A stretch of DNA of 64,000 bases from Pyrodictiaceae archaeon (GCA_027036135.1 JALVSY010000007.1:624880-688879), one strand, 5' to 3'; shown: positions 1 through 64,000, numbered from the stretch's first letter. Notes: generated by a model not told the origin, from the letters alone. A program made the numbers and translations.

Positions 1-79
1 TGCTTCTAGCCGCTCCTCTTTGTGTCTCTAGCCGCTTAGCCTCTCCATGCGTACTCTATTATTAATCATTAATCCCGGT

Positions 80-1702
80 CTACTTTCTCTTCGCAACTAG
101 TATCGCTGCTACTATTATCACTATAGCGGCTATTATCGAGCCCACTACTATGCCGCTAGCCTTCTTGGCGCCCTGCTTTGTCGTAGTTGCTCCTGTCGCC
201 GTTGTTGCGGATGTGGATGAGGTTGTTGCACTAGTTTTCGTCCCTGTTGCCTGCGCCGTGGTTGTTGTGCTCGTTGTACTTGTTGTCTTTGTCCGCGTCG
301 TTGTGGATAACGGGCTAGTAGTTTTGGTTATCCTTGGCATCGTGGTAGATGGTGGCGCTAGCTGTTTTATCTCGACTTTTAGTGCTGGTAGCTCGGAGAT
401 CGTTGCCACCGTCTTGGATACCTTTACGTTGCTAGTTGCTGGTTCTATCTCAACCATGTTTGGTACTAGGTTCTCTGCTCCAGGGAGTACTGGTTCGAGT
501 CTTTTTAGCTGGCTTCTTAGCTGGACTAGCTGGGCTGAGAGCAGAGTAAGCATCTTCTCAGCATCGGTTGACGGGTTACCGCTACTAGGCGTTATTCTCT
601 GCCTAGGTCCCTCGTAGTAAACATCTATCACTACCTTGTCGCCACTGGTATAGATGTGTACCTCTGCCTCGGACTTTGTGGGCGGCACTGCTACTACTGG
701 CAGGCTTGGCTGCTCCGCTCTAGTCATGGAGCTTACTAGGAGTATTTGTAATAGTTGCTGGTTCCCTGTCGCCTGCGCTATTCTCCGCATTAGTGCCGTT
801 ACTAGCTCGTTCACTAGAGGGGCTGCCTCCTTGTAGACTTTCTCTGCCTTGGCTATATCCCCTTTGGTCTTGCTGTCATAGCTTAGCGTGAAAGCTATCT
901 TTGTCTTTGTTGTCTCGGCTTTAAGTACCAGCTCGGTCTCGGACTTTATGCTCAGCCTTGTCTCGAGGAGCTTCTTGAGCTTAGCTGCATCCGCGGAGGG
1001 CATACCAGCCGCTACGGCGTCCTCTAGCATCTTGTCGATATCTATTACACCGCTTACAGTTATCTTTGTTTTTCTACCCTCCTCTAGCATTGCTCCAATT
1101 GACTTGATCTCTACGAAGTCAATTCCCTTTGCCGCTAGCTCCTTGTTTATCTTGTCGACGCTAGGCACCTTACTAGTAGTGGTCTCGCTAGGCTTGACCC
1201 CCTTTGCCTCAAGCTCTAGGTGGAACAGTGCCTTAGAAGAGTTCGTAGCCCTTATAGAGGCGTCATCGATCTTAATCGTTACCTCGCTTGTCTCGTTACT
1301 AAACATTATCGTGCCGCTTAGCTCTGCTACAACATTGGTGTCTTTCTGGCTGGTCTTAGCCTTTATATCCACGAATAGTTTGCTATTGCTCGTGTTCAGG
1401 CTCGGAGACTCAATTGTGCCGCTTAGCTCTGCTTTACTAGAGCTACTCGTGTTCTCGTAGCTGCTCCTATAGTCAAGGCTAATATCTATCTTTGAGTTAT
1501 TGAGGGAGCCTGGCGGTAGAGCTATAGAGGCCTTGAGAACGTATATTGGCTTAACAGAGCCGTCAGGATAGACTTTGAGCTTTAGCTCCGACTTCTCTAT
1601 GTTGAAGCTTAGCCCGGTGACTTGCTGAGCGGCCACGCTCTGAGCGATGAGCGGCAAGAGGAATAGTACCAGCACGGATAAGCCTAGGACTCTGCGCGTC
1701 AT
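80..1702 (-). CDS. Secreted, membrane-anchored Thr-rich surface protein of unknown function
   Basis: About 540 residues. The N-terminus is a signal peptide (basic MTRR, then a run of Leu/Val ending near AQS-VAA). A long beta-rich ectodomain with many Ser/Thr and Asn-X-Ser/Thr sites follows, then a Thr/Ser-rich stalk of about 50 residues, and finally one transmembrane helix with a KRK cytoplasmic tail. That architecture is a stalked cell-surface protein, probably attached to the S-layer or envelope. No catalytic motif is visible. The frame is open to 1750, but a strong TATA box at about 1751-1769 would place transcription start near 1730-1735, so I prefer the ATG at 1702, where the signal peptide begins; ATG 1729 is also possible. 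Confidence 0.75.
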   Translation of the reverse strand: MTRRVLGLSVLVLFLLPLIAQSVAAQQVTGLSFNIEKSELKLKVYPDGSVKPIYVLKASIALPPGSLNNSKIDISLDYRSSYENTSSSSKAELSGTIESPSLNTSNSKLFVDIKAKTSQKDTNVVAELSGTIMFSNETSEVTIKIDDASIRATNSSKALFHLELEAKGVKPSETTTSKVPSVDKINKELAAKGIDFVEIKSIGAMLEEGRKTKITVSGVIDIDKMLEDAVAAGMPSADAAKLKKLLETRLSIKSETELVLKAETTKTKIAFTLSYDSKTKGDIAKAEKVYKEAAPLVNELVTALMRRIAQATGNQQLLQILLVSSMTRAEQPSLPVVAVPPTKSEAEVHIYTSGDKVVIDVYYEGPRQRITPSSGNPSTDAEKMLTLLSAQLVQLRSQLKRLEPVLPGAENLVPNMVEIEPATSNVKVSKTVATISELPALKVEIKQLAPPSTTMPRITKTTSPLSTTTRTKTTSTTSTTTTAQATGTKTSATTSSTSATTATGATTTKQGAKKASGIVVGSIIAAIVIIVAAILVAKRK

Positions 1703-1750
1703 AACCAAACCTAACCCCACTACTCTCATACAGCTAGGAATAAACAACAC

Positions 1751-1769
1751 AGTATTATATCTATATAAT
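1751..1769 (-). promoter_or_regulatory. TATA box of the surface-protein gene
   Basis: The AT-only stretch TATATAGATATAATA on the minus strand lies about 55-65 bases upstream of the preferred ATG at 1702. It is the only such element between this gene and its divergent neighbour. The distance implies a short leader of about 30 bases. Confidence 0.55.
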
Positions 1770-1870
1770 GTTCTTCGGCGCAGAGCTTATCGTCTACCCT
1801 TCTTTAAGGGAGTATCGCTAGGCCCTTAGAGCCCCGGAGCCCATATACTAGCCTAGAGGGCTGGGAAGAG

Positions 1871-2137
1871 TTGCCGCGCATACCCGCCAAGAGCTATGAG
1901 TGCGAGGAACCACCCTGCCTACACGTAGTTGTTGATTATCCTCGCAAGCTCTTCGCAGTCTTTCTCGAGACTAGTGACGGCGAGGTAGTCTACGTTCCCT
2001 TTGAGAGACTTGAGAAGGCTTACAGGGAGGCCTCGGGGCTGGCTCGTCGTCACTTCCGGGAGGCAAGGGGCGAGGAGATTGATAGGCTTGCCCAGGAGTT
2101 CTTAGAAGCAGAGCCAGTAGAGGATGAGGAGTCTTGA
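1871..2137 (+). CDS. Small hypothetical protein coupled to a Nudix hydrolase
   Basis: 88 residues from a TTG start preceded by a purine-rich GGGAAGAG. I do not recognise the family. The N-terminal half looks like a small beta sheet (HVVVDYP, LFAVFLE, EVVYVPF) and the C-terminal half is a charged amphipathic helix ending in a very acidic tail. Two Cys lie in CEEPPC near residues 11-16. It overlaps the next gene by four bases (TTGA), so the two are almost certainly co-translated. Confidence 0.7.
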   Translation: MPRIPAKSYECEEPPCLHVVVDYPRKLFAVFLETSDGEVVYVPFERLEKAYREASGLARRHFREARGEEIDRLAQEFLEAEPVEDEES

Positions 2138-2613
2138 AGCCACGGGGACCCGTCCTCGGTGTTGGCGCACTCGTGGTACGCGGTAGCGGGGAAAACCTAG
2201 AGATCCTCCTAGTGAGGCGCCGTTACCCGCCATTCGAGGGCATGTGGAGCATACCCGGCGGGCATGTTGAGCCCGGGGAGCCGCTGCTAGAGGCTGCTAG
2301 GAGAGAGCTAAGGGAGGAGACAGGCATCGAGGCGGAGCCAAAGGGGATAATCCATGTACATGAGCTAGTGGCGGAGGGGCATAATGGCCTCACTCACTAC
2401 GTTCTAGTAGATGTACTAATGGAGTACAATGGGGGCGAGCCACGCGCAGCAAGTGACGCGGCCGAGGCACGCTTCGTTCCTTATCAGGAGGCTCTTGGCC
2501 TAGAACTTACTCCTAGTGCTAGACAGTTCCTCGAGAACCTGCCCAGCATATTAAAGAAAAAGTGCTTACTAAAACCAATGAGGTACGAGGAGAGCCTAGG
2601 GCCTTACTCCTAG
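2134..2613 (+). CDS. Nudix hydrolase (MutT/ADP-ribose pyrophosphatase-like)
   Basis: 159 residues from a TTG start that overlaps the preceding stop. The full Nudix box is present at about residues 42-64 (GGHVEPGE, then REL-REETGI), supplying the metal-binding glutamates that hydrolyse a nucleoside diphosphate linked to another moiety. The core beta-grasp strands precede it (GVGALVVRG) and PFEGMWSIPGG is typical of the MutT/ADP-ribose branch. Substrate cannot be assigned from sequence. Its last 18 bases overlap the 3' end of the convergent ileS gene. Confidence 0.88.
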   Translation: MKPRGPVLGVGALVVRGSGENLEILLVRRRYPPFEGMWSIPGGHVEPGEPLLEAARRELREETGIEAEPKGIIHVHELVAEGHNGLTHYVLVDVLMEYNGGEPRAASDAAEARFVPYQEALGLELTPSARQFLENLPSILKKKCLLKPMRYEESLGPYS

Positions 2614-5575
2614 TGCTAGCTCGTTACCCTCTACCTTCCACTTCTTGGCGCCCTCGGGAACGGTGTCAACAAGTCTTAGTTCCCGAACCCTTACTTCTCT
2701 CTTTATGAACTCAGCGTGCTTCTCAACAGCCTCTCTCAAGTCGCCAGTAGCGTAGACTAGTAGCTTAGCCGCCACGTGGTCTACTGGGAGGTCTAGCTCC
2801 TTTCTCAACACCTGTGCTCTCCTAACTACTTCTCTTGCTAGGCCCTCTAGCAGGGTCTCCCGGTCAAGCTCCATGTCAACGAGTATCTTCATGTCGTCGG
2901 TCTCCACGACTAGTGCCTTACTAGCCCACTCGGGCTCCTTGCTTAGCACCTCCACGTTCTTTATGTTAGCGAACCTTGCTAGCACGTGGCTAGCCTCATT
3001 AATTGTTTCCACTAGCTCGTTGTTCTTGGCGATTATCGCTGCTCTCCTTAGGGGCCATCTCCTCTTAAGCCTCTTCTCGCTACGAGCTGCTAGCACCTTC
3101 TCAGCGGCCTCCAGGAACTCCTCTACAACCCTATGGGTCTTCTCGTCTAAGAGATCGCTGGGAACCACGGGCCATGGCTGGAGATGAACCGTCTCTGGCT
3201 CCTCGGGCTCGTACTTCTTCACGAATGCCTGGTAGAGGTACTCCGTTATGAACGGGGTAACCGGGGCCATCATGGCTAGGGTGTTCTTGAGCACGTAGTA
3301 GAGCGTGGCGTATGCAGCGTCCTTGCTCTTGGTCATCTCTTCTTCCCAGACCCTTGGCCTTATCAATGGTATGTAGCGGTGGCTTACCTGCTCTACCACG
3401 AAGTCAACTATTGCTTGGACTGCTTGGTGCATGTTATCGCTCTCTATAGCGTCGCTAACGGTTCTCAGGGCCTCGTGGAGCCGGTAGATTATCCACTTAT
3501 CCTCTGGTGCTAGTGCCGTGCTGCTTGGCGGCTTGGGTCTCCACTTGTCTAGCTCCATGTAGGTGTCTGCGAACTTCACGGTGTTCCATAGTATGTTGAG
3601 GTAGCCCTGGTACCTCTTCACCTCGTCTGGGTCAAAGTTGATGCTATCCCAGGGCGCGCGGCTCATAAGGAATATCCTCATTGGGTCGGCTCCGTTCTTC
3701 TCCATCCACTCGAGGGCCCATATGACGTTGCCCTTGCTCTTGCTCATCTTCTTCCCATACTTGTCGAGGACATGGCCCTGGAGCAGCACTTCTCGGTAGG
3801 GCTTCTCCCCGTACCAAATCGTGCTTGTAGTTAGCAGGGTGTAGAACCAGCCACGGGTCTGGTCAGCTGCCTCCGTTATCCACTTGTAGGGGAACAGCTT
3901 CTCCCATAAGTGTAGCCAGTTGTACTGGGCAAGGGAAGCAGTGTGCGCTACGCCGCTGTCCATCCATACATCGACTACGAATGGCTCCCTCTTCATTACT
4001 CCTCCGCACTTAGGGCACCGGAGCTCGACACGGTCTATGCCTGGGCGGTGTGGGTCGTTAGGGACCTTTGAGGGATCGGTGGCGAGTTTCTTTAGCTCCT
4101 CGAGGCTCCCTACAACTACTACGTGGCCACAGCTAGTGCACTTCCACACGGGTAGCGGGGTGCCCCAGTACCTTTCCCTGCTAATACACCAGTCCTTGGC
4201 GTTCTCTACCCAGTCTCCCATCCTCTTAGCAGCCCAGCTAGGAGCCCACCTCATCGAGTAGACGTGTTTGCTCATCTCCCTGCGTATCTCGTCGCTTATC
4301 CTTATGAACCATTGGCGGGAGGCGTAGTAGAAGAGCCTTGTGCCACAGCGCCAGCAGAACGGGTACTCGTGGCGATAAGTACCAGCATGCACCAGTAGCC
4401 CCTTGGAGCGCAGCACCTCTATTACCTTGTCGTTGGCCTTCTCGAACCAGAGGCCCTTGAACACGCCTGCCTCGTCGCTGAAGTAGCCGTCCTCGCGTAG
4501 CGGGGTATAGACCTCTACACCCGTTTTCTGTGCTAGCTCGAAGTCCTCGGGGCCGTGAGCCGGTGCTGCGTGGACTATCCCAGTACCCTCCTCCATTGTG
4601 ACCCATTCAGCCGCGTAGACTGTGTGGTAGGGCTTCTCGTCGTGTCCTTGGTGGTACGGCACCTCCTCTAGCAATGGGTGCCTGTAACGGAGCCCCTCCA
4701 GCTCCCGGCCCCTAATCTTCTCAACGACACTGTATTTCTCGAGACCGACGTCCTTGGCGAAGGCTTCTAGCCTCTTCTCAGCCACTATCCACTTCTCGCC
4801 ACCAACATCTATGACCATGTAGTCCTCGTCTGGATGGACAGCAGCCATCTCATTAGCTATTATTGTCCACGGCGTAGTAGTCCACGCCACGAGGTACGTG
4901 CCTGGCTTATCCAGCAGGGGTAGCTTGAAGTAGACGCTCGGATCATCAACCTCCTCATAGCCCTGTGCTACCTCGTGGCTGCTAAGCGCTGTGCCGCACC
5001 GAGGACAGCGAGGCACTACGCGGCGGCCTTCGTAGAGGAGTCCTCTCTCATGAGCCCGTTTTATGAAGCTCCAAACAGTCTCTATGTAGCGTGGATGCCT
5101 CGTCTGGTAAGCGTGCTCGTAGTCTAGCCAGAGCCCCAGCCTCTTACTGGCCTTCTCCCAGTGCTCTATGTAGTAGTCGACGAGCTTCTTACACTCCTCT
5201 ATGAAGCGCTCGACACCGTACTTCTCTATGTCCCTCTTGGTCTTGAACCCCAGCTTCTTCTCAACCTCGAGCTCTACGGGGAGACCCTGGGTATCCCAGC
5301 CAGCCTGGTCCCAGACACGGTAGCCCTTCATCCTAGCGTAGCGCAGCTTAACGTCCTTGAGGGTTCTCCCCCTTGCATGGCCTACGTGCATAAAGCCATT
5401 AGCTGTAGGAGGTCCCTCGAGGAAAGCGAATACGGGTTTATCCCTTCTCTCGTCCCAGGTCCTTTTCTTGACGAGCTCGTATACCTTGTTCTTTTCCCAG
5501 AACTCCAGAACCCAGTTCTCAACGTCTAGTGGCCTGTAGCTACGCCCAAGCCTTGGCCGCGCGAATAATAGTCAT
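2596..5575 (-). CDS. ileS: Isoleucyl-tRNA synthetase; 5' end lacks an in-frame start codon
   Basis: Charges tRNA-Ile with isoleucine. Class I signatures are intact: HVGH (the HIGH motif), the CP1 editing domain with TTTPWT, the zinc-knuckle CxxC pairs, WCISRERYWG and KMSKSKGN. From the first ATG (5391) the protein would start exactly at the HIGH motif, losing about 50 essential residues. Upstream codons in the same frame clearly encode the missing N-terminus (YRPLDVENWVLEFWEKNKVY, then LEGPPTANGF). That frame is open to 5571, yet holds no ATG, GTG or TTG before a TGA. An ATG at 5575 sits one base out of frame. A frameshift near 5557-5571, a sequence error or an unusual start is needed. Total length is about 990 residues, near the archaeal norm. 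Confidence 0.93.
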
Positions 5576-5605
5576 CACCGAGGACTAGGCAAGAGCCTGG
5601 GTCTC

Positions 5606-5616
5606 TATTAAAGCTT
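5606..5616 (-). promoter_or_regulatory. Putative TATA box of ileS
   Basis: The minus strand reads AAGCTTTAATAG here. A TATA centre near 5610 predicts transcription starting about 5583, just before the ATG at 5575. This supports initiation at or near that ATG rather than at the internal ATG 5391. Confidence 0.4.
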
Positions 5617-5646
5617 TAACTATTGCAGAAGGCTGTGCAGGGAAGC

Positions 5647-6771
5647 CTAGAGCTTGGAGTGTATTACGTAGCGGAAGATATGGTAACGAGCCAGCCCACC
5701 CTCAGGGCTTGTGGGGTAAAACCTTGCTTCAACAACACCGCGTACATTGCTGACAACTAGTCTCTCTATCTCCTCGAGGACATGCTTATTCATGGATACA
5801 TCAACGAAACTCTGTACATAGAAATAGATTGGCGCTGGCTCTACAGGCTCTACTGGCGTCTCTATACGTGACGACCAGAGGTCGCCACGCCTTGCTAGAG
5901 CTAATGCCTCTCCCATTATGTGTGCACGTGACCTCCTATTAACAAATATGACCCAGGCACCCTCCAGCAACCTAATCGCTTCTCGTTCATCTTTGCAGAA
6001 CTTCTTTGAAGTGAGAAGCTTCTCCATGTGATCGCTTAGATTATTCCATGCAGGCTCTATGCCCTGCATAGAGGCCTTTAGGCCTACACTTGAGGCCTCG
6101 TAGCGACCAGTGCATATCGCATCAACATCCTCGTATAGCAAGTGCTTGTGCAATGTTCCGGAGGGATTGAATATGGTGAGCCTCTTTGCAGCAATGCTTA
6201 TCTCGCCGCTAGCAGCGCTGTTGAGTAGGGCGTCAGCGACTTTCTTGCCAATACCCATATCCTCTAGCTTATCCACGTACACTTTCCACTCATATATCTG
6301 GGAGGAGAGATGCCACTGCCTAATAAGATCCTCTAGTATCTCCTCTACCTCGTTCTTCTTCAGCTTGTTCACCTTAGCTAGTATCTTTACCGCTCTCTTT
6401 ACCTCCTTCTTATTATTGGGGTCGAACCTTACAGCTTGTAAGCACTTCTCGCATAGCGGTATAAACTTGTCGAAGATAGCTATGCCCCGTTCACGGGTAA
6501 CGACGTAGTCCCAGTACTCAGTTACATCTTTGACCTTCTTCCCACAGACCTCGCATCCACTTTTATACAGAGACTCTATATGTTTCCGCAGCTTCTCTAT
6601 CTCTTCGTTAGCGGTATTCTCATCTACTCCTGTGATACTGGCTGCAAGGAGGTAATCGAAGTACATAATATTAGCTAGCAATACGCCCCGCTCTATCAGG
6701 GGCTTGGGCACCAGTACTGGGCATAGTCTTCTCATTACTTCGCAGATACCAGCCCTCACTACTATCTTCAC
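5647..6771 (-). CDS. Unknown protein with a four-cysteine zinc site
   Basis: 374 residues from a GTG start. I do not recognise the family. Two CxxC pairs (CEVCGKK near residue 74 and CEKCL near residue 107) look like a zinc ribbon of the kind found in HNH-type or nucleic-acid-binding proteins, though no HNH histidines are evident. The region after it is helical and rich in Lys/Glu. The C-terminal 70 residues (PIYFYVQSFVD onward) look like a separate alpha-beta domain. The gene is monocistronic, 246 bases from sucD. A role in nucleic-acid handling is only a guess. Confidence 0.75.
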   Translation of the reverse strand: MKIVVRAGICEVMRRLCPVLVPKPLIERGVLLANIMYFDYLLAASITGVDENTANEEIEKLRKHIESLYKSGCEVCGKKVKDVTEYWDYVVTRERGIAIFDKFIPLCEKCLQAVRFDPNNKKEVKRAVKILAKVNKLKKNEVEEILEDLIRQWHLSSQIYEWKVYVDKLEDMGIGKKVADALLNSAASGEISIAAKRLTIFNPSGTLHKHLLYEDVDAICTGRYEASSVGLKASMQGIEPAWNNLSDHMEKLLTSKKFCKDEREAIRLLEGAWVIFVNRRSRAHIMGEALALARRGDLWSSRIETPVEPVEPAPIYFYVQSFVDVSMNKHVLEEIERLVVSNVRGVVEARFYPTSPEGGLARYHIFRYVIHSKL

Positions 6772-6819
6772 CTATGGCTTGGTGGAGTTGCTGTAATTCC
6801 ATCAGCGCTTCTTTCTGAT

Positions 6820-6830
6820 CTTTTATATAC
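6820..6830 (-). promoter_or_regulatory. TATA box upstream of the zinc-site protein gene
   Basis: The minus strand reads GTATATAAAA about 50 bases before the GTG at 6771. The rest of the 6772-7017 gap is AT-rich and shows no other gene. Confidence 0.45.
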
Positions 6831-7017
6831 TTCTATTGTTGCTTCTCTTACTCTGTCTAGGTAAGCCTTATTAGTACCCACTTCTAGTTCTGGATGAAGA
6901 ATAAGTTGATATATCTTGTGCCTCTTTAAATGCGTATAGAAAAGTATATAAGTATGGGTATTGGCTACAATAAACAGAGATATATGAAAAACAATAATAT
7001 ATATTCCTAATTGTGTT

Positions 7018-7896
7018 TCATAGTACCTCTTTTAGTAGTCTCGGTATATCGTATGGCATCTTGGCAACTGGTATACCTGCTTTGCGAAGCGCTTCTACCT
7101 TGTCCTGGTATGCCCCAGTACCCATAGATATTATCGCGCCGGCATGACCCATTCTCTTGCCCGGTGGGGCAGTCCTACCAGCAACGTAGGCTACTATTGG
7201 CTTGGTGAACCTGCCCTCGCGGTACATTGCGGCAACTCTTTCCTCCATGTCACCGCCTATCTCCCCTATCATCACGACTGCCTTGGTCTCGGGGTCTTTC
7301 TCCAGCATCTCTAGTGCCTCGACAAAGTCTAGGCCAACTATTGGGTCACCGCCAATACCTATTGCTACTGATTGTCCGATGCCCTCTCTTGTCATAGCTG
7401 CTGCTACTTCGTAGGTGAGTGTACCGCTCCTAGAGATTATTGCGACATTGCCTGGCTTGAAGGGTGATACTGGCATTATTCCTATCTTTATCCGCCCGGG
7501 CACTATTATGCCGGGGCAGTTTGGCCCTATTATCACTGTTCCCTTGGACTTGGCGTAGTTGACGAACCTCATCGTGTCGTGGACGGGTATATGCTCTGTT
7601 ATCACTACTACTAGTTTGAGCCCAGCATCTATCGCCTCATATACGGCATCTGGAGCGAACCGGGCAGGCACGAATACTATGCTGGCATCTGCTCCATGGT
7701 TCTTCACTGCCTCCTCAACGGTATCGTAGACGGGGACGCCGTGTACCTCTCTCCCGCCCTTACCAGGGGTTACGCCAGCAACTATCTTTGTGCCATAGTC
7801 TAGCATTAGCTTTGTATGGAAGCTTCCCTCCTTACCAGTTATACCTTGTACTATTACCCTTGTATCACGATCTATGAGTATAGCCATGGGGCTCAC
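7018..7896 (-). CDS. sucD: Succinyl-CoA synthetase, alpha subunit
   Basis: Carries CoA binding and the phosphohistidine step of succinyl-CoA + ADP + Pi to succinate + ATP + CoA. 292 residues, standard length. Visible are the Rossmann CoA-binding N-terminus ([12 protein letters not shown]), the GPNCPGI turn, and the catalytic histidine in GHAGAI near residue 251. It overlaps the upstream sucC stop by four bases, so the subunits are translationally coupled. In a crenarchaeon this serves an oxidative or reductive TCA pathway; the window does not say which. Confidence 0.95.
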
Positions 7897-9038
7897 CTCT
7901 CTCGTGCAAGTTGTATAGCTTTGTCCGCGGCCTCTATGGGGTCTATGAAGGCCTCGAGGCCTGCTTCTCGCAAAATCCTTCGGCCTTCTTCCTCATTGGT
8001 TCCTGTGAGCCTTACAATTATGGGCTTCTTTTGCCCCACCTCCTTTATCGCTGCCACTATTCCTCTAGCTACCTCGTCGCACCTCGTTATGCCGCCGAAG
8101 ATGTTCATGAATATTACCTTTGCCTTGGGGAACTCATAGAGTATCTTTAGTGCCTCTTTCACACGCTCAGCTGACGCTCCTCCACCTATGTCGAGGAAGT
8201 TTGCCGGCTTTCCACCACGCTCGTAGACTAGGTCCATTGTGGCCATTGTGAGGCCTGCGCCGTTCCCGATGATTCCTACATCGCCGTCTAGCTCCACGAA
8301 GGCGAAGCCTAGGCGCTGTGCCTTGGCCTCTAGCTCTGTGTACTCACCTGTCTCGGCGGGGTCGCGCTTCGCTATCTCGGGGTGACGGAACAACGCGTTG
8401 TCGTCAATGATTATCTTTGCGTCAAGGGCTACGAGCCCGTCGCTGGTGACCGCTAAGGGGTTTATCTCGACAAGGTCGCCGTCATAGTCCACGAATATCT
8501 GGTACATAGCGAGCAGTATCCTCTCGAACACCTGGAGCCTCTTGCCGCTTAGCCCTAGCTTCTTACCGAGGCCGCGGGCCATGTATCCCCGCAGGCCTAT
8601 CCATGGATCAATATAGGTCCGGTGTATCTCCTCTGGCTTCTCCTTTGCAATCTCCTCTATATCAACACCGCCCAGTCTAGAGACGAGCACGACGGGGCGA
8701 CGATGAGCACGATCCATTGTTATGGATGCGTAGAGCTCGGCCTCGTGGGGAACAGCCTCCTCAACGAGCAAGATCTTGGGCAGGAGACCCTTTATCGGCT
8801 TATTGAATAGCTCCTCGGCTATCTTAGCAGCGTCCTCAACGGTTTTCGCTATCTTTATGCCACCGGCCTTGCCCCTACCGCCTACCAGGACTTGGCTCTT
8901 AATAGCGACTGGCGGCTCTATCTCATGCCTCTTTAACAACTCCTTTATGTCAGCGTCTCGTTCGAGGACAAAGCCGCGAGGAACCGGTATGCCATACTTA
9001 GCGAATATTCGTTTAGATTCATACTCGTAGAGCTTCAA
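7893..9038 (-). CDS. sucC: Succinyl-CoA synthetase (ADP-forming), beta subunit
   Basis: 381 residues with an N-terminal ATP-grasp domain ([14 protein letters not shown]) and a C-terminal Rossmann-like domain ([24 protein letters not shown]) that contacts the alpha subunit. It starts with TTG at 9038; the preceding bases show no clear Shine-Dalgarno sequence, so the message is probably leaderless. First gene of a two-gene operon with sucD. All conserved blocks are intact. Confidence 0.95.
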
Positions 9039-9155
9039 GGAACAAAACCCACCTTACACGGGTTATCCATGAGCTACAAAAGGCCTTGGTAAAATAGAAA
9101 GTTTTTGCTAGAGGTAGTAAACTGGGTCTATTCGCGAGTAAAACCAATTTTGGTA

Positions 9156-9890
9156 TCACGAGGCTTGATTCTTATACGTCTGAGAAGCGTATACTTTCTC
9201 GCAGCTCTTCCATCCTAGTAGCACAAGGAGGCGTTGTACCTCCTTAACAGTGGCTTCTAGTTGCTCCATGGGCACCCTGGGTACACCAGCAGCCACTATT
9301 AGTACTCGTCTTGTAGTATCACGTATCATCGTGTAGCGGCTGTCCCGGTGCGGATAAAGGTGCATCACTACCCCACGAGAGTCAACCATTATGGGTACAC
9401 CGCTCTTTATTTTCTCCTCCCTGCCGCCTATCGGTAGGAATACCTCCTCTCCTCTAGAGAGCCTTATCTCGGCAGGAGGATGGAACGAGTCCATATCATA
9501 TATGCCGACAGGGACCATGTACTTTGCAGAGGCAATATTGCCAGCGTCCACGACGGGGTTTATACGCGGCCATCGTCCCCTCAGTGCTCTGCGTACAAGT
9601 GCTTCACTACTAGGCCTAGTCTTGGTCGGGTCAATTCCTATTCTCCAGTAGAAGTCCCTGTAGGCTCGTACAATTGGATCGTCTCGCAGTGATTCAAGGC
9701 TATATCTCTGCCTCAGGTATTGGAGTAGCTCCTCTACCTTACTGTCTAAGGCGCCTGGGTCCAGCTTGCTTACTGGCCTACCACAGGAAGCCGAGTACGC
9801 AACCATGATACCCATTTTAGCCGCGTCATCTCTTACTCGTAGAACTTTCTCTAAGCCGGTGCAAAGAGTGCTTAGACATTCCTCTCCCAA
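9156..9890 (-). CDS. Stand-alone B3/B4 domain protein (PheRS editing-domain relative)
   Basis: 244 residues. The core from about residue 70 (RDFYWRIGIDPTKTRPSSEA, then INPVVDAGNIASAKYMVPVG) matches the B3/4 fold that in phenylalanyl-tRNA synthetase beta subunits removes mischarged tyrosine. Here it is free-standing, without aminoacylation or tRNA-binding domains. Such proteins could act as trans-editing factors, but their substrate is not settled. The N-terminal 28 residues are poorly conserved in feel, and an internal ATG (Met27 or Met30) is a possible alternative start. Single gene with no operon partner. Confidence 0.8.
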   Translation of the reverse strand: MGEECLSTLCTGLEKVLRVRDDAAKMGIMVAYSASCGRPVSKLDPGALDSKVEELLQYLRQRYSLESLRDDPIVRAYRDFYWRIGIDPTKTRPSSEALVRRALRGRWPRINPVVDAGNIASAKYMVPVGIYDMDSFHPPAEIRLSRGEEVFLPIGGREEKIKSGVPIMVDSRGVVMHLYPHRDSRYTMIRDTTRRVLIVAAGVPRVPMEQLEATVKEVQRLLVLLGWKSCEKVYASQTYKNQAS

Positions 9891-10008
9891 GGCAGCGGGC
9901 CCGTGGGGAAGAAGAGCATGTATGGTGGGCTAAATGCATGCTTACTACAAGGAGGAACCAGTTTAACCCTGTGAAGGCTGGGAGAGGCAGATGATTAGAG
10001 GAAATGGT

Positions 10009-10054
10009 AAAAAAGGTATGGGTTTAGGGGCTCCTTAGCTATATGTGTAGCCCC
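10009..10054 (-). terminator. Hairpin plus T-run terminator of the 75-residue peptide gene
   Basis: Directly after the stop, the minus strand has GGGGCT and AGCCCC arms (10049-10054 and 10027-10032) around a 16-base loop, followed about 12 bases later by six T residues (10009-10014). It resembles an intrinsic terminator, which is unusual in this window, where most genes end in simple pyrimidine-rich tracts. Confidence 0.5.
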
Positions 10055-10282
10055 TTAGTGTATTAGTTGCCAGACGTTGCCCCATCCGCTCTGTATTCTG
10101 AATATGTCGCCATTGCCCGGTAGGCTAAATCCATAGTATCTTGGGTCTCCGTAACCGAAGGCGTAGTACTTGGGGTCGCCATAGCCTAGGGCTGCTACTA
10201 CTGCGGCTACGGCTGCTACTAGGGCTATCTTGGTCTTGGGATCCATTGCTAGGCGTGCGAGTATCTTCTTTAGAGTCTTCAC
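10055..10282 (-). CDS. 75-residue membrane peptide with a tandem GYGDPxYYxF repeat
   Basis: GTG start preceded by a good Shine-Dalgarno run (GGTGAGAAGG). The N-terminus is basic and amphipathic (MKTLKKILARLAMDPKTK), then comes a hydrophobic helix of about 16 residues (IALVAAVAAVVAALG). Two near-identical decapeptides follow, GYGDPKYYAF and GYGDPRYYGF, and the protein ends in a Gly/Trp-containing tail. The family is unknown to me. A single helix plus an aromatic repeat suggests a membrane-anchored or assembled peptide. The dedicated ribosome site and terminator argue that it is a real and possibly abundant product. Confidence 0.7.
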   Translation of the reverse strand: MKTLKKILARLAMDPKTKIALVAAVAAVVAALGYGDPKYYAFGYGDPRYYGFSLPGNGDIFRIQSGWGNVWQLIH

Positions 10283-10460
10283 CCCTTCTCACCCTCAGGG
10301 ATTTCTTTTCTTGTCTCTTCGGCCTCTCGGCCATGTATAGAGTAGGGCTAGGTGATTGTGTCACGTCTTTGTAGATGAAAAGGCATATATTGAGAGCGTA
10401 TGAGCCGAGGCGATGAATTAATACCTTATAGGTGCCTTGAGAAGGCTCTAGGGCGGTTAA

Positions 10461-11378
10461 ATGAACCTAGTTGCCTTAGGCATTATGGCCGGTGTTGTAT
10501 TGCTACCAGTGCTGAGAGCCCTCGGTCTGCACAGGGAGGCCTCGGTCCATGCGTCACGGATTCTCATGATACTAGCATTTGTGGTTATATTTCTTGTCGG
10601 GGTATTAGCTGGCGGTGCTATTCGGGCACCGTTTCTTGCTCTAGGTGTTATATTACTCGGCTTAGCTATGTCGATTACGAGTATCTTGGCTAGCTTGTTG
10701 GCTGCGTCTCTGTTGCTAAGGCCGCGTAAGTGGAGCGAAGAGACGAATAAGGAATCTATGGTAGAGGCGAGCCTGGGTGAGACGTTTACTCCGCTCCGGG
10801 CACTTGCAGTGATGGCTCTTGGCTGGGCTCTGGGTCTCTTCTCGCCAAGTCTCTCAAAAGGAGTGTTGGAGCAGGCTCTCTATTACCTTGTCTCTGTCCT
10901 GGTATTTGTAGCTGTGCTCTCGGTCGCGGCTGAGATAGATACAGTGATTCAGAGCACTAGGCTCTTAGGCCTAGGAGCTCTACTAGGCGCACTAACTATG
11001 CTCTCGAGTGGTCTCGCTCTCCTAGTATTCTATCCCTTAACACACATAGAGCCACGAGTACTAGTCGCCATCGGAGCTGCTTCTGGCTGGTATAGCCTAG
11101 TAGGCCCATTACTTACTAACATCAACCCCGTGTATGGCGCTATGGGGTTCCTTGCCAATCTGTTCCGAGAGTCTCTACACATAATTCTCTACCCAGTGAT
11201 TTCTGCGAAGGGATTAGCATTGCCGGGAGTGGCGATGGGCGGCGCTACCTCCATGGATACCGGGTTGCCAGTCATATCCATCTATGGTGATAAGGAATCA
11301 ATGATAGCTGGCATGGTGCAGGGAGTAGTAATAACACTAACTGCTCCCGTAGTCTTATCGATTCTGCTCCCTAGCTAA
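10461..11378 (+). CDS. LysO-like (DUF340) membrane exporter
   Basis: 305 residues with about eight hydrophobic helices. The C-terminal half carries the LysO/YbjE signature: SGWYSLVGPLLTNINPVYG, then FLANLFRE, then GGATSMDTGLPVI, which in the E. coli lysine exporter frames the transport site. The N-terminal half is a shorter hairpin of helices as in the two-part family. It probably exports lysine or a related amino acid; specificity cannot be read from sequence. Start is the ATG at 10461, with a TTATAGG element about 25 bases upstream. Confidence 0.82.
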   Translation: MNLVALGIMAGVVLLPVLRALGLHREASVHASRILMILAFVVIFLVGVLAGGAIRAPFLALGVILLGLAMSITSILASLLAASLLLRPRKWSEETNKESMVEASLGETFTPLRALAVMALGWALGLFSPSLSKGVLEQALYYLVSVLVFVAVLSVAAEIDTVIQSTRLLGLGALLGALTMLSSGLALLVFYPLTHIEPRVLVAIGAASGWYSLVGPLLTNINPVYGAMGFLANLFRESLHIILYPVISAKGLALPGVAMGGATSMDTGLPVISIYGDKESMIAGMVQGVVITLTAPVVLSILLPS

Positions 11379-11450
11379 ACGAGCAATGCCTTGCGCGATG
11401 CGGATAAGGGGTATCGGGGAATTAGCTAGTTTGTAGCAGGGGCTGCCGTC

Positions 11451-11726
11451 GTGGGTGTTGATCTAGTCTTCGAGCTTCAATACCTGCTCAGCGATGTACT
11501 CGGGGAGGAAATAGTTGTCGAGGGCTATAGCTATAGCGATGAAGGTGTACTCTGCGTAGAGGCGAGGATTCGCGGAGAGCATAGAAGAGCTTGTATTGAG
11601 ATAAAGCAGTGCAAGGCTGTGAAGAGCCCCGGTAAGCGCGGGAAATGCATAGTAAGATTCCTATCATCAAACGAGAAGGCGTTGGAGGAGCTGCGCTCCA
11701 AGCTTGTAGGGGGCGGCAAGGCATGA
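11451..11726 (+). CDS. Small hypothetical protein upstream of tsaC/sua5
   Basis: 91 residues from a GTG start. The pattern is strand-helix with alternating hydrophobics (VFELQYLLSDVL, EIVVEGYSY, VLCVEARIRG, CIVRFLSS). Three Cys lie in the middle (C35, C48, C54) without a CxxC motif. It overlaps the next gene by the four bases ATGA, so it is co-translated with the threonylcarbamoyl-AMP synthase. I do not recognise a family. A KEOPS-like accessory role is only suggested by position. Confidence 0.65.
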   Translation: MGVDLVFELQYLLSDVLGEEIVVEGYSYSDEGVLCVEARIRGEHRRACIEIKQCKAVKSPGKRGKCIVRFLSSNEKALEELRSKLVGGGKA

Positions 11727-12385
11727 AGCCAATCATTATACGAATAGACCCTAGTAATCCCTCGGAGAACGAGCTACTGAGAGCAGCCCAGCTTGCTAGG
11801 GATGGAGGCCTAGTGGTCTATCCCACGGACACGGTCTATGGCCTAGGCACTAACCCGTTGATGCCTAGCGCTGTTACCCGGGTCTACCGCGTAAAGGAGA
11901 GACCCATGGATAAGCCACTACCAGTACTAGTATCGAGCATAGAGGCTGCGAAACGCCTAGTCGAGATAAGCCCCGTTGCCGAGTGCTTAGCTAGGAGCCT
12001 ATGGCCGGGAGCAGTAACACTCGTACTCCCAGCGAAACCTATTGCTCCAAGGGAGCTCCATGCAGGGACAGGGAGACTTGGCGTAAGGATGCCGAACCAT
12101 CAAGTAGCGCTAAGACTCATAGAGATGAGTGGAGGAGCACTTGTCGGCACTAGCGCGAATAAGCACGGAAGAGAGAGTCCCCGCACAGCAAGGGAGGTCA
12201 TTGAGCAACTAGACGGTGAGGTAGATGTGGTAGTTGACGCAGGCCCTGCCCCTGGCGGCAGGCCATCAACGGTGGTAGAGATACGAGGTGACGAGATAAG
12301 GCTCGTTCGTGAGGGGCCCGTAGGACTTGGCGCGATAAAACGGCTACTAGTGAAGTGCAGGCAAAGGGTGAGCGCACAAGGCTAA
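11723..12385 (+). CDS. Threonylcarbamoyl-AMP synthase (YrdC/Sua5 domain)
   Basis: Makes threonylcarbamoyl-AMP from threonine, bicarbonate and ATP for the t6A37 modification of ANN-decoding tRNAs. 220 residues, so the YrdC domain alone without the C-terminal Sua5 domain. Visible motifs: YPTDTVYGLG, the KxR-type ERPMDKPLPVLV, and GTSANKHGRESP. The frame is open further upstream, but the ATG at 11723 overlaps the previous stop (ATGA) and matches the family N-terminus, so it is the natural start. Confidence 0.9.
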   Translation: MKPIIIRIDPSNPSENELLRAAQLARDGGLVVYPTDTVYGLGTNPLMPSAVTRVYRVKERPMDKPLPVLVSSIEAAKRLVEISPVAECLARSLWPGAVTLVLPAKPIAPRELHAGTGRLGVRMPNHQVALRLIEMSGGALVGTSANKHGRESPRTAREVIEQLDGEVDVVVDAGPAPGGRPSTVVEIRGDEIRLVREGPVGLGAIKRLLVKCRQRVSAQG

Positions 12386-13227
12386 AATACACGGAGAATC
12401 TAGGTATTGAATATGGTTGGTTCTCCTTGTCTAGGGAACTAGCATTAACTTATCTATCAAGCATAAAGCAAACGGTACGTGAGGCCGAGATAACCGACTA
12501 TATTATGCCGATATGGCTTCCCTACTTGGCCAGTATCCTCGCAGTAATAGGAGGCCTCATTATCTTAGTTTACGCAATTATGCTTAACACGAGTATGCAT
12601 CCGCTACATCACATCTATTATGCTGGCCTACATCAAGTTGAGGTACAGGAAACCAACATTGCGATGGGCTTGGTAGCGCTAATGTCGATAGTAGCCCTAA
12701 TAGGCACTATAATAAATCTCTACGTTATATATAAGTGGATAGCTAGGAGAAATGGCCACTTCTCCCGAGTACAGCGCTTATACTCTGGCGTCATAAGCTT
12801 CCTAGAAGCACTCGGCGTAAGCGACCCCGAGATAGCGAGTATGAAGAACATAGCAGAGGAGGCCAGGTTCCGCGAGTCCGAGAAAAGCGCTGGTCTATGG
12901 CTAATACTTTATATAGTGCTAGGCTTCATAGCCTGGGCTTACATAATGCACTTCCTAACCCGGGACTTCGTGGAGCACGAGTACCGCGAGCAACTCTTCT
13001 TCAAGAACCTAGCCGAGATAGCGAAGAGGAGGAACCTAGTCCTAGAGTTGCCTCGGAGAACAGTACCGGATAGGAACACTGTGCTCTACTTAGTACTGAC
13101 AATAATAACGCTTGGCCTCTTCGGGCTCTACTGGATATACACAGTGACGAGGGACCCCAACGAGCATTTTCTAGAACACCGCGTATTCGAGCAAAGACTA
13201 GTAAGTGTGCTTGAATCAATGCTCTAG
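12355..13227 (+). CDS. Unknown membrane protein with two pairs of helices
   Basis: 290 residues from a GTG start that overlaps the preceding gene by 31 bases. There are about four transmembrane helices: two near residues 52-75 and 103-127, one near 178-199, and one near 241-263 (VLYLVLTIITLGLFGLYWIY). The last resembles the DUF4234-type helix. Charged soluble segments separate the pairs. No active site is evident. Operon position behind the tRNA-modification gene gives no clear functional hint. Confidence 0.7.
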   Translation: MQAKGERTRLKYTENLGIEYGWFSLSRELALTYLSSIKQTVREAEITDYIMPIWLPYLASILAVIGGLIILVYAIMLNTSMHPLHHIYYAGLHQVEVQETNIAMGLVALMSIVALIGTIINLYVIYKWIARRNGHFSRVQRLYSGVISFLEALGVSDPEIASMKNIAEEARFRESEKSAGLWLILYIVLGFIAWAYIMHFLTRDFVEHEYREQLFFKNLAEIAKRRNLVLELPRRTVPDRNTVLYLVLTIITLGLFGLYWIYTVTRDPNEHFLEHRVFEQRLVSVLESML

Positions 13228-13235
13228 GGAGGGGC

Positions 13236-14243
13236 CTAGACTCCTCTCAAGAGCATGTGATATACTAGCCACTGGAGCGGCGCCGGGATATACCTATTGA
13301 AGCATAGCTCGCAGTAATCGCCCCGCCCCCGGTATTTTTCCGAGACACGGTTAAGCAGCTCCTCCTCTTCCCGGGAAAGGACTAGGCCAGCAGCCCGTGC
13401 CGCATCGGCTACATGCTTCTCCCTCCTAGCGCCAACTACTGGGATAGCACCGCGAGCCACTAGCCATGCTAGCGCAACAACAGCCTTGGATACTCCATGT
13501 CTCTTAGCTATGCTCTCTAGCACCTCCTGTAGCTCTCTATCTCGGGCGGCTCGCAGGAAGACCGGGTCCAGGGCCCTAGCAGCGTTATCGGGTCTCGTCT
13601 TGCCAGCAAGCGCGCCCTTAGCTAGAGGACCCCACGCCATGAGCTTTACGCCTAGCCTAGTCGCTGTGCCTACTAGCTTGTTCTCGGGGACACGGTGAGC
13701 AAGACTATAGTGGACCTGGTCAACCAGTATCTCGTATCGATGGAGACAATGAACGGCCTCCTCGAGGAGCCTCGAGCCGAAATTGCTGACCCCAATGCCC
13801 CATGTAAGTCCCTCATCTATTAATCTCTCGAGGAGCCTCGCAACCCTACACGCACTAAATGGCCAAGGAGGAGGCCAATGATAGAGAACTATGTCCGGTC
13901 TACGGCCAAGCCTACGAGAGGAACCCTCAACTGCTCTTCGGAACCCGGTCCACGTGACACGGTACCCCGCAATCTTCGTGACTATAATCGCTTCCTCCAG
14001 CGCCCCGTGACGGCGCAGCGCCTCGCCTAGGAGACGCTCGCTCCTACCATTACCGTATATCTCCGCTGTATCGAAGAGGTTGAGACCGTTCTCGAGAGCG
14101 GCGCCGACCACGCGGACAGCGTTGTCTGGGCTGTAGCGTCCCCAGAGCCTGCCACCAGCCTGCCAAAAACCGATACCGATAACGGGTACTCGGAGACTGC
14201 ATCTATGCCCGAGGCACGTCCTCCTAGGACTCTTCTTGCCCAA
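13236..14243 (-). CDS. Aldo/keto reductase
   Basis: 335 residues folding as the NAD(P)H-dependent beta-alpha barrel. The catalytic tetrad is visible: Asp and Tyr in FDTAEIYGNG (residues 58-67), Lys in VTKIAG and His in LYHWPPP. The cofactor-binding end is VVGARREKHV. A C-terminal CELC (about residue 315) follows the barrel and might hold a metal or disulfide. Physiological substrate unknown. Convergent with the membrane-protein gene at its 3' end. Confidence 0.9.
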   Translation of the reverse strand: MGKKSPRRTCLGHRCSLRVPVIGIGFWQAGGRLWGRYSPDNAVRVVGAALENGLNLFDTAEIYGNGRSERLLGEALRRHGALEEAIIVTKIAGYRVTWTGFRRAVEGSSRRLGRRPDIVLYHWPPPWPFSACRVARLLERLIDEGLTWGIGVSNFGSRLLEEAVHCLHRYEILVDQVHYSLAHRVPENKLVGTATRLGVKLMAWGPLAKGALAGKTRPDNAARALDPVFLRAARDRELQEVLESIAKRHGVSKAVVALAWLVARGAIPVVGARREKHVADAARAAGLVLSREEEELLNRVSEKYRGRGDYCELCFNRYIPAPLQWLVYHMLLRGV

Positions 14244-14270
14244 AACAAGGTGCCTCCACTGAGGCGTGTC

Positions 14271-14597
14271 CTAGCCTAGCTCGTGAATCTCTCTCCTAAT
14301 CTCCTCCGGCTCATAGGGCTCCGTGTCATAGCGTATATAGAACTCGTCGAACTCGCCGCGATAAGGCTCCCAGATAATAACGATCTTTTTAACCCTTGCC
14401 AGTGGCGGGCCCCGGTGAGCCCACTTTATAACCTCCCCAACTGCTTCCCTAGGGCCCTCAATAACAGCCTCAACGCTGCCATCGGGCATGTTGCGAACCC
14501 AGCCCTTTACCCCTAGGCTGTCAGCGACCTCCTTCATAGTAGCGCGGAAGAACACTCCCTGCACCCTGCCATATATGCGTAGATAAGCCCTGGCCAT
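14271..14597 (-). CDS. acyP: Acylphosphatase
   Basis: Hydrolyses carboxyl phosphates such as acetyl phosphate. About 108 residues, with the family's ferredoxin-like fold and both catalytic residues: Arg in [12 protein letters not shown] and Asn in [12 protein letters not shown]. The ATG at 14597 ([10 protein letters not shown]) fits the family better than the ATG three codons upstream at 14606. A Tyr/Glu-rich C-terminal tail extends the usual domain by about 15 residues. Confidence 0.92.
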
Positions 14598-14612
14598 CTC
14601 GGTCATGCTTAT

Positions 14613-14705
14613 TCACCTCGTTTCCTCGGCCTCCCTTCTAGCCATGTAATACTCTTCTACAATATACTCGGCGGTCTTGCCTAAATAGGCTTCCTCCCTA
14701 GACAA
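14613..14705 (-). CDS. Possible 30-residue ORF between the Nmad3-like gene and acyP
   Basis: A TTG-started frame of 30 codons overlaps the end of the Nmad3-like gene and stops 7 bases before the first possible acyP ATG (14606). The predicted peptide is highly charged and helical (TAEYIVEEYYMARREAEE), unlike random read-through. It could be a coupled small protein or simply leader sequence. No homolog is recognised. Confidence 0.3.
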   Translation of the reverse strand: MSREEAYLGKTAEYIVEEYYMARREAEETR

Positions 14706-15466
14706 TTATGGGAGCACACATACTGCCTAGCCCTGGTGATCACCGAGCCATGTTTCTCAGCTACTGCCCTAACCAGGCCAAGGCCTAGCTCCACGATCCT
14801 TGAGCGACGAAAATGATTCCGAGCAAGGCCCCTAGCGGCATCAGCTCCGAGAAGCTCTATCGCGGCCTCACTCGGTGCCCGCAGCGTACCCGGCGCAGAA
14901 GCTAGGAGAGGCGGCCTAAACATGAACCCCTGACCAACTACTGCTACCGGGGTGTCTCCCCTCCTCCAATAGTGCGGCGAGTAGGCAAGCCAAGGCCATC
15001 TACGAAGAGCCTCTCCCCATCCCGTTGACCTGGTATCAAGTATCTCTTCGATAGCAATGCCTCCCACGAAGTATATGCCAGCGAGTCCCCTCTCTACCAG
15101 TTTTCGGGGCCTAGTAGCCAGGCCCGCGTAGTCCTCCTGGACAAGACCAGCAACGAATAACAAGACGTCGCCGCGCCCAAGGCTCCTTGGCAGTCTTCCG
15201 CGGGGGGCCCAGTAACCAGTATAGAAGCCCTTATCGAGCCTAGGATCATTGTGGAGAACAGGGCTATACCTAGCCATGTAGAAGGACAGTGGGCGGAGAC
15301 TACAGAGCGACAGGAGGCACCGTGGCCGAAGAAAGCATGGCACCCTCCTCATAGAGCTGGTCTCTGGTATGGGGATGAGGCTAACGCAGCCGCCTTGGTG
15401 AAGAACCGAGTACTGGCCACCATTAGAGGTGTCACTCCAGGCCCGGAGCACTAGGCTGCGTGCCAA
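14681..15466 (-). CDS. Nmad3-like nucleotide-modification-associated protein
   Basis: 261 residues. The N-terminus (LRAWSDTSNGGQYSV, then SLIPIPE) and the central block (HNDPRLDKGFYTGYW, then GRGDVLLFVAGL) resemble the Nmad3 domain, first described next to DNA-modification genes in phages and bacteria. The biochemical function of Nmad3 is not established. No modification genes are nearby; the neighbours are acylphosphatase and a dehydrogenase. Recognition rests on motif memory, so the family call is moderately confident and the function open. Confidence 0.55.
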   Translation of the reverse strand: MARSLVLRAWSDTSNGGQYSVLHQGGCVSLIPIPETSSMRRVPCFLRPRCLLSLCSLRPLSFYMARYSPVLHNDPRLDKGFYTGYWAPRGRLPRSLGRGDVLLFVAGLVQEDYAGLATRPRKLVERGLAGIYFVGGIAIEEILDTRSTGWGEALRRWPWLAYSPHYWRRGDTPVAVVGQGFMFRPPLLASAPGTLRAPSEAAIELLGADAARGLARNHFRRSRIVELGLGLVRAVAEKHGSVITRARQYVCSHNCLGRKPI

Positions 15467-15569
15467 GACCCAGCTACCCTTCCAGTACTCCCTCTATATA
15501 ATCCTTCACAGAAACCACCACTATATCTGGTGAGAAGAGAGACTAGTTATTGGCAACGATTATGTCTGA

Positions 15570-15587
15570 AGCCATGTTTTTATCTAA
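15570..15587 (+). promoter_or_regulatory. Putative promoter of the Ldh2-type dehydrogenase
   Basis: A T-rich TTTTTATCTAAG element lies about 40 bases before the ATG at 15621, leaving room for a short leader that includes GGCGTAAGG. Confidence 0.35.
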
Positions 15588-15620
15588 GCACGTTAGTAGT
15601 TCTCTACTTGGCGTAAGGCT

Positions 15621-16772
15621 ATGCCCGAGGAACTCTACGAGAAAGAACACCTCTACCCCCCGGAAGAATACGTGAGAGTGGACGCTGATTCCCTAAAGGA
15701 GTTCGTCTCAAGCGTTTACCAGAAACTAGGCCTAAGAAAAGAATACGCCGACAGGATAGCCGATAACCTCGTCGCCGCAGACCTAATGGGTATCTCAAGT
15801 CACGGGGTTCAGAGAATAAGGAGGTATATCGGGGGCATCAGGGTAGGTTCCATAAACCTCAACCCACGCATAAGAATAGTAGCTGATGCTGGCGCAGCAG
15901 CCCTAGTTGACGGCGATAATGGCCCCGGCCAGGTAGTCGGGACCTATGCGATGAACCTAGCCATAGAGAAGGCAAAGAAGTATGGAGTGGGAGTCGTCTT
16001 CGTGAGGAGGAGCCATCACTACGGCATCGCTGGCTACTATGCCCTAATGGCTGTTGAGCACAACATGATAGGGGTCTCGATGACCAATGCTAGGCCCCTA
16101 GTAGCCTACGTGAACACACTAAGCAAGTACCTAGGCACAAACCCTATAGCAATAGCTGCTCCGAGGAGGAACCCGCCACCATTCCTCTTCGACGCCGCTA
16201 CGAGCACGGTCCCCGTAGGCAAGGTAGAGATATACGCGAAGACGGGGAAAAAGGTCCCGCACGGCTGGGCAGTAAGCCTCGAGGATGGAAGAGAGCTAAC
16301 AGGCGACGCGGCACCAATACTGGATGCGATAAAGAAGGGTAAAGCCGCCCTACTACCTCTCGGAGGACTCGGCGAGGAGACAGGCGGCCATAAGGGAACA
16401 GGGTTCGCATTAATAGTTGAGCTACTATCAGCCATAGTTAGTGGAGCCGCGTGGACGATACATGTGCGCAACACAACTGACCCCCAGCCAGCAAACGTGG
16501 GCCACTTCTTCATGGCAATAAACATAGGCGCACTAATGCCTCTAGAGGAGTTCTACGACAGGCTCGAGAAAATGATAGAGGAGATCAAGAACCTACCCAA
16601 GCACCCACAGGCAGATAGGATATGGATACCTGGAGAAAAAGCATGGCTCACAATGCAGACACGCAAGAAAATAGGCATACCACTACACCGCAACGTCTTC
16701 AATGACTTAAAGAAAGTCGCAGAGGAAGTAGGAGTACCCTTCACAGTGAAAGTGCTCAAAGAAACAGCATAA
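15621..16772 (+). CDS. Malate/L-lactate dehydrogenase family (Ldh2/YlbC) oxidoreductase
   Basis: 383 residues of the NAD(P)-dependent family unrelated to classical MDH. Family blocks visible: SSHGVQRIRRYIGGI, the catalytic SHHYGIAGYYALMA with its active-site His, and TSTVPVGKVEIYAK. The last part has the usual GGHKGTGFALIVELLS. Substrate could be malate, sulfolactate or a related 2-hydroxyacid; sequence does not decide. Single gene with its own promoter. Confidence 0.9.
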   Translation: MPEELYEKEHLYPPEEYVRVDADSLKEFVSSVYQKLGLRKEYADRIADNLVAADLMGISSHGVQRIRRYIGGIRVGSINLNPRIRIVADAGAAALVDGDNGPGQVVGTYAMNLAIEKAKKYGVGVVFVRRSHHYGIAGYYALMAVEHNMIGVSMTNARPLVAYVNTLSKYLGTNPIAIAAPRRNPPPFLFDAATSTVPVGKVEIYAKTGKKVPHGWAVSLEDGRELTGDAAPILDAIKKGKAALLPLGGLGEETGGHKGTGFALIVELLSAIVSGAAWTIHVRNTTDPQPANVGHFFMAINIGALMPLEEFYDRLEKMIEEIKNLPKHPQADRIWIPGEKAWLTMQTRKKIGIPLHRNVFNDLKKVAEEVGVPFTVKVLKETA

Positions 16773-16807
16773 ACTATGTATCTCGTTTTAGGCTAACCAG
16801 CTAGTTC

Positions 16808-18013
16808 CTAGTCTTTTACTATTCTACCCCGGACAATCGTCGCTGCTACATCGAGACACTTTTGCAACGAGTAGAGCATATAGGGTGTTAGCGTCGCTTT
16901 CGAGTAATAGTTGAATATTGTTCTGCTATGTGTCTCCCTTGCTACGACTATGCTTGCTCGGTATCCTGGCTCGAGGAGGCCTAGGTCGGTTACCCCTAGC
17001 AGTTTTGCGGGCCGAAGAGATACCAGTTCTAGGTAGTTCTCTATGCTTAGTGCTCCTCGGCTAACTAGGCAGTAGAGAATGCTAGGCCAGTGCTCTAGCC
17101 ATGGTACCCCGGGTGGGCATAGTAGGGGATCCCCTGTTTTCTCCCTCGGTGAGTGGGGTGCGTGGTCGCTTGCTACTAGGCTTATCTCCCTGCCCAGGAG
17201 GAGTTGGAGCATTTGCTGCTTCTCAGCCAGTCCTCTTATTGGGGGGTTTACTCGGTGCAGGCAATCGTTTCCGGGTTCTAGGAATAGGTAGGTCGGGGTA
17301 GTGTCTACGGTGAAGCCATGCCTCCTGGCAGCCCGTATCGTGCCTGGGCATGTTGCATGGGTTATGTGTATGCGTGTGCTCGGAGACAGCTCGGCTAGGT
17401 AGTCTACTGCTGCTATTTCCCAGTGGCAGTCTCGCAGTGCTCTCCTCGTGTCCTCGTTCTCAGCTACTGGTTTCTCTGCCTCTGGTAGCTCGGGGTGAAC
17501 AACTACTAGGTGGTTTGAGGAGAGTATCTTGTCCACGCTCTTTGCTCGCTCCTCGAGGTCTCGCGGATAGATCTTGAACCCGGCCACCCCTGGCACAGAG
17601 ACTAGTCTCTCAGCCTCGTCGGGGCTAGGCGGCACAGCGGCATAGACCATGTAGTCTACTAGGCTCTTTTCCCGGAGCGCTTGGAGCTTCGCCACCAGGG
17701 CTTCAATGCTGTCTAGCCGGGGCACAGTGTTCGGCATATCCGCCACGAGCACTATGCCCCCTGCAGCTGCTGCCCTTGACCCCGTGTACTCGTCCTCCTT
17801 GTAGCCCTGGCCGAGCCCGCGGAGATGGACATGGATGTCGACAAAGCCAGGTAGCACCATGTAGTCCTTGCCGCGTAGGTCTATGACCTTCTCAGCCCCT
17901 GGTGGCTCCTCACGGAACCCCTCTATGCGCTCCCCCTTGATGACGAGGCATTGCTCGCCTAGCCTGCCGCGTGGATCAACTAGCTCTGCGCAAATGACTA
18001 GTCTACTGGGCAT
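16808..18013 (-). CDS. pyrC: Dihydroorotase
   Basis: Third step of UMP synthesis, closing carbamoyl aspartate to dihydroorotate. 401 residues of the amidohydrolase barrel with the metal motif HVHLRG (about residues 61-66), further ligands in VVVHPE and HITHATCPG, and the late catalytic ASDHAPH. Starts with ATG at 18013 inside the end of pyrK (16-base overlap). It is the last gene of the pyr operon. Confidence 0.93.
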   Translation of the reverse strand: MPSRLVICAELVDPRGRLGEQCLVIKGERIEGFREEPPGAEKVIDLRGKDYMVLPGFVDIHVHLRGLGQGYKEDEYTGSRAAAAGGIVLVADMPNTVPRLDSIEALVAKLQALREKSLVDYMVYAAVPPSPDEAERLVSVPGVAGFKIYPRDLEERAKSVDKILSSNHLVVVHPELPEAEKPVAENEDTRRALRDCHWEIAAVDYLAELSPSTRIHITHATCPGTIRAARRHGFTVDTTPTYLFLEPGNDCLHRVNPPIRGLAEKQQMLQLLLGREISLVASDHAPHSPREKTGDPLLCPPGVPWLEHWPSILYCLVSRGALSIENYLELVSLRPAKLLGVTDLGLLEPGYRASIVVARETHSRTIFNYYSKATLTPYMLYSLQKCLDVAATIVRGRIVKD

Positions 18014-18813
18014 CCCTTCTCAACCCATCTAGTGAGACTAGGCGCTGCCAGGTATGCCCCGTCCCTGCATAGGAGTAGCTCTGTGCCAGGGATGTTGCAT
18101 TTGCCGCAGAACCCCATACCGCACCTAATAATCCTCTCCGGGGCCAAGAACAGCTTATCCAGCACGCCGAGTCTCTGCGCCCACTTGTATAGAGCGCATA
18201 GCATCGGGTTAGGCCCAGCAGCATAGATGGAGGCGAAGCCGCTGACTCCTAGCCCGTCTAGCGCGTCGAGGACGGTTCCCTTCAAACCCTTGCTCCCATC
18301 CTCGGTCGCGTAGATGATTCTCGAGCCGCCAGCGTAGCTCTCTATGGGTGCTAGCTCCGCTGCGCTCCGCGCCCCATAGATGAGCAGCGTCTCTGAACCC
18401 TCCAGGGATGCTTGCCGCGCAACGGGGAGGGCGGATGCCACGCCGACACCGCCAGCAATGACGGCTATCCTCTCGCCTCGTGGCTCCGCTGGTCTACCCT
18501 GGGGGCCTATGGCTCCCGCGAACCGCGGCGGCTCCTTGACGATGCTCCGTGTTGTCTCGCCTCGCTCCTTCACGAGGAAAACCATTGTCTCCTCGTCGCT
18601 GTAGAGCGGCGATAAGGGGATGGCTTCTAGCCCGGGGACCCAGAAGAGAATGAACTGCCCAGGCCTAACCAGGGGAAATCCTTCACTCAGCACTCTGTAC
18701 TTGACCATTACTAGGCCGGGGCCGCGCCACTCCACTCTCTCTAGGCGTAGGCTAGCATAGCTATACCTCTGGGCGGCTGTGCAAAAAGCCGCTCCACTAG
18801 CGGTATTACCCAT
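17998..18813 (-). CDS. pyrK: Dihydroorotate dehydrogenase electron-transfer subunit (PyrK-like)
   Basis: 271 residues of the ferredoxin-reductase superfamily. The FAD domain has RPGQFILFW, the pyridine-nucleotide domain has IAGGVGVASALP, and the C-terminal [2Fe-2S] motif is CGMGFCGKC with a fourth Cys in LLCRDG. It normally passes electrons between NAD and a PyrD catalytic subunit, but no pyrD lies in this window. Located between pyrI and pyrC, with overlapping ends. Confidence 0.88.
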   Translation of the reverse strand: MGNTASGAAFCTAAQRYSYASLRLERVEWRGPGLVMVKYRVLSEGFPLVRPGQFILFWVPGLEAIPLSPLYSDEETMVFLVKERGETTRSIVKEPPRFAGAIGPQGRPAEPRGERIAVIAGGVGVASALPVARQASLEGSETLLIYGARSAAELAPIESYAGGSRIIYATEDGSKGLKGTVLDALDGLGVSGFASIYAAGPNPMLCALYKWAQRLGVLDKLFLAPERIIRCGMGFCGKCNIPGTELLLCRDGAYLAAPSLTRWVEKGCPVD

Positions 18814-18819
18814 GGCGTG

Positions 18820-19275
18820 CTACCCGCCTATTAGCTGCTCCACTATATCCTCGGCTGTCAGGATAGTGCCACAGTACACACATTGTAAGCGGAGCGGATT
18901 CTTGCTGAGAACCCTGAACCTCGGCTTAATGGGCTCCCTCGGCTTCCTAGTTATGCAGGTCGGGTTGGGGCAGCGCAGAATGTTCTCAATAACGCTTGGT
19001 AACTCTACGCGCTTCTTCTCCACGACATCGTAGTCCTTCACAATGTTTATCGTCGCCGTCGGCGCTATCAGCGCTATCTTGTTCACCTCCTCTGGGCGCA
19101 GGTGGCGATTCTCTATCTTCACGATATCCTTCTTGCCGAGCTTGCGGCTCTCAACATTCATGACAACAGCTACCCTCAAGCCCTCCTCGCCGCTAATACC
19201 CAGTATCTTCAGCACGGCCAATGCGCGGCCAGCAGGTATGTGATCTATCACGGTTCCCTCGCGTATCTTCCTCAC
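18820..19275 (-). CDS. pyrI: Aspartate carbamoyltransferase regulatory chain
   Basis: 151 residues from a GTG start. The N-terminal allosteric nucleotide domain begins [17 protein letters not shown], and the C-terminal zinc domain has four Cys (RCPNPTCI, then LQCVYCG). It binds CTP/ATP and holds the PyrB trimers together, so feedback control of this pathway is probably retained. Placed between pyrB and pyrK with short spacers. Confidence 0.95.
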
Positions 19276-19302
19276 GAGAAGAGACTCAGAGCCCAGGACT
19301 GC

Positions 19303-20262
19303 TCACCTCCAAGCCCCGAAGATAAGGGCTAATAGCGCCATTCGAACAGGCACGCCGTTACGTGCCTGGAGGAAATACGCCGCGTAACGCGTATCGTCCA
19401 CGTCGAAGCTTATCTCATCCACGCGCGGCAGGGGGTGCATGACCTTTAGCTCCGGCTTAGCTCTCTCCTCTAAGAGGCGGCGTGTTACCCGGTAGCTCCC
19501 CTTTACTTTCTCGTACTCGCTTGGGTCGGGAAACCTCTCCCTCTGTATACGGGTAACATAGAGCACGTCGAGCTCGCCGAGGACTTCTTCGAGGCTCTCG
19601 GTCTCCTCGTAGCTTATCCCAGCCTCCCTGAGCTTCTCCAATACCTCGTCACGGGCTCGGAGAAGCGGCGGCGAGACAAGGTACACCCTCCTTGGCTTGA
19701 AGAGCGTCAGTGCCAGTATGAAGCTTGAGGCCGCACGCCCGTATCGGAGGTCTCCTAGAACGCCGTAAACAAGGCCATCAATGGCCCCAAATAGCTCCTT
19801 TACCGTGAAGAGGTCTAGCATCGCCTGTGTAGGGTGATGCTGCTTCCCATCACCAGCGTTTATCACAGGATGCTCTGCTACCTCGGCTGCGTAGAGTGCC
19901 GCTCCCTCGTACCGGTGCCTAATGACTATGGCGTCTGCGTAGCCGTCAAGCATCCGGATAGTATCTGCAAGGTTCTCTCCCTTAGCAACACTGATAGCCT
20001 CTTCTCCGGTGAACCCTATCGTCTCTGCTCCGAGGCGCTTAGCAGCGGTCTCAAAGCTGAGACGCGTCCTCGTAGAGGGCTCAAAGAAGGCTAGGGCAAT
20101 GACCTTGCCGCCTAGGAGCCGTGGCACGCTGCCCTCGCGTAGCCGCCTCTTCATCCATGTAGCTGCATCGAACAAGTACTCTAGCTCGCTCCGAGAGAAA
20201 TCAAGGATGCTTACAACGTCTCGGCTAAGCCAAGAGATGGAATCGGGCTTAGTCTCGCTCAA
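19303..20262 (-). CDS. pyrB: Aspartate carbamoyltransferase catalytic chain
   Basis: Condenses carbamoyl phosphate with aspartate. 319 residues with the carbamoyl-phosphate site [12 protein letters not shown] (about residues 60-71), HPTQAMLDL, and the aspartate-side HPLPRVDEI. Length and motifs are standard. Its ATG follows pyrE by ten bases and pyrI starts 27 bases after its stop, so the genes form one operon. Confidence 0.95.
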
Positions 20263-20272
20263 TAAGCCCTTG

Positions 20273-20893
20273 CTAAGACTTAGCCCCGTACAGCTCGCTT
20301 ATAACCCTTAGGGCCTCATCCCTGGAAACTATACCCTCCTCCGCCGCGCCCAGCAATAGCTCCTTCAGAGTAGTTACTCGGAGCAACCTGGCGCCGAGAC
20401 CTGCCAGTCTCTCCCCTGCCCCCTGCTCGCGATCAACAACTACTAGCGCATAGCAAGGCCTCGCACCAATCCCTCGGAGAGCCTCCACAGCCCTAGCCAA
20501 GCTACCACCAGTAGTAGCGACATCATCCACTACCAGGGTGCAGCCACGTATATCGCCCTCAACTAGGCGCCCAGTACCATGACCCTTTCTCTCCGGCCTA
20601 ACATAGCCCAGCGGGAGCCCAAGCAGGTACGCAACACCAGTAGCCCACGGAACACCACCAGTAGCGACACCCACAACCGCCTCGGCATCACCCGCCTCCG
20701 TGACAGCGACACTGGCTAGCAGCGACAAGATGGTGCGGAACACCTTTGGGTAACTAGGCACGATGCGTAGATCAACATAGACTGGGCTACGAGCACCACT
20801 ACTAAGCACAAACTCCCCGAAGCGAAGAGCACCAATACCCGACAAGAGCCTCGCGAGCAAACGAGCACCGCGCCCAATGCTCTCCCTACTCAT
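20273..20893 (-). CDS. pyrE: Orotate phosphoribosyltransferase
   Basis: Forms OMP from orotate and PRPP. 206 residues with the PRPP loop [14 protein letters not shown] (about residues 119-132) and the KGHGTGR flexible loop. First gene of the pyr operon, preceded by AGGAGG 12 bases upstream and a TATA box about 60 bases upstream. Codons about 20-59 (20717-20837) occur again as an exact 121-base copy at 22199-22319. This copy is intact and complete. Confidence 0.95.
20717..20837 (-). repeat. Source copy of the 121-bp pyrE direct repeat
   Basis: Every base from 20717 to 20837 is repeated in the same orientation at 22199-22319; identity stops abruptly at both ends. In this copy the sequence encodes residues about 20-59 of PyrE. 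Confidence 0.95.
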
Positions 20894-20951
20894 AGCCTTA
20901 CGCGCCTCCTAGGACTCCGAGCCAGGAACCCAGCAGCAACACAGCATTATA

Positions 20952-20966
20952 GACCTATAAACGATA
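20952..20966 (-). promoter_or_regulatory. TATA box of the pyr operon
   Basis: The minus strand reads CGTTTATAGGTC about 60 bases upstream of the pyrE ATG. It leaves a 30-35 base leader that contains the AGGAGG ribosome site. Confidence 0.45.
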
Positions 20967-20996
20967 AGAGCACCTGCCAAATCCTGAAGCACACTA

Positions 20997-22123
20997 CTAG
21001 ATAGGTTGTTGCCCCGGGGACTGGCTCCTGCAAGGCGATATCTCCTTAGCAGCTTCTATAACTGCTTCTATGCCTAGGCCTAAGAGGGACTCTGCGTGTC
21101 TCCTGCTAGCCTCCTCTATTACTGCGCGGTAGAGGGGTAGCTGCGGCCTATACTCTATGCCGTCTCCTCGTAGAACGGGGTATGCTATGTTATGCTCTAC
21201 TAGCTTTTCTCCTAGCTCGGCTAGGATAGGGTCTCTTAGGGGCTGCACGGGCTCGGTTAGGGTTCTCCGGGCCAGCTCTATTACCTCGTTGCGGCCTAGT
21301 CCAAGACTCCTGGCTATTCTAGCTAATGCCTGCTCAAGCTCTGCTACGAGGCCCGCTATGTACCTCTGCTTTAGAGCAGGGTCGCCTAGGTAGCTACAAG
21401 CCTCCGGTACATAGCCGGGAGCAGGTACCAATCACCGCTACTAGCTCCGCCCTATCTAGGTCGCGACAGCCAGGGTTCTTCTCAGCATACTCGTCTAGGA
21501 GAACCATGTAGTGGCTGCAATCGAGTCCCTCGAGGAGCATGTATGCTGCTCCATAGCCACGTAGCCGGCTAATAGCCCTACTCGTGGCAAAGAACCCCTC
21601 ACTAATAGTTAGCACTACGCGTATTCCCCTAATCTCTCCCTTAACCAGCATAGCCGACAAGGACTCTAGGTCTCTCAGGGCCTCAGAGGCCTCTCGGTAA
21701 CCAGGTAACAAGTGGAACTCGTCAAGCACGAGATAGAGTACGCCTCCGCTGAGAGACCTAGCAACCGAGGCAACAGCCTCTCGCAATGCCTCAACTAGTC
21801 TAAGCAGGGCCCCGAGACCAGGCTCGGTCTCCATAAAAATGCTTGCAAGTCTCGCATCAATGCCCCGGCCCAGAGCTCTCTCAGCAACACTGCTAACAAG
21901 TACGTGCTGCTCCCTAGCATAGATATAAAGGCTCGATACCCCCTTCTTGCTGATCCAGTACCGGGTGAGCTCGCTCTTACCGACACCCCGGGCCCCATAG
22001 ACTATGACTGTGCTGAAGCGCGAAGCAAGCTTATCCAGTTCACCAAGCTCTCTTACCCGGTCATAGAACGCTACTCCCAGGCTGGTACGGTACTCGCGGT
22101 CAACATAGAGGCTCAGACGTCAT
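20997..22123 (-). pseudogene. Frameshifted archaeal-type ATPase
   Basis: Two frames together make one archaeal ATPase (ATPase_2 family) of about 370 residues. The first part has Walker A (YGARGVGKSEL, near 21990) and Walker B (LVLDEFHLLPG) and runs to 21394. The C-terminal winged-helix-like part is in another frame (20997-21431). The shift is near 21425, where IGT and PGYVPEACSYLGD should join. The 5' end also lacks an in-frame ATG, GTG or TTG; an ATG at 22123 is one base out of frame. Two lesions suggest a dying gene, though sequencing error cannot be excluded. These ATPases are often gained and lost in archaeal genomes. Confidence 0.75.
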
Positions 22124-22198
22124 CCCTCCCTCTCTGTAAGGGTAAGGAAGTCGATAATAAAGTAACATAGCTAAGAGAATAGCGGAATAGGCTCCTCT

Positions 22199-22319
22199 TA
22201 GCAGCGACAAGATGGTGCGGAACACCTTTGGGTAACTAGGCACGATGCGTAGATCAACATAGACTGGGCTACGAGCACCACTACTAAGCACAAACTCCCC
22301 GAAGCGAAGAGCACCAATA
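22199..22319 (-). repeat. Ectopic exact 121-bp copy of a pyrE fragment
   Basis: Identical over 121 bases to 20717-20837 and in the same orientation, but with no relation in the flanks. It lies upstream of the broken ATPase, in non-coding sequence. A read-through frame across it (22100-22375) translates the PyrE piece but has unrelated ends, so it is not a gene. Perfect identity implies a recent event or ongoing gene conversion. Confidence 0.95.
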
Positions 22320-22403
22320 TTGATAGAAGCTTGCAGGTATACGTGAAGCGGGCCCTGGATTCTCTGAATCAACAACCTATTATATTAAGGACGAGTTAGA
22401 CTT

Positions 22404-22538
22404 ATGAGAGGGCATCTATATGTTTATGTGGTATCTATAGTGTTCCTTAGCAATATTATCTTGATATTATTTACTGGTAAATTAATGATAGAACTTAATT
22501 ATTCAATTAATAAAAAATATTTATTTTTTAATTATTAA
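22404..22538 (+). CDS. Possible 44-residue single-helix membrane peptide
   Basis: ATG-started frame at the left edge of the AT-rich island. Residues 5-24 form a plausible membrane helix (YVYVVSIVFLSNIILILF), followed by a Lys/Tyr/Asn-rich tail. It runs into the convergent TusA-like gene by 18 bases. AT-rich DNA readily produces hydrophobic codons, so this may be chance. Confidence 0.25.
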   Translation: MRGHLYVYVVSIVFLSNIILILFTGKLMIELNYSINKKYLFFNY

Positions 22539-22751
22539 TATTACTTTCCCATTTTCCTCTCTTATTGCTATCTCTCCTACATTCAGCGTCTTTAACTCGT
22601 TTGCAGCCTCTTCTAACTCCTTCTTATCGTTATGTATTACCATCAGCTCCTTAAGATCTGGGTTGCTCTCTATCTCGTCTAGAATATAGACAAGGATATC
22701 CCCACATAATCCGCTCGTTTTTGTGAAATCAAGTACTTTTTTCTCGTTCAT
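22521..22751 (-). CDS. TusA/SirA-like sulfur-carrier protein
   Basis: 76 residues with the beta-alpha-beta-alpha-beta-beta order of TusA (VLDFTKTSG, then helix, LKELMVIHND, helix, EIAIREENGKVILIIKK). TusA proteins carry persulfide on the Cys of a GLxCPxP motif. Here the matching site reads GLCGDI: one Cys, shifted by one position, and both prolines lost. Sulfur transfer is therefore probable but not certain. A TTTAAA-type TATA box about 25 bases upstream predicts a leaderless message starting at the ATG 22751. It is divergent from the HdrD-like gene and shares its AT-rich composition. Confidence 0.55.
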   Translation of the reverse strand: MNEKKVLDFTKTSGLCGDILVYILDEIESNPDLKELMVIHNDKKELEEAANELKTLNVGEIAIREENGKVILIIKK

Positions 22752-22767
22752 CACGTTTTCGCCTAGT

Positions 22768-22860
22768 ATTTTAAATTTTTCACGAAGAGGTAGATAATTC
22801 TTCTTTCATTTAATATCGTTACTATTTTGTATGTTTAATTTAAGGTTAAATAATATATTA
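22768..22860. promoter_or_regulatory. Divergent promoter region of the redox island
   Basis: Very AT-rich sequence between the TusA-like and HdrD-like genes. A TTTAAA element at 22768-22780 suits the minus-strand gene, and a TAAATAATATATTAAGG element at 22844-22862 suits the plus-strand gene with start near 22885. Confidence 0.45.
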
Positions 22861-22901
22861 AGGTTTTTCTGCCAGGTCTGGTTTCAATCCATAAACTGGG
22901 C

Positions 22902-24122
22902 TTGATAAGTACTATGATTACGCGCATCGAAATACAGCGTGAAAAACTAAGAAACACTATAGACATTATGCTAAGGAATGCATTAAGAGCCTTTTTTAGT
23001 GTCTGTATGAATTGTGGTTTTTGCAACAATGTGTGCCCAGTATATAGAGCCACTAAAAACCCTAAGTATACGCCGCTTAGGAGAGTAATAACAGCTAAGA
23101 AGCTTCTCGAGGGGCAGATAGATAAGGAGGCTGCCTCCGATGTCTTATTCTCCTGTCTTCTATGTGGGGCTTGTAGCTCTGCATGTCCTTTCGGCCTCGA
23201 TATTTATAGAATCATATATTTGGCGCGATGTAAACTCGCTCTCGAGGGTTATGGTCCTAGTAATTTTGCCAAGATGGCCGAGGGAGCCGCTAAGACATTG
23301 CATAGTTTCGGTGTACCAGTTGAACAAGCTCTCCGGGAAATAAGGAGCGACGAGCTAGAGGGGTTTATTGATAGAAAGGACTGCGATGTACTATACGTAC
23401 CGAGTCCCGTTGAGACCGCTTTTATGCCGCGTCATGTATATGAGACGGCTAGTATATTGAAGCTGCTTGGAATAAATTGGACCATATCACGGAGAGTAAT
23501 TGATTGTGGGGGAAACATCGGTGTTGATGCATCGAGACCAGATGTTGGGCTCAAGATACTGCTTAACCTTTTGAATGTAGCTGAGGAGCTAGGCGTTGAT
23601 AAAGTTGCCCTAGGTGCTTGTGGCGCAGATTATAAGTGGATTTCACTGTCCCGTGAGATTATAGATGAGCTTGGTATAGATACTCCTCGCATAACCTTTA
23701 CGAGCATTTATGAACTGATAGCTAAGCGATTAAAAACTAATAAATTACTGAAGAAGAAAGATGAAGTCGTTCTTCATGATCCTTGCAGCATGACGCGGTA
23801 CATCAGAGTCGATAGAAGCTATAAATCAATAATACCCTATGCTAAGAAGCCGAGGTTCTCGGGAGCTTGTACTCTTTGTTGCGGTGGTGGAGGAGGGTTA
23901 TCGCTTCGTAAGGACTCATTCGCTCGTAATCTGCTTCTAAGCATCGCATCTAAGAGGGTTGAGCAACTAGGATCAGTGAGCAGTAACATAGTTACTCCTT
24001 GTATAAAATGTTATATTTCTTTCAGAACCGCTGTGCTTCGTAAAAGGCTTGTTTCAAAGATTAGAATAGAAGGTCTCTCAAGCTATATTGTTAAGAAACT
24101 AAAGGAGGAGGATACTTATTGA
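22902..24122 (+). CDS. HdrD/DsrK/GlcF-like iron-sulfur protein
   Basis: 406 residues. Two ferredoxin-type [4Fe-4S] motifs lie near residues 35-46 (CMNCGFCNNVCP) and 84-95 (CLLCGACSSACP). Two CCG-type domains follow. The second is complete (HDPCSMTRY, then CTLCCGGGGG, then CIKC) and should bind the non-cubane cluster that handles disulfides in Hdr. The first is degenerate (IDCGGNIG, GACGAD). That pattern fits DsrK/HdrD subunits acting on a thiol/disulfide partner; GlcF-like use is an alternative. Starts at TTG 22902 or ATG 22914. Overlaps the thioredoxin-like gene by four bases. Confidence 0.82.
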   Translation: MISTMITRIEIQREKLRNTIDIMLRNALRAFFSVCMNCGFCNNVCPVYRATKNPKYTPLRRVITAKKLLEGQIDKEAASDVLFSCLLCGACSSACPFGLDIYRIIYLARCKLALEGYGPSNFAKMAEGAAKTLHSFGVPVEQALREIRSDELEGFIDRKDCDVLYVPSPVETAFMPRHVYETASILKLLGINWTISRRVIDCGGNIGVDASRPDVGLKILLNLLNVAEELGVDKVALGACGADYKWISLSREIIDELGIDTPRITFTSIYELIAKRLKTNKLLKKKDEVVLHDPCSMTRYIRVDRSYKSIIPYAKKPRFSGACTLCCGGGGGLSLRKDSFARNLLLSIASKRVEQLGSVSSNIVTPCIKCYISFRTAVLRKRLVSKIRIEGLSSYIVKKLKEEDTY

Positions 24123-24637
24123 AGCAGGAGGAAGAGAAAGAAATAAAGGAACTCATTGAGAAAATCTATAAAAAGATGCTAAAAGAGGGCATAGACGCCC
24201 GAGACAAAAAGAGGTTCAAGAAACGCATCGGGACAACCGATGAGCACGGCATATACGTGTATAGACCCGAGAAGGGCTGGCAGCTTCTCCGCATAGAAGG
24301 CGAAGCCTTTAGGCTAGGCGAACTAGGCAACGGCGTCTACGTATTGTATTTCGACAACACTAAGTGCCCTGCTTGCAGGATACATGATATAGCATGGTAC
24401 CCGTTTGTAGAGAAACACGAAAGAGAAGCCCACTTTGTAGTAATCCTCTGTGAGTGGTTTTCACGACATTGCCGCTCCAGCGCAGCAGCAAAGTCATTTA
24501 TAAGCTATCGTATCAGAGCATCACCTACAACAATATTCGCCTACGTAGAGGAGAACATCATTGTCAAGCAAGTGAAGAGGGAAGGAGCACTTACTGTATC
24601 TGAGCTTGAAGCTCTACTTGAATCCATGAAGAAGTAA
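24119..24637 (+). CDS. Thioredoxin-like protein with a CPAC motif
   Basis: 172 residues from a TTG start overlapping the HdrD-like stop. A charged helical N-terminal extension of about 80 residues precedes a thioredoxin fold with VLYFDNTKCPACRIHD (CPAC near residue 95) and the cis-proline loop RASPTTIFAYVEE. Two more Cys lie in LCEWFSRHC. No signal peptide, so it is cytoplasmic. In this operon it is the natural soluble disulfide partner of the HdrD-like subunit, which is inference from position. Confidence 0.75.
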   Translation: MKQEEEKEIKELIEKIYKKMLKEGIDARDKKRFKKRIGTTDEHGIYVYRPEKGWQLLRIEGEAFRLGELGNGVYVLYFDNTKCPACRIHDIAWYPFVEKHEREAHFVVILCEWFSRHCRSSAAAKSFISYRIRASPTTIFAYVEENIIVKQVKREGALTVSELEALLESMKK

Positions 24638-24651
24638 TCCTGGGTGAGCCT

Positions 24652-25305
24652 ATGTACGTATCTCTTAGCTTTGTGCGACTAATAATGTTTATTTTGGGAA
24701 CCATTGCCGTCATAGTCAATACAATACGTTACATATATAGATACAAAGCATGCGGAATCAAAGGAAAAGCTCAATTGTCATATACATTTAGACGCGTAAT
24801 TGAATCTATTATTCACAATTCCTTATATGAGGAAAACAAGCTGTATCTCTATATATTGATAGCGTTCCACGTAGCAGTAATTAGTCTTGCTTTATCGCAT
24901 ATAGGTCTCTATATAAGGTCTCTACACGAGACAGCTATACAATCAGTAACGTCATCTGCTCCTGAAAAATACGTCGAGCTTAGCTTATCAATAGCTATGG
25001 GTGGCTTAGGGCTCCTACTCCTTGCATTAAGACTAAGGAGGATACAAAAAGGAATAGCGTTAAACAACATACAGGTCATTGTATTGCATCTAATTGTGCA
25101 GGCTATAGCGTGGACATGGGCTGCCTATTATATGACATACAACTCTATAGCTCTATGGATGGCTATTCTAGCTATAGAGGTGTTTCACGTGTATATGTTC
25201 ACGTGGGCAGGGTTCCATGGAGTAATGTACATCTTGAGACTCTACTATTCTGCTAAGACATTACGGCAGCCACAAGTAATAGAGCTCGGCAACGAGATAA
25301 GGTAG
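24652..25305 (+). CDS. Cytochrome-b-like membrane subunit (HdrE/DsrM/NarI type, putative)
   Basis: 217 residues with about five membrane helices (near 5-25, 70-93, 110-131, 140-162 and 168-190). Histidines sit where haem ligands are expected: FHVAVISLALSH in the second helix, VLHLIVQAIAW in the fourth, and VFHVYMFTWAGFHG in the fifth. This resembles small b-type cytochromes that couple HdrD or DsrK to the quinone pool. It starts 14 bases after the thioredoxin-like gene. Homology is inferred from architecture and neighbours, not from a strong motif. Confidence 0.6.
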   Translation: MYVSLSFVRLIMFILGTIAVIVNTIRYIYRYKACGIKGKAQLSYTFRRVIESIIHNSLYEENKLYLYILIAFHVAVISLALSHIGLYIRSLHETAIQSVTSSAPEKYVELSLSIAMGGLGLLLLALRLRRIQKGIALNNIQVIVLHLIVQAIAWTWAAYYMTYNSIALWMAILAIEVFHVYMFTWAGFHGVMYILRLYYSAKTLRQPQVIELGNEIR

Positions 25306-25350
25306 TTTAACATTTATTGCAGATATCTTTTACCCTCTTACCTTATTCAT

Positions 25351-26094
25351 TTAGATTGCACAGAAAAGCCCTATCAACGCTATTGAGGCCTCTACTAGCA
25401 GGGTGCCTAGTCCCGAGAACGGTATCATCAAGGGAACTAGGGGGTTGTCTGAGCCAAGCCCGTAGAGGAGCACCGGGTCTATCATCCCTATGAGGCCTAT
25501 TACCAGGCCCATTACTAGCAGGTCCGCCTTATCCGCCCTAGAGCCCAGGAGGACGCTATAGGTAGCCATGTATGGATATGCTAGCAGGAGCACTACTAAG
25601 CCGAGGATCGTTAGCAGTATCCCGGCTAGGGCCATTTGGCCTCCCCGTGTCCTTATCTCCACGCTGCCCCGTGGCCCACTACCAGCCAGTTCCTCGAGCC
25701 CGTCGAGAAGCTTTGCGGTGCCGAAGCCGAGCAAGAATTTGTCCCCATTAATAGTCTCTACAAGTAGGAGATCCCGGAGCTTATCCGCGTAGACCCTTAC
25801 CGAGCCAATCTCCCTAAACCTGTAGTCGCCGGTTCGTAGCCCGGGCAATGTTATGCCGACGAGCCTGAAGCCTTTGCCAGGATCCTCTATCCTCTTCACG
25901 GACTTTATGGAGCCAATGGGTATTCTTAGCTCGCCACACCACCCAAACGATACAACTAGGTAGCCATCGGGGCTCAACGAGACCCCTGGCCTGCATGGGC
26001 CGCGAACAGCATAGAATACGGCAAAGAGGCCGATAGCTAGGCTAAGCAGCCCCGCTACGAAGAGCCCGGAGAAGAGCCAGCAAAGCAGCGGCAT
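25351..26094 (-). CDS. Membrane protein with a bacterial PH-like domain
   Basis: 247 residues. Two N-terminal helices and four C-terminal ones flank a soluble beta-rich region of about 110 residues. That region contains GITLPGLRTGDYRFREIGSVRVYA and LLLVETINGDKFLLGF, which resemble the bPH_5-type domain common in archaeal membrane proteins of unknown role. No catalytic residues. Divergent from the DGC-domain gene. GC content returns to the window's norm here, marking the right edge of the AT-rich island. Confidence 0.65.
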   Translation of the reverse strand: MPLLCWLFSGLFVAGLLSLAIGLFAVFYAVRGPCRPGVSLSPDGYLVVSFGWCGELRIPIGSIKSVKRIEDPGKGFRLVGITLPGLRTGDYRFREIGSVRVYADKLRDLLLVETINGDKFLLGFGTAKLLDGLEELAGSGPRGSVEIRTRGGQMALAGILLTILGLVVLLLAYPYMATYSVLLGSRADKADLLVMGLVIGLIGMIDPVLLYGLGSDNPLVPLMIPFSGLGTLLVEASIALIGLFCAI

Positions 26095-26251
26095 GGCTGC
26101 ATATTTCCTCGCAGAGTGTTACAGAGCCCTCTATACAGGTGGGCCGCTGTCCACGGGTAGCTGTTTGCACGCTTTTTATGTTCTTGGCTGCTCTGTTCCC
26201 GGTACAAGGTTATTGCTGCTCCGTACCCATCTATTAACCGGTTGGTCAGCC

Positions 26252-26701
26252 ATGGCCTCGGGGAAGAAGTACACACTCCTCCCAAGCTGCAGCAAGTACG
26301 CACCCAACCTCATAATAGTAGCAGCATGCGACGGCGCATCAAGCACCGGCCAAATAGGCAACGAGGTAGCAAGAATACTGACAAAGCGCTACCCCCGCCT
26401 CGTACGAATGTGCTGCCTAGCAGCAGTAGCAGCAGGGTCACAACTACACATCAAGATATTCAGGGACGCCCGTGCAGTCATAGCGATAAACGGCTGCCCA
26501 CTCCAATGCGCCTCAAAAGTACTAAGAAGCAGGGGAATAGAGCCTACATACGAGGTAACCATAACCGAGCTAGGTGTGCCAAAAGCCTCTACACTAGACT
26601 TCGACGAGGAAACAGCCCACGCTATAGCGGAGCGAATAGCAGAAGAATTCATAGAGAAGTTTAACGAGAACAACCAAGAGCCTCAGAGCGGTAACCAATA
26701 A
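26252..26701 (+). CDS. DGC-domain putative zinc-binding protein
   Basis: 149 residues. Conserved blocks: CDGASSTGQIGNEVARIL, RMCCLAAVAAG, and AINGCPLQCASKVL, which give the cysteines of the DGC family. These proteins are predicted to bind zinc or another metal; the biochemical role is not known. The frame is open 159 bases further upstream, but the ATG at 26252 (MASGKKYTLLPSC) matches the family start, and a TTTTTATG element at about 26173 gives a promoter just upstream. Confidence 0.75.
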   Translation: MASGKKYTLLPSCSKYAPNLIIVAACDGASSTGQIGNEVARILTKRYPRLVRMCCLAAVAAGSQLHIKIFRDARAVIAINGCPLQCASKVLRSRGIEPTYEVTITELGVPKASTLDFDEETAHAIAERIAEEFIEKFNENNQEPQSGNQ

Positions 26702-26724
26702 TTAAAATAAGATGAGAAGCAGTG

Positions 26725-26845
26725 AACAAGAAGGTACTGGGTGGATGAGGTAGTAGGGACGTGCCGATAAGCGCCCTCTTCTCCCCAGGGCCGTGAGGAC
26801 AGGTGGAGCGACCCTGACACCCCTCCTTTTCTTATGCCTCGTTTA
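26725..26845. ncRNA. Candidate GC-rich small RNA
   Basis: Between the DGC gene and the nucleotidyltransferase gene lies an AT-rich TTAAAATAAGAT element, then about 100 bases of GC-rich, stem-prone sequence (GGGCC, GTGAGGACAGGTGGAGCG, ACCCTGACACCCC), then a T-rich end (CCTTTTCTT, near 26825-26834). The layout of promoter, structured body and T-tract resembles a small RNA. I could not fit it to a C/D-box, H/ACA-box or other known class with confidence. Confidence 0.25.
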
Positions 26846-26868
26846 AGAGCCATAGCCAGGGCCTAACC

Positions 26869-27507
26869 TCATAGTATTCCTTTCCGCCTTAATAGCTCTA
26901 GGGCCTCGCGTAGCCTCTTCTCCAGCGCTTCGTTCTCCCGCCTAGCAGCTTCAAGGACCTTGTCAAGGTTCATCTTGTCCCCGAGGGCTCCTAGGACTAG
27001 GAGTACTCTTGCACGCGCCTCTGCTGTGCCCCAGTATACCCATTCGCGTAGGTAGCGGAGCAGTAGCTCCTCGGGAGCCTCCACGTAGAACCAGCCAAAC
27101 CCGGGCACAACAACCCTTATCGGGGGGAATCGTGGCTTATACGAGGAAGCCACGAGATCTAAGGACTTCTCGGCACCGCCCAAGCTCAGCACAAGTCTCC
27201 GGGCACTCGTTGCACTCGCTTCCTCGCCTAGTAGCCTAAGGGCTTCCTCAAGGGCCTTAAACGCCTCGTAGCCCTGCACAACAAGGTCGACGTCGAGAGT
27301 CCTAATAGCGCCTCCAACGAGAAGCTCTAGCGCGAAACCACCGACAACTATGACGCGGCCAGCACCTTCCTCCTCGAGGACACGGTTGATAGCCGCTACT
27401 AGGGCAGCGAACCTATCCTCGGGCCTCGGCAGCCTACGAGCCCGTGCCGAGGCCTCCTTTATCGCGCCTAGTATGCGGCTAACAAGCCTCCTCCGTGCAG
27501 AGGACAA
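26869..27507 (-). CDS. Nucleotidyltransferase-fold protein (DUF6036/MNT-like)
   Basis: 212 residues. The signature VGGFALELLVGGAIRTLDVDLVV (about residues 54-76, quoted in part) supplies GG and the DxD metal pair of the polymerase-beta nucleotidyltransferase superfamily. A helical C-terminus follows. Such proteins include toxin-like and antitoxin-like NTases. It overlaps a small all-helical upstream gene by 29 bases. Function beyond nucleotide transfer is not assignable. Confidence 0.7.
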   Translation of the reverse strand: MSSARRRLVSRILGAIKEASARARRLPRPEDRFAALVAAINRVLEEEGAGRVIVVGGFALELLVGGAIRTLDVDLVVQGYEAFKALEEALRLLGEEASATSARRLVLSLGGAEKSLDLVASSYKPRFPPIRVVVPGFGWFYVEAPEELLLRYLREWVYWGTAEARARVLLVLGALGDKMNLDKVLEAARRENEALEKRLREALELLRRKGIL

Positions 27508-27712
27508 TCTCGTCCCTTCTCCTCCACCTATACTTCCTCCTAGCCTCTTCTCGGGCGAGTAGTGCTAGTCTGAGGAGCTCCTCTAGGGGTTTACGGGCCA
27601 GCGTGTCCCTTTCCCCTAGCTCGTCGAGTATAATGGCCACTATCCTTGCACGCCTCCTAGCTAGCCGGGCTCCTTGCTCGCGTAGCTCCTGGAGCGAGAC
27701 TTCGCCAGCCAT
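27479..27712 (-). CDS. Small helical partner of the nucleotidyltransferase
   Basis: 77 residues, almost entirely charged helix (Arg/Glu/Leu rich), with a C-terminal Cys pair. It overlaps the downstream nucleotidyltransferase start by 29 bases, so the two are translated together. The arrangement resembles a two-gene toxin-antitoxin unit in which one member is a nucleotidyltransferase, but no known antitoxin domain is visible. Confidence 0.6.
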   Translation of the reverse strand: MAGEVSLQELREQGARLARRRARIVAIILDELGERDTLARKPLEELLRLALLAREEARRKYRWRRRDEIVLCTEEAC

Positions 27713-27807
27713 TGCCGGCCACCGCTATTTACCTATTTCTTGCCGCGTCTATCCCAGCTATAGGGTGTAGACTCGTTGCTTGAATAAAATCTTGCTACTC
27801 CTCTGTA

Positions 27808-28650
27808 TCACGGTAGCTCGTCTAGGGCTACTCTTCTCAGCCCCTCCAGTTTCTCGAAGCTAAGACCCGGTATACCGTCTCTTGCTAGGTCACGTATCGT
27901 TGAGGAGACATAGGCTACTAGGCCCTTGCTCGTAGCGAGTACTGGCTCGTAGTAGGCCTGCCTAGCCTGGTCGCCGCTTATCCTCTCCGAGAGGTACCCG
28001 TTGAGGTAGAGCACGGGGTCCTTGCCGGGCTCGATGAGCGCTACCCCTAGGTCTAGTGCGCTCTTCACATAGGGCTTCGCCTTCTCCACAGCATCCCCGA
28101 CGCCTAGCCCCATGGCTAGGTAGCGGGAGAGTAGAATTGTGAATACGTGCGTATCCGTGTAGTGCTCATGGGAGACACCGACCTCCTCGACAAGCCTCTC
28201 CTTGTCGATACCACCGTTATGCGCAACGTAGACCTCGAGGCGCCTCCTAGGCAGCTCCACTACCTCGTGGAACGGGTGAGCATTCATACTGCCCCGTGGC
28301 TCCCTCCTCCCAGCCCGCCTTGCATGGAATAATACAAGCGCGGCCTCAGAGCCCTCAACCTCCCGGGCAAGCCTCTCAGCCACCGCCTCGAGGGCCCCTA
28401 GGTTAGCCCTACATGCCTCCTCCTCGCTGAGCCCGGCATCAGCTGCATCAAACCTCTCATAGCCAAGAACCCAGGCACCCTTACGCCGGAGAGCAGCGAA
28501 GAACCCGTAGCCGTGGCAATGCCTAGCCTCGCCACCAGTAATAGCTGCCAAGTACGGGTCACTACTCGCAGCCTTGGGCAAGAGCCGGATAAGACTAGCC
28601 AGCTTACCCAAGCCCTCTCCAGCCGCTAAGCCAGCAATCATCCTACACAT
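27808..28650 (-). CDS. Stand-alone class II glutamine amidotransferase
   Basis: 280 residues of the Ntn-hydrolase GATase family. The nucleophile is Cys2 (MCRMIAG), which fixes the start at 28650 although the frame is open to 28692. The glutamine site shows RGSMNAHPF and VYVAHNGGI. No synthase domain follows, so it must either act on its own or feed a separate partner. Neighbours do not reveal one; an AsnB-like synthetase domain without a glutaminase lies 20 kb away. Confidence 0.85.
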   Translation of the reverse strand: MCRMIAGLAAGEGLGKLASLIRLLPKAASSDPYLAAITGGEARHCHGYGFFAALRRKGAWVLGYERFDAADAGLSEEEACRANLGALEAVAERLAREVEGSEAALVLFHARRAGRREPRGSMNAHPFHEVVELPRRRLEVYVAHNGGIDKERLVEEVGVSHEHYTDTHVFTILLSRYLAMGLGVGDAVEKAKPYVKSALDLGVALIEPGKDPVLYLNGYLSERISGDQARQAYYEPVLATSKGLVAYVSSTIRDLARDGIPGLSFEKLEGLRRVALDELP

Positions 28651-28813
28651 AGGGCGCACCCGCGATACTACCGCGGAGAACAAGGACGGCACGGTATGGG
28701 AATATAATTCCTTGGCCGCTAACCCAGGGCGCTAATCCTCCTTGCCACAATATAGCGATAAACATATAGAGCACGGATATATGATATAGCGTAAGAGGGG
28801 TCTTATACCTTCC

Positions 28814-30610
28814 TTGAGGCAATCAAGACTAATAATAATAATAGCCATGGTATTGTTTACCGCAATTATAACGCTACTCTATTTCATTGAGTCAAGGAGC
28901 CTATTGGTTGTCGTTGAGCTAGAGCCACAAACGTTTTGGGGGAAGTATAGCTTCGGCGCAGTACAAGTAATAGCGACTAATGGCCCGTACACCGTTTCAA
29001 AGACGTACTATATCAGGCCCTGGGCAAGGCTCGTAGCTATAAGGATAAACAAGGCTAGCCTCCTCCAAAAACCCCGCTACATAGGCAATAGTCAAAGAAA
29101 TCTAGCAGCAGTCCAAGTACTCCTATACCTTTATGATAAGAGAGGTAGGCTCTGCATAAGAGCAGCTAGGCTCACCACCTTTGAGTACTTTCTAGGAAAA
29201 ACTGGCAACCCCTTAAAGGCTGGCAGACTGGCCTACAAGCATCCCGACGCACTGCTAAGAACCAGGACAATTCATTTTCCATTCTCTAGTTTCTCGCCGT
29301 GCATATACATTGGTAAGGAGCTTGCAAAGATAGCGAAGACGATTAAGGCGACTCACCGCGTCAAGGTACTACAACCCAGTTCTCGACAGCTCCGCCTACT
29401 CGGCAAGGACGCGGAACTGGAACTGCTCTATCCCCAGCTCTATGAGCAGAGACGCAGCCCGCCACAGCAATGGCTACGCAGCATAGTACCTCGTGAAGTA
29501 GCCTCAGACGCCTGGTACATGTTCGCTACGAGATATAGCTATGGATTACTCTTCCCCGCGGACAAGTACAGCCTAGGAGACGCACTAGCCACCGCCCTGA
29601 CAAAATGGTACTGTAAACACGCGGAGAGAGGAGACCAAGAAATAGCCATGGGCCTTATCACCATGGATCAGCTGGTCAAGTGCCTACAAATCCCCAGGAC
29701 TGTTCATTGGAGAAGCCAGCTAGCACCAGGAACAATACTAAAACGCCTTAATATAGCACCTATAGCAGTACTAGATACTTACTGCGATAATTGCCCAACA
29801 GAGATACTCATCATAGGCACAGCCTTCGCTACTGGTCTCATCCAGTACACTACCGAGGGGATCTCGCTGCTCGGAGTAATAATGTACCCTGAGCCGGTTC
29901 TCGTTAATAAGCTAGTTGCAAGCCCCTGCGCTGGCGTAGTAATAGATAACCGAAGGAGAGAAATGATTCTCTATGCACCAATGAACGATACCTACGCCAC
30001 GGATGGAGCCATAGTACTATACTATGTCAATAAGACTTTTCTCGGCGGGAAAGAGTACTGGGAAATAATACCGATCTATGCTGGTACCATAATACATTAT
30101 TACGACTATAACTATGCCTCGATGAATTGCGCCAACTTTGCTCTCGACGAACCAAATACTATGCTCTACAAGGCTCAGCGAGCACAAAACTACCTATTAG
30201 GAGGCCTAGTCTCTAGGAACACTACTCTCTATAAGAGACTCCTATACGCTGATTTCACTATATCAATAACGCTCAACAAGTGCACCAAGACGCCTAGGTA
30301 TGCTAGGCTACTAGCTGGGCTAGTGGCCTCCGCGACCAATAACGCCGTGAACGAACTCATCAATTATATGCCCTGCGTCAACGAGGTATACGATCTCATA
30401 GAGGAGTCGATAATCGACCTAGGCACGAAGACGAGCACGTTCCACGTAAGCCTTGACAGCACGAATAAGAAGTACTGGGTATACATTAGAGTAGAAAAGC
30501 TAGTTCCGGAGGACATAGCCAGTCTATATTCCTTGGGGACCATGTGCTTACCTTCAGACCCCATATACTATGTCAGGGCCCGCGTTGCTCAGCCTCCTCG
30601 GTTCCATTAG
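28814..30610 (+). CDS. Large exported protein of unknown function
   Basis: 598 residues from a TTG start just below a TATATGATATA promoter element (28775-28788), so probably near-leaderless. One N-terminal helix (LIIIIAMVLFTAIITLLYFI) acts as signal anchor; the remainder is extracytoplasmic and rich in beta strands, Tyr and about 12 Cys, several spaced to form disulfides (CDNC, CANF, CTKT). Asn-X-Ser/Thr sites occur late. No domain is recognised. Monocistronic, with the convergent complex I operon downstream. Confidence 0.7.
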   Translation: MRQSRLIIIIAMVLFTAIITLLYFIESRSLLVVVELEPQTFWGKYSFGAVQVIATNGPYTVSKTYYIRPWARLVAIRINKASLLQKPRYIGNSQRNLAAVQVLLYLYDKRGRLCIRAARLTTFEYFLGKTGNPLKAGRLAYKHPDALLRTRTIHFPFSSFSPCIYIGKELAKIAKTIKATHRVKVLQPSSRQLRLLGKDAELELLYPQLYEQRRSPPQQWLRSIVPREVASDAWYMFATRYSYGLLFPADKYSLGDALATALTKWYCKHAERGDQEIAMGLITMDQLVKCLQIPRTVHWRSQLAPGTILKRLNIAPIAVLDTYCDNCPTEILIIGTAFATGLIQYTTEGISLLGVIMYPEPVLVNKLVASPCAGVVIDNRRREMILYAPMNDTYATDGAIVLYYVNKTFLGGKEYWEIIPIYAGTIIHYYDYNYASMNCANFALDEPNTMLYKAQRAQNYLLGGLVSRNTTLYKRLLYADFTISITLNKCTKTPRYARLLAGLVASATNNAVNELINYMPCVNEVYDLIEESIIDLGTKTSTFHVSLDSTNKKYWVYIRVEKLVPEDIASLYSLGTMCLPSDPIYYVRARVAQPPRFH

Positions 30611-30757
30611 GTAGCAAAATAGGTGAGAACAAGTACTTGGCATAGGGCGGAAGGAGCGAGAGAACGCGGAAAAAAGCACCTTATCTAGAAGTCCTTGGAC
30701 TCATTAACAAAAAGGATGTTAGGAAAAGAGGGCCCCCTTGTCTCTAGGTCTCTTTCC

Positions 30758-32185
30758 TTAGGGTGCTGGTGTGTATGCGTATAGTGGTATTCCGTAGAGC
30801 TTCCATGGCTGTATTGCTAGGGCTATTGTTATGAGCACGGCTATTAGTGCTGCGTAGACTCGGTAATCGTTCTTTATTGTTGGTGTTTCCTCTGTTGGTG
30901 GCTGTACTAGCTGGTAGAGCATGTAGCCGTAGTAGTAGGCTGCTATGGCGAAGTTTAGGAGCATTAGGAATGCTAGCCAGGCGCTAGCAGAGGTCGCTGC
31001 TATTAGGAGGTATAGCTTGCTCCAGAACCCTAGGGTGAATGGGAGCCCCATTAGATTCATGAGGGCTATCGCTAGGGCTGCTGCCGCTACTGGGCTCCGG
31101 TGCGCTAGTCCCCGTAGCCTGTTCCAAGTGCATGGCCCGTCTTCGCATGTCGCGTCTAGTACTTGGAAGCCTGCGAGCTTTGAGAATGCGTAGGTTGTGG
31201 TGTGGAGCGCTATACCTGCTAGTGCTGCCTCGCGGTTTATGCCTGCTAGCGCCGCTAGGGTAGCGAATCCTACTACTATGTAGCCTGCCTGCGCGACGCT
31301 GCTATAGGCTAGTGTTTTCTGGGGCGAGTCCCTAACTGCTAGTATTCCTCCGAGGTTGCCATAGAACATTGTTAGTAGTGCTAGTATCGCTGCTATCCAG
31401 AACAATGAGGCGGGTGCTCTTAGGGCGAAGGGTGTTATGAGCTTGACTATTAGTAGTGCTGCTACTAGCTTTGCCAGCGCCGAGGCAGCTGCTACTGTTA
31501 TTGGCCTAGAGTTGCCGTAGACGTCTATCGCCCATGCGTGGAACGGTACTACTCCCATCTTGAACCCTACAGCTATGATTATGAGGGCCACTACTGGCAC
31601 CGTGTACAATGGATCTGTCTGTACTAGGCCGCTGGTCATGTAGACGTTTCCGTGAACTATGTAGTAGAGTATTATGCCGAAGAGCAACAGTATTGTCGCT
31701 ACTGAGCCCGTTGTGCCATACTTCATCGCTGTCTCGGCAGAGATGCCGTTCTTCCGGAGAGCTATGAGTATGTAGGCGGCCACAGCAGCCATTATCCAGG
31801 CCACGTATGCTAGGTATACGACGCGCGCAAACCCTATCGATATCAGGCCAAGCACTATTAGGGCTAGGATTGCGTAGAACGCGTCACCTGCATCCCATTC
31901 CTCTGTAACGCTGTGGGCCCCGAGACCAGCTAGTAGGAACACCATTACAGACACTATTACCAAGAACAAGGAATACTTGTCATAGACCGCTGAGCCCTTC
32001 AGCACTGTGACGTAGGGGACAGGGCCCATCTCATAACCTATGTAGAGTAGTGTGAAGAGGACTAGTAGCGACGAGGCATAGAACGATGCCTTGACAGCTT
32101 TCTTGCCCATTAGCGGCGCGACTAGTGCTGTGAACCCATAGGCTATCGTCGCGATTATTAGCCCCGAGACGTATACCGAGACCAT
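30758..32185 (-). CDS. nuoN: Complex I antiporter-like subunit NuoN
   Basis: 475 residues with about 14 membrane helices, one of three Mrp-antiporter-type pumping subunits. The central block VPFHAWAIDVYGNSRPITVA and the following Lys (ALAKLVAALL) belong to the proton channel. Last gene of the nuoD-N run, ending in convergent non-coding DNA. Shorter N-terminus than in bacteria, as usual in archaea. Confidence 0.9.
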   Translation of the reverse strand: MVSVYVSGLIIATIAYGFTALVAPLMGKKAVKASFYASSLLVLFTLLYIGYEMGPVPYVTVLKGSAVYDKYSLFLVIVSVMVFLLAGLGAHSVTEEWDAGDAFYAILALIVLGLISIGFARVVYLAYVAWIMAAVAAYILIALRKNGISAETAMKYGTTGSVATILLLFGIILYYIVHGNVYMTSGLVQTDPLYTVPVVALIIIAVGFKMGVVPFHAWAIDVYGNSRPITVAAASALAKLVAALLIVKLITPFALRAPASLFWIAAILALLTMFYGNLGGILAVRDSPQKTLAYSSVAQAGYIVVGFATLAALAGINREAALAGIALHTTTYAFSKLAGFQVLDATCEDGPCTWNRLRGLAHRSPVAAAALAIALMNLMGLPFTLGFWSKLYLLIAATSASAWLAFLMLLNFAIAAYYYGYMLYQLVQPPTEETPTIKNDYRVYAALIAVLITIALAIQPWKLYGIPLYAYTPAP

Positions 32186-32219
32186 GCCTTCTCACCTTCT
32201 TCCTAGCTCCCTCCCTAGC

Positions 32220-34175
32220 TCACCCCGTGAACAGTATGACGAAGGCGGAGATTAGGGCGGCGAGGAGTATACCCATAAAGAAGTAAGCCATGTACATTTG
32301 TAGGTCTCCGCTCTGCAGCTCCCTCACCTTCTTGCTCACTGAGACGTTGGCACCGGGTATCGCGACGTGTATTAGCTCGTCGTAGCCCTTCTCAACGCTG
32401 TCTCTTAGCCAGCGAGATAGCCATGCACCAGGATACACTATTAGTCTATAGATTATTGAGTTCACGTACCAGCGGTCGTAGAGGAAGTTATAGAGAGCCC
32501 TCAGCAACGCGCTTCTCTCAACCCACTCTATTGGACGGATACCCATGAAGTATATCGCAACGGTTGAGGCGCCTAGTATCGCTGCCAGTGTGCCGGGCAG
32601 CATATCCATGACTGAGAGGTGTAGCTCTGGGGCTCCAACAGCAGCTGCTATGTGAGGCTCTATCCATGGCCATACGAGGCCGAGACCTAGCGCTGTTAGG
32701 CCTAGTGCTAGGTAGGGGCCTAGCATCAATGGATGTGCCTCGTGGAGGTGCTCGTGCTTCTTCCTCATAGGGGCGTGGAACACATAGTATATCATCCTCA
32801 TCGTGTAGGCGCCGGTGAGAACAGCTGTTATCAATGCGCCTATTGCTAGCCACTCGCTGTACTCCCACATAGCGTGAACTGTTAGATCTTTGCTCCACCA
32901 TCCTGAGAATGGCGGTATCGCTGCTAGGCTTAGGCCAGCCAGTATCGTCGCGACATAGGTCCAGGGCATGTACTTCTTTAGCTCGCCCATATCGTCTATG
33001 AACCTGCTGTGCACAGCGTGTATTATCGCGCCAGCAGCGAGGAAGAGCGTTGCCTTGAACACTGCGTGTGATATGAGGTGGGCGAAGCCCCCGAGGTCTC
33101 CCAGGGCTGCCTCGTTAACAGCTGCCCCAGCGAATATCGCGCCGAGCATGTAGGATAGCTGGCTCGCGGTCGAGTATGCTAGTATTAGCTTTAGCTCCCT
33201 CGATACAATCGCCATCGTGGCAGTGGCGAACGCGGTTAGCAGTGCTAGCCATGCCAGCGCCTTAAGCATCGCCGCACCGGTGCCGAAGGGAGCGAAGACA
33301 CCGAGAGCTATTATCGGAGCAAAGCGGAGAGCATAGAACACGCCAGCCTTGACCATCGTGGCTGCGTGTATTAGCGCTGACACCGATGTCGGGCCAGTCA
33401 TCGCTGTGACGAGCCATTCATAGAACGGGAACTGCGCGCTCTTAGCAAGGGCTCCTAGGAAGAATAGGAGTATCCAGTAAGCCGCTATTCCTCTCAGTGT
33501 TAGCTCGGCGAAGAACTCGTAGATATGGTTGTGTAGCACAGTTATGCTGGTGGAGCCTAGTACTGCGTAGACGACGCCGAAGCCTATTAGCATGCCGACG
33601 TCGCCGAGGCGTGTAAACACTATAGCTCTTAGCCCGCTGTGGCTCGGCGTGAACCACATCGGGACCTTCCAGGCCTTCCTGCCAGGGTCGCCTACCCAGA
33701 ACTCCTCGCGGTCATCGTAGTAGAAGCTTATCAGTGCCCAGCTCGAGAGACCAGTGCCCTCCCAGCCAACGAACATCGTGACCATGTCGCCGGCGTAGAC
33801 CAGTAGTAGCATGCTCGCTACGAAGAAGGTGTAGAAGAACCAGTACCGGGGCGCGCCCCACTCTCCTATGTACTCCACGCTGTAGATGCCTATCATTAGG
33901 CTAAGCGTCGCCACTACCACGCCCATTATCAATGAGAGCTTATCAGCCATTATCGAGAAGTGAACCCCTAGGCTCTTCACCCACGTATAGCTGAGCACCG
34001 ACTCGCCACTAGCCAGGGCTATCCACGCGAACAGCGTTGAGAGCGTTAGCCCCGCCACGCTGGTCCAGGCAATGATCTTCCACCTAGCCTCTGCTGCACC
34101 GAGTAACAGGGCTATTACTGAGAACGTGTACCCTGTTAGTACGCTCGCAAGCGCCCAGGAAGCGCCGTCCATCAA
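32220..34175 (-). CDS. nuoL: Complex I antiporter-like subunit NuoL
   Basis: 651 residues. The antiporter core has FVGWEGTGLSSWALI (channel Glu), QFPFYEWLVTAMTGPTSVSA and a following MVKAG lysine. The C-terminal part (after about residue 490) supplies the long lateral helix and the last membrane helix (YFFMGILLAALISAFVILF). Four bases separate it from nuoM. In this order NuoL lies between M and N. Confidence 0.93.
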   Translation of the reverse strand: MMDGASWALASVLTGYTFSVIALLLGAAEARWKIIAWTSVAGLTLSTLFAWIALASGESVLSYTWVKSLGVHFSIMADKLSLIMGVVVATLSLMIGIYSVEYIGEWGAPRYWFFYTFFVASMLLLVYAGDMVTMFVGWEGTGLSSWALISFYYDDREEFWVGDPGRKAWKVPMWFTPSHSGLRAIVFTRLGDVGMLIGFGVVYAVLGSTSITVLHNHIYEFFAELTLRGIAAYWILLFFLGALAKSAQFPFYEWLVTAMTGPTSVSALIHAATMVKAGVFYALRFAPIIALGVFAPFGTGAAMLKALAWLALLTAFATATMAIVSRELKLILAYSTASQLSYMLGAIFAGAAVNEAALGDLGGFAHLISHAVFKATLFLAAGAIIHAVHSRFIDDMGELKKYMPWTYVATILAGLSLAAIPPFSGWWSKDLTVHAMWEYSEWLAIGALITAVLTGAYTMRMIYYVFHAPMRKKHEHLHEAHPLMLGPYLALGLTALGLGLVWPWIEPHIAAAVGAPELHLSVMDMLPGTLAAILGASTVAIYFMGIRPIEWVERSALLRALYNFLYDRWYVNSIIYRLIVYPGAWLSRWLRDSVEKGYDELIHVAIPGANVSVSKKVRELQSGDLQMYMAYFFMGILLAALISAFVILFTG

Positions 34176-34179
34176 GCCA

Positions 34180-35688
34180 TCACCTCAGGGCATAGACGGT
34201 TTTCATGTTCTGTGCAACCGGGTCAGCAAACCAACCAATAACTATGAAGAAAACAATCGCTAGCACGAGGAGCACGAGGAGAGAGGCGATCAAGCTCCGT
34301 GCGGGCTTCTCCGAGGCCTCCTCGTAGACTGGGCCGCCGGGGCCGTAGAAGACGCGCTTAAACGTAGTAAAGCTATATATCACTGTGAGCGTCATAGAGG
34401 CTATGACTAGTATTGTTAGTGCTACAAAGCTCCAAAGCCCGTAGCCCATAGCCCACTTAGAGAAGCCGAATACTAGGTATATCTCGCTCCACATACCCAT
34501 TGTCGGCGGCAGTCCAGATATCAGCATGAAGCCTACCAGGGCTAGTGCGCCAGTATACGGCATTTTGCGTAGCAGGCCACCCATGTTCTCTAGGTCCCTC
34601 GTCCCGAGGGCGACTATGAAGATGCCAGCGACGCCGAAGAGGAGTGCCTTGCCAAGCGCGTGGGTAAGGTAGTGGAGTATAGCTCCTGTCTCCGCCTCGG
34701 CGTTGGCGATGGATAGGCCTAGCATTAGGTAGCCCATCTGCGATATACTGCTATAGGCGAAGAGTCGCTTAATATCACGCTGCGATAATACTAGGAAGCC
34801 ACCGTAGAGCATAGTTACTATAGCCCATAGGAATAGCCAGGGAGTCGCCTCTGACCAGAGGGAGCCGAAGTACCCTATACCTGCCCTTAGAAGCACGTAT
34901 CCACCTATACCGATGAGTAGCGGGGATAGCAGCGCCGATATCGGTGTCGGGGCCTCGGCGTGCGCGTATGGAAGCCATAGGTGCAGCCCACCCATGGCCA
35001 TCTTCACGCTAGCGCCTATGAGCACTAAGAGGAATGCTGCTAAGCTATGGCTCACGTCAGTGACGTAGCCTGCCCCAGGCACGTAGAAGTCGAAGCGCCC
35101 AACAACGAACATGCCGATGATGAATAGCACTGCGCCTACATGGGTCCAGATAAGATAGATTAGGCCTACTTTAAAGCGGTCACCGTAGCCGTAGAGGACT
35201 ATTAGGAGGGCGCTGGGTATCAGTGTTAGCTCCAAGAAGAGGTAGAACAGTATAGCGTTGCTAGCCAGTACGGCGCCCAACATACCGGCAGTGAAGAGCT
35301 GGTATAGGAAGTAGTAGGTGGAGAAGCTCCCGGAGCCCATCTCGTGGAACCGATGCTCCATGTAGGGAGCGGAGTAGAGCGCTATGATGAAACTCACCAC
35401 TGCGATGCTCATAGCCATGAGCGCGCTAATAGAATCCATGAACAAGCCCAGTGTACCGAAGCTACTCGTCCTAGCATACCAGGGGTCAACAGCTACAACG
35501 TTGTCGCGGAAAACCTTAGCCAGCACAGGGGCTAGTAGCGCTAGCGTGACTGCCCAGGAACCAGCAGCTATCCCGGCATGTGTAGCCTTGGAAGCCCTAC
35601 GGGCAGAGGCGTTGATGAACCCAGCGATTATTGGTATGAGTACAGAGGCCCAGAGAATAGGGTATCCCAGCACGTACTCCGTGGGCAT
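34180..35688 (-). CDS. nuoM: Complex I antiporter-like subunit NuoM
   Basis: 502 residues, about 14 helices. Channel residues are in FLELTLIPSALLIVLYGYG (Glu) and GGLHLWLPYAHAEAPTPIS followed by an intramembrane block. Standard length. Six bases downstream of nuoK. Confidence 0.93.
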   Translation of the reverse strand: MPTEYVLGYPILWASVLIPIIAGFINASARRASKATHAGIAAGSWAVTLALLAPVLAKVFRDNVVAVDPWYARTSSFGTLGLFMDSISALMAMSIAVVSFIIALYSAPYMEHRFHEMGSGSFSTYYFLYQLFTAGMLGAVLASNAILFYLFLELTLIPSALLIVLYGYGDRFKVGLIYLIWTHVGAVLFIIGMFVVGRFDFYVPGAGYVTDVSHSLAAFLLVLIGASVKMAMGGLHLWLPYAHAEAPTPISALLSPLLIGIGGYVLLRAGIGYFGSLWSEATPWLFLWAIVTMLYGGFLVLSQRDIKRLFAYSSISQMGYLMLGLSIANAEAETGAILHYLTHALGKALLFGVAGIFIVALGTRDLENMGGLLRKMPYTGALALVGFMLISGLPPTMGMWSEIYLVFGFSKWAMGYGLWSFVALTILVIASMTLTVIYSFTTFKRVFYGPGGPVYEEASEKPARSLIASLLVLLVLAIVFFIVIGWFADPVAQNMKTVYALR

Positions 35689-35694
35689 GGGTCG

Positions 35695-36036
35695 TCACCC
35701 CTTTGCCTCGCGCAAATCCTTCACGGCCAGGGTTCTCCTAGTGCGGTAAATGAGCACGACTATAGCCAGGAGAATAGCCATCTCGGCTATAGTGAGTATT
35801 ATGACGGTTAGTAAGACGGAGTAGAAACCAGCCTTGGAGCCCGAGGAGGCGACAACCCCGATGTAGGCGGCAGTGAGCACTACGACGTTGAACAAGACCT
35901 CTATCGAGACGAGGAGCCTTAGGAGGCTCTGCGCCGTGAGTATTCCATAAATAGCAGCTGAGCCAGCGATAACAGTAGCGGTGTAAACTAGTGCAGCCAG
36001 TAGCTCACCATTCAAGACTCGACTCCTCTCCTCCAA
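35695..36036 (-). CDS. nuoK: Complex I subunit NuoK
   Basis: 113 residues, three membrane helices. The two conserved membrane glutamates are present (LLVSIEVLFN and TIAEMAILLAI), which link the quinone site to the antiporter subunits. A 75-base gap separates it from nuoJ upstream. Confidence 0.92.
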   Translation of the reverse strand: MEERSRVLNGELLAALVYTATVIAGSAAIYGILTAQSLLRLLVSIEVLFNVVVLTAAYIGVVASSGSKAGFYSVLLTVIILTIAEMAILLAIVVLIYRTRRTLAVKDLREAKG

Positions 36037-36111
36037 TCTGTTAAAGAAGCAATTATACGTAAGTTTAAAGAGATAACCCTTTGCATAACGGCAAAAAACT
36101 GGGCACGTGAA

Positions 36112-36621
36112 TCACCCCGTTTGGCTCCTCCTAGCAACGCTGATGGCTTCTACTAGTACAGCAGCGATAGTTATCATCATCAGTATGGTGCAGAACCAGC
36201 ATCCTGTGAAGAATCCAGCTGCATCCGCTAAGCTATACTTCGTCTGGGCCAACTGAGCGCTTGTAATCGGGTGGCGTACAGCATAGACCGCTAGCGGCGC
36301 CTCAAGGGTGGCAGCAGCAACCACCGATAATAGTGCCAAGTCTCTCCGATGCCTAGGCTCCTCGTAGAGATCACCAACCATCATTACTACGAAGGCTAGT
36401 AGCGCTATAGTGGTGCCAGCATAGACTATTACATAGAAGGCTGCGAGGTAGGCATATCCCATTAATCCCATCATTGCAGCTGTAGCGAGGGCAACCATAA
36501 GCAACATGAACACAGCCTTCATCGTACGCCTAGCAACAGCAGTGCCAACGGCGGCAGCAGCTAATACGGCTAAGGAGCCGATTATAGCTGTGTCTAGGGT
36601 AACGCTACTCCACAGGCTCAT
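36112..36621 (-). CDS. nuoJ: Complex I subunit NuoJ
   Basis: About 169 residues with five helices, including the Gly/Tyr-rich third helix (YLAAFYVIVYAGTTIALLAF) that holds the pi-bulge region. The frame is open to 36648; the ATG at 36621 (MSLWSSVTLDT) reduces the overlap with nuoI to 17 bases and better fits the family. Confidence 0.88.
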   Translation of the reverse strand: MSLWSSVTLDTAIIGSLAVLAAAAVGTAVARRTMKAVFMLLMVALATAAMMGLMGYAYLAAFYVIVYAGTTIALLAFVVMMVGDLYEEPRHRRDLALLSVVAAATLEAPLAVYAVRHPITSAQLAQTKYSLADAAGFFTGCWFCTILMMITIAAVLVEAISVARRSQTG

Positions 36622-37117
36622 AGCGGAGACCCACCTCCTCGTCAACACGCGTTATAACGAGCTTGCGCTTCCTCTTTGCGTGCTCTTCTACGAGCTTCTT
36701 CGAAATAATGTGCCACTCAACCGGGTCAAAGTCCATGCTCCCTATTTGCTCAAAGACCTCGTCGTGCACAGGGCTCACATCAAGCGCGTCGGTTGGACAG
36801 ATGTCTGTGCAGAGGCCGCAGTGAATACAGCGACCAGCGTCATAGCCCGGCCTTATCCTCTTATCTCCTGGTACACGGTACATGTGGATAGCTCTTGGCG
36901 GGCATATCTGGGCACAGAGGCTACAACCAATGCACTTATTGTAGTTGAATATTATGAAGCCTCTGAAGTACTCTGGCTTCTTCTCCTCCATATCTGGGTA
37001 CATCAGAGTCATAGGCTTCCTTGTGAGCCACTTGATGCCAGTAGCTATGGCCTCTAGGTGTGCCAGTACCGGGTTAATACTCGGACGATGATTATCTCGC
37101 TCCTCCTTATTTGTCAT
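36605..37117 (-). CDS. nuoI: Complex I iron-sulfur subunit NuoI
   Basis: 170 residues carrying clusters N6a and N6b in two 4Fe-4S motifs: CIGCSLCAQICP and CIHCGLCTDICP. N- and C-terminal extensions are charged. It passes electrons to NuoB. No NuoE, F or G are present, so the electron donor is not NADH through the usual flavin arm; ferredoxin or another donor is likely (family knowledge). Confidence 0.94.
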   Translation of the reverse strand: MTNKEERDNHRPSINPVLAHLEAIATGIKWLTRKPMTLMYPDMEEKKPEYFRGFIIFNYNKCIGCSLCAQICPPRAIHMYRVPGDKRIRPGYDAGRCIHCGLCTDICPTDALDVSPVHDEVFEQIGSMDFDPVEWHIISKKLVEEHAKRKRKLVITRVDEEVGLRYEPVE

Positions 37118-37133
37118 AAATGTACCACCTTAC

Positions 37134-38159
37134 CTAAGCATAGATTACATGGACAAAAACACCGAGAGCTAGGGCAACGAAGCCTAGTGGAAAGAGCCTT
37201 GCCCAGAAGAAATTCATTGCTTGATCAAGCTTCATCCTGCCGTACACGGCGCGCAGGAACACCGAGAATAGCATCACTATCAGCGACTTAATATAGACAG
37301 ATATTGCCCCCAGTAATGGTGTTGTAAAAGGTGCCCATCCCCCGAGGAAGAGCAGTGTAAAAGCCAAGCTCAGAGCATAGAGCTTCACGTAGTCGATGGC
37401 CATTGTTAGGGCGTAGAGTACTCCGCTGTACTCGGTATAGGGGCCCTGCACAATCTCTTGTTCTCCAAGGACTATGTCGAAGGGCACTCTATCAGTGAGT
37501 AATAGCATTGCTAAGAAGAATAATAGAGCGGCGATAGGGTTGGAGACCAGCCCTATTATCCCGGTATGCATCTGTTTCTCAACAGCAGTAACGAAGTCAA
37601 GCGTGCCATACATAGCAGCCACAGAGAGCATAGCAAGGGCCAGTGTTATCTCGCCAGAGACTGTTAGGAGGGCTTCGCGCCCACCACCTATCATTGCGAA
37701 CTTGTTGCTTGAAGCCCAGCCCATCAGTATAACCGTTATGGGTGAGAGAGTAAGCAACGCGTACACGATGACCATGCTGAAGTCGCTGCGGAACCCATAG
37801 ATTCCCGGCCCGCCTGGGAGCACGGTGAAGGGCAGTGTTAGGAACGTAAAGGTCAGTATCGGGCCGAGTATAAACATTAGCCTATCGGTCTCTATGTGCA
37901 CTATTATCTCTTGTAGCGCGAAGCGAGCACCATCAGCTATGAGTTGCAATGCGCCGTGTAGCTTGGGAGAAACATAGTAGGGGCCTACGCGTTGCTGAAC
38001 CCTTGCAGCCATTTTTCTCTCGGCCCATATGAGGAATAGCACTGTGCCTAGAAGCACCGCCAATCCGGGATAAACCAGGGGGGCTAGGAATCCTCGTAGG
38101 GCCCAGACGGGTACGTGGAGGATCTTTGCAAGCTCAACCAATACCATGACTGGGGTCAC
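37134..38159 (-). CDS. nuoH: Complex I membrane subunit NuoH
   Basis: 341 residues, about eight helices. The quinone-chamber motifs are intact: AERKMAARVQQRVGP, the ETDR loop, and DRVPFDIVLGEQEIVQGPY. Overall length is family standard. Starts 21 bases after nuoD. Confidence 0.95.
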   Translation of the reverse strand: MTPVMVLVELAKILHVPVWALRGFLAPLVYPGLAVLLGTVLFLIWAERKMAARVQQRVGPYYVSPKLHGALQLIADGARFALQEIIVHIETDRLMFILGPILTFTFLTLPFTVLPGGPGIYGFRSDFSMVIVYALLTLSPITVILMGWASSNKFAMIGGGREALLTVSGEITLALAMLSVAAMYGTLDFVTAVEKQMHTGIIGLVSNPIAALLFFLAMLLLTDRVPFDIVLGEQEIVQGPYTEYSGVLYALTMAIDYVKLYALSLAFTLLFLGGWAPFTTPLLGAISVYIKSLIVMLFSVFLRAVYGRMKLDQAMNFFWARLFPLGFVALALGVFVHVIYA

Positions 38160-38180
38160 CCCTTTGCGTCTTGGACGAGG

Positions 38181-39389
38181 CTATCTATCCGCTTCGGGTG
38201 GGAAGTAGTCCATGCTACCATAGATAGCGGGTAGATCCATCAAGGTGTTGCCTGGCGGGAGTATCGAGAACATTATGGCGTTCCTGGCGCTCGGCGTGAC
38301 TATCCTCAACCGGTACGGCATCATGCCGCCATCGCTGACGAGGTAATAGGTTACCTCGCCGTGCCCCATCTCGCCACGGGAGAAGATCTCGCCCTTGCGG
38401 GGTCTTAGCCTAACGTAGCCCCCGGGTAGCTTCACTCTACCCTTCTCAAACCACTTCTTCATAGCAGGGGGCACCATCTTGGCATAGCGTTCATGGAATA
38501 TCGGGCCATCGGGGAGCTGCTTAAGAGCCTGCTCTATGAGGTCTAGGCTCATCTCTATCTCGCGTAGCCTTACCCACACCCTCTCCAAGCCGTCACCGTA
38601 CTTACCAACCACTGGCTCGAAGTCAAGCTCGCTATAGGCAGCGTAGCCTAGGAGCCTTGCATCGTATCTCACGCCGCTCGCTCTCAGATTGGGCCCGGTT
38701 ATGCCATAGGCTATTGCCTTGTCCTTGGGGAGCACGCCGACGTTCTCGAGACGGCCTCGTATAACGGGGTTGTTGAAGAACATCTTGTCATAGTCCTTGA
38801 GCTTCCTGAGCATATACCTCTTAGCCTTAAGGAACTCGTCCTTGAAGCCCTGTGGTAGGTCTCTACGAACCCCTCCGAAGATGTTATAGGTATGTGTCAG
38901 CCTCGCACCGGTTAGCAACGATGCTAGGTGGACGAAGACCTCGCGGTCACCGAAGCCCCACATGAACATTGTTGAGTGGTTGAGGAATATGCCGCCGATG
39001 CCTAGGCCATAGAGATGGCTCGAGATACGGTTGATCTCACAGAGTATTGTTCTCAGATACTTTGCCCTCGGGGGGGCCTCTATGCCGAGCAGCTTCTCAA
39101 CAGCCTCGACGAAGGGGAGCGTAATGTTACAAGAATCAATAATCGTCATTCTCTCTATGAGGCTTATGACGCGTACATACTCCCTTATCTCGGAGAGCTT
39201 CTCCATGGTTCGGTGAACATAGCCTATATCGGGATCGACACGGACAATAATATCGCCGTCAAGGTAAACAACGAGCCTCATGTGACCAGAGGCAGGGTGC
39301 TGCGGGCCAATGTAGAGCTCAACTACTCGATAACCATCGCGCTGGCCAAGCTCCCTACCAATCATGCCAGGCAACTCGATTCTAGGCAT
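38181..39389 (-). CDS. nuoD: Complex I 49-kDa-type subunit NuoD
   Basis: 402 residues. Quinone-site His in GPQHPASGH and the conserved ending GSMDYFPPEADR. The NiFe-binding CxxC pairs of related hydrogenases are absent (ERMTIIDSCNITLP replaces the CGIC block), so this is a quinone-reducing complex I and not a group 4 hydrogenase. ATG start preceded by AAGGTGA. First gene of the D-H-I-J-K-M-L-N run; its divergent neighbour is nuoC. Confidence 0.95.
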   Translation of the reverse strand: MPRIELPGMIGRELGQRDGYRVVELYIGPQHPASGHMRLVVYLDGDIIVRVDPDIGYVHRTMEKLSEIREYVRVISLIERMTIIDSCNITLPFVEAVEKLLGIEAPPRAKYLRTILCEINRISSHLYGLGIGGIFLNHSTMFMWGFGDREVFVHLASLLTGARLTHTYNIFGGVRRDLPQGFKDEFLKAKRYMLRKLKDYDKMFFNNPVIRGRLENVGVLPKDKAIAYGITGPNLRASGVRYDARLLGYAAYSELDFEPVVGKYGDGLERVWVRLREIEMSLDLIEQALKQLPDGPIFHERYAKMVPPAMKKWFEKGRVKLPGGYVRLRPRKGEIFSRGEMGHGEVTYYLVSDGGMMPYRLRIVTPSARNAIMFSILPPGNTLMDLPAIYGSMDYFPPEADR

Positions 39390-39412
39390 ATACTAGTCAC
39401 CTTGAAGAGAGA

Positions 39413-39426
39413 CCGCCGCGCGGCGG
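39413..39426. promoter_or_regulatory. Perfect 14-bp GC palindrome upstream of nuoD
   Basis: CCGCCGCGCGGCGG lies 24 bases upstream of the nuoD ATG, in the short region shared with divergent nuoC. Placement suggests an operator or a leader hairpin. A second GC palindrome lies at a similar place before nuoA. Confidence 0.4.
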
Positions 39427-39567
39427 CCCATCATCCCTGCTTGCGAGACCCATGATACAAGGAGCAAAGGCATCCTTAATAAGGATAAGCCGAGCGAAAA
39501 TAATCGGAGTAGCCTACCCTCGAAATAAGCGCGCGCGTGAAAAACATTCACTGGAGGCGCACCTGTC

Positions 39568-40119
39568 TTGAGCACTTCTATTGACGAGGCTCTCCAGGGC
39601 ATCGCTTCCTCCTCCGCGAAGCGCGAAAACTTCCCCGTCTACACGGTTCCCGCTGAGCGCGTAAGAGAAGCTACCCAGAAGATAAGGGAGCTAGGCTATG
39701 ACTATCTCCTCTCCATAAGCGCGGTTGATCTCCCAAAGGAGAAGAGGATAAAGCTCGTATACCACTTCACGAAGACAAGTGACCCAACAGACATAGTCGC
39801 GATAGAGACGTATCTTCCCAGGGACAAGCCCCACGTAGACACAATAAGCGACCTATACCCAGCCGCACTGCTCCAGGAGAGAGAAGAGTACGAGATGTTA
39901 GGCGTCTACTTCCGCGGCCACCCAGACCTAAGACACCTACTCCTACCCCCCGATTGGCCGCCCGGAGTCTACCCGTTGAGAAAGGACTTCAAGGTCTACG
40001 AGGAGCCAATACACACCACTAGGCAATCAAAGCCAGTATGGGTTATAAAGCCCGAGCTAAAGCCAAAACAAGGCACCAGCGAACAAGCAACCACAAAGCA
40101 ATCTGCACAGAAGAAATAA
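39568..40119 (+). CDS. nuoC: Complex I subunit NuoC, on the opposite strand from the other nuo genes
   Basis: 183 residues. The family signature is complete: EREEYEMLGVYFRGHPDL, then LLPPDWPPGVYPLRKDF. It starts at TTG, with GGAGG about 12 bases before. NuoC normally lies between nuoB and nuoD on the same strand; here it is exactly in that slot but inverted, transcribed divergently from nuoD and convergently with nuoB. Residues after about 155 are a Lys/Gln-rich tail. The protein looks functional. Confidence 0.93.
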   Translation: MSTSIDEALQGIASSSAKRENFPVYTVPAERVREATQKIRELGYDYLLSISAVDLPKEKRIKLVYHFTKTSDPTDIVAIETYLPRDKPHVDTISDLYPAALLQEREEYEMLGVYFRGHPDLRHLLLPPDWPPGVYPLRKDFKVYEEPIHTTRQSKPVWVIKPELKPKQGTSEQATTKQSAQKK

Positions 40120-40185
40120 TAAATTAGGCAACAAACGTATCGGAAAACTGTTTTCTAATCCATCTAGGGGGAGGAGACCTCATAA

Positions 40186-40818
40186 CTAGTCTAGGGGTAT
40201 TCCACGCTCCTCGTAATAGTTCTTCGTAGGCTCCTTCACAGGACGCATCAGTTCCTCGAGAATCCTCTTATCCTTGACGTCTCTTGGCTTCCACTCGCCG
40301 CGCCTAACCTTCTTCTGGAGCTCGATGACGGCTCGTAGCACTGCCTCCGGTGTTGGCGGGCAACCAGGTATGAAATAGTCGACGGGAAGTATGTCTGCTG
40401 GCCTTATTATGTTGTAGCTATTGTAGAAGAGTCCGCCAGTTATGGCGCAGGCGCCCATAGCTATGACGAACTTTGGCCAGGGCATCTGCTCCCATACAAT
40501 TCTAGCTACACGGGCCATTTTCCGGGTGAGTGTACCCTCTACCAGTAACAGGTTAGTGTTCCTCGGATGAGTGAAGGGGAGGCTACCGAGCCTCTCGCCA
40601 TCGTACTTAGGGGCATAGGTAGCTGCAAACTCAGCTCCGCAGCAACTAGTTGTGAGGTGCACAGGCCAGAGACTGAAACTAATAGCCCAATCTATTAGGT
40701 TCTTGATCGGCTTCTTGTTTAGGAGCCACTTAGTAGCCTTCTCGGCCACCTCGTCTAGGTTGCCTATGAATACGAGGCCGCTTCTCGGACAAGTACTCAT
40801 AGCGAACCAGCCCTCCAA
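40186..40818 (-). CDS. nuoB: Complex I subunit NuoB
   Basis: 210 residues. Ligands of terminal cluster N2 are all there: tandem Cys in TTSCCGAEF, MGACAITGG and PGCPPTPEA. An N-terminal extension of about 40 residues and a C-terminal tail of about 40 flank the core. It follows nuoA by 17 bases; its transcript would run antisense into nuoC unless it terminates in the 66-base gap. Confidence 0.95.
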   Translation of the reverse strand: MEGWFAMSTCPRSGLVFIGNLDEVAEKATKWLLNKKPIKNLIDWAISFSLWPVHLTTSCCGAEFAATYAPKYDGERLGSLPFTHPRNTNLLLVEGTLTRKMARVARIVWEQMPWPKFVIAMGACAITGGLFYNSYNIIRPADILPVDYFIPGCPPTPEAVLRAVIELQKKVRRGEWKPRDVKDKRILEELMRPVKEPTKNYYEERGIPLD

Positions 40819-40835
40819 CCACGAAGCATGGATTG

Positions 40836-41204
40836 TTAATCAAAGCTCCAGAACTCTTTACGCGACGCATACCTAATGGCATAGAAAAGCGGGGGCACCA
40901 CTATTATGCCTGCTGCTATGTTCAGACCTATCCACGTCAAGTCCCAGCTCTTAGCAACAGTTGGTAGCGTGAAGAGCGGCATGAATATCGGGTCAAGCAC
41001 CACGAACGCGATCACGTAGCCGAGATACTGGTAGAGCACGGGGGGCCTAGGAGTACCCTTTGGCGGGTTAGCTGCCTCGTAGCGGACTTTGCTGAAGAAC
41101 CTATCTGGTCCACGCGTAACCAACGATAACACGTAGTAGACCAGTATAAGGACTAGCGGGATAAGCACGACAACGGTGCCTATAGATACTATGGCGTCAT
41201 ACAC
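40836..41204 (-). CDS. nuoA: Complex I subunit NuoA
   Basis: 122 residues, three helices, GTG start. The conserved loop KVRYEAANPPKGTPRPPVLYQ and the second helix with VLDPIF mark the family. First gene of the nuo cluster, forming a two-gene A-B unit. Confidence 0.9.
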   Translation of the reverse strand: MYDAIVSIGTVVVLIPLVLILVYYVLSLVTRGPDRFFSKVRYEAANPPKGTPRPPVLYQYLGYVIAFVVLDPIFMPLFTLPTVAKSWDLTWIGLNIAAGIIVVPPLFYAIRYASRKEFWSFD

Positions 41205-41236
41205 GGCTCATCCCTCGCAGCGAAGAACACAACCTG

Positions 41237-41250
41237 GGGGCCGCGGCCCC
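41237..41250. promoter_or_regulatory. Perfect 14-bp GC palindrome upstream of nuoA
   Basis: GGGGCCGCGGCCCC is centred about 40 bases before the nuoA GTG and next to an AT-rich TTAGTAAATT element that may be the TATA box. Possible operator. Confidence 0.4.
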
Positions 41251-41405
41251 GGTTCCCCAATTTACTAAGCTTTTCCAGGGACTCGGTAGTTGTTAAACCT
41301 AGCCCAGCCTAGTGCGATGAATAGTCTAAAACGTAGCAACCGGGAACAAAAAGACAAAGGGGCTCGGGCCTCCTACACAGTTCTCCTCGGAGGAGGACTC
41401 TAGTC

Positions 41406-41828
41406 TTGGCCGAGGAGATAAAGATAAACAACTACCTAGTTTTAAGAGACAGGCTCTACACAAAGACCGATGAGTGGGTTAAGCGCGAGGGAGACCTGGT
41501 AATCGTCGGCATAACGGACTATGCGCAGAAGAAGCTACGGGACATAGTGGGCGTTGACCTGCCGGAGACTGGCACAAGCGTCAAGGCCGGGGATGCTGTG
41601 GCCAGCATAGAGTCCGTCAAGGCAGCCGCAGACGTCTATGCACCAGTCTCCGGGGAAATAGTTGAGGTAAACGAGCGGCTCTACGATGAGCCAGAGCTAC
41701 TCAACAAGGACCCCTACGGCGAGGGATGGATGTTCAAAATAAGGCTAAGCGATGAGAAGGAACTAGAGAAGCTCCTCACACCAGAACAGTACGCGGAAAA
41801 AATAAGGAAAGAGGAAGAGGAGCACTAG
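41406..41828 (+). CDS. gcvH: GcvH-like lipoyl carrier protein
   Basis: 140 residues from a TTG start preceded by GGAGGAGG. The lipoylation lysine lies in SIESVKAAADVYAPVSG (about residue 71), and the glycine-cleavage H-protein fold is complete (GITDYAQKKLRDIVGVDLP). No other glycine-cleavage genes are in the window. Related lipoyl proteins (LbpA) serve Hdr-like sulfur oxidation, so that use is a possible alternative; sequence alone does not separate them here. It carries a C-terminal acidic tail. Confidence 0.88.
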   Translation: MAEEIKINNYLVLRDRLYTKTDEWVKREGDLVIVGITDYAQKKLRDIVGVDLPETGTSVKAGDAVASIESVKAAADVYAPVSGEIVEVNERLYDEPELLNKDPYGEGWMFKIRLSDEKELEKLLTPEQYAEKIRKEEEEH

Positions 41829-41842
41829 GCAGCATTTCTTAG

Positions 41843-42874
41843 TTACTTCTTCCCTCTCTTCATCAGCGTTAGTCTCATCGATACCTTTGGCTTTACCTTC
41901 CCGGTCTTCTTCCAGTCTCCCTTGATCTCTACGTTCTTTCCTCTACGCTTCTGCAGATAATTGAACACTGCTAGTGCTGCTTTTGCACCATCGCCTGCGG
42001 AGATTACTGCTTGCTTGAACGGTATGTGAGTCACGTCCCCGGCTGCGAAGAGACCAGGGGTCTTTGTCCGCTGCATGTGATCCACTATTATCTCGCCATT
42101 CTCGTTGAGATCTACCAGGTGCTTGACGAAGTCCGTCTTAGCGACGTAGCCTAGCTCTACGAAGACTCCGTCAACCTCTAGTCTCTTCTCCTCTCCACTA
42201 TTCTTGTCCTTTACTATGAGCGCGGTTACCCTGTTCCCGTCGCCCTCTACGCGGACCGGTACATGGTTCTCAAGTATCTCCACAACTGGTGCCGACTTGA
42301 CCCTCGCTACTAGGTCTGGGTCCCCGAAGAGCTTGGTCGGTGTGACATAGTAGACCTTCTTTGCGAGGCCTGCTAGAAGCGTTACTGCCTCGAGCCCTTG
42401 ATCGCCGAGCCCAACGACAACGGTTCTCTTGCCCGCGTAGAGGGGTCCGTCACAGATAGTGCAGTAGCTTATCCCCTTGCCGTCGTACTCTTCTTCGCCG
42501 GGCACGTTCATTCTCTTGGGCAGCTTGCCTATTGCGAGGATGACGGCGTCTGCCTGGTACTTGTTGCCCCGCTTGCTCTCGAGGAGGAAGCTGCCGTCCT
42601 CTAGCTTCTCTATCCTCGTTATCATCTCGCCGTAGCGGAACTTGGCCCCGAAGGTCCTAGCCTGTTTCTCAACGCGCTGAGCGAGATCGATGCCCTTTAT
42701 AGCCTCGATGCCGGGATAGTTCTCGATAACACTGGCCTCCATTAGCTGGCCTCCAAGATCGAGGCTCACAACGAGCACATCGACGCCCTGCCTAGCGAGA
42801 TAGAGAGCAGCTGTGAGCCCAGCCATGCCCGCGCCAACGACTATTATGTCGTGGCGCTCCACTTCCTCCGCCAT
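41843..42874 (-). CDS. trxB: Thioredoxin reductase-type flavoprotein
   Basis: 343 residues: FAD GxGxxG in VVGAGMAGLTAALYLA, redox motif CTIC in SYCTICDGPLY (about residue 141), NAD(P) motif VVGLGDQGLEA, and the C-terminal FAD block LFAAGDVTHIPFKQ. A basic tail of about 35 residues follows. The frame is open to 43066, but Met at 42874 matches the family start. The pyridine-nucleotide motif is GLGDQG, so cofactor preference (NADPH or NADH) is unclear. Confidence 0.9.
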   Translation of the reverse strand: MAEEVERHDIIVVGAGMAGLTAALYLARQGVDVLVVSLDLGGQLMEASVIENYPGIEAIKGIDLAQRVEKQARTFGAKFRYGEMITRIEKLEDGSFLLESKRGNKYQADAVILAIGKLPKRMNVPGEEEYDGKGISYCTICDGPLYAGKRTVVVGLGDQGLEAVTLLAGLAKKVYYVTPTKLFGDPDLVARVKSAPVVEILENHVPVRVEGDGNRVTALIVKDKNSGEEKRLEVDGVFVELGYVAKTDFVKHLVDLNENGEIIVDHMQRTKTPGLFAAGDVTHIPFKQAVISAGDGAKAALAVFNYLQKRRGKNVEIKGDWKKTGKVKPKVSMRLTLMKRGKK

Positions 42875-43060
42875 GCATAGGCACCCGTGTTGTGGAAGAA
42901 GAGCATAACTAACTACTAATATGTCTTGCACACGTGTTAAATGTGCGATCAACTCTTTCGAATAGAGCCACATAAATACTATGAAGGCCTCTTGGCATTT
43001 TTGATTCAAAGTATTTTTAGTATCACGGAGATAGTGACAGGGAGAGTAATCCGGGGCTAC

Positions 43061-43714
43061 ATGCAAGAAGCAAGGAATATGAACTATGCAGTAATAGGTG
43101 TTTGCTTCGCACTCCTCCTAGTTACTATGGTTCAAGCACTAGGCTGGCTCGCTCCATTAAATCAATATATTAATACCCATATACAGCACACGCGCTCTAT
43201 CATAGCTAATGCATATACATTCACCGCCGATATCGCGTTCTCATTGCTCGTCCTAGCGCTGCTCTTTGCCTATGAGGTGAGTAAGTACAGAGGACTTACA
43301 AGGAACTACGTATTACTAGTGACGTCCATGATTGTTTCAATGATAATAGTGTTTGTGCTCAAGATAGTGATTAGGGAGCCAAGACCAGGCGAAGAATACG
43401 TTTCATATACTGTTTACCAAGCAATCATGCATGCTGACTACTTCGGGTTCCCATCGGGCCATACAGCTAGGGCCACGGTCTTCGCCTACTTTCTGGGAAA
43501 GAGGTGGAGAAAAGCCATGCCCCTTCTATGGCTGTGGGCTGGAGGCATAGCTCTGAGCCGCCTAGTTCTCGGGGCTCATTGGTTTAGTGACGTGATTGGA
43601 GCAGTGCTTGTAGGTCTCTTTGCATCATTACTAGCTGAGGCGCTAAGCGATAGGCTTATAACTATCTATAACAAGGTCATCGGCTTTATTCCCATTCTTA
43701 GAGTAGTGGATTAG
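43061..43714 (+). CDS. PAP2-family membrane phosphatase
   Basis: About 217 residues with five or six helices. The three-part phosphatase site is intact: KIVIREPRPG, PSGHTAR and SRLVLGAHWFSDV. It probably dephosphorylates an isoprenoid or lipid pyrophosphate in the envelope. The frame is open from GTG 42941, but a TATTTTTAG element near 43012 would lie inside it, so ATG 43061 (or 43079) is more likely. Its 3' end overlaps convergent feoB by four bases. Confidence 0.82.
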   Translation: MQEARNMNYAVIGVCFALLLVTMVQALGWLAPLNQYINTHIQHTRSIIANAYTFTADIAFSLLVLALLFAYEVSKYRGLTRNYVLLVTSMIVSMIIVFVLKIVIREPRPGEEYVSYTVYQAIMHADYFGFPSGHTARATVFAYFLGKRWRKAMPLLWLWAGGIALSRLVLGAHWFSDVIGAVLVGLFASLLAEALSDRLITIYNKVIGFIPILRVVD

Positions 43715-45588
43715 GGCGGCAGTGGCAGGTTTGCATAGAGCGCGGTGATACCGAACCCTATTAGATCCAATATTATGAATAGCTTTATTGCGTCCTTTAA
43801 CCCCAGCTCTCTTATCATTGCCCCGAGCGCTATGATGCATGGTACCTGATACGTTGAAGCCATTGTGAATATGAGGATCTGTTTATGCGTTAGCACCGTG
43901 CTGAAGCTTGTCGTGCCGAGCACGGCAGCGAGCATCGCTATTACAAGGTCTTTTTGCAGGAACCCGTAAACCAGGGGAATCATTGCCGCCGGGGGGAGGT
44001 GGAGTACTCTAGCTGGTGGCGCTAGGATTTTCAGTGACTTTGTGGCTAGCCCCGTATAGTCTAGCGCTGCGTATATTATTGCGCCAGCAACAACGAGTGG
44101 TGTCACTATCTTTATGAAGTCCTCGAGGCGGAGCCATGCCTTGCTAGCAACATTACGTAGTAGTGGTCTTCGTAGAGGGGGCAGGTCCTCAATGATTATT
44201 GCTTCCTCCTGTGCTCCCAGTATTGATGCAAGAACCTTTACCACGATGAGTGCTATGATGAACCCGAGTAAGTAGATTAGCATGGGCGCCCATGCCCCCA
44301 GCTCCCTGCCAGCGACACCGAATATTATTGATGCCCTAGAGGAGCATGGGACAAATGCTAGCGCGGCTATCGCGAGTATTCTCTGCTTCTTACCGGGAAG
44401 TATCCGTGTAGACGTAGTGGCGGGCACTGAGCATCCAAGCCCTAGGAGTACTGGTATGATTGCCTTAGAGTAGAGCCCTATCTTCTTGGTGAATCCGTGG
44501 AGCCATGCAACCATTCTACCCAGTAGGCCAGAGTCCTCGAGCAGGACGAGGAGCAGGTAGAATATGAACACGTAGGGCAGGGCTGCTATGTACTGCGCAT
44601 AGAGGGCCTCGATGCTCTTGGCTAGAGCATATCCTGCGAACCCACTACTGGCCAGGAAGCCGATAACTCGCTCAACGCTAGGTGATAGAATTAAGTCGAG
44701 GTAGTCAATTATCTTCCCACCAGTAATCACGGTTACCGCTATGAGGCCGAGCACGATCGAGGCCGAGGCCGCCATACCAATATACGGGTTAGAGAGCAAG
44801 AGTTCATCAAGCCTATTCCTCCGAGGAGCAACGAGTATCCGGGAGTACTTGCTTGCTATTTGTAGCGCGTAGCCTGCGCGAGTGGTCTCTATATCCAGCT
44901 GAGGATTATGCCCGCTTGCTTTAAGCTCCGCTATAGCCTCTTCTGCTTCCCTGCAGTGATACTTCTCGTATACAAGTGGGTCTCCCTCAATAAGGCGGAC
45001 CGCAAGACCCCTCCTACTAAGCCTCGTGCCCTCCGGGATACAGTTAATCGCCCTCAATATAGCGGCCTCTATGTGGTCATCATACCTTATCTCTAGCCTT
45101 CCTTTCCTCGCCTCCCCTATCCTCTTAATGAACTCTTCTAGCCTGCCACGCTTCACGGGATTAATCCTAACAACGGGCACGCCTAGCTCCTTCTCGAGCC
45201 CTGCATAGTCTATTCTTATACCCTTGTGCTCAGCCTCCTCCCAGAAATTAACAGCAACTATTAAGGGCACGCCTAGCTCTATCAGCGTTATCGCTAACAA
45301 TAATCCTCTCTCAAAGGCAGTCGCATCAACAAGCACAACAGCAAAATCATAGCTCTCTCCAAGTATTATCCTCTCAGTTATCTCTTCCTCCAAGCTACTT
45401 GGATAAAGATTATAGACCCCGGGAGTATCTATGAACTCGTACTCCTCGCCGTTTAGAACCGCCTTAGCCCTGTAGATATCAACGGTCGTCCCAGGATAAT
45501 TAGCAACCCTTACATTAGCCCCTGTCAGCGCGTTCAATAAACTACTCTTACCTACATTCGGCTGTCCTACAAGAATAACCCTCTTCAC
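43711..45588 (-). CDS. feoB: Ferrous iron transporter FeoB
   Basis: About 625 residues. The N-terminal G domain has GQPNVGKSS, the G2 Thr in YPGTTVD, DTPGVYNLYP and a VNFWEE-type recognition motif; the C-terminal part has two Gate domains (VLLGLGCSVPATTSTR and FVPCSSRASIIFG) and about eight helices. The frame extends to 45687, but GTG 45588 matches the FeoB start and clears the upstream regulator. Iron uptake under control of the preceding DtxR-type gene. Confidence 0.93.
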   Translation of the reverse strand: MKRVILVGQPNVGKSSLLNALTGANVRVANYPGTTVDIYRAKAVLNGEEYEFIDTPGVYNLYPSSLEEEITERIILGESYDFAVVLVDATAFERGLLLAITLIELGVPLIVAVNFWEEAEHKGIRIDYAGLEKELGVPVVRINPVKRGRLEEFIKRIGEARKGRLEIRYDDHIEAAILRAINCIPEGTRLSRRGLAVRLIEGDPLVYEKYHCREAEEAIAELKASGHNPQLDIETTRAGYALQIASKYSRILVAPRRNRLDELLLSNPYIGMAASASIVLGLIAVTVITGGKIIDYLDLILSPSVERVIGFLASSGFAGYALAKSIEALYAQYIAALPYVFIFYLLLVLLEDSGLLGRMVAWLHGFTKKIGLYSKAIIPVLLGLGCSVPATTSTRILPGKKQRILAIAALAFVPCSSRASIIFGVAGRELGAWAPMLIYLLGFIIALIVVKVLASILGAQEEAIIIEDLPPLRRPLLRNVASKAWLRLEDFIKIVTPLVVAGAIIYAALDYTGLATKSLKILAPPARVLHLPPAAMIPLVYGFLQKDLVIAMLAAVLGTTSFSTVLTHKQILIFTMASTYQVPCIIALGAMIRELGLKDAIKLFIILDLIGFGITALYANLPLPP

Positions 45589-45607
45589 CGCGGCTCTAAA
45601 CCTCGCC

Positions 45608-46204
45608 CTACTCCACGATAACAATGATTTTTCTAGCGATATCGGAGTCGATGGCGGCCAAGTGAGCCCCAAGTCCCGCCTCAACAATGACTAGGTCCTT
45701 GGTCTTTGAGACGACACGGATACGCCTGCCAGGTAGCACGCCTACACCATAGAGCCTCGCAAGCATACTAGGCCTAGGAACCAGTATAGCAATTACCCTT
45801 GCATACGAACCCGGCCCTAGCTCACTAAGCAACGAAACCTTCTTGGCCTCAAGGCCCTTAATGAGCCCCTTAATATCTATATCGAGGTGTTCGAGTGCAT
45901 GGGCTGCCTCGTGAACACTTATCTTTTTCCCAAGGACCTTCTCTAATAGGGTCTCAGCTAAGCGATGATGCTCGTAAATTCGCTGTGCTCTCTCAGTACC
46001 CTTATTAGTCAGCTCAATTACATCATTCTTTCTCCTCACCAGTCCCTCTGACTCCAGCTCAGCTACAGCCTTCTCGACTAGATCCTTCTCACCAATATCC
46101 TTAATCGCTTCCTTTATTGTACTCCTACCCTTATTCTCTAAGAGATAGCGCAGCACATCCTCCTTAGCCATAGCCTCGGCGCTGAAGTGCTCGTCCTCGG
46201 GCAA
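45608..46204 (-). CDS. DtxR-family metal regulator with C-terminal FeoA-like domain
   Basis: 198 residues from a TTG start. A winged HTH (residues about 13-65) is followed by the metal-binding dimerisation helices (YEHHRLAETLL, HEAAHALEHLD), and then an SH3-like FeoA domain (LYGVGVLPGRRIRVVSK). Placed directly before feoB, so it is probably an Fe-responsive repressor of this operon, including itself. A TATA-like ATAAAAAG at 46231-46238 is flanked by GCTC and GAGC half-sites that could be its operator. Confidence 0.88.
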   Translation of the reverse strand: MPEDEHFSAEAMAKEDVLRYLLENKGRSTIKEAIKDIGEKDLVEKAVAELESEGLVRRKNDVIELTNKGTERAQRIYEHHRLAETLLEKVLGKKISVHEAAHALEHLDIDIKGLIKGLEAKKVSLLSELGPGSYARVIAILVPRPSMLARLYGVGVLPGRRIRVVSKTKDLVIVEAGLGAHLAAIDSDIARKIIVIVE

Positions 46205-46638
46205 AAACAGTCCCTAGACGTAAACGCTCGATAAAAAGAGCACTATCTAAATTTCTACCATTGTTTTCACAAAGTAGACTCCAGCATAAAATAGCGGCAC
46301 AGTCTAGGAGGCCTCAAACAAATATGGAATATAAGCTAAAAACCATTATGGTACATGGACAACGCTATTTAATACACAGTTATTATTACTGCTGTCCCTC
46401 GCTGCCCTTCTTACCCTTCTTGCTCCTCTTGCTCTTTGCCACTTTGTACACCCCAAGTGTTTTCCTTTCACTTAGTCAGTGAGGACACTAGAGGGGATTT
46501 ACCCTCGCTTACACCAATACAATTACAGCGGCGAAGAATGGGCCCAAACTACGCCTTAGCTTCGCAGAGTACTACATTCTGTCCCTAGCCTTACTAGGAT
46601 CTGAATAATGCATCCTCGCTATAACCCTGGCTCCATGG
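46205..46638. other. 434-base gap without a convincing gene
   Basis: Contains the promoter of the DtxR gene at its left edge. Further right (46372-46471) the minus strand is purine-rich and can be read as short Lys/Arg/Gly-rich frames (KSKRSKKGKKG), but no frame has both a good start and plausible length. A plus-strand frame at 46261-46482 is low-complexity and I do not accept it. No RNA gene recognised. Confidence 0.5.
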
Positions 46639-47424
46639 ATGAATATATGGGTTCACCCAACAATAACCGGACCTTGTGCTACTGAGGAGGATACTACATT
46701 GTCCACGGCTCCTCAAAGTAGCGAAGAGGAGCTAAAAAACGCCAAGTTCGTCCTCTTTAATTTACTACGGGCACTTAAGTTCTTCTATTCCTTTAAGGAG
46801 CTTGAAAGAATTCTTGGCGTACCTTCCCAGGTTCTGTGGCGCTACGTGACGCTGCGCGCAATGCCTGAGAAAGATACAGCACAGAGAATCCTTAACAAGA
46901 TTATGAAGGAAGGGGTCATCGAGAAGACTCTTAAAAGAGTAATAGAGAGCAGCAATGGTGATGAGTGGCGGCTTCTAGGAAACCCGGGAGTACTAGAGCT
47001 AGCTGGGCTCAAGGTAGCTGATATGCTTAAGAAGACCAGGGTCGACGTAGTGCTGGCTCCTTGTGATGGATACTCTGTAGCACTTGCAACAATTATAGCA
47101 ACCTATCTTAAGTCTAGGATATGTATTGCAACAAGATATCTCTATAGCAATAATAACACAGTAGAGTACTATAGGGAAGGAGGCAGTGTAGAGGCCATAG
47201 CTGTCCCCAGCGACTGTATACCTAAGAAAGCAAGAGTCGTAATAATTCTCGCAACAGAGTACAGCGCTAACTGCCTAGATGCAGTAATAAATATTATCAA
47301 GCGTAGACGGGGCGAGATTATATCAATATTCTCACTTACGGAGATAAAGACTAGAAGAATGCCAGAAGCTATATCAATAAAGGCCTTTAATGGGTTCTTA
47401 AAAAACTTCTCCCCGACGAAATAG
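46639..47424 (+). CDS. HTH plus phosphoribosyltransferase-like transcription factor
   Basis: 261 residues. The N-terminal half has a helix-turn-helix (SFKELERILGVPSQVLWRYV) and the C-terminal half a PRTase type I fold (VVLAPCDGYSVALATIIATY, then VVIILATEYSANCLDAVI). This architecture resembles archaeal PyrE-like/GfcR regulators. The PRPP loop is degenerate: the usual acidic pair and TGGT are replaced by ATEYSAN, so it is a ligand sensor at most. Neighbours give no clear target. Confidence 0.7.
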   Translation: MNIWVHPTITGPCATEEDTTLSTAPQSSEEELKNAKFVLFNLLRALKFFYSFKELERILGVPSQVLWRYVTLRAMPEKDTAQRILNKIMKEGVIEKTLKRVIESSNGDEWRLLGNPGVLELAGLKVADMLKKTRVDVVLAPCDGYSVALATIIATYLKSRICIATRYLYSNNNTVEYYREGGSVEAIAVPSDCIPKKARVVIILATEYSANCLDAVINIIKRRRGEIISIFSLTEIKTRRMPEAISIKAFNGFLKNFSPTK

Positions 47425-47786
47425 GAACAAGGCAAGATATTCGGTAAAGAAAAGCTATGGAATATCGATCTTTAAGAATCTGATTAGTTACAGCTCGATA
47501 CCCAGTAGCATGGTTATTGTTCTTCTTTCTTTTCTTGCTTCTGTTCTTCAGTCTTCTGTTCCTCCTTCTTGCTCCTTCTCCTCCTTCTCAGCACTATACG
47601 AATGCACCTTTTCTTGTTCGGTTTTAAGTAGAGACTGGAGCACAAGCTTACGCATAGCTAGCAGTATATGATATTATGGTGATAGTACAATGACGGCTTG
47701 AACATAATATTTCCTAGGATGCTATAGTTTATGAGCTGAAGCCGTAGGAGTCGTTTAATACTCAACTACTATTCCTTGCTGATCTG
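47425..47786. other. 362-base gap before dph6
   Basis: Holds a purine-rich minus-strand tract (47515-47600) and AT-rich sequence with possible TATA elements (ATATGATATTATGG near 47666, ATAATATTTCC near 47704). No tRNA or other RNA gene recognised. Only the doubtful 35-residue ORF listed separately. Confidence 0.5.
47548..47655 (-). CDS. Doubtful 35-residue charged ORF
   Basis: ATG-started frame. The peptide begins MRKLVLQSLLKTEQEKV and ends in a Glu/Lys-rich tail. The neighbouring frame also encodes a Lys/Glu-rich run to a stop at about 47512, so the signal may come merely from purine-rich DNA. A TATA-like element lies about 50 bases upstream. Confidence 0.2.
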   Translation of the reverse strand: MRKLVLQSLLKTEQEKVHSYSAEKEEKEQEGGTED

Positions 47787-48422
47787 GTGGCACGTATGGT
47801 TCGTATAGCTTTCTTATCTGGCGGCAAGGATTCGCTCTATGCCGCGTTGCAGAGATGGCCTATTGACTATGGTGTCGTCCTTGTCTACGAGTTTCCCCGG
47901 CCAAGTCCACACCTCGTCAACCTGGGCAAGAGCGTTGAGACCCTCCTACTAGCTGGTGTCAGCGTCGTTGTCGAGAGGCTTCCTAGGGGCCGGGAAAGGG
48001 AGGAGACCATTAAGCTCCTTAGGCGCCTCGGTGCCAGCGAGATAGTGGCTGGCGACGTCTATGTCGAGGATCACCTTAGGTACATGGAGGGCGTAGCCGG
48101 GGAGGTTGGCGCTAAGCTCTACGAGCCGCTATGGGGCATGGATACCGAGGAGCTGTTGTACAGGGAGATGGAGGCAGGGATAGTGTCTCTTGTAACAGGC
48201 GCCGATGAGAGACTAAGCAACTGGATCGGTAGGCTCCTCAGCAAGGATAATGCAGGAGAGCTGGCAAGCGAAGCCAAGCGGCTAGGCCTCGACCCTCTCG
48301 GCGAGCAGGGGGAGTACCACACACTCGTTGTCAATAGCCCTGTCCACGCGAGGCGCTTGTCTTACCGCGTCTGCGAGCGCTTCGGCCACGAGTCTGGCTA
48401 CGTGCTTCTCAGGGTGTGCTAA
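47787..48422 (+). CDS. dph6: Diphthine-ammonia ligase (Dph6)
   Basis: 211 residues. The PP-loop SGGKDS is at residues 11-16, and the C-terminal family signature GLDPLGEQGEYHTLVVNSP is complete. It amidates diphthine on elongation factor 2 in the last step of diphthamide synthesis. Start is GTG at 47787, or possibly the ATG three codons later (MVRIAFLSGG). Four bases separate it from the next PP-loop gene. Confidence 0.9.
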   Translation: MARMVRIAFLSGGKDSLYAALQRWPIDYGVVLVYEFPRPSPHLVNLGKSVETLLLAGVSVVVERLPRGREREETIKLLRRLGASEIVAGDVYVEDHLRYMEGVAGEVGAKLYEPLWGMDTEELLYREMEAGIVSLVTGADERLSNWIGRLLSKDNAGELASEAKRLGLDPLGEQGEYHTLVVNSPVHARRLSYRVCERFGHESGYVLLRVC

Positions 48423-48426
48423 CGGG

Positions 48427-49203
48427 ATGAGAACTGATTGCTTCTCCCTGGGAGAAATAGTCCTTGATGCTATTAGGCGCGGTGTTCGCGGCCAGGGCTG
48501 CGACTGCATAGCTATGAGCGGGGGCATTGATACCACGACTGTTGCTCTCGCGGCACGCCTAGAGGGGCTCGGGCTGAGAGGCATCGCTGCCTACTATGTT
48601 AACGGGGTTCCACGCGACCTAGCCTACGTTGGCTATGTCGCCGCTAGGCTCGGCATAGAGCTCCACTTAGCCCCGGTAACGAACGAGTACATCGCGTCCA
48701 AGGTAGGTTACGTTGTTAAGTGTACTGGTAGGAGGGACCATATCGAGGCCCGTAACGACGTAGTCTTCCTAAGAGCCCTCGAGGAGGCTAAGAGGCTTGG
48801 CTGCAAGTGCGTCCTCCTGGGAGACGGCGGGGACGAGGTCTTCGCTGGGTACAGCTTCATGCTTGCACTCGGTACGAGGGAGCTGAGAGAAACAATACTC
48901 AGGATGGCTACTCGTGGCCGCTACCCGGGCTTAGAGCTCGCCGAGTGCCTAGGCATTAGAGCTGTAGCCCCGCTGCTAAGCGACGAGGTCATCGAGCTAG
49001 TCCTCAAGGCCCCGAGCATCTGCATAAGGGGATGGAGCAATGAGGGCAAGGCGCTGCTGCGTAGCATTCTCCGCCGCCACGGCCTAGAGCTGGTAGCTAG
49101 TAGGCCGAAGACGCCCGCCGAGCAGGGAGCAGGCACGGACGGCTTGACCCGCGAGTTCCTCGAGAGGCTTAGCGGCATAGAGCTACCCGAGTGCCATTGC
49201 TAG
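48427..49203 (+). CDS. Asparagine synthetase-like PP-loop protein without glutaminase domain
   Basis: 258 residues. It has the ATP pyrophosphatase motif AMSGGIDTTTVAL (about residues 39-50) and the Asn-synthetase block LGDGGDEVFAGYSFML. The N-terminal class II amidotransferase of AsnB is absent. The earlier frame to 48328 is spurious because it overlaps dph6. It may use free ammonia or adenylate another acid. The last 21 bases overlap convergent cbiB. Confidence 0.82.
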   Translation: MRTDCFSLGEIVLDAIRRGVRGQGCDCIAMSGGIDTTTVALAARLEGLGLRGIAAYYVNGVPRDLAYVGYVAARLGIELHLAPVTNEYIASKVGYVVKCTGRRDHIEARNDVVFLRALEEAKRLGCKCVLLGDGGDEVFAGYSFMLALGTRELRETILRMATRGRYPGLELAECLGIRAVAPLLSDEVIELVLKAPSICIRGWSNEGKALLRSILRRHGLELVASRPKTPAEQGAGTDGLTREFLERLSGIELPECHC

Positions 49204-50148
49204 CGCCAGTAGCGCCGCCACGGCGCAGAGCCAGAGTAGGGCAGCAAGGGCGACGAGCCTAACCCCTCTACGGATATCCGTGGCCGAGGGGAGCCTCCCT
49301 TGCCCCAGCTTGTAGTGCCCGGGCTTCTCGAGAACAACTCCGAGGGCGCCGGCTAGGCTACTCATAGGGTGCCCAGCGTTAACGCTCTCGGTTACCCCTG
49401 AGTAGCGTCTCCAAACACTATAGGCTCTGCCGGGATCGCCGCCGATGAGCGGCGAGAGGAGAACTAGGAGTAGCGCCGTCAGCCTCGCCGGGACATAGTT
49501 GACAACCGTATCCATCTTGGCGCTTAGCCACCCAGCCTCAAGGTACTCAGGCGTCTTGAACCCTAGGGCGCCGTCAAGCGTGTTAACAATTCTCTGGAAC
49601 AATGCACCAAGGGGCCCGAGTAGCACTGCATAGAGGAGCGGAGAAGTATATCCATCAACCAAGCTCTCTGAGAGGCTCTCGAGAGCAGCACTTGCCACGT
49701 GCCCCGGGCCTAGGACGTAGACGTTGCGCCTAACAAGCCCCTGGGCAACCCGCCGAGCCTCGTCAAGCCGCCCAGCCTCTAGATGCTCTGCGACCTGGGC
49801 CACGCTCTCTAGGAGGAGGCGTAGCGAGAAAGAAGTCTTCAGCACCCACGCCGCTGCCAGGACCCAGGCCCAGGGAGACACCAGGTACGCCGTGTAGAGG
49901 AGTAGCGAGTAGAGACCGAGGTGACTAGTGACTACAACGAGCCAGGCCACTACTCCCCTGGTGCGCGAGGAGCGGGGCGGAGCCAGCTTCTTCGCAGCAA
50001 CAAAGGCTGTGTGAACCGGGTGTATGGAGAGCAGGAACCCGCTATGATAGGGATAGGCGTAGTCGAGCACGTGGGCTAGGAGGAGGGAGGCGAAGAGAAG
50101 CCCTGGGCTTGGATAAGCCCACTCTGGTAGAACACGTGGAAGCGACAA
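49183..50148 (-). CDS. cbiB: Adenosylcobinamide-phosphate synthase CbiB
   Basis: Joins aminopropanol phosphate to adenosylcobyric acid. 321 residues with several helices and family blocks HPVHTAFVA, ESLSESLVDGYTSPLLYA, and a C-terminal TESVNAGHPMSSLAGALGVVLE. Last gene of the corrinoid cluster, ten bases after cobS. Confidence 0.92.
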   Translation of the reverse strand: MSLPRVLPEWAYPSPGLLFASLLLAHVLDYAYPYHSGFLLSIHPVHTAFVAAKKLAPPRSSRTRGVVAWLVVVTSHLGLYSLLLYTAYLVSPWAWVLAAAWVLKTSFSLRLLLESVAQVAEHLEAGRLDEARRVAQGLVRRNVYVLGPGHVASAALESLSESLVDGYTSPLLYAVLLGPLGALFQRIVNTLDGALGFKTPEYLEAGWLSAKMDTVVNYVPARLTALLLVLLSPLIGGDPGRAYSVWRRYSGVTESVNAGHPMSSLAGALGVVLEKPGHYKLGQGRLPSATDIRRGVRLVALAALLWLCAVAALLALAMALG

Positions 50149-50157
50149 GGTGCTTCG

Positions 50158-50910
50158 TCACCACCGGGGCGCCGGGTTCGCTACGAGCGCCCCCCCTAGC
50201 AGCGAGGCTGTACCAGCTACCTCGTAGACGAAGCCGAGCACGTCCCCGGAGGCGTAGCCTAGTCTCGTCTCCGCGTCCCTGGCGACCAGCAAGGCGGCCA
50301 CCGTGCCCGCCGCTATGGCTGCCGCGACCCCAGCCGGGGAGAGATAGACGAGGAGGAGTAGCAGCGATGAGGAGAGGACCGCGTTGAGCACCTTGCCTCT
50401 CCGCGTCACGCCGAGGGTGTAGAAGAGCTGGCCAAGCCCCGCGTGCCCCGGCTTGGGGAGCAGCGCCGATACTAGGTACATGGACTCAGCTGCCACCACG
50501 TAGCTAGCCATTATTGTTGCCCAGTCCCCGTGAAGAGCGGCTAGCCCGGCAAGCCTCGCAGCAACTATTACCGCTGTGTAGCTTACCGCGAAGCCGCCAC
50601 GCCTAGGATCCTTCATTATCTCTACTGCTTTCTGCCCAGTAGCTCCTGCTCCTATAGCGTCGCTGTAGTCAGCGAACCCGTCTAGGTGCAGACCACCAGT
50701 AACCCATAAGTGGGCTACGAGCCCGAGGCCGGCAGCCAGTATCGGTGACCCCGTAAGCGACATAGCTAGGACCACAACCAGGCCCTCGAAGAGCCCGACG
50801 AGCGGAACCAAGGGGTAGCCGCGGGCAGCGTCCTCGATACTATGGCATGGCAGTGGTACACGGGTCAGGAAGGCGAATAGGCAGCTCAGCCTCCTAAGCA
50901 TCGCTCCCAC
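50158..50910 (-). CDS. cobS: Adenosylcobalamin-5'-phosphate synthase CobS
   Basis: 250 residues, about six helices. The metal-binding motif GGLHLDGFADYSDAIG is near residue 71. It attaches alpha-ribazole phosphate to adenosyl-GDP-cobinamide. Overlaps the preceding aminotransferase-like gene by 17 bases. Confidence 0.93.
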   Translation of the reverse strand: MGAMLRRLSCLFAFLTRVPLPCHSIEDAARGYPLVPLVGLFEGLVVVLAMSLTGSPILAAGLGLVAHLWVTGGLHLDGFADYSDAIGAGATGQKAVEIMKDPRRGGFAVSYTAVIVAARLAGLAALHGDWATIMASYVVAAESMYLVSALLPKPGHAGLGQLFYTLGVTRRGKVLNAVLSSSLLLLLVYLSPAGVAAAIAAGTVAALLVARDAETRLGYASGDVLGFVYEVAGTASLLGGALVANPAPRW

Positions 50911-51940
50911 CGAGGACTCTGCTAAACGCCTTTATGAGCACATCGTTCTCTCCAGGGGTCTTGACCGAGACGCGGCTAAACGTCTCGTCGAGCCCGTAGA
51001 AGCTTGAGGCATTCCTCACGTATACCCCGTGGCGCATCAAGCGCTCCTGGAGAAGGGGGTGCGGGAGAGAGGCATGGCGCACTAGGAGGAAGGGTGCCTG
51101 GCTGGGATAGACGCGGAGGCCTAGGCCGCGGAGGAGGGCTGTGAGACGAGGGTTCTCATCCTCTACTAGCATCCTTGCCCGGGCCACGTAGTAGCGGCTG
51201 CGTTCATCGAGCAATAGTTCTGTATAGATGCATGCCTCGAGGCTGCCGACGGGCCAGGCTTGGAGGGCTAGGCGCAGACGCCTAGCAAGCCCTTGCTCCG
51301 CGAGCACGTAGCCTAGGCGGAGACCCGGTGTCGCGAAGGTCTTGGTGAGGCTCCTCACAACCACTAATCCATCGCCGGGGCCCAGCCTCTCAGCCCCCGG
51401 GGCTAGGTCTATGAAGGCCTCGTCGAGGACGAGGAGCGAGCGTCTTCGAGACAACCTTGTCGCCAACTCATACACGTAGTCGCTGGACGCGAGGTAGCCG
51501 ACGGGGTTGTTCGGCCTAGACAACACCACTAACGCGTTCTCAGCAGCAAGTCTCGCTACCTCCTCGGGGGCGGGGAGCGTGATAGAGTAGTCCCCAAGCC
51601 CTACGAGAACTCGGTGTAGCTCTACTCCCTGGCTCCTAGCCTGTACCCCGTGGTCGCCGAAGCACGGCTCTATAACGACGAGTCTCCTAGCCCGGAGCAG
51701 GAGGGGGAGGAGGGCAAGGGCCTCTGCAGAGCCATTAACAACCACTACTTCCCCGGCCTCGGCTCCGTGGAAGCCTGCTATCGCTTCCCTTAGCTCCCTA
51801 TAGCTCGGCGAGGGGTAGCGGAGAAAGGGGCGCCTAGAGACACAGTCCTCGACAACGTCGCCGAGGAAGCTCGGGGGCCCAAGGGGGTTAGCGGGCGCGC
51901 TATAATCATGGGCTAGTGGCGGGGCCTGGCCCCCATGCAC
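50894..51940 (-). CDS. cobD: L-threonine-O-3-phosphate decarboxylase-like PLP enzyme (CobD)
   Basis: 348 residues of the aminotransferase I/II fold. HGGQ and HDYSAPANPLGPP are typical of CobD/CobC; the PLP Lys lies in RSLTKTFATPGLRLGY. Makes aminopropanol phosphate for the nucleotide loop. The frame is open to 52009, but GTG at 51940 follows GGAGGAGGT by a good distance and overlaps the cobY stop by one base (TAGTG), so it is the natural start. Confidence 0.88.
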   Translation of the reverse strand: MHGGQAPPLAHDYSAPANPLGPPSFLGDVVEDCVSRRPFLRYPSPSYRELREAIAGFHGAEAGEVVVVNGSAEALALLPLLLRARRLVVIEPCFGDHGVQARSQGVELHRVLVGLGDYSITLPAPEEVARLAAENALVVLSRPNNPVGYLASSDYVYELATRLSRRRSLLVLDEAFIDLAPGAERLGPGDGLVVVRSLTKTFATPGLRLGYVLAEQGLARRLRLALQAWPVGSLEACIYTELLLDERSRYYVARARMLVEDENPRLTALLRGLGLRVYPSQAPFLLVRHASLPHPLLQERLMRHGVYVRNASSFYGLDETFSRVSVKTPGENDVLIKAFSRVLGGSDA

Positions 51941-52479
51941 TAGCCCGACCTCCTCCTGCAAAGCTTCTCGGCCTCCACGTAGTCCCTCCAAGTATTGACG
52001 TTGAGCCATGTGGGGGAGTGTTTCACCACTATGTTTCTCCAGGGCTCGAACCCGGACAGTAGGAGAGAGACACCGATGGGCCCCGCCTTGCTCGTCTCGA
52101 GCGTCACTAGGCCATTACCGATCCTCATTGCCTTGTTGATGAAGTCTCTGAGTGCGCTCGCTGAGAGGAACGGGGTATCGCTTGGGAGCACGAGCAGAGG
52201 CCTATGCGGGATGAGCCTAGCCACTAGCGCTACGTCCTCGGGGTAGCCGCTGCCACTAAGCACGACACAGGAGTCGATGAACCCCAGGCTGCAGGCGCTG
52301 CGCACCTCATTAGCTGTGAACGGTGACGCCGCGACAACTATGCTCTGCGCCACGCTCATCGCTACACGGGCCACGCGTACAAGCATGGGCTCGCCGCACA
52401 CGGGCAGCATTGGCTTAGCCACGCCACCCATACGGGTAGCCCTTCCACCAGCCATTATGACCGCAACGAGGCGAGGCAA
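51940..52479 (-). CDS. cobY: GTP:adenosylcobinamide-phosphate guanylyltransferase (CobY)
   Basis: 179 residues from a TTG start. Nucleotidyltransferase signature MAGGRATRMGGVAKPMLPVCG and the DTPFLS block. It is the archaeal, non-orthologous replacement for CobU. Translationally coupled to cobD downstream. Confidence 0.88.
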   Translation of the reverse strand: MPRLVAVIMAGGRATRMGGVAKPMLPVCGEPMLVRVARVAMSVAQSIVVAASPFTANEVRSACSLGFIDSCVVLSGSGYPEDVALVARLIPHRPLLVLPSDTPFLSASALRDFINKAMRIGNGLVTLETSKAGPIGVSLLLSGFEPWRNIVVKHSPTWLNVNTWRDYVEAEKLCRRRSG

Positions 52480-52502
52480 TTCTCGTTCCCGCAGATAGGG
52501 GG

Positions 52503-53579
52503 CTAGATACCAGTGCCCAGGAGCTCGTCGTAGAGCCTTGAGAGGAGAGAGCCTATCAGCGCAGCCGCTATATCGTCTTCGAATACGGGTAGCTCGGCTA
52601 TCCTGAGTCCTATGCGGTGCTTCTCCCTATCAACCCAGTAGGAGGCGAGGAGGCCCCGGAACCCAGCAATATAGTTCGCCAGCGCTACCTCCAATGCCTC
52701 ATCGGCCACTATCCTCTTCGTGTCCTCTAGGAACTCTTCCCTAGAGACACCCGGTATGAGGCCAGCAGCCCCGTAGAGGTCAAGCTCCCTTGCAGCCAGT
52801 ATGAAGCTCCACACATTGGGGTCTCTCAGCACCCTCCCCAGCATGGAGCGCAGCTTGCTCCTCACAACCTGCTCCGATACCCCGGGGACAGGGGCTACAC
52901 GGTAAACCCTCATAGCCTCCTCAACTAGCTCCTCTACGTCTAGTCCTAGGAAGCCCCGCAGCCTCTCCCCGAGGCTTCTATCATCCCCCCTTATCACAGC
53001 GTTATGTACTAGCCTCGCGACAGCGTTGCCGAGCCTAGTAGCCATCCCGGCCCAGCGGGGACCACCGGGACTAATCCTGGCAGCAACAGCTACCGCGTCG
53101 GTCACTGTGCCAGGGCTCCTTGAGCTGCACCGTAGCCCGAGCATGCTCGAGGCAAGGCACTTCGCCTCAGCGGCGACGCGGTATAGGTCTAGTAGTGCTG
53201 GCTCACTGACCTCCCTCTCTACAACGACTACTATGTTTATAGTGCCGGGCCTGGGTGCCTCGTAGAGTTCTTCCTGCTCTATGCACACGGGTGGACGCAG
53301 CCCCACGGTAGCATAGACCGTTGCATACTCGTCCTCAAGCTTAATGTACTTGCCCTTCTCCACGGCTGTGAGAAAAACAATGGTTCTTCCTGGGTCTAGG
53401 CCGAGGTCCTCAGCAACCCTAGCCGAGTACTCGTCGATATCATCTACTTGGAACCCTTTATCCACGTAGTGGAGCACAACATGCTCTGCATCCACGAGGC
53501 CATGCATGCTCGAGGCTATCCTCAGCACACCGCCTAGGCTGATTACCAGGGAGTCGTTAACGAGTTTCTCGCTAGCCAC
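52503..53579 (-). CDS. cbiS: Adenosylcobinamide hydrolase / alpha-ribazole phosphatase fusion (CbiS)
   Basis: 358 residues. The N-terminal two thirds match CbiZ (GTINIVVVVEREVSEPALLD, then EAKCLASSMLGL, TVTDAVAVAA, ATRLGNAVARLVH), which removes the nucleotide loop from adenosylcobamides. The C-terminal 130 residues (from about VPGVSEQVV, with ADEALEVALANYIAGFRGLL) resemble the CobZ/PgpA-type alpha-ribazole-phosphate phosphatase. This two-domain order is known as CbiS. It lets the cell remodel imported cobamides. Confidence 0.78.
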   Translation of the reverse strand: MASEKLVNDSLVISLGGVLRIASSMHGLVDAEHVVLHYVDKGFQVDDIDEYSARVAEDLGLDPGRTIVFLTAVEKGKYIKLEDEYATVYATVGLRPPVCIEQEELYEAPRPGTINIVVVVEREVSEPALLDLYRVAAEAKCLASSMLGLRCSSRSPGTVTDAVAVAARISPGGPRWAGMATRLGNAVARLVHNAVIRGDDRSLGERLRGFLGLDVEELVEEAMRVYRVAPVPGVSEQVVRSKLRSMLGRVLRDPNVWSFILAARELDLYGAAGLIPGVSREEFLEDTKRIVADEALEVALANYIAGFRGLLASYWVDREKHRIGLRIAELPVFEDDIAAALIGSLLSRLYDELLGTGI

Positions 53580-53581
53580 GA

Positions 53582-54685
53582 CTAGGTCTTCCCCTTGCCC
53601 AGGACTCTCTCGTACTCCTCCTCGATTAGTCTCCTTAGCTCCTCTAGCCCTAGGCCGCGAGCAACGCCTAGTACTAGGGCTCCCCCGGCCCCGACGCCCT
53701 CCTTGACGAAGCCCTCGTCGTACGCTCTTAGTCCTCGGTGCCTGGTTCCCTGGAACGAGAACTTTGTAGCTATTACTGGGACGCTTGGCGCTATGTCTCT
53801 CACGAGCCCAGCCATATCAGCGCTTGCATCATTTATTATCCATGGGGTAGTGAGCACACCAATACGTTCCAGGGTGCCTGGGCTGGTTCTCGCGAGAATC
53901 GCTAATACCGCTGCCATCTGTGTTCCGCCAGCGAGGCCCACTAGAGCGCCTGCCTCAGCCGCGCCCCGCGCAAGCCCAGCTATCGATACATGGACTGGGT
54001 CACCGACTTCATCAATTTTCTCGAAGACGTCGCCTAGGCCGTGTGCCCGCTCAAGTGCTCTCATCACAACCCTTGTACGTAGATCGTGGGGGTTCTCGGC
54101 AGAGCTACTACTAACCCTGCCCAGGCCCCGGTACCCAAGGGCCTCGACAACGGCAGCAGCCACAGTGGTCCCACCGGGAATGGTCTCGCCCACTACGAGG
54201 ACGTCTAGTCGGCGTGCTATCCTAGAGCCTAGGAGGCGTGCCTCCTCGTAGAGCCTCCTCGCCGTGCCCCGTGGAAGCGCTGGCTCCTCGTCAATCCTGC
54301 CACCCATGTGCCTCGAGGGAAGAGCTACATGAGGTACTCGGGGTTCATAGGCACAGCCAGCATTGATTACTAGGACTGGCTCCCCCAGTGCCTCGAGGAC
54401 TGCACGCGTTATTAGGGCAGGTGTTGGTAAGCCCTCCGGCGACACTGGTACAACGTCAAGGGTTACTGGCTTACCCGCAAGGAGATACTCGACGTCAAGC
54501 GTCGGCGTGTAGAGCGTTGCCTCGGGACTAGGCCCCGCGATACTGATCCCGGGTACAGTGGAGGTCTTCGTGCTCCCCGCTACTACGCTGAAGAGGGTTC
54601 TCGAAGAGAGTTTCTCGAGAAGTCTCCCCGCCTGCTCCTCAGGCCCTATCACAACGAGGTCCTTATTCAAGGAGAGCTGCACCAA
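53582..54685 (-). CDS. cobT: Archaeal CobT-like nicotinate-nucleotide:dimethylbenzimidazole phosphoribosyltransferase
   Basis: 367 residues. Blocks visible: VINAGCAYEPRVPHVALPS, VVGETIPGGTTVAAAV, VGLAGGTQMAAVLAI and a late TKFSFQGTRHRGLRAYDEGFVKEGVGAGGA-type region. It activates the lower-ligand base as alpha-ribazole phosphate. Three bases from cbiS. Confidence 0.88.
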   Translation of the reverse strand: MVQLSLNKDLVVIGPEEQAGRLLEKLSSRTLFSVVAGSTKTSTVPGISIAGPSPEATLYTPTLDVEYLLAGKPVTLDVVPVSPEGLPTPALITRAVLEALGEPVLVINAGCAYEPRVPHVALPSRHMGGRIDEEPALPRGTARRLYEEARLLGSRIARRLDVLVVGETIPGGTTVAAAVVEALGYRGLGRVSSSSAENPHDLRTRVVMRALERAHGLGDVFEKIDEVGDPVHVSIAGLARGAAEAGALVGLAGGTQMAAVLAILARTSPGTLERIGVLTTPWIINDASADMAGLVRDIAPSVPVIATKFSFQGTRHRGLRAYDEGFVKEGVGAGGALVLGVARGLGLEELRRLIEEEYERVLGKGKT

Positions 54686-54721
54686 GCAATGTGGCTGGAC
54701 CCCGGGTCCAGTATTTACTGG

Positions 54722-55498
54722 CTACGCTGGCTTAACCGGTATAGGCACGCTACGCCCATCTATATTAGCCATCGCCACCTCTACCCCAAAGACCCTGGAA
54801 AGCAAGTTGGGCTCCAATACCTTCTCCGGGCCTCCCTCGGCCACCTTCCTCCCACCGCTCAGCACTATGACATGGTCAGCGTACAGGGAGGCAAGCGTCA
54901 TATCATGAGTAGCTATAATGACTATCCTGCCCTTCGCTGCCTGTGCCTCGAGCAAGGTGTAGACGAGAAGCCTGCCCCTTAGGTCCTGGAAGCTTGTAGG
55001 CTCATCAACCACGAGTGCCCTGGCTCTGCGGAGAAGCACGTGGGCTAGCTGGGCTCGTTGCCTCTCACCACTACTCGTGGCACTGAGAGCACGCCAGGCA
55101 AGTCCCTCGACTTGTAGGAGGCGCAGCGCTCTATGAGCATCCCTTATGTCCTCCTTGCTAGGCCCCAGGGCTAGCCCGCTCCTAGCCGGGTAGCGGCTAG
55201 CAGCGACGTACTCAACAACGCTCTGGCCCAGGCCGGGTGCTGGCAGCTCCGGGGGCATATAGGCTATCAGTCTTGCCCGCTCCCGTGGGGAAAGGGAGTA
55301 GATGTCGCGCCCCCCTAGCAGTACTTTGCCCTCCTGGGGGGCTAGGAGCCCCGCTAGGACTCGGAGAAGCGTCGTCTTCCCAGCACCGTTGGGGCCTAGG
55401 ATAACCGTTACCTTGCCCGGCTCGGCCTCTAGGCTAACCCTGCTAAGGACCCGGTAGCCCCGGAGCTTCACTGTTACCCCGGTTGCTTGAAGCGTCAT
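54722..55498 (-). CDS. btuD: Corrinoid ABC transporter ATPase BtuD
   Basis: 258 residues. Walker A GPNGAGKTTLLR, Q-loop, the signature as SSGERQRAQ, Walker B ALVVDEPTS, and the switch His in IATHDMTLAS. FecE/BtuD branch. Overlaps btuC by four bases. Drives cobamide import from a periplasmic binding protein. Confidence 0.92.
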   Translation of the reverse strand: MTLQATGVTVKLRGYRVLSRVSLEAEPGKVTVILGPNGAGKTTLLRVLAGLLAPQEGKVLLGGRDIYSLSPRERARLIAYMPPELPAPGLGQSVVEYVAASRYPARSGLALGPSKEDIRDAHRALRLLQVEGLAWRALSATSSGERQRAQLAHVLLRRARALVVDEPTSFQDLRGRLLVYTLLEAQAAKGRIVIIATHDMTLASLYADHVIVLSGGRKVAEGGPEKVLEPNLLSRVFGVEVAMANIDGRSVPIPVKPA

Positions 55499-56463
55499 TG
55501 CCCTAGCCCAGCCTCCATCCTGACCAAGAGATATGCGAGGAACACTCCCCCAGTTATGGCTGTGACAAGGCCGCCAGGGACCTCGCCCATGTGCAGCACC
55601 ATGCTTATTGAGCGGGCAACAATGTCTGCCCCGAGAGATATTATTGAGCCAAGGAGAATGGTTGCTGGTATGCTGCGGGCAGGGTGACCGCCGACAAGCA
55701 AACGAGCAGCATTGGGCGCGATGAGCGAGACGAAGTAGATTATGCCCGCGGCGTAAACGCTGACAGCGCTGAGAGCAGCTGCTGTAGCAGTCGCTACCAG
55801 TCTTACGAGGCCAGGGCTGTACCCGAGGCTCGCCGCCACATCGTCGCCGTAGGAGAGGGCGTCAAGCCCCCTTGAGAGAAACAGCGCTATGATTGTACCC
55901 GCTACTAGGCCCAGGAGGGAGAGCAACACGCTATCCCAAGTAGCATAGGCGAACGTGCCTAGGAGGAGTAGTGCCGCGCTTATCCCGGCCAGGGCCTCAG
56001 CGATTAGGGTTAGGAGACTAGAGAGACCTGCGAGAAGGCTAGCAACCGCGATACCTGCTAGTACGAGGCCGGTTCTCGTGAGCCCTATCCTTGCCGCGAG
56101 AGCTACGCTCGCTAAGTAAGCTAGGAGACCACCTACAACACCAGCTATGAGGGGGAGTCCAAGGGGAGGGGAGCCTTGATAAACTATTATGACCAGCATT
56201 GAGCCTACAAAGGCTCCCTGCAGAACTCCGAGGATATCCGGGGATGCGAGGGGATTAGAGACAGCGTACTGGGTAAATAGCCCAGCGATGCCAAGTACGC
56301 CCCCAACGCCTATCGCCAATAAGGCTCTCATTAATCGTATTCTTAGCACAAGGCCTCGGAGCCCGCTAGGAGGCGAGACGCCTAGGGGTCCTAGGAACAA
56401 GCTCAAGATCAATAGGCCTAGAAGGGAAAAAATAAGCATAAGCCACGCTGTGAGACTCTTCAA
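55495..56463 (-). CDS. btuC: Corrinoid ABC transporter permease BtuC
   Basis: 322 residues, about ten helices, FecCD family. VSNPLASPDILGVLQGA and GIIYFVSLIAPNAARLLVGG are the characteristic loops. It lies between the binding-protein gene and ATPase as in btuFCD operons. Confidence 0.92.
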   Translation of the reverse strand: MKSLTAWLMLIFSLLGLLILSLFLGPLGVSPPSGLRGLVLRIRLMRALLAIGVGGVLGIAGLFTQYAVSNPLASPDILGVLQGAFVGSMLVIIVYQGSPPLGLPLIAGVVGGLLAYLASVALAARIGLTRTGLVLAGIAVASLLAGLSSLLTLIAEALAGISAALLLLGTFAYATWDSVLLSLLGLVAGTIIALFLSRGLDALSYGDDVAASLGYSPGLVRLVATATAAALSAVSVYAAGIIYFVSLIAPNAARLLVGGHPARSIPATILLGSIISLGADIVARSISMVLHMGEVPGGLVTAITGGVFLAYLLVRMEAGLGQ

Positions 56464-56482
56464 GGCCTATTGCACCGCTCAG

Positions 56483-57619
56483 CTAGCTACTGGGCTTTAT
56501 GCACGCATAATAGCCTTCTAGGCTTGTCGGTGGCTTCACCTTGTCGGGATGAAGTATCGCTGCTAGTAGGTAGGCTGCATCAACTATCCCTACCGAGGGT
56601 CTGTTAATCTTATTCGTGGCCTCGCCGTAGACTACGCAGACGTGTCCCTCCTTGTACGCCTTGAGGTTCCTGAGCACGGTTTTCCCGAAGAACTCCTTAG
56701 TCTTATTGTACACTGTCTTGCTCATGCCAGTTACGATTATGTAGTCTGGATTAGTTTTTATGAAGTCTTCGAAGCCGACCATCTGCCACCCGTAAAGGTA
56801 GTGGAAGGCGTTCTTGCCCCCTGCCAGTGTTATCAAGGTGTCTTGGAAGGTGCCGCCACCCGTTACCCAGGCGCCGTTCTTGCCGAGGTATACCACCAGG
56901 GCTACGCTCGGCTTCGTGGTGTTGACCAGGAGCTTCTCTAGCTCATTAATCCTTGCCTCCATGCTGTTTATCACCTTCTTTGCCGCATCCGGCTTCCCTA
57001 GGAGCGTCGCTATCGCTGTCAAGTCCCAGTAGATGTCGCTAAGGCCCCGCGCCTTGTCGCAGCGAAGGAAGAACACCTTTACTCCGGCACTCTCTAGTTG
57101 CTTAGCCATCGCCTCCTGCGCGGGTACGCCGCTACAGGCTAGCACTAGGTCTGGCTTAGCACTGAGTATTTTCTCCACACTTGGCTGCCAGTAGCCGCCC
57201 ACATCAACCACGTTGCTTGGCAGCCCTTTAATACCCTTGGAGAAGGAGTCTACACCGACTATCTTGTCGCAGAAGCCTAGGGCACAGACATCCTCTGTTA
57301 TTGAGGGTGCGAGTGAGACTATTCTCGAGGCTGGCTTTGTTAAGACAATCTTCCTTCCAAGAGCATCAACAAGCACTATCTCCTTGGCCGTGACCGTGCT
57401 CGTCACGGTACTCGTCGCTGTCTTCACAACCGTTACCGGCTTCGTGGTCACTGTGGAGGAAGTGGCGGTAACCGTTACAGTGGTAGTGCTAACACTCGGG
57501 CTCGTAACAGTCACTGTTCGCGTCGCCGCCTTGCCAGCATAGTAGCCTATGGCAAGTCCTATTATTATCGAGATTATGACAGCTACTGTCAATATAGCTG
57601 GGCCTGGTCCACGCGGCAT
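56483..57619 (-). CDS. btuF: Corrinoid-binding ABC transporter lipoprotein/anchor protein BtuF
   Basis: 378 residues. The ATG at 57619 follows GGAGGTG, which is better than the GTG six codons upstream. One N-terminal helix anchors it. A Thr/Val-rich linker (TVTVT and TSTVT repeats, residues about 30-80) keeps the domain off the membrane. The periplasmic-binding fold shows RIVSLAPSITEDVCALG, VVDVGGYWQPSVEKIL, and KPDLVLA. B12 is inferred from the flanking cob genes; haem or siderophore is a weaker alternative. Confidence 0.85.
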   Translation of the reverse strand: MPRGPGPAILTVAVIISIIIGLAIGYYAGKAATRTVTVTSPSVSTTTVTVTATSSTVTTKPVTVVKTATSTVTSTVTAKEIVLVDALGRKIVLTKPASRIVSLAPSITEDVCALGFCDKIVGVDSFSKGIKGLPSNVVDVGGYWQPSVEKILSAKPDLVLACSGVPAQEAMAKQLESAGVKVFFLRCDKARGLSDIYWDLTAIATLLGKPDAAKKVINSMEARINELEKLLVNTTKPSVALVVYLGKNGAWVTGGGTFQDTLITLAGGKNAFHYLYGWQMVGFEDFIKTNPDYIIVTGMSKTVYNKTKEFFGKTVLRNLKAYKEGHVCVVYGEATNKINRPSVGIVDAAYLLAAILHPDKVKPPTSLEGYYACIKPSS

Positions 57620-57795
57620 AGGGACGCACCTCCTCACATGTCCTCGAGTAAGACTTACAAAATGGTCCCCGGGTCCAGGTTAAAAACATAGATGCGCAAA
57701 CGTTGACAAAAACGGTACACAATAATACCTAGTGCCAGTAGCTATGAGCCTAATTGGACGATGCTAGGTCTTGATGAAATGTAGCAAAGCAGAGA

Positions 57796-57812
57796 CCCTC
57801 CCCCGGGGAGGG
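57796..57812. repeat. GC-rich palindrome CCCTCCCC-C-GGGGAGGG
   Basis: Eight-base arms around one base, about 40 bases past the end of the next minus-strand gene and 180 bases before btuF. Could be a terminator stem or protein site; no T-run follows. Confidence 0.35.
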
Positions 57813-57850
57813 CTCGGTGAAGACGCCGGCGACGCTGAGCCCTTGTTCCT

Positions 57851-58402
57851 CTACGTGTTGCCGCATACCTGGTTTGCTCGCAGGATTGCTTCTTGGTAGC
57901 CGGGGTCTCGGCGTGCCAGTTCCTCGTATATCCTCTTCATATTAGCTTGTAGTGGCTCGAGACTGTTCCCGGTTAGCCTAAAGACGGCGTAGCTCATGCC
58001 CCCTACTGGTTCTAGTTTCTTGAGCGCCTTGGCTAGGCCTACGGCTTGCATCTCCTCTGTTATCTCGAAGCCCTTTGCTTCTTCCTCGAAGATGTGCTTG
58101 AGCAATGAGAAGGGGAGGAAGAGCCAGGCTAGGCGTGCTCCTAGCTTTATCCTTGGCATCTTTGGCGGAGCTGGGCTTGTCTCTGCTATCCTCTTTATCT
58201 CCTCTAGTTGCTCGGTCACCGATACCCTTGCGTCTAGGCGGCAATCAGCTGCTTTCTGCACAGCCTCTATGTAGGACACGGGGTGCGCTAAGAGGACGAC
58301 GCGGTACCTCTTCTCTAGGAATGGCCACGAGAACGCATCCAAGCCTATGAGCTTGTCGCCTAGCCTAGCGAGGTTATAGGGGACGAGCACTAGTTTCTCC
58401 AT
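57851..58402 (-). CDS. Hypothetical protein
   Basis: 183 residues from ATG 58402 (MEKLVLVPYNLARLG); the frame is open to 58447. Mixed alpha-beta with a hydrophobic stretch ARLAWLFLPFSLLKHIF around residue 90 that is short for a membrane helix. I do not recognise the family. Divergent from the Nudix gene and upstream of btuF. Confidence 0.65.
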   Translation of the reverse strand: MEKLVLVPYNLARLGDKLIGLDAFSWPFLEKRYRVVLLAHPVSYIEAVQKAADCRLDARVSVTEQLEEIKRIAETSPAPPKMPRIKLGARLAWLFLPFSLLKHIFEEEAKGFEITEEMQAVGLAKALKKLEPVGGMSYAVFRLTGNSLEPLQANMKRIYEELARRDPGYQEAILRANQVCGNT

Positions 58403-58556
58403 GGCCCATGACCTTGCCCGGTACACGTACCCGGTAAATAACTGCATTGCTTACAAGTAGCCTGCTATATAGGACTCGGGCCCCCGGGGACCTCGCTGCG
58501 CGGGAAGCTGTATCTAGGCCCAGGGAGCCTAGATGTATAGCTCAGGGCGGCTTGGT

Positions 58557-59099
58557 ATGAGCAAGGAGGAGCCCCGAATACTCGGCGAGGAGGTTCTCTG
58601 CCAGGGGCGCAAACTCGCCCTAGGCCAGGTTGTGGCCGAGATACGTGGCCGCAGAGTAGTCTTTGATGCGCTTCTGCACCCAGGCGCTGTAGCCATACTC
58701 GCCGTGGATGAGAAAGGCCGCGTTCTCCTCGAGAGACAGTTTAGGCCAATAATCGGGGAATGGATATACGAGGTTCCCGCAGGCACTATTGAGGAAGGCG
58801 AGGATCCGCGCGAGACTGTGCGCCGCGAGCTAGTCGAGGAAACAGGGTACGAGCCTGGAGCCATAGAACACCTCGTAACAATGTACACTAGCCCAGGTAC
58901 ATCCAAGGAGAGGCTATACATCTACCTAGCCAAGGACCTACGCTACCGAGGCGCTAGACCCGAGCAAGACGAGTTAATCGAGACTCTGTGGATCTCATTG
59001 GACGAGGCACTAGAAATGATAAGGAGGGGCGAAATAAAAGATGCCAAGACAATAGTAGCCCTCCTCTACTACAAAGCACTCTACAAAGAACATAAATAA
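58557..59099 (+). CDS. Nudix hydrolase, ADP-ribose pyrophosphatase type
   Basis: 180 residues. Nudix box GTIEEGEDPRETVRRELVEE at about residues 76-95; upstream QFRPIIGEWIYEVPAG is characteristic of ADP-ribose pyrophosphatases. Splits ADP-ribose into AMP and ribose 5-phosphate. ATG 58533 is eight codons upstream and possible. A second, unrelated Nudix gene lies at 2134. Confidence 0.9.
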   Translation: MSKEEPRILGEEVLCQGRKLALGQVVAEIRGRRVVFDALLHPGAVAILAVDEKGRVLLERQFRPIIGEWIYEVPAGTIEEGEDPRETVRRELVEETGYEPGAIEHLVTMYTSPGTSKERLYIYLAKDLRYRGARPEQDELIETLWISLDEALEMIRRGEIKDAKTIVALLYYKALYKEHK

Positions 59100-59209
59100 T
59101 CACCATAGTATTTTAACGCATAATTAATGACTTGGCTACTTCCCTGCAAAAATCCACTAGGGCCCTAGCCTAGGCACACAACACCCTTCTCCCTAAGCCT
59201 CTCCTTCAC

Positions 59210-60508
59210 CTATAGGGTTGACGTCTCAACGGCCTTTCTTGCGTTGCTTATTGCTATTCTGGCTATGTCTTCCGGAGAGAACATCTCTAGGCTGGCTGGA
59301 GGCTGGTCAACGGCTCCTCGTAGGCATATTATGCCTATTTTCTCCGCCCCCGTTTTCCTTGCTCTCTCTATGGTCTTTTGGTAGTCGCTGTGCGCGCATT
59401 TGCCCATTTTTACCTCGTATGCAGCTATTGGTTTCTTCGCGGCTTTGTCTAGGACTACTATGTCTACGTCGCCTTCTCCGTGGGGTAGTATCGTGTAGCT
59501 CGGTATACCTCCGTAGTGTTCTGCTAGTAGCTCTGCTAGGCTGAACTGTAGCTCTCTCGCGTAGAGCGCTAGTGCTGTCTCCCTTAGCGTGCCCGGGGCC
59601 TCGGGATACTCATCTATTGCGTGCTTCTCTGCCAGCCCATAGACGATGGCGAGGAGCGGGGAGGAGTGGCGATAATAGACTCTCTTCCCACGGGTTCGCC
59701 ACAGCCTTGTCTTGGCCACTAGCCCCATGTCCACTAGTTTCTCTAGTACACCTGTCACGGTTGACGGGCTCGGGGTTTCTATGAGGCCTCTATGGTGTAG
59801 AATTGTTGCCAGTGTCCGTGAGTCCCAAACACCTGCTCCGAGGAGGCGTAGGACTGCCTCATAGAGCCTGGTTAGTCTTCGCTCCTCCTCGCTGAATGCC
59901 TCCCCTACGAGGCTCTGTGCAACACTGTAGAGTATGTTAGCGCTGTCCGCTATCCATTCCCATGGCTTGGCTGAGAAGACTCCGGGCATCGCTGATAGCC
60001 ATGGTTCCCGGAGTAGTACTCCCCATAGAACAGAGTCCAGGGGACCTAGGCGCGGGGTAAGTGAGGTGATTGCATCGCCTAGGCTTATGAGGCCTATCCT
60101 TACCGGGGCCACTAGGCCTAGTAGGGGGCTCCTTGTCGAGAAGACCTTGCTTACGACGCCTAGGCTTGAAGCTACTAGCACCAAGGCCCCATCGGGGTGT
60201 GCGAGGGCCAGCATTTGCCAGTATCTCTCCGGGAGCCTCTGGAACTCATCGAGCACTACTACACCCTCGTCTCGGAGGATGCTGAGTATTTCTCTCGCCG
60301 CGTCCTCGACGCTAGCTGTTCTTGGCTCGTGGCCACGGTGCTCCACTATGACCGTGTTATCCCTCGTGACTGTGGCGTAGAGCTCCCAGTCTACGAGGAG
60401 CCTTGCCATGAAGGTCTTGCCTGTCTTCCTCCTGCCGTAGAGTAGGAGCCAGCTCTCCTCCTCGGCTAGCCTCTTTAGGTACTTGAACTCCCTGCGCCAC
60501 AGAGTTAT
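59210..60508 (-). CDS. Archaeal ATPase with C-terminal DUF234-like domain; no standard start codon
   Basis: About 430 residues. Walker A is [13 protein letters not shown] and Walker [13 protein letters not shown]; the C-terminal part ([15 protein letters not shown], then AYEVKMGK) looks like the PD-(D/E)xK-type DUF234 domain. The first ATG (60409) would cut into Walker A. The frame continues upstream as [18 protein letters not shown], which matches the family N-terminus, but no ATG, GTG or TTG occurs; ATA at 60508 or CTG at 60502 would be needed. Divergent from trpB2. Confidence 0.75.
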
Positions 60509-60515
60509 TCTGGCC

Positions 60516-60552
60516 AGAATATTCCACCCAGAATATTCCCGGGAGAATACTC
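60516..60552. promoter_or_regulatory. Three phased AGAATATTC operator-like repeats
   Basis: AGAATATTCC at 60516 and 60530 and AGAATACTC at 60544, exactly 14 bases apart. Each core GAATATTC is itself palindromic in the first two copies. They lie immediately upstream of the ATPase and about 60 bases before the trpB2 TATA box. The fixed spacing suggests binding of a protein array. Confidence 0.5.
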
Positions 60553-60604
60553 GAGCTTAAGGGTTGTGTGCCGACTGGCTAGTAGTGGGAGCCAATTCTT
60601 AGGG

Positions 60605-60619
60605 AAAGGTTTAAATATA
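60605..60619 (+). promoter_or_regulatory. BRE/TATA promoter of trpB2
   Basis: AAAGGTTTAAATATA is a near-consensus crenarchaeal BRE plus TATA box. It predicts transcription starting about 60640, which fixes the trpB2 start at ATG 60665 rather than the upstream ATG 60566. Confidence 0.65.
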
Positions 60620-60664
60620 CCACTCATCGAGGCTTTCTTTGTTCCTGGTGTAGCCGATGCGCCA

Positions 60665-62029
60665 ATGGCGTTAGACCCCATAAAAATCCGTGCACCCCAA
60701 GATGAGGAGATAGTGCCGAAACAGTGGTACAACATAGTGCCGGATCTACCTGAGCCTCTTTCCCCGCCACGCAAGCCGGACGGATCAATAGTTAAACCGG
60801 AGGAACTAGAAGCAATCTTCCCAAAGGAGCTCGTACGCCAAGAAATCAGCACAGAAAGGTTCATACCAGTACCAGAAGAGGTTAGGCAAGCCTACCTAGA
60901 AGTCGGTAGACCGACACCCCTCATAAGGGCTAGAAGGCTAGAGGAGCGACTAGGCACACCGGCCAAGATATACTTCAAGTACGAGGGAGTCCTCCCAACC
61001 GGGGCCCATAAGGCAAACACAGCTATAGCACAGGCTCACATGGCCGCCAAGGAGGGCATCGAGAGACTAACCACGGAGACCGGTGCCGGTCAATGGGGTA
61101 GCGCGCTCTCCTTAGCAGGTGCGCTCTTCGGCGTAAAGGTAAGAGTCTATATGGTCCGTATAAGCTACGAGCAGAAGCCCTACCGCCGAGTACTAATGCA
61201 GATCTATGGCGCCGAAGTGGTGCCTAGCCCGAGCAAGCTCACAGAGGTAGGTAGGAAGATACTCGAGGAGGACCCCGATAACCCTGGGAGCCTCGGCATT
61301 GCTATAAGCGAGGCAATAGAGGATGCCCTAACCCATCCTAATACGAAGTACTCGCTGGGCTCAGTTCTCAACAGCGTATTGCTGCACCAGACGGTGATAG
61401 GCCAGGAGGCAATGAAGCAACTAGAGCTACTAGGCGAGGAGCCGCCAACACACCTCGTGGGCTGCGTTGGAGGCGGGAGCAACTTCGCCGGGTTCACTTA
61501 CCCGTTCATAAGAGAGAAGCTGAGAGGAAAACTAGACGCCGAGATAATAGCCGTGGAGCCCAAGGCCGCTCCCTCGATGACGCGGGGCGAGTACCGCTAC
61601 GACTTCGGCGACACAGCTGGGCTAACACCGCTCATAAAGATGCATACGCTCGGGCACAGGTTCATACCGCCACCAATACACGCTGGCGGGCTAAGGTACC
61701 ACGGAGTAGCACCGAGCCTAAGCATACTAGTAAACCATGGAATCGTTAAGCCGGTAGCCTATAAGCAGACAGAGGTATTCGAGGCAGCAAGGATATTCGC
61801 TCAGGCAGAGGGCTTCGTAGCCGCGCCAGAAACAGCTCACGCCGTCAAGGCCGTGATAGACCTAGCACTCGAGGCTAAGAAGAAGAACGAGAAACGCATA
61901 ATAGTATTCAACTTCAGCGGCCACGGTCTACTAGACCTCAAGGGATACGAAGACTACCTAGCAGGCAGACTAGTAGATGTCGAGCCCGAGAGCTTCGACC
62001 TATCCTACCTACCACGCGTAGAGGGGTGA
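60665..62029 (+). CDS. Tryptophan synthase beta-chain homolog, TrpB2 type
   Basis: About 454 residues. The PLP Lys is in [14 protein letters not shown], the glutamate-type block is [10 protein letters not shown], and phosphate binding is [10 protein letters not shown]. The long N-terminus and [12 protein letters not shown] are typical of TrpB2, which converts indole and serine (or phosphoserine) to tryptophan but does not pair with TrpA in the usual way. No trpA or other trp gene lies nearby. Followed by a SerK-like gene ten bases on. Confidence 0.9.
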
Positions 62030-62038
62030 CCGCCTATT

Positions 62039-62653
62039 GTGGAGCCCAGTATTTTTCTCATACCAGTCAAGGAACTCCTCGCCCACGAGGAGGCTAGGCA
62101 TAGCCGCGTACTCCGAGTAGCTAGGAGCATAAAACGCCTAGGCAGGGTAATGAGGCCCATAATCGTTGAGGAGCGCTCGTTAACGATAATAGATGGGCAC
62201 CACAGATACAACGCATTAAGACTACTAGGAGCCCGGTACGCCCCCGTGGTAATGGCTCGCTACGGAGCCGAGATAGCCGGGATCAAGCCCCCGATCAGAG
62301 TCATAAGGGTTAGGGCGGCATCGCCCCTAGACGCTCTGAGCACGGTAGAGAAGCATATCCAAGCGGTGGCTCCTAGGGGCCCGGGGAGACTAGTCCTCAG
62401 AGTCGGTAGGGACACTATTGTTCTTAGGAGGGACCTAGAGCAACTACACCGGGCAATAGGCCTTCTCGAGAAAAAGACCCTAGGCAAACACGGGAAAGTG
62501 CACCGCGTTATCGCGCTGCCGGATCCCCTAGAGCCGAGACTCGTTCTCAGAGCCGCGGAGAGGGGAGAGCCGTACCCGGAGAAAACGAGTATCCATGTCA
62601 CCGAGTTGAAGAAGCTAGTGGCTCCAAGAAGGCTCCAGAAATTACTGGGCTAG
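62039..62653 (+). CDS. ParB/Srx-fold protein, SerK-like serine kinase candidate
   Basis: 204 residues from a GTG start. Contains RPIIVEERSLTIIDGHHRYN (about residues 40-59, DGHHR), the signature shared by ParB-type NTPases and the archaeal ADP-dependent serine kinase SerK. There is no HTH DNA-binding domain as in ParB. Being downstream of trpB2, it could supply phosphoserine or act on serine, which is inference. Very basic C-terminal half. Confidence 0.65.
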   Translation: MEPSIFLIPVKELLAHEEARHSRVLRVARSIKRLGRVMRPIIVEERSLTIIDGHHRYNALRLLGARYAPVVMARYGAEIAGIKPPIRVIRVRAASPLDALSTVEKHIQAVAPRGPGRLVLRVGRDTIVLRRDLEQLHRAIGLLEKKTLGKHGKVHRVIALPDPLEPRLVLRAAERGEPYPEKTSIHVTELKKLVAPRRLQKLLG

Positions 62654-62674
62654 TCTTCTCCTCTTCTATCCTGC

Positions 62675-63130
62675 CTAGTTTTTCTCCACACAGCTTATTA
62701 TTGACTCCGTGACGCCTGCTACTATCTTGTTCACGAACTCATCAACGTTTATGAAGCGTGAGAGCAATTGTAATGCCTTGCCCAGCTCTACCTCTGCTCT
62801 CCATTTCACTCTTGTCTTGTTGGGTTCTTCCTCTTCTAGGTTGAGATGTATGACTCCGCTGTATCTCGCTCTTGCGATGCTGCCCTCGAACAAGTAGTCT
62901 ATGTTGTTCTCGTCTATCTCCCTTATCTCTATGTTTGCCTTAGCTGTCAGCCTAGAAAGGTACTCCACGACACCGCCTACGTCTACGCGGAAGGTGGCTG
63001 TGAATCCCTTTTCCCTTGGCTCCCAGGAGACTAGGTAGGGTAGGCACTTGGCCACCTTGCCTGGGTTAGTCAGTGTATCGCGGACAGTGCTCAGCGGCTT
63101 GTTTATCACGAGCCCTCCGCTAAGCTCCAT
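62675..63130 (-). CDS. CoxG/SRPBCC-fold protein
   Basis: About 151 residues from ATG 63130 (MELSGGLVINKPLSTV); two earlier ATGs exist. The SRPBCC fold is recognisable by the start, by NPGKVAKCLPYLVSWE and by the final long helix. Best match is the CoxG family (carbon-monoxide dehydrogenase accessory), but no Cox genes are visible, so the ligand is unknown. Follows the G3P dehydrogenase gene by 35 bases. Confidence 0.75.
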   Translation of the reverse strand: MELSGGLVINKPLSTVRDTLTNPGKVAKCLPYLVSWEPREKGFTATFRVDVGGVVEYLSRLTAKANIEIREIDENNIDYLFEGSIARARYSGVIHLNLEEEEPNKTRVKWRAEVELGKALQLLSRFINVDEFVNKIVAGVTESIISCVEKN

Positions 63131-63165
63131 GGCCATTCCTTGCCGCCCCACTGGCTCTGTTGTGG

Positions 63166-64000
63166 TTAGAGGAGGCCTAGTTTCTTCCTACTATGAGCTG
63201 ATACCAGGTAGTGTATAGCGGTATAGGCTGCTGTTCTCCCCCTCTCCTCGTCCATGCTACCCGCTAGCCCCTTAATGGTCTCCTGGAACAGGTCTTGGCC
63301 CAGGCTTCTTAGCTCTCGCAGCTCCTGGTAGGGGTCTTGGCCTGCTAGCGGGGTCTCAGCGGTCTTCGAGGCCTTTTTCACGCCCAGGAACCCTGCTACC
63401 TCGTCTCCCAGTTTCTCCGCGACTAGCCGGGCCGTGGTGAACTTGCCGCCGAGGACCGTAAAGAACCCCCTTGGCTCTGGGTGGACTATCACCTGGAAGC
63501 TCCTTGTCGCCTCCCTCCCAGCCTTCTCCGTCTCCTTGCCCATCTTTATGAGGGGGCGTATACTTGTATATGCCCGGAGCACGGGGAGGCTCGCTATCCG
63601 TGGAAGCATCGCCGCTGCCTCCCTTGTTAGGAACTCTATCTCCTCCTCCATGGGCTCAACGTGGTCAAGGTCCTCCACGAGGAACGCCGTGGTACCAGCA
63701 ATCGAGTAGGCCTCATAGGGCACCACTATGTCGCCGTCCGATGGAGGCCTCATCCTGTTAACAACTCTCCGGGTAAGCCTACGGGCATAGACAACCATTG
63801 TCCCAGCGGTGGGCATTACCTCTGCCTCCACCCCTGCCCGCTTAGCGACCTCCCCGGCCCACGGCCCAGCAGCATTAACAACAGCCCTCGCGCTGAGCTC
63901 TAGGGGCTCTCCTCTCAGCTTGTCAAGCACCCTCACTACTAGGCCTTCGCTGCCGCGCCGGATCTCTAGGGCCTCTAGGTGCTCTAGGATGAGCGCGCCG
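63166..64000 (-). CDS. FAD-dependent glycerol-3-phosphate dehydrogenase (partial, 5' end outside window)
   Basis: At least 277 residues are present; the open frame runs off the right edge, so the FAD-binding N-terminus is missing. Visible are VVNAAGPWAGEVAKRAG, then VPYEAYSIAGTT and the C-terminal FTVLGGKFTTARLVAEKL, matching GlpA/GlpD-type enzymes that oxidise G3P and reduce the quinone pool. The internal ATG at 63936 is not the start. Substrate call relies on the C-terminal half. Confidence 0.85.
   Translation of the reverse strand, partial: GALILEHLEALEIRRGSEGLVVRVLDKLRGEPLELSARAVVNAAGPWAGEVAKRAGVEAEVMPTAGTMVVYARRLTRRVVNRMRPPSDGDIVVPYEAYSIAGTTAFLVEDLDHVEPMEEEIEFLTREAAAMLPRIASLPVLRAYTSIRPLIKMGKETEKAGREATRSFQVIVHPEPRGFFTVLGGKFTTARLVAEKLGDEVAGFLGVKKASKTAETPLAGQDPYQELRELRSLGQDLFQETIKGLAGSMDEERGRTAAYTAIHYLVSAHSRKKLGLL

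Follow-up and report, generated by a model that had tools for sequence, protein, structure and literature searches.

HdrD/DsrK-type proteins with CCG domains are ubiquitous in anaerobes, and the sulfur substrate of most of their lineages is unassigned. One such protein is encoded on an AT-rich island within a 64,000-nucleotide stretch of DNA from a Pyrodictiaceae archaeon, analysed here as a whole and called the window (G000:C7:624880-688879); the source genome is 2.2 Mb in size, 99.6% complete and in the same genus group as G004. On which sulfur compound does this protein act, and which of its neighbours are its partners?

The island and its insertion site

A first-pass annotation had placed four genes at 22380-25320, with a TusA-like gene divergent from a tight three-gene run, in a block more AT-rich than its flanks. 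All four were found there (Table 1). The island has 40.1% GC compared with 53.3% for the window, in which no other 3 kb is as poor in GC. The GC3 values were 38-41% in three island genes, 51% in the thioredoxin gene and 53-65% in four flanking genes. The HdrD-like and thioredoxin genes overlap by 4 nt, and the membrane protein gene starts 15 nt past the thioredoxin stop; judging from the sequence, the promoters of both transcription units probably lie within the divergent intergenic region.

Table 1. Features of the island, in window coordinates
Feature	Position	Strand	Basis
AT-rich inserted island	22199..25342	.	GC and empty site in G001; right boundary approximate, ~25330-25350
121-nt exact copy of an internal pyrE piece	22199..22319	.	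repeat search and junction alignment to G001
TusA-like protein, 77 aa	22521..22754	-	alignments, hhalign, AF2, PDB fold match
AT-rich divergent intergenic region, 147 bp	22755..22901	.	sequence
DsrK/HdrD-like Fe-S protein, 406 aa	22902..24122	+	Pfam, NCBIfam, alignment, tree
Soluble thioredoxin-like protein, 172 aa	24119..24637	+	CPAC, cis-Pro-type SPT motif
Five-helix membrane protein, 217 aa	24652..25305	+	hydrophobic segments, His-pair alignment

In the same-genus genome G001, which shares 92-93% nucleotide identity with the window on both flanks, approximately 3.1 kb was absent and the flanks were nearly joined; BLAST left 22,210-25,378 of the window unmatched, with about 16 bases there instead. 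Judged by this empty site, the island is an insertion, and we read it as horizontally acquired foreign DNA. No integrase gene was noticed within the island. At its left junction, a feature that the first-pass annotation had missed, the interior of the resident pyrE (20717-20837) recurs as an exact copy, which meets the native flank via a near-homology (TAGCAGCGACA in the window versus AAGCAGGACA in G001). This copy has the look of filler DNA templated during end joining, and its exactness suggests that the insertion was recent. Because of the 121-nt exact repeat, an assembly artefact was also considered. It was judged unlikely, as the native flanks continue on both sides; a k-mer misjoin would also need a long shared end, and the near-homology by which the insertion meets the native flank is only about 11 nt long. 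Elsewhere in the window, at about 30.8-39.4 kb, a reading of ORF starts found an apparent quinone-linked complex-I-like gene run, a point in favour of the electron path proposed below.

The encoded proteins

In the Fe-S protein, Pfam identified a pair of 4Fe-4S motifs and a single CCG domain. The two cluster motifs (CxxCxxCxxxC, C35-C45 and C85-C95) and the complete second CCG (C295, C326-C327 and C367-C370) were invariant in an alignment of nine relatives, whereas the first CCG is degenerate (GGN...CGAD), with only C240 conserved. This is the architecture of DsrK, namely two [4Fe-4S] motifs and one complete CCG, and not that of HdrD with its two complete CCG domains; the first CCG of DsrK is likewise reduced (GGN...ECG), whereas that of Isp2 is not. 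The NCBIfam scores were spread across HmcF, DsrK, TmcB, GlcF and TfrB, all far under cut-off, and the DsrK family NF045796 scored 91.1 bits against a cut-off of 400 bits. In a maximum-likelihood tree, the protein fell within a clade of ten with 100/100 support (G000, G005-G008, G011, G014, G018, G052 and G106; mostly Pyrodictiaceae), apart from both DsrK and Isp2. This separate position argues against an assignment to hydrogenase Isp1/Isp2, and no hydrogenase large- or small-subunit-like ORF was noticed near the island among the window ORFs. Within the clade, the window protein paired with that of G052, from another family (89/53), and not with its own family, a grouping that fits horizontal transfer. 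The G052 contig is also AT-rich (33% GC).

The 77-aa protein carries a single, invariant cysteine, C17, and has LDxT...CGD in place of TusA's CPxP, with CGD in 11 of 11 aligned rows. Against the order's CPxP TusA proteins, hhalign gave an E value of 6e-7 and a probability of 92% over nearly the full length, and an AF2 model (pLDDT 86.5) showed the beta-alpha-beta-alpha-beta-beta order of TusA. Foldseek against the PDB placed the SirA-like 3hz7 first and E. coli TusA 3lvj fifth, with TM of 0.70-0.75 and a probability of 1.00, the E values being only 0.02-0.05. A PDB sequence search with the profile of the protein yielded nothing useful, and its best match, a short one to a tau construct, was taken as chance. 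No PF01206 match at E 1e-3 and no CPxP TusA was found in the window's genome. By fold and profile homology, the protein is TusA-like, and not TusA proper. It resembles the TusA/SirA sulfurtransferase family in fold, in profile similarity and in a cysteine just before helix 1; that family has CPxP, whereas the TusA-like protein has CGD and scores under the PF01206 cut-off.

The first-pass annotation had described the membrane protein as His-containing; its helix 2 bears the pair H73-x9-H83, and helix 5, the last, bears H179-x9-H189. The helix-2 His-x9-His occurred in all nine full-length membrane proteins and also in a tenth, the partial ORF of G008, and its chance product was 1e-8 when each sequence was shuffled and related sequences were taken as independent. 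The second pair is spaced 17-19 in seven of the nine module proteins and 10 in the window and G052, so the haem geometry may differ in these two. DsrM-like proteins encoded beside DsrK or DsrK-like genes likewise have H-x9-H and mostly H-x17-H on the last helix. Because the overall hhalign similarity to DsrM was weak (probability 21%), the subunit is DsrM-like by pattern and not by proven homology; its AF2 model was of low confidence (pLDDT 45), and a PDB sequence search with its profile returned no useful match. We consider the protein a candidate di-haem b, quinone-reactive subunit of the DsrM/NarI-like kind.

Conservation and neighbourhoods of the module

On the side divergent from HdrD, a TusA-like gene was found at 8 of 8 loci (G000, G005, G006, G007, G008, G011, G014 and G106), the count covering clade members whose contigs reach far enough on that side. 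The membrane protein is encoded at 9 of 9 loci with context: at those just listed, G008 having only a partial ORF, and also in G052, where no TusA-like gene was seen beside HdrD because the contig ends there. The HdrD-TusA association spans at least five genera, with loci from three families, and the gene order is reshuffled: TusA <-> HdrD-Trx-membrane in the window, HdrD-membrane in G052, HdrD <-> membrane-TusA in G006, HdrD <-> TusA-membrane in G007 and G008, and HdrD <-> PDO-like-TusA-membrane in G005, G011, G014 and G106. The PDO-like protein of these last loci has a VP cis-Pro-type motif and two invariant cysteines, of which one belongs to GLPC; only the G106 sequence matched Pfam Thioredoxin_3 (E 3e-5, just under cut-off). 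The run is longer in Pyrodictium-type genomes, where it takes in an extracytoplasmic CPHC thioredoxin and a CcdA-like permease, as in G005, G011 and G014 but not G106; G016 has PDO-like, TusA-like, membrane, CPHC thioredoxin and CcdA-like genes in one run, its contig being cut before HdrD. Furthermore, the window's genome holds a native PDO-TusA-CPHC-CcdA cluster at C7:28-31 kb, common to G002 and G004, which is without HdrD and without the membrane protein; the island thus supplies the two subunits missing there.

A class-wide search of 229 genomes recovered ten clade members and two distant orphans in family f7, and apart from these orphans the clade was not found in those genomes outside Pyrodictiaceae (f1), f5 and f6. 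Nor was it found elsewhere in the phylum in a sample of 398 genomes at E 1e-45. A contig scan by profile returned four MAG loci, all of them already known carriers, and a single-protein query returned none. DsrC (PF04358) was detected in 0 of 10 carriers and in 3 of 3 comparison genomes with DsrK or DsrK-like proteins, which were picked from the DsrK search and two of which exceed the DsrK cut-off. The absence is firmer for seven carriers that are at least 94% complete, because the other three are only 76-82% complete.

The thioredoxin behaved otherwise. It has both the CxxC and the cis-Pro signature of thioredoxins (CPAC and SPT), and phmmer matched it to tryparedoxins at E 6e-4. Its relatives occurred in 37 of 57 other genomes, and the nine contexts read were scattered and without the module; the family is widespread in crenarchaea, and adjoins a member of the Fe-S clade only in the window. 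The CPAC protein was therefore rejected as a conserved redox partner and is better seen as a local recruit. The first-pass annotation, unaware that this family is widespread and not module-specific, had proposed a compact DsrMK/HdrDE variant in which the thioredoxin and the TusA-like protein replace DsrC or CoM-S-S-CoB, and had asked for co-occurrence of all four genes. This proposal is supported in part. The Fe-S, TusA-like and membrane proteins are encoded together at eight to nine loci with a constant TusA-like partner, and the membrane protein keeps its helix-2 His pair, so that neither outcome named as refuting, scattered homologues or an alignment lacking haem ligands, was seen for these three genes; the thioredoxin has to be dropped from the conserved set.

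Putative electron path, alternatives and known systems

These data suggest, with about an even chance of being right, a minimal DsrMK/HdrDE-type quinone:protein-thiol oxidoreductase whose partner would be the TusA-like protein and for which quinol-driven reduction is the likeliest direction. We infer complex formation, haems, substrate and electron direction alike from sequence and by analogy with known complexes. The five-helix protein, probably a di-haem b protein, would exchange electrons with the quinone pool, and electrons would run from quinone via this protein and the two [4Fe-4S] clusters to the CCG site and on to a sulfur-sulfur bond, which would be cleaved or formed at the lone complete CCG (a noncubane [4Fe-4S] cluster) of the DsrK-like protein. 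The TusA-like protein may come to this site as a persulfide or in a mixed di- or trisulfide with a thioredoxin-fold protein, which could be the CPAC thioredoxin in the window and the GLPC PDO-like protein in other genomes. Because the TusA-like protein is the partner that stays constant, the role of DsrC or the heterodisulfide is more readily assigned to it than to the thioredoxin. As the likeliest net reaction, quinol carrying H2-derived electrons would reduce TusA-bound sulfane sulfur or disulfide to thiol or sulfide, and in Pyrodictium-type genomes the relay may run on to the CcdA-like permease and the extracytoplasmic CPHC thioredoxin. We favour quinol-driven reduction on the grounds that those relatives that are better known are reducers dependent on H2; the sequence itself leaves the direction unfixed. 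A more specific version is rather doubtful: a DsrC-free DsrMK lineage in which a "heterodisulfide" or trisulfide of the TusA-like and GLPC PDO-like proteins is reduced by quinol and which, in Pyrodictium-type genomes, also drives the CcdA-like permease, carrying electrons from the quinone pool to outside thiols. If true, heterodisulfide-type respiration would have a third class, in addition to those based on CoM/CoB and on DsrC.

With a dithiol partner, thermodynamics favour thiol oxidation by quinone, and the reductive direction requires a high-potential persulfide or trisulfide. The complex might run in the opposite direction, oxidising thiols or persulfides on the TusA-like and thioredoxin proteins and reducing quinone, for energy conservation or sHdr-like oxidation of sulfur compounds. 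We regard this as unlikely, even though electron flow from thiol to menaquinone is downhill. TusA does lie beside Hdr-like genes in sulfur oxidisers (Metallosphaera cuprina, PMC4175335), but at the loci read we noticed no genes for DsrE, LbpA or sHdrA/B, and the species related to this archaeon are reducers that depend on H2; the acceptors of P. fumarii are nitrate, thiosulfate or O2 (PMC3156397).

Quite unlikely is a reductant feed to the outside, from quinol through the HdrD-like, TusA-like/PDO-like and CcdA-like proteins to the membrane-anchored CPHC thioredoxin, which might serve, for example, to mature cytochrome c or to reduce disulfides at the surface. The single run of PDO-like, TusA-like, membrane, CPHC and CcdA-like genes in G005, G011, G014 and G016 (cut at left) would fit it, as would the thioredoxin-CcdA-like fusion and the CxxCH-bearing membrane protein adjoining the G006 locus and the second, native cluster of the window's genome. 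Against such a feed, the CcdA-like protein was unmatched in G052, G106 and G018 (the last 76% complete) and unlinked to the module in G007 and G008, genus g1 has a CcdA cluster without HdrD, and the CcdA-like protein itself had no match to the CcdA/DsbD family in Pfam or NCBIfam. It is very unlikely that the HdrD-like and membrane proteins merely transfer electrons in a generic way, like the GlcF, GlpC or hydrogenase Isp complexes, with the TusA-like protein a mere neighbour, serving for example tRNA thiolation or cofactor sulfur supply: the scattered NCBIfam scores and a TusA-like paralogue without HdrD in genus g1 would suit this, but the TusA association is constant over eight reshuffled loci, Isp2 forms a separate clade, and at the loci read we noticed no directly adjoining gene for a substrate dehydrogenase or for a hydrogenase subunit.

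Because this lineage has a constant small single-cysteine partner, the guess at its substrate is concrete enough to be tested. The preferred reading, a quinone:protein-thiol oxidoreductase with a TusA-like partner, would show DsrMK-like complexes operating in the absence of DsrC, and would suggest a route from the quinone pool to thiol relays in the hottest-growing archaea. The combination appears new: in the literature searched, which covered few subscription papers, a DsrMK-like core with no DsrC, a CGD-type TusA-like protein and an optional CcdA-like relay was undescribed, and no paper joined HdrD, TusA and CcdA, or a Pyrodictiaceae genome and heterodisulfide reductase.

One of the closest known systems is the DsrMK core of DsrMKJOP in sulfate and sulfite reducers, which shares with the module the degenerate first CCG (GGN...CG), the catalytic second CCG and the pairing of an Fe-S protein with a five-helix membrane protein bearing H-x9-H on helix 2. 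The module differs in its TusA-like partner, its separate clade, a score of 91 of 400 bits and the lack of DsrC in carriers, and no DsrJOP genes were noticed at its loci. HdrDE of methanogens combines a membrane cytochrome b with a CCG Fe-S protein acting on a sulfur-sulfur bond. The module resembles it in a putative cytochrome b-type membrane subunit and a CCG Fe-S protein, but has one complete CCG site, is found in hyperthermophilic Thermoproteota and is not expected to use CoM-S-S-CoB. The Isp1/Isp2 pair of membrane-bound [NiFe] hydrogenases, which occurs elsewhere in the same family of genomes, is likewise HdrD-like plus cytochrome b-like; Isp2, however, has its own clade and adjoining hydrogenase subunits, whereas none was noticed next to the module at the loci read. 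The sHdr/TusA/DsrE systems of sulfur oxidisers also place TusA beside Hdr-like genes in Thermoproteota, as in Metallosphaera cuprina, where dsrE3A-dsrE2B-tusA is flanked by Hdr-like genes (PMC4175335). However, sHdr is soluble, consists of several subunits and is accompanied by DsrE, LbpA and a CPxP TusA, whereas the module has a predicted membrane-linked single HdrD and a CGD TusA-like protein. The components of the module are of known kinds; relative to the literature searched, it is their combination that appears new.

Edges of the insertion and flanking genes

The left edge of the AT-rich insertion exactly repeats 121 nt from within pyrE, and this copy looks as if it were filler DNA from end-joining. 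The archaeal ATPase gene beside the insertion is split into several frames and is a single long open frame in G001, a genome of the same genus without the insertion; the break lies outside the limits of the inserted DNA. The cysteine-rich DGC-domain protein (PF08859) immediately right of the island is native, since G001 has it too.

Coordinates of features (window positions unless a locus is named)
Feature	Position	Strand
pyrE internal piece, 121 nt	20717-20837	
Archaeal ATPase gene	20997-22073	minus
Exact repeat of the pyrE piece	22199-22319	
DGC-domain protein	26093-26701	
PDO-like/TusA-like/CPHC thioredoxin/CcdA-like cluster	L058 7439-9736 (G000:C7 28.4-30.7 kb)	
Complex-I-like (Nuo/Fpo-type) run (from ORF starts alone)	30758-39389	
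Multi-helix membrane protein, 446 aa	L024 5854-7194	
Small TusA-like protein	L064 8689-8961	

Other redox-related genes

A second cluster, native to the window's genome, encodes PDO-like and TusA-like proteins, a membrane-anchored CPHC thioredoxin and a CcdA-like permease. It also occurs in L059 and L069, loci of the same genus, and HdrD is missing from all three copies. The apparent complex-I-like run, recognised from ORF starts alone, would supply a quinone pool. The 446-aa membrane protein adjoining the module copy of G006, another carrier genome, has a single CxxCH motif close to its C terminus and gave zero matches to Pfam and NCBIfam.

The wider TusA-like family

Members of a wider family of small TusA-like proteins, seen in L064, L065, L066, L067, and L068, have CGG or CGA where TusA carries its CPxP active-site motif. 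Their gene contexts differ from that of the module, with, for example, MBL-fold-like neighbours in L064 and L066.
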